The notes beneath the pieces were generated by a model. It was not told the origin of the DNA, ran no database searches, and saw only the letters and a list, made by a program, of their open reading frames with translations. From Candidatus Dadabacteria bacterium (GTDB lineage Bacteria > Desulfobacterota_D > UBA1144 > Nemesobacterales > JADFKM01), in contig JADFKM010000061.1 in the NCBI GenBank assembly GCA_022564935.1, positions 1 through 11,215 of the forward strand: a stretch of DNA of 11,215 nucleotides. The letters are read 5' to 3'. Each line of letters begins with the position of its first letter. Position 1 is the first letter of the stretch. A program made the translations under genes and the position numbers. This document shows positions 1 to 11,215 of the stretch, one piece after another.

Positions 1-337
1 GCACGTATTTCTTTATGCCGCCGGACTGTTTAGCCATATCCACCACGGTCTTCGTTCCCTTGAAATGTACGCTCTGGAAAGTTTGAGTTCCCCTCTCCTT
101 TATAATGCCCACGAGGTGTATCAGGTAGGGGAGTTTTTCGAAGAACGCCGGGTCGATGGAGGACTGCTCTGTTATGTCGCCCTTAAAAACGGCTACGCCA
201 CGCGCCCTCAGCCACCCTGCCGCCTCAGGGCTCCTCGCTATGCACCTTACCGCGTACCCTCTGGAAAGAAGCTCTTTAACTACATGCCCCCCGACAAACC
301 CTGTAGCGCCTGTAAGCCCTACGGTCTTTCCGCTCAT
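1..337 (-). CDS. NAD(P)-binding SDR/NmrA-like epimerase-dehydratase family protein (3' part missing)
   Basis: Only the first 112 codons are inside the window; the gene continues past the left edge. The protein opens with MSGKTVGLTGATGFVGGHVV, a beta strand followed by the glycine-rich GATGFVG loop (residues 10-16), the dinucleotide-binding signature of extended or atypical short-chain dehydrogenases. A basic residue at the end of strand 2 (RCIAR, 31-35) is compatible with NADP. The VGII segment (76-79) and the later HFKGTKTVVDMA segment (91-102) resemble the complex-I NDUFA9-like/NmrA-like subgroup. The catalytic YxxxK region lies outside the window, so the reaction cannot be told. The start ATG is 42 bp after the biotin carrier gene on the same strand, so it may be the last operon gene. 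However, there is no Shine-Dalgarno, and a TAAAAT box (346-351) sits 8 nt before the ATG, so it may have its own promoter. Confidence 0.85.
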   Translation of the reverse strand, partial: MSGKTVGLTGATGFVGGHVVKELLSRGYAVRCIARSPEAAGWLRARGVAVFKGDITEQSSIDPAFFEKLPYLIHLVGIIKERGTQTFQSVHFKGTKTVVDMAKQSGGIKKYV

Positions 338-379
338 AGTCTTTTATTTTATCACACAAATGGTGGGAATGTTCACCCG

Positions 380-880
380 CTATTCCTCGGAAGAAATAAC
401 CAGCAGCACCGTGCCGCTTTCTACGGCGTTTCCGGGCTCCACGTTGACCTCCTTCACCTTGCCCGCTATGGGTGACTTCAGCTCGCTCTCCATCTTCATG
501 GCTTCGACCACTATCACACTCTCGCCCTCTTTTACCGCCTCTCCCAGCCCTTTGAGTACCTTTACCACACTGCTCGGCATAGGGGACTTGATTTCCTGGA
601 TGCCCTCTGCTGCGCCTGCCGCCGCCGTCTTGATATCTCTGCTTGAGGTCGCCTCGAACTCGTAAAGCTCGCCGTTGAGGTACACCTCGATCGTTTTTCC
701 CCTCTTGAGGATCCCCACGGCGAAGGAGCGGTCTTCGATAATGAGCGAATACAGGTTGTCGTCTACCCGCTTGAACTCAACCGGGAACTTCTTGTCGTCG
801 ATCTCGATTTCACTCAACTGCCCCTCTTCTTCAAGGTGCACCTTGAAGATTTCGTTTTGAAGCTTGAATGTGTATATCAT
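380..880 (-). CDS. Biotin carboxyl carrier protein subunit of acyl-CoA carboxylase
   Basis: This small 166-aa subunit carries the biotin that shuttles carboxyl groups from the biotin carboxylase to the carboxyltransferase. The C-terminal biotinyl domain (about 97-166) has the lipoyl/biotinyl fold signature. The biotin attachment motif is EAMKM (126-130), with Lys129 the modified residue, followed by a SPIAG turn (137-140) and a G-DxV-like segment. The N-terminal 75 residues (MIYTFKLQNEIFKV onward) are beta-rich and look like the BT (carboxylase-carrier tether) barrel of PCC-type alpha subunits. A longer frame begins at 928 but would overlap accC by 52 bp. The ATG at 880 gives the classical ATGA overlap with the accC stop, implying translational coupling, and starts exactly at the BT-like strand, so I prefer it. 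A short Ala-rich linker (86-92) joins the two domains. The biotin ligase that would load it is not in this window. Confidence 0.93.
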   Translation of the reverse strand: MIYTFKLQNEIFKVHLEEEGQLSEIEIDDKKFPVEFKRVDDNLYSLIIEDRSFAVGILKRGKTIEVYLNGELYEFEATSSRDIKTAAAGAAEGIQEIKSPMPSSVVKVLKGLGEAVKEGESVIVVEAMKMESELKSPIAGKVKEVNVEPGNAVESGTVLLVISSEE

Positions 881-2373
881 AGCGCCTGGGACCTGGAAAC
901 GGCCAATCTCCTGGCAAATGATTTCCAATTGGATCGTGTTTGCGCGGCCGGCTCCTCCACTTCTCGCGTGGCGTTGCGCATCCCTAGGGCCGCCGCCGCA
1001 AGGGCGGGCTCAAGGTCGGCAAGCTGCGCTTTGAGCAGCTCCGGGTGCCGCTCGATGTAGCCGGTGTCGATTTCGGCGCGTCCGAACTCTGCCTCTTTAA
1101 AAAGTCGGGTCAAGAACCCGATGTTTGTTTTTACCCCCAGCACGATGTACTCGTCCAGGGCGGCTCTCATCTTATCTATTGCTTCGGTCCTGTCCCCTGC
1201 CCACACTATAAGCTTCGATATCATCGGATCGTAGTGCGGGGTCACCTCGAACCCGCTGTACACCGATGAGTCGTTCCTGATGCCCGGGCCGCTCGGGGCT
1301 CGTATGTACTCCACCCTGCCGGGGGCGGGCATGAAGTTCTGCTCGGGCACCTCGGCGTAAATCCTGCACTCGATCGAGTGTCCGTTCATTTTTATGTCGC
1401 TCTGCTTGAAGGGCAGCTTCTGGCCGGCGGCAGTGCGTATCATCCACTTCACTATGTCGAGCCCGGTTACCATCTCCGTCACGGGGTGTTCGACCTGGAC
1501 TCTGGTGTTCATCTCCAGGAAGTAGAAGTTCTCCTTCTGGTCCATGATGAACTCCACAGTGCCGGCGCCTCGGTATTTGACCGCCTTGGCCAGCCTCAGG
1601 GCCATCTCTCCCATCTGCTTCCTCGTTTTCGCGCTGATAAAGCCCGAGGGGGCCTCTTCGATCACCTTCTGGTGCCTGCGCTGTATCGAGCATTCGCGCT
1701 CGAACAGGTGGAGCACCTTGCCGTGGGAGTCCCCTATTACCTGGATCTCGATGTGGCGGGGCCTCTCGATGTATTTTTCGATGTACACCGAATCGTCCCC
1801 GAAGGCGCCGTGGGCTTCGCTGCGCGCCATGCCGAGGGCGGCCGAGAACTCCTTGGCTTTCCTGACCAGCCTCATTCCCTTGCCCCCGCCTCCGGCCGAG
1901 GCCTTGATCATGACGGGGTAGCCGATCTTTTTCGCCGCGCCCCCGGCCTCGACGTCCGTTACGGCGCCGTCGGTGCCGGGCACCAGCGGGACTTTGGCCT
2001 TAAGGGCTATCTTCCTCGCCGTTATCTTGTCTCCCATCAGGCGTATGGACTGGGCCGTGGGGCCGATGAACACGATGCCTTCGCTCTCGCACATGCCGGC
2101 GAATGCGGCGTTTTCGGAGAGGAACCCGTACCCCGGGTGTATGGCCTCGGCCCTGGAGCGCTTGGCGGCATCTATTATCTTTTCCATCACCAGGTAGCTC
2201 TCGCCGGGTGCAGGGGGGCCTATGTGGAATGCCTCGTCCGCCATCGAGACGTGGAGCGAGCTGCGGTCGGCATCGGAGTAAACGGCTACGGTCGAGACGC
2301 GCAGCTCCTTGCAGGCCCTTATAATCCTTACGGCGATTTCCCCTCTGTTGGCAACGAGAATCTTTTCGAACAT
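877..2373 (-). CDS. accC: Biotin carboxylase subunit of acyl-CoA (propionyl/acetyl-CoA) carboxylase
   Basis: It catalyses ATP- and bicarbonate-dependent carboxylation of the biotin on the carrier protein encoded just downstream. The 498 aa show the full family order. The N-terminal domain opens MFEKILVANRGEIAVRI and contains HPGYGFLSEN (79-88). The ATP-grasp domain has the glycine-rich lid GGGGKGM (161-167), the ERECSIQRRHQK segment (225-236) and the catalytic EMNTRVQVEHPVTE stretch (287-300). The C-terminal domain has ECRIYAE (335-341). Typical AccC proteins end near residue 450. Here about 50 extra residues follow, Ala-rich and then SNWKSFARRL (481-490), which resembles the linker leading into the BT domain of fused PccA proteins. 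The gene thus looks like a PccA-type alpha chain split before the BT domain. A GAAGG Shine-Dalgarno (2382-2386) overlaps the pccB stop and sits 8 nt before the ATG; the gap to pccB is 12 bp, so it is clearly in the same operon. The precise substrate is set by the partner, so pccA would be an equally valid name. Confidence 0.96.
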   Translation of the reverse strand: MFEKILVANRGEIAVRIIRACKELRVSTVAVYSDADRSSLHVSMADEAFHIGPPAPGESYLVMEKIIDAAKRSRAEAIHPGYGFLSENAAFAGMCESEGIVFIGPTAQSIRLMGDKITARKIALKAKVPLVPGTDGAVTDVEAGGAAKKIGYPVMIKASAGGGGKGMRLVRKAKEFSAALGMARSEAHGAFGDDSVYIEKYIERPRHIEIQVIGDSHGKVLHLFERECSIQRRHQKVIEEAPSGFISAKTRKQMGEMALRLAKAVKYRGAGTVEFIMDQKENFYFLEMNTRVQVEHPVTEMVTGLDIVKWMIRTAAGQKLPFKQSDIKMNGHSIECRIYAEVPEQNFMPAPGRVEYIRAPSGPGIRNDSSVYSGFEVTPHYDPMISKLIVWAGDRTEAIDKMRAALDEYIVLGVKTNIGFLTRLFKEAEFGRAEIDTGYIERHPELLKAQLADLEPALAAAALGMRNATREVEEPAAQTRSNWKSFARRLAVSRSQAL

Positions 2374-2385
2374 CGGGATTACCTT

Positions 2386-3930
<1,545 letters not shown>

Positions 3931-4005
3931 TTTCTTACTCCTTGCCCTAGGGAAACACGAATCAATTTACTATCACGGGTCGCTATTGGCAAGAGGGGTG
4001 TCTTA

Positions 4006-4037
4006 GGTATGGAACAAAGGTGTATTAAATGCATACC
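4006..4037 (-). promoter_or_regulatory. Inverted repeat in the carboxylase operon leader
   Basis: GGTATG (4006-4011) and CATACC (4032-4037) form a perfect 6-bp inverted repeat with a 20-nt spacer. It lies just downstream of the predicted start site and inside the untranslated leader. It could be a stem-loop in the RNA or an operator. No known riboswitch class is recognisable. Six pairs can arise by chance, so this is only a candidate. Confidence 0.25.
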
Positions 4038-4054
4038 CAAAAAAAAGCGGTTGA

Positions 4055-4083
4055 ACTATACCCGACAATAGTGTCTTTATCAA
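4055..4083 (-). promoter_or_regulatory. Sigma70-type promoter of the carboxylase operon
   Basis: Read on the minus strand, TTGATA (4083-4078, 5 of 6 to consensus) and TATAGT (4060-4055, 5 of 6) are separated by exactly 17 bp. Transcription would begin near 4048, giving a leader of about 117 nt before the pccB ATG. The -10 lies in an 11-mer, CGGGTATAGTT, that recurs at the hbd promoter. Confidence 0.65.
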
Positions 4084-4085
4084 AG

Positions 4086-4109
4086 GAGGCGAGCCGCCTC
4101 GTATGGCGG
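4086..4109. terminator. Overlapping hairpins downstream of coaE (weak terminator candidate)
   Basis: GAGGCG-AGC-CGCCTC (4086-4100) is a perfect 6-bp stem with a 3-nt loop. It overlaps a second possible stem, CCGCC (4094-4098) with GGCGG (4105-4109); the two exclude each other. They lie 30 nt past the coaE stop. No U-run follows on the minus strand, so intrinsic termination is uncertain and coaE may read through into the carboxylase operon. Confidence 0.3.
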
Positions 4110-4129
4110 TATTTGCCTGTAATTGAGCC

Positions 4130-4726
4130 TCATCCGCTGAGCTCCTCCCAAAGCTCCTGCACCTGCCGTGCTGTGTCCTGGAGGGAGCCTGAGTTGTCAA
4201 TGACGTAGGTTGCGCGGGCGGCCTTTTCCTCTCCGCTCATCTGAGCACGCAGACGTAAAAGGGCCTCTTCTCGGCTGAGTCTCCTATCAATCATCACTCT
4301 GTTAATCTGGCTCTCCTCGTCCGCCGTGACCACAATGAGGGCGCTTATGAGTCCGCCCATCCCGCCCTTCTCAGCTATTAGCGCGGCCTCGATCAATAGG
4401 ACCTCAGTGCCTTCGGCCCTGTGGCGCTCGACCATGTTTGTTATTTCTTCGATTATCCTTGGGTGGGTTATGCTGTTTAACCGCTCCCTTTTCTCGGGGT
4501 CGGCAAATACGATCTCTGCCAGCTTCTTCCTGTTGAGTGTGGAGTCGCAGTTGAGGACTTCCTCGCCGAACTCCTCGATTATGTCCTCCCATGCGGGCAG
4601 CCTTGGGGCCACGACGGCCCTAGCGACCTGGTCGGCGTCGATGACGCTTGCCCCGAGCACACCGAACATCCTTGCCACCGTGCTCTTACCCGCGCCTAAG
4701 CTTCCCGTGAGTCCGATCACTTTCAT
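4130..4726 (-). CDS. coaE: Dephospho-CoA kinase
   Basis: It performs the last step of coenzyme A synthesis, ATP-dependent phosphorylation of dephospho-CoA at the ribose 3' hydroxyl, in the cytosol. The 198 aa match the family length of about 200. The start has the Walker A loop GSLGAGKST (8-16), followed by the DAD motif (30-32) for substrate and metal binding. LNRKKLAEIVF (64-74), the THPR motif (87-90) and the lid region RRLSREEALLRLRAQ (148-162) are all conserved. The usual PLLFE strand is replaced by IEAALIAE (112-119), a modest variant. No Shine-Dalgarno precedes the ATG. A TATCAT box (4735-4740) sits 8 nt upstream, which would make the transcript nearly leaderless. The gene is divergent from hbd and lies upstream of the carboxylase operon on the same strand, a setting rich in CoA-thioester enzymes. 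Confidence 0.95.
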   Translation of the reverse strand: MKVIGLTGSLGAGKSTVARMFGVLGASVIDADQVARAVVAPRLPAWEDIIEEFGEEVLNCDSTLNRKKLAEIVFADPEKRERLNSITHPRIIEEITNMVERHRAEGTEVLLIEAALIAEKGGMGGLISALIVVTADEESQINRVMIDRRLSREEALLRLRAQMSGEEKAARATYVIDNSGSLQDTARQVQELWEELSG

Positions 4727-4777
4727 CTGGCTGGATGATAGTTTAATGGGGGGGGAGTCCTTTTCAACGAGGCATCG

Positions 4778-4800
4778 ACCCGCCCTCGGATTTAGCGGGT
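4778..4800 (+). promoter_or_regulatory. Inverted-repeat operator candidate at the hbd promoter
   Basis: ACCCGC (4778-4783) and GCGGGT (4795-4800) form a perfect 6-bp inverted repeat with 11 bp between, 23 bp overall. The right arm runs into the first base of the hbd -10 box, so a bound protein would block RNA polymerase. No regulator gene is in the window to pair it with. Confidence 0.35.
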
Positions 4801-4805
4801 ATAGT
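4800..4805 (+). promoter_or_regulatory. Putative -10 box of the hbd promoter
   Basis: TATAGT (5 of 6 to consensus) lies 35 nt before the hbd ATG and sits in the same 11-mer, CGGGTATAGTT (4796-4806), as the carboxylase promoter. The -35 is poor: the best match, TCGACC at 4775-4780, is 19 bp away. The promoter may therefore depend on an activator or another sigma factor. Confidence 0.4.
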
Positions 4806-4840
4806 TATCTCCCCCATTTATATCAAGTAAGGAGAGTGAG

Positions 4841-5704
4841 ATGGCTTTGAAACCCAAAGACGTAAAGAAGGTTGCGGTGATAGGCGCGGGCACTATGGGC
4901 TCCGGCATCGCTCAGGTGGTGGCTGCTGCGGGCAGGGACGTAGTACTGCTCGACATAGCTGTGGAGGCTGCGGAGAAGGGTAAGGGCGCGATCGAGAAGG
5001 GCCTTGGAAGGCTTGTTAATAAGAAGAAGATGACGGCGAAGGAGAGCAAGGCGATACTGTCCCGCATAAAGACCACCGAGGACTACGGTGACATCACTGA
5101 CTGCGACCTCGTGATAGAGGCCGTGTTCGAGGACATTGACATTAAGCTTGAGACATTCGGCATCATTGACAACGCCGTAGGCACTGATGTGGTGGTAGCC
5201 ACGAACACCTCTTCGCTTCCCATAATCGAGCTTGCGGTCAATACAACAAGGCCTGAGAAGATCGTGGGGATGCACTTTTTTAACCCCGCTCCGGTGATGA
5301 AGCTCGTTGAGATAATCAAGACACTCGCCACCTCGGACGAGACGGCTCGGTTCGCCTTCGATTTCGCCAAGGCGCTCGGCAAGGAGCCGGTCATGACCGT
5401 AGACCGGCCCGGCTTCATCGTGAACAGGATACTCGTACCCATGCTCAACGAGGCCGTGTTCGCCCTCGAAGAGGGTGTAGGCGCTCCTGAAGACATCGAC
5501 AACGCCATGAAGCTCGGCGCGGGCCACCCCATGGGGCCGCTCGCGCTCATCGACTTGATCGGCCTCGACGTGACGCTCGAAGTACTGGACGTGCTTTACG
5601 ACGAGTTCGGCGACCCGAAGTTCCGCCCCGCCCCGCTCCTGCGGCAGATGGTTCGCGCAGGACGGCTCGGCAGGAAATCCGGCAGAGGGTTCTTTGAGTA
5701 TTGA
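4841..5704 (+). CDS. hbd: 3-hydroxybutyryl-CoA (3-hydroxyacyl-CoA) dehydrogenase
   Basis: It oxidises 3-hydroxyacyl-CoA to 3-ketoacyl-CoA with NAD(P), or the reverse, as in beta-oxidation and butyrate-type metabolism. The 287 aa match the usual single-function enzyme of about 285. A Rossmann domain opens with VAVIGAGTMGSGIAQ (11-25), and an acidic Asp38 at the end of strand 2 favours NAD. NTSSLPI (122-128) supplies the Ser that contacts substrate, and the catalytic His-Glu pair is His145 in GMHFFNPAPVMKLVE (143-157) and Glu157. The C-terminal dimer domain starts with PGFIVNRIL (190-198), including Asn195, and ends in the family-typical GRKSGRGFFEY. AAGGAG (4829-4834) 6 nt before the ATG confirms the start. 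No thiolase, crotonase or acyl-CoA dehydrogenase lies next to it here, so the exact chain length is open. It is transcribed away from coaE. Confidence 0.95.
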   Translation: MALKPKDVKKVAVIGAGTMGSGIAQVVAAAGRDVVLLDIAVEAAEKGKGAIEKGLGRLVNKKKMTAKESKAILSRIKTTEDYGDITDCDLVIEAVFEDIDIKLETFGIIDNAVGTDVVVATNTSSLPIIELAVNTTRPEKIVGMHFFNPAPVMKLVEIIKTLATSDETARFAFDFAKALGKEPVMTVDRPGFIVNRILVPMLNEAVFALEEGVGAPEDIDNAMKLGAGHPMGPLALIDLIGLDVTLEVLDVLYDEFGDPKFRPAPLLRQMVRAGRLGRKSGRGFFEY

Positions 5705-5705
5705 G

Positions 5706-5721
5706 GGATATGACTATATCC
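5706..5721 (+). terminator. Hairpin directly after the hbd stop
   Basis: GGATAT-GACT-ATATCC is a perfect 6-bp stem with a 4-nt loop (7 bp if a G-U pair at 5705/5722 is counted), starting 1 base after the hbd TGA. Only a broken T-stretch follows. The stem is AU-rich, so it is at best a weak terminator; it may instead affect initiation at the GTG 9 nt downstream. Confidence 0.35.
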
Positions 5722-5730
5722 TAATCTTTA

Positions 5731-7587
5731 GTGGGGAACTTGAGGAAATTTTTTATCATAGCAAAAAAGCCTGTAACCTGGTTTAAGTATCAGGTCAAGT
5801 ATTTCTATAATTTAGTCTCCAAAAAGGTGCGAAGCGTTCAGTCTTTGCTATGGATGAGAAGTCAGAATTTTACACAAAGATTTCTAACTTGGTTGAGGGG
5901 TAATATATGGAATAAGAGAAAGGATATATTATCTTGGATTAAACTTTGGGGATGGTATAAGGGTTGGTTCATCCTTCTCATAATATCACTTGCCGCTGTA
6001 GGAATATTTATATGGCCAGGGATAGAAATACCAGAAGTTATAGATGCTAACGGAAATGAACGAACTCAGACCCTTTATCTGCTAAGTGCAATTTCTCAGT
6101 CCCTAGCTGCTGTTCTTGCTCTAGTCTTTACTATTTCGCTTATTGTTGCTCAACTCTCCTCACGATATTCCCATTACATGCTTGCAAGTTTTTTTAGTGC
6201 CCCAATAATACTTTATATTTTATTATTTATTGTTGCCATATCACTGCCATTTATTTTACTTACCAAACCCAATGCAAACGCTATAAAGATTTCCCTAATT
6301 TTAACTGCGACCTGTTTACTTTTACTTGTCCCATATTTCCTCAGCTTCAAAGAAAAACTTAACCCTATTTCACTAATCAATTCTTTTAAAATTGAAGCCC
6401 AAAAAAAGGTTCTTAAAAATCCAAATGATTTGCCGAGAGAAGCTATTATAATTGATAATTTTATTATTAGTGCATTTAATCAAATGGATTATGAAACCAT
6501 TGATTACGGAATAAGTTCCCTGGGTAATATTGTTATGGATACACCATTTAGCGAAAGGGAATATGGAGGAACGAACGACCAACCTTCATATGCAATTGCG
6601 TCAATAATTGATAGGCTTGCAAACAATGGATTGATAACCATACAAGATCCAAAGGTTCCTTATTGGGTGATAGATACTCTCTTTAGGATTGGAAAACATT
6701 CAATAGCTCTAAAATCCGAAGTGTTAGCTGGCAACATCTGTAGACATATAGAAAGTATTGGAATTAAAGCTGCTTATTATGGTATCCAAGAGATTTTAAT
6801 GCATTCCTCACAAGGGGGTATCAGAACCGCTCTTTTCTCTATAGGTCGTGAGGCCGTGGATGAGGGAATGTCGAATCTCGCAATTAGTTCTGGTGATTCT
6901 TTACGTGATGTAAGCATTAAATGCATCCAGATGGGTCATGAAGATACTGCAAGAGCTTTTGCCTCAAGTCTAAGTTTCATAGGGGAAAAAGCTGTCGAAA
7001 AAAGATTGGTTTCCTATACGTCTTTTGCAATTTTTCTTGGGACGATTGGTTATGAGGCTGTCAAGTATGATCTTGAAGAAGCTTCAGGGTGGGTTGCTAC
7101 TTTTCTTGGTAATTTGGGGGCCGAGGGTGCAGAAATCGGAGTTGAAGAATTATCAAAAGATACAGCAAATTCCCTAAGGAATATGGGTATAAACGCAACT
7201 GAAAAGGGTCTTGAAAAAGTGTTAGAGTCAGTTACAAAAAACTTAGAATTCTTAGGCATTAGGTCGATAGAAAATAATATAAATAATACACCACAATTTA
7301 TTTCTAGTGCCTTAACCGATATCTGTATCAAAGCTGCGAGAAAAGAAGGACTGGGTATGATATACCAAAGAACGGTTAAGTTTATAATTGAATTAGGTGC
7401 TTATGCAACATTGAAAAATAATACCAAACTTAAAGAAGTTATAGCTAATGAACTACGCCGTCTAAGAAGTACTGAAATGTGCTACGTCCCAAGTAACGCA
7501 TTTGATGAAGTGCGCTCGTGTTTTTCAGATCGCCTAGATCTACAAAGTGCGGTTATTGAGTTTCAAGACTTCTATCAGAAAAGTTAA
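5731..7587 (+). CDS. Orphan membrane protein (DUF2254-like N-terminal half) with a 23-residue-repeat C-terminal half
   Basis: I do not recognise a characterised function. The 618-aa protein starts with a basic, aromatic-rich 75-residue stretch. Four likely membrane segments follow, at about 79-97, 116-140, 152-178 and 184-206. The second and third (around LAAVLALVFTISLIVAQLSS) resemble the DUF2254 membrane family; this is from memory of that family, not a search. From about 320 to 577 the soluble part is a run of some eleven repeats, mostly 23 residues, with Gly at position 2, a small residue at position 5 and an aliphatic residue third from the end, suggesting an all-alpha solenoid. No catalytic motif is visible. 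The GTG at 5731 is the first possible start, because a stop lies at 5722-5724; no clear Shine-Dalgarno precedes it, and a TTG at 5740 or ATG at 5854 are alternatives. AT-rich codon use unlike its neighbours and its isolated position point to transfer. A receptor, scaffold or stress/defence role is possible but unsupported. Confidence 0.8.
   Translation: MGNLRKFFIIAKKPVTWFKYQVKYFYNLVSKKVRSVQSLLWMRSQNFTQRFLTWLRGNIWNKRKDILSWIKLWGWYKGWFILLIISLAAVGIFIWPGIEIPEVIDANGNERTQTLYLLSAISQSLAAVLALVFTISLIVAQLSSRYSHYMLASFFSAPIILYILLFIVAISLPFILLTKPNANAIKISLILTATCLLLLVPYFLSFKEKLNPISLINSFKIEAQKKVLKNPNDLPREAIIIDNFIISAFNQMDYETIDYGISSLGNIVMDTPFSEREYGGTNDQPSYAIASIIDRLANNGLITIQDPKVPYWVIDTLFRIGKHSIALKSEVLAGNICRHIESIGIKAAYYGIQEILMHSSQGGIRTALFSIGREAVDEGMSNLAISSGDSLRDVSIKCIQMGHEDTARAFASSLSFIGEKAVEKRLVSYTSFAIFLGTIGYEAVKYDLEEASGWVATFLGNLGAEGAEIGVEELSKDTANSLRNMGINATEKGLEKVLESVTKNLEFLGIRSIENNINNTPQFISSALTDICIKAARKEGLGMIYQRTVKFIIELGAYATLKNNTKLKEVIANELRRLRSTEMCYVPSNAFDEVRSCFSDRLDLQSAVIEFQDFYQKS
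6688..7461 (+). repeat. Eleven tandem coding repeats of about 23 residues
   Basis: Repeat units start at residues 320, 343, 371, 394, 417, 439, 462, 485, 508, 531 and 555 of the 618-aa protein. Lengths are 23 (eight units), 22, 24 and 28. Position 2 is Gly in 9 of 11, position 5 is Ala, Ser, Cys or Gly in all 11, and the residue third from the end is Leu or Ile in all 11. Clear examples begin IGYEAV, LGAEGA, MGINAT and LGIRSI. DNA identity between units is low, so the array is old and not a recent tandem duplication. Confidence 0.7.
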
Positions 7588-7704
7588 AATCAAGAGTTAA
7601 TATCTTCATTGTTGCTTCTATCCAGCGCATCATTCACTTAACCTATGGTCAGTTCTCAATTATAACGAATGGTTTAATGCAGCAGTATTGGTATTGTGGA
7701 GAAG

Positions 7705-9096
7705 TCATGTACACTCCGCTCTTGCGCGTTTGAGCCGCTCGATTACCACGTCTTTGCCCAGCATTTCCATCACCTCGAAGATGCCGGGGCTTACGGTGCC
7801 TCCCGTGAGCGCCACGCGAGTGGGCTGGGCGACCTGGCCGAGCTTTAGCTCCATGCTCTCGGCTATCTCGTTGTAAAGGCCGTGGAGCGTTTCCTGGTCG
7901 AAGCTATCAAGGGCCGAGAGCCTTTTGATTAGCGTCTCGAATAATGTGGTGTTTTCGGGGACGAGGAACTTCTTGCGCGCTTTTTCCTCGTAGGTGATTT
8001 CGTCTTTGTAGAAGTAGTCCATCGAGTCTGTGATGTCGAGGAGTGTCTTTGCGCGCTCCCTTACCATATCCACGATGGCTACGAACCTTTCGTCAAACTC
8101 TGCGGGGAGTCCCTTTTCCTGTATCGTCGGCAGCACAGTTGCGGCGATATCACGCGCTGGCTTGTTGCGGATATACCAGCCGTTGAGCCACAGCAGCTTA
8201 TCGGGGTTGAAGACGGCTGCGGACTTGCCGACGCTATCGAGAGTGAACTTCTCTATCAGCTCCTCGGTCGAGAATATCTCCTGGTCTCCGTGAGACCACC
8301 CCAGGCGCGCCAGGTAGTTGATGAGCGCTTCGGGGAGGTAGCCCATATCCCTGTAGGCGGTGACGGAGATTGCGCCGTGACGCTTGCTGAGCTTCGTCCT
8401 GTCCGGCCCCATTATCATGGAGACGTGGGCGAATATCGGCGGTGTGCGGCCCAGCGCCTGGTAGATGAGCGCCTGCTTAGGGGTGTTTGAGAGGTGGTCG
8501 TCCCCGCGGATGATGTGGGTTATTTCCATATCGGAGTCGTCCACGGCCACTGCGAAGTTGTAGGTGGGGAAGCCGTCGGTCTTCATGATAATGAAGTCGT
8601 CGATTTCTTTGGCTTTGAATAAGACAGGGCCGCGGATGGCGTCCTCGACGTCGATCGTTCCGGTATCGGGTGTCTGGAGCCTTATGGCGTAGGGCTTTTT
8701 CTCGGAGGCCCCCTGCTGTGCCCACTCGCGCCTGTACCTGAACACCTCGCCGCGGGCTTTCGCCTCCTCCCTTTTGGCGGTAAGCTCTTCGGCGCTGACG
8801 TAGCATTTGTACGCTTTTCCTTCATCCAGCAATCTTTCGGCAAAGCCCTTGTAGAGATTCAACCGCTCGGATTGCTTTACTGGCTCGCCGTCCCAGTTAA
8901 GCCCAAGCCACTGCATGGACTCAAGAATCTCGAGAAGCGACTCCTTTGTGGAGCGTGCCCGGTCGGTGTCCTCTATCCGCAGGACGAAGCTGCCCTTATG
9001 GTGGCGGGCGAAAAGCCAGTTGAAAATTGCGGTTCTCACCCCGCCTATGTGGAGCGCCCCGGTCGGACTGGGGGCGAATCTGGTCTTTACGGTCAT
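7705..9096 (-). CDS. gltX: Glutamyl-tRNA synthetase
   Basis: It charges tRNA-Glu with glutamate using ATP in the cytosol. The 463 aa match bacterial GluRS (about 465-490). The class I signature is complete: FAPSPTGALHIGG (7-19) carries the HIGH-type motif, and TKLSKRHG (234-241) carries the KMSKS-type motif. Between them lie RIEDTDRARS (40-49) for glutamate binding, the FPTYNFAVAVDD acceptor-stem region (176-187) and HIIRGDDHLSNTPKQ (194-208). The C-terminal anticodon-binding domain ends with TRVALTGGTVSPGIFEVMEMLG (426-447), typical of the family. The Cys cluster of zinc-binding GluRS is absent; only Cys98 is present in that area. Whether it is discriminating or also charges tRNA-Gln cannot be decided from sequence alone, and no gatCAB genes are in view. 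The start lacks a clear Shine-Dalgarno, but the N-terminus aligns with the family. It lies 88 bp after the glutaredoxin gene on the same strand and may be cotranscribed with it. Confidence 0.97.
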   Translation of the reverse strand: MTVKTRFAPSPTGALHIGGVRTAIFNWLFARHHKGSFVLRIEDTDRARSTKESLLEILESMQWLGLNWDGEPVKQSERLNLYKGFAERLLDEGKAYKCYVSAEELTAKREEAKARGEVFRYRREWAQQGASEKKPYAIRLQTPDTGTIDVEDAIRGPVLFKAKEIDDFIIMKTDGFPTYNFAVAVDDSDMEITHIIRGDDHLSNTPKQALIYQALGRTPPIFAHVSMIMGPDRTKLSKRHGAISVTAYRDMGYLPEALINYLARLGWSHGDQEIFSTEELIEKFTLDSVGKSAAVFNPDKLLWLNGWYIRNKPARDIAATVLPTIQEKGLPAEFDERFVAIVDMVRERAKTLLDITDSMDYFYKDEITYEEKARKKFLVPENTTLFETLIKRLSALDSFDQETLHGLYNEIAESMELKLGQVAQPTRVALTGGTVSPGIFEVMEMLGKDVVIERLKRARAECT

Positions 9097-9184
9097 AGGG
9101 CTTTAAATGTTAATTTACAGTCTTTAGGTAGTCAATGGCGGGTGTGGGGCGTGAGGAATGTATGGGTTATCAGAGCGGGCTCAG

Positions 9185-9442
9185 TTAGGTTAACCCTAAT
9201 TTTTCGTCCAGTTTATTTGTCCTTACCAGGGCCTTAAGCTCCCTGTAGCCCCCGATTAATTCATCATCGATGACGATTATGGGAACAGTGCTCCATTTGT
9301 ACTCTTCCATTATTTTACTTTTTATATCAGGCTCCGAAGAGAGGTCTATCTCATCGTAATTGACCCCCTTCTGGTCTAATATGGCTTTTGCCGCCAGACA
9401 GAACGGGCAGAAAGTCGTTGTGTATAACTGAACTTTGCTCAT
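9185..9442 (-). CDS. Glutaredoxin-like thiol-disulfide oxidoreductase
   Basis: The 85-aa protein has the short glutaredoxin length and fold order. It opens MSKVQLYTTTFCPFC, placing the dithiol active site CPFC at Cys12-Cys15 after the first beta strand. TVP with the cis-proline (52-54) precedes the third strand IIVIDDE. GGY (64-66) then starts the glutathione-binding helix. CPFC rather than CPYC is common in bacterial glutaredoxin-like and NrdH-type proteins. There is no signal peptide, so it acts in the cytosol, reducing disulfides with glutathione or thioredoxin reductase as donor. A GGAG-type ribosome site (9455-9459) lies 12 nt before the ATG, somewhat far, and a good promoter precedes it. 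It is upstream of gltX on the same strand, with no obvious functional link. Confidence 0.92.
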   Translation of the reverse strand: MSKVQLYTTTFCPFCLAAKAILDQKGVNYDEIDLSSEPDIKSKIMEEYKWSTVPIIVIDDELIGGYRELKALVRTNKLDEKLGLT

Positions 9443-9489
9443 CTGGAATATGATCTCCTAAACGGTGTCTGTATTTATAAAGTATGGTT

Positions 9490-9518
9490 ATTATACAGAT
9501 GGGTTTCAAGATAAACAA
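9490..9518 (-). promoter_or_regulatory. Sigma70-type promoter of the glutaredoxin gene
   Basis: On the minus strand a perfect TATAAT (9495-9490) lies 17 bp from TTGTTT (9518-9513, 3 of 6 to consensus), inside an AT-rich patch. Transcription would begin near 9483, leaving a leader of about 40 nt to the ATG at 9442. Confidence 0.55.
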
Positions 9519-9615
9519 AATTTTTTTATGAAATAGTGCGCACTGCGTCATGCGGCGGCTCTTGAGGGGTGTGGACGGGGGCCCGCTCGATGTTTTTATC
9601 TCCGTAGAGTTTGTG

Positions 9616-9621
9616 TACAAT
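9616..9621 (+). promoter_or_regulatory. Putative -10 box for the lipoprotein-mlaE operon
   Basis: TACAAT (5 of 6) lies 96 nt before the lipoprotein ATG. The hexamer 17 bp upstream, TTTTTA (9593-9598), is a poor -35. It is the best promoter-like site in the GC-rich stretch 9536-9717, which otherwise holds no gene I can support. Confidence 0.3.
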
Positions 9622-9635
9622 AAGGGGCTCCGGGC

Positions 9636-9660
9636 GATTATTCTCGGGGCTATGATAATC
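9636..9660 (+). promoter_or_regulatory. Inverted repeat upstream of the lipoprotein gene
   Basis: GATTAT (9636-9641) and ATAATC (9655-9660) form a perfect 6-bp inverted repeat with a 13-nt spacer. CCGGGCG occurs as a direct repeat at 9630-9636 and 9660-9666, overlapping the ends. The site lies 14 bp after the putative -10, where an operator or leader hairpin would act. Confidence 0.3.
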
Positions 9661-9717
9661 CGGGCGGGTCGCGCCGGATGTGAGCGGCTCGTTAGGCCCG
9701 ACTCCTAAACAGGATCG

Positions 9718-10260
9718 ATGAAACCTCTCCATTTCTTAGTTCTTTTCGTTTCCCTGATTTCCTCCTCATGCTCTCTGGCCAGGTTTGTGAAGATCTACGC
9801 CGGCCATAGCCCTAACTCCGGGGAACTTCAGGGCAGGGTTTTCATATCGCGCGATACGGACTATGAGATAGGGGAGCTTCCTCCGGGTTGGACGAGGATA
9901 AAGGTCGAGGGCGGCGATCTGGCCTTTTACAACCAGGATATCGGAGCCACAATCACGGTGAATTCCATTTGCGGGAAGCCCCGCTACAGCTATGAGGCCA
10001 TTATGGACGCCCTTTTCATCGGCATAAAGGATAAGGAGGAAGTGTCGAGGGATGAGCCTCTCATTGATGGCGAGAGGGGGCTCGGTGTAGTGGTAAAAGG
10101 GGTCATAGACGGCGTCCCTGTAGTCCTCAGGGGTGTGGTTGTAAGGAAAGGGGGCTGCGTTTATGATTTCACCTACGGGGCCATGCCACAGGGGTTTGAA
10201 GTCGGAAGAGGCGAGTACGAGGGGTTCATTAACGGGTTCAGGGTGATTAGAGCGCAATGA
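9718..10260 (+). CDS. Secreted conserved hypothetical protein, probable lipoprotein of an mla-type operon
   Basis: The 180-aa protein begins with a signal sequence: a basic start MKPLH, a hydrophobic core FLVLFVSLI (6-14) and SSSC ending at Cys18. This is a plausible but imperfect lipobox, because Ser rather than Leu/Val/Ile occupies position -3. The mature part is beta-rich, with PPGW (55-58), DLAFYNQDIGATITVNSIC (67-85) and GCVYDFTY (146-153). Cys85 and Cys147 could form a disulfide in the periplasm. No enzyme motif is seen. AGGA (9711-9714) lies only 3 nt before the ATG, a short spacing, but the signal sequence supports this start. The stop overlaps the mlaE start as ATGA, so the two are translationally coupled and the protein probably assists the lipid transporter. 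I recall similar small lipoproteins beside mlaE in Deltaproteobacteria-like genomes, unverified. Confidence 0.85.
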   Translation: MKPLHFLVLFVSLISSSCSLARFVKIYAGHSPNSGELQGRVFISRDTDYEIGELPPGWTRIKVEGGDLAFYNQDIGATITVNSICGKPRYSYEAIMDALFIGIKDKEEVSRDEPLIDGERGLGVVVKGVIDGVPVVLRGVVVRKGGCVYDFTYGAMPQGFEVGRGEYEGFINGFRVIRAQ

Positions 10261-11045
10261 GAGAACTCTTAGTCGGGCTTGGCGGCTACCTAAACGGCAA
10301 GCTCATAGTTATTGGTGAATGGGGGATTTTTGTATACTGGATTGTTCGAGCGTGCTTCAAGCGCCCCTTCGACCTGAAGCAGATCAGAGAGCAGGTCGAT
10401 GAGATCGGTTACAAATCACTTCCGATCGTAGTATTGTCTGCACTTTCGATAGGGATGGTCATGGTGCTCCAGCTCGCCTTCAGCTTCAAGCGGTTCGGCG
10501 CCCGGGGGCTAGTGGGCCCGGTGGTGGCCCTGTCTATTGTGAGGGAGCTCGGGCCCATAATTACCTCGCTCCTGGTGGGGGGAAGGGTAGGCTCGGGAAT
10601 TACGGCCGAAATAGGCTCGATGCAGGTCACCGAGCAGATAGACGCCATAAGGACACTGGGGGCCGACCCTATAAAGAAGCTGGTCGTACCGAGGTTTATC
10701 GCCGCTCTGATATCGTTTCCCTTTCTCGCCATCATAGCCGATTTTGTTGGGATTTTCGGCGGAATGATCATGGCCGAAATGGAGCTGGGGGTAACCCCGA
10801 GGCAGTTCTTAGAGGGCGTACGCGTCGAAGTCACCTTTACCGATTTCTTCAGCGGGGTATTGAAGACGGTGTTCTTCGGGCTGCTTGTGACCACGGTAGC
10901 GTCCTTTGTCGGGATGAGGGCTGCCGGCGGCACACAGGGGGTCGGGAGGGCGACCACTCTTACGGTCGTGATTTCGCTCGTTCTGATCATTATAAGCAAT
11001 TTTTTCCTTACGAAGCTCCTGCTTATGTTGTGGCCGGTGGTCTAA
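10257..11045 (+). CDS. mlaE: MlaE family phospholipid ABC transporter permease
   Basis: This is the inner-membrane permease of an Mla-type importer that moves phospholipids between inner and outer membrane to keep outer-membrane asymmetry. The 262 aa match MlaE/YrbE length (about 255-265). An amphipathic N-terminal helix region is followed by hydrophobic segments at about 55-76, 84-110, 145-172, 200-219 and 234-258. The family signature spans VRELGPIITSLLVGGRVGSG (95-114), AEIGSMQVTEQIDAIRTLG (117-135) and DP (137-138), with the EQIDA coupling motif at 126-130 that contacts the ATPase. The start is set by the ATGA overlap with the lipoprotein gene. The expected partners, the ATPase MlaF and the MCE-domain protein MlaD, are not seen in the 170 bp that remain, so they lie beyond the right edge or elsewhere. 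Confidence 0.96.
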   Translation: MRELLVGLGGYLNGKLIVIGEWGIFVYWIVRACFKRPFDLKQIREQVDEIGYKSLPIVVLSALSIGMVMVLQLAFSFKRFGARGLVGPVVALSIVRELGPIITSLLVGGRVGSGITAEIGSMQVTEQIDAIRTLGADPIKKLVVPRFIAALISFPFLAIIADFVGIFGGMIMAEMELGVTPRQFLEGVRVEVTFTDFFSGVLKTVFFGLLVTTVASFVGMRAAGGTQGVGRATTLTVVISLVLIIISNFFLTKLLLMLWPVV

Positions 11046-11215
11046 AGCGTCGTTTGGACGGACAGCCGCTTGTGACGGGTTGGGTGGTGTCGGACGCAGC
11101 TGTCATTAGTGGGATAGAAAGAAGGCTTTAAGCCCTCATGCAGAGGTTTTAAAAACTGTTCTTTATTTTTAGCGCATCGCTGTAGGTTCTGTACCTTTCG
11201 TAAGTGAGTTCTGTA
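11046..11215. other. Right-edge non-coding stretch
   Basis: No supportable gene or RNA is seen. A minus-strand frame is open from the edge to a TAG at 11044-11042 (56 sense codons), but it has no recognisable motif and an unusual composition. GTTCTGTA occurs twice, at 11186-11193 and 11208-11215, 22 bp apart, cut off by the window edge. No hairpin with a U-run follows mlaE. Confidence 0.4.

Follow-up and report, generated by a model that had tools for sequence, protein, structure and literature searches.

The gene at positions 5731-7587 of the window, that is, of the whole stretch of 11,215 nucleotides analysed here, belongs to a Candidatus Dadabacteria bacterium. Our main reading, to which we assign a probability of about 0.45, is that it encodes an inner-membrane protein with a four-segment module of the DUF2254 N-terminal type (DUF2254-N) and a cytoplasmic solenoid serving as a docking arm, and that the gene was acquired horizontally. 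The domain combination, a predicted solenoid of 23-residue repeats on a known DUF2254-N membrane module, is new.

The features of the gene and its two neighbours are listed in Table 1. In 19-residue Kyte-Doolittle windows, the four hydrophobic segments extend over residues 74-102, 114-146, 147-182 and 181-208, approximately; together with the AlphaFold2 model, segment 2 is placed at about residues 113-142 and the other three as in Table 1. The preliminary description had noted these segments and, after them, about eleven units of mostly 23 residues; hydropathy and the periodicity analysis below agree with both. The true start of the gene could be downstream of the annotated one, as most of the stretch from residue 1 to about 54 is missing from the relatives.

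Table 1. Features of the 5731-7587 gene and its neighbours (residues refer to the encoded protein)
Feature	Residues	Position in window	Strand	Evidence or remark
Whole gene		5731..7587	+	618-codon ORF, GTG start
N-terminal stretch, basic and aromatic	1-78	5731..5964 (upstream of 5965)	+	17 K/R, 1 D/E
Hydrophobic segment 1	79-97	5965..6021	+	Hydropathy; DUF2254 match begins here
Hydrophobic segment 2 with LSSRYSH end, DUF2254-type signature	113-148	6067..6174	+	Conservation, hydropathy
Hydrophobic segment 3	157-177	6199..6261	+	Hydropathy, AlphaFold2
Hydrophobic segment 4	182-208	6274..6354	+	Hydropathy, AlphaFold2
Linker helices between membrane module and repeats	209-319	6355..6687	+	AlphaFold2, profile comparison
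Predicted alpha solenoid, eleven units of ~23 residues	320-577	6688..7461	+	Lag analysis, AlphaFold2; ~1 predicted helix per unit
C-terminal tail, two predicted helices	578-618	7462..7584	+	AlphaFold2
3-hydroxyacyl-CoA dehydrogenase gene (hbd)		4841..5704	+	Left boundary of inserted stretch
Glutamyl-tRNA synthetase gene (gltX)		7705..9096	-	Right boundary of inserted stretch, convergent

Membrane module

The protein had been called an orphan, and for its membrane half this label does not hold. The window protein itself scores 16.6 bits against the Pfam family DUF2254 (PF10011), under the gathering cut-off of 28.8. Its closest relative, 43% identical, scores 42.1 bits, above the cut-off, over profile positions 11-168 of 368. 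The remainder of the profile (169-368) is matched by neither protein. In profile-profile comparisons, the family of the window protein matches other DUF2254-N proteins (alignment A5, consisting of L025, L010, L008, L009 and L013) over residues 115-269 with E 4.3e-13, and a full DUF2254 protein with E 5.8e-6. By way of these relatives, the membrane half is assigned to the N-terminal module of DUF2254, with the solenoid occupying the position of the missing C-terminal half. Within the linker, alignment to the wider DUF2254-N family extends to approximately residue 269, and no similarity to the A5 proteins was detected by profile comparison in the C-terminal region. In the passages of PMC11184937 that deal with DUF2254, it is described as a predicted membrane family, many of whose members are predicted to be knotted; no function is given there.

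The most conserved element comprises residues 113-148, where 33 of the 36 positions (92%) are identical to those of the closest relative. The corresponding values are 39% in the repeats and at most 58% in other regions. This element carries many small or polar residues (Q, S, T) within a hydrophobic segment, and a similar one recurs across DUF2254-N relatives. As the membrane module is the most conserved part of the protein, it may carry the main activity, leaving the solenoid a purely regulatory role; this counts against the docking-arm reading.

According to the positive-inside rule, a basic flank lies on the cytoplasmic side of the membrane. Given the even number of membrane segments and the strongly basic N-terminus, both termini and the solenoid would be cytoplasmic. 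The same features favour the membrane anchoring suggested earlier.

The 23-residue repeat

The repeat units start at residues 320, 343, 371, 394, 417, 439, 462, 485, 508, 531 and 555. Seven of the ten spacings equal 23 residues, the other three being 28, 22 and 24. The motif proposed in the preliminary description was recovered: Gly occupies unit position 2 in 9 of 11 units, a small residue (Ala, Ser, Cys or Gly) position 5 in all eleven, and Leu (7/11) or Ile (1/11) position 21, the third from the end. BLOSUM self-similarity of residues 310-585 at lag 23 has z 5.9, a value reached at any lag by none of 2000 shuffles; lag 16 is likewise prominent (z 4.8). The 43%-identical relative shows lag 23 with z 4.9 (0/2000 shuffles), and a 26%-identical relative (L006) has its peak at lag 47 (z 5.9), with z 4.0 at lag 23. 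No odd/even alternation was seen among the units of the window protein, and thus the repeat unit is probably one helix.

Within the repeat region, identity between the window protein and its closest relative is 53% at motif and hydrophobic core positions and 31% at the others (p 7e-4). Such a pattern would be expected for a scaffold with a changing surface.

None of the Pfam repeat families reaches its cut-off. The same is true of HEAT/ARM profiles, which gave only E 0.025-0.055, and this in the distant relative L006. The LRV profile does not match the window protein.

Predicted structure

AlphaFold2, given two sequences only, yielded a full-length model (mean pLDDT 75) and a model restricted to residues 211-618 (mean pLDDT 83). 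In the full-length model the repeat region mostly has pLDDT 86-97; in the solenoid-only model the last units have about 69-85. The C-terminal tail is confident in the former model and not in the latter. Confidence is low for the helices of the N-terminal stretch and for a loop of the linker near residues 274-282, and the membrane part, with only these two input sequences, is poorly predicted (pLDDT about 47-63).

Each unit corresponds to approximately one predicted helix of 14-21 residues and a short turn, so that residues 320-577 of the model contain periodic helices. This region is predicted to fold into an alpha/alpha solenoid similar to designed helical repeats and HEAT/ARM proteins. With the confident prediction and no Pfam repeat profile at cut-off, the earlier proposal of an alpha solenoid outside the common repeat families stands. 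The short turns imply that neighbouring helices would be antiparallel, and two units would then pair into a hairpin as large as a HEAT unit, about 46 residues. The earlier objection that the period is too short for HEAT or Armadillo is not borne out at this point, as 23 residues make one helix and two units would make a HEAT-sized hairpin, and HEAT/ARM proteins are found among the structural matches.

Designed helical repeats are the top-ranking structural matches, namely 8fin_A (Z 21.5) and 5cwl_A (DHR54, Z 20.2), with rmsd 2.6-3.4 over 165-170 residues (3.4 over 170 for 5cwl_A), followed by HEAT/ARM proteins with Z 15-20 over about 260-350 residues and rmsd mostly 7-13; Z values below approximately 13 may reflect only the common repeat arrangement, and all these matches exceed that level. 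A similar shape is by itself no evidence of common ancestry or of function. A sequence search of solved structures returned only chance-level matches (segments of rhodopsin and V-ATPase, E at least 0.025) and none for the repeats. The viral structure library returned generic solenoids only.

Distribution and genomic context

Searches that covered first 100 relatives and then 57 genomes from the phylum yielded one full-length homologue, 43-44% identical. It resides in genome G013 (locus L003, contig JACPIY010000073.1), a groundwater Deltaproteobacteria MAG. Its gene has an in-frame TGA at L002:2161-2163 (L003:8673-8675), in the linker before the repeats, reflecting either a broken gene or a sequencing error. 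The distribution within the phylum is patchy (2/57 genomes), and scans of genome contigs revealed no relative beyond the G013 one. A third, shorter member, a 444-aa frame with 26% identity, was observed in G184 from another phylum; the phyla of G184, G114 and G094 are represented by one or two genomes each. No relative of the window protein was found in plasmids, phages or viral contigs, and PHROGs and NCBIfam gave nothing useful for it.

The GC content of the gene is 36%, compared to 56% in the rest of the window. The difference at third codon positions is larger, with GC3 of 29% in the gene and 76% in both hbd and gltX. The genes coaE, hbd and gltX often form one block across the phylum, and the flanking genes in the window fit this arrangement. 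The gap between hbd and gltX is 30-161 bp in 12 of the 17 phylum genomes with both genes in reach, and 2000 bp in the window, where it is filled by the 5731-7587 gene. In the five other genomes the gap is 681-1361 bp, with differing contents. Because of the GC3 contrast and the short gap in most genomes of the phylum, the horizontal acquisition proposed in the preliminary description is well supported, the hbd-gltX spacer having received this gene as its only cargo. As the enlarged gaps differ in content, unrelated cargo genes seem to have landed in this spacer repeatedly in the lineage.

The hbd-gltX gaps in L070, L071, L079, L082 and L085 hold other inserts. The insert at L079:323-1363 encodes a homologue of pentameric (neurotransmitter-gated) ligand-gated ion channels (Neur_chan_LBD 3.6e-20, Neur_chan_memb 2.7e-12).

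No convincing repeats flank the gene, and scans of promoters and terminators performed no better than on shuffles. Positions 1-5704 and 7705-11215 of the window contain ordinary genes encoding biotin carboxylase, carboxyl transferase, CoaE, 3-hydroxyacyl-CoA dehydrogenase, GltX, glutaredoxin and MlaE permease. No neighbour gene is conserved across the family loci: the window has housekeeping genes, L003 a dynamin-like GTPase gene, and L024 other genes.

Possible functions

Alpha-solenoid folds, both designed repeats and HEAT/ARM proteins, mostly bind proteins or peptides. The docking-arm reading draws on this property of the fold class and from the higher conservation of the repeat core relative to other positions. 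Each repeat of the cytoplasmic alpha solenoid would consist of one helix, about 20 residues long, and a short turn, and the solenoid surface would keep a protein or peptide partner at the membrane. Binding of the partner would be coupled to the conserved four-segment membrane module; we infer this coupling, as well as the binding itself. Two further points weigh against this reading: no neighbour gene is conserved, and the structural model is built from two sequences, with a poorly predicted membrane part. Among the roles proposed in the preliminary description, sensor or scaffold is thus the one that we prefer. A broader interpretation is unlikely: DUF2254-N would form the pore or signalling core of membrane proteins of a class not described before, and an exchangeable cytoplasmic arm, here a single-helix 23-residue repeat outside the described families, would control it.

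The membrane module might also be an oligomeric channel lined by segment 2, with the solenoid as its gating or assembly domain. We consider such a gated pore a possible, if rather unlikely, arrangement. The small and polar residues of the 113-148 element, its exceptional conservation and its recurrence across DUF2254-N relatives would suit a pore lining; however, the conservation is likewise compatible with a plain oligomerisation or lipid-binding helix. The membrane part is predicted too poorly for comparison with known structures, and we know of no channel in DUF2254, which also counts against a pore. Another role is suggested by the neighbours of some relatives: DUF2254-N proteins with helical C-termini could act together with nucleotide cyclases, kinases or response regulators, the window protein being a stray member of this group. 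Indeed, a DUF2254-N gene lies directly behind a CHASE2 cyclase gene at L027:3148-6412 and L013:2-2835, another overlaps a response-regulator gene on the same strand at L028:6606-9186, one more precedes a Ser/Thr kinase gene in L026, and in L003 kinase and PP2C genes are found 3-6 kb upstream of the closest relative. However, the two cyclase loci come from two genera of one phylum (genomes G239 and G094 for L027 and L013, respectively), and no signalling gene adjoins the gene in the window or some other family loci. A signalling partnership of the window protein is quite unlikely.

The preliminary description also considered an anti-phage factor. The solenoid would then sense a phage component and the membrane module would damage the membrane. 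The patchy distribution and the foreign composition agree with such a role, as do two neighbours of the closest relative, a gene for a dynamin-like GTPase (L003:6191-7897) 79 bp upstream, with a PADLOC match to LeoA of 1.2e-28, and a PemK-like toxin gene (L003:9913-10227) downstream. On the other hand, PADLOC has no match to the window protein up to E 10 and none to its relatives; searches of phages, plasmids and viral contigs gave no match, and the neighbours in the window are housekeeping genes. This suggestion is not upheld, and we regard the anti-phage role as very unlikely. A link to dynamin-like GTPases was not supported either: the genome of the window gives only a short P-loop match, although this genome is only 89% complete, and the pairing is not conserved. 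Finally, the gene could be an acquired gene in decay or otherwise non-functional, or else an assembly artefact. The in-frame TGA of the relative in L003 and the fact that the window is a single 11.2-kb contig of a draft genome point in this direction. Yet the reading frame is open across 618 codons, the repeat core is conserved above other positions, as expected under selection, and the flanks fit the coaE-hbd-gltX arrangement. Decay or artefact is highly improbable.

As the window protein shows, the N-terminal membrane module of DUF2254, a family that is widespread but has no known function, can be separated from the rest and combined with various cytoplasmic domains. This separability offers a way into the function of DUF2254, since the role of the module can be sought independently of the C-terminal part. 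The predicted solenoid, in turn, is a natural example of similar single-helix repeats, for which the best structural matches are designed helical-repeat proteins.

Comparison with known systems

The window protein and DUF2254 (PF10011) have in common the N-terminal membrane module with the S-S-x-Y motif ending segment 2. The C-terminal half of DUF2254 (169-368) is absent from the window protein, which has the 23-residue solenoid in its place. The DUF2254-N proteins of A5 share with it the membrane module and the linker to about residue 269, and they too match DUF2254 over the first half only. The LRV repeat is close in length, having 24 residues, but consists of one alpha and one 3-10 helix per unit, whereas the model of the window protein has no such two-helix unit.

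Designed helical repeats (DHR54, DHF46 and others) resemble the predicted solenoid in the length of their helices, the shortness of the turns and the way the helices pack, with Z about 20 and an rmsd near 3 over 160-170 residues. They are man-made and unrelated to it in sequence, and the likeness is one of shape only. With HEAT and Armadillo proteins the predicted model shares stacked helix hairpins. Their unit comprises two or three different helices and is about 37-47 residues long; that of the window protein, which shows no odd/even alternation, is probably a single helix, and the relative L006 has its peak at 47. The arm would be a variant of this common scaffold for protein binding, set apart by its unusual evenness.
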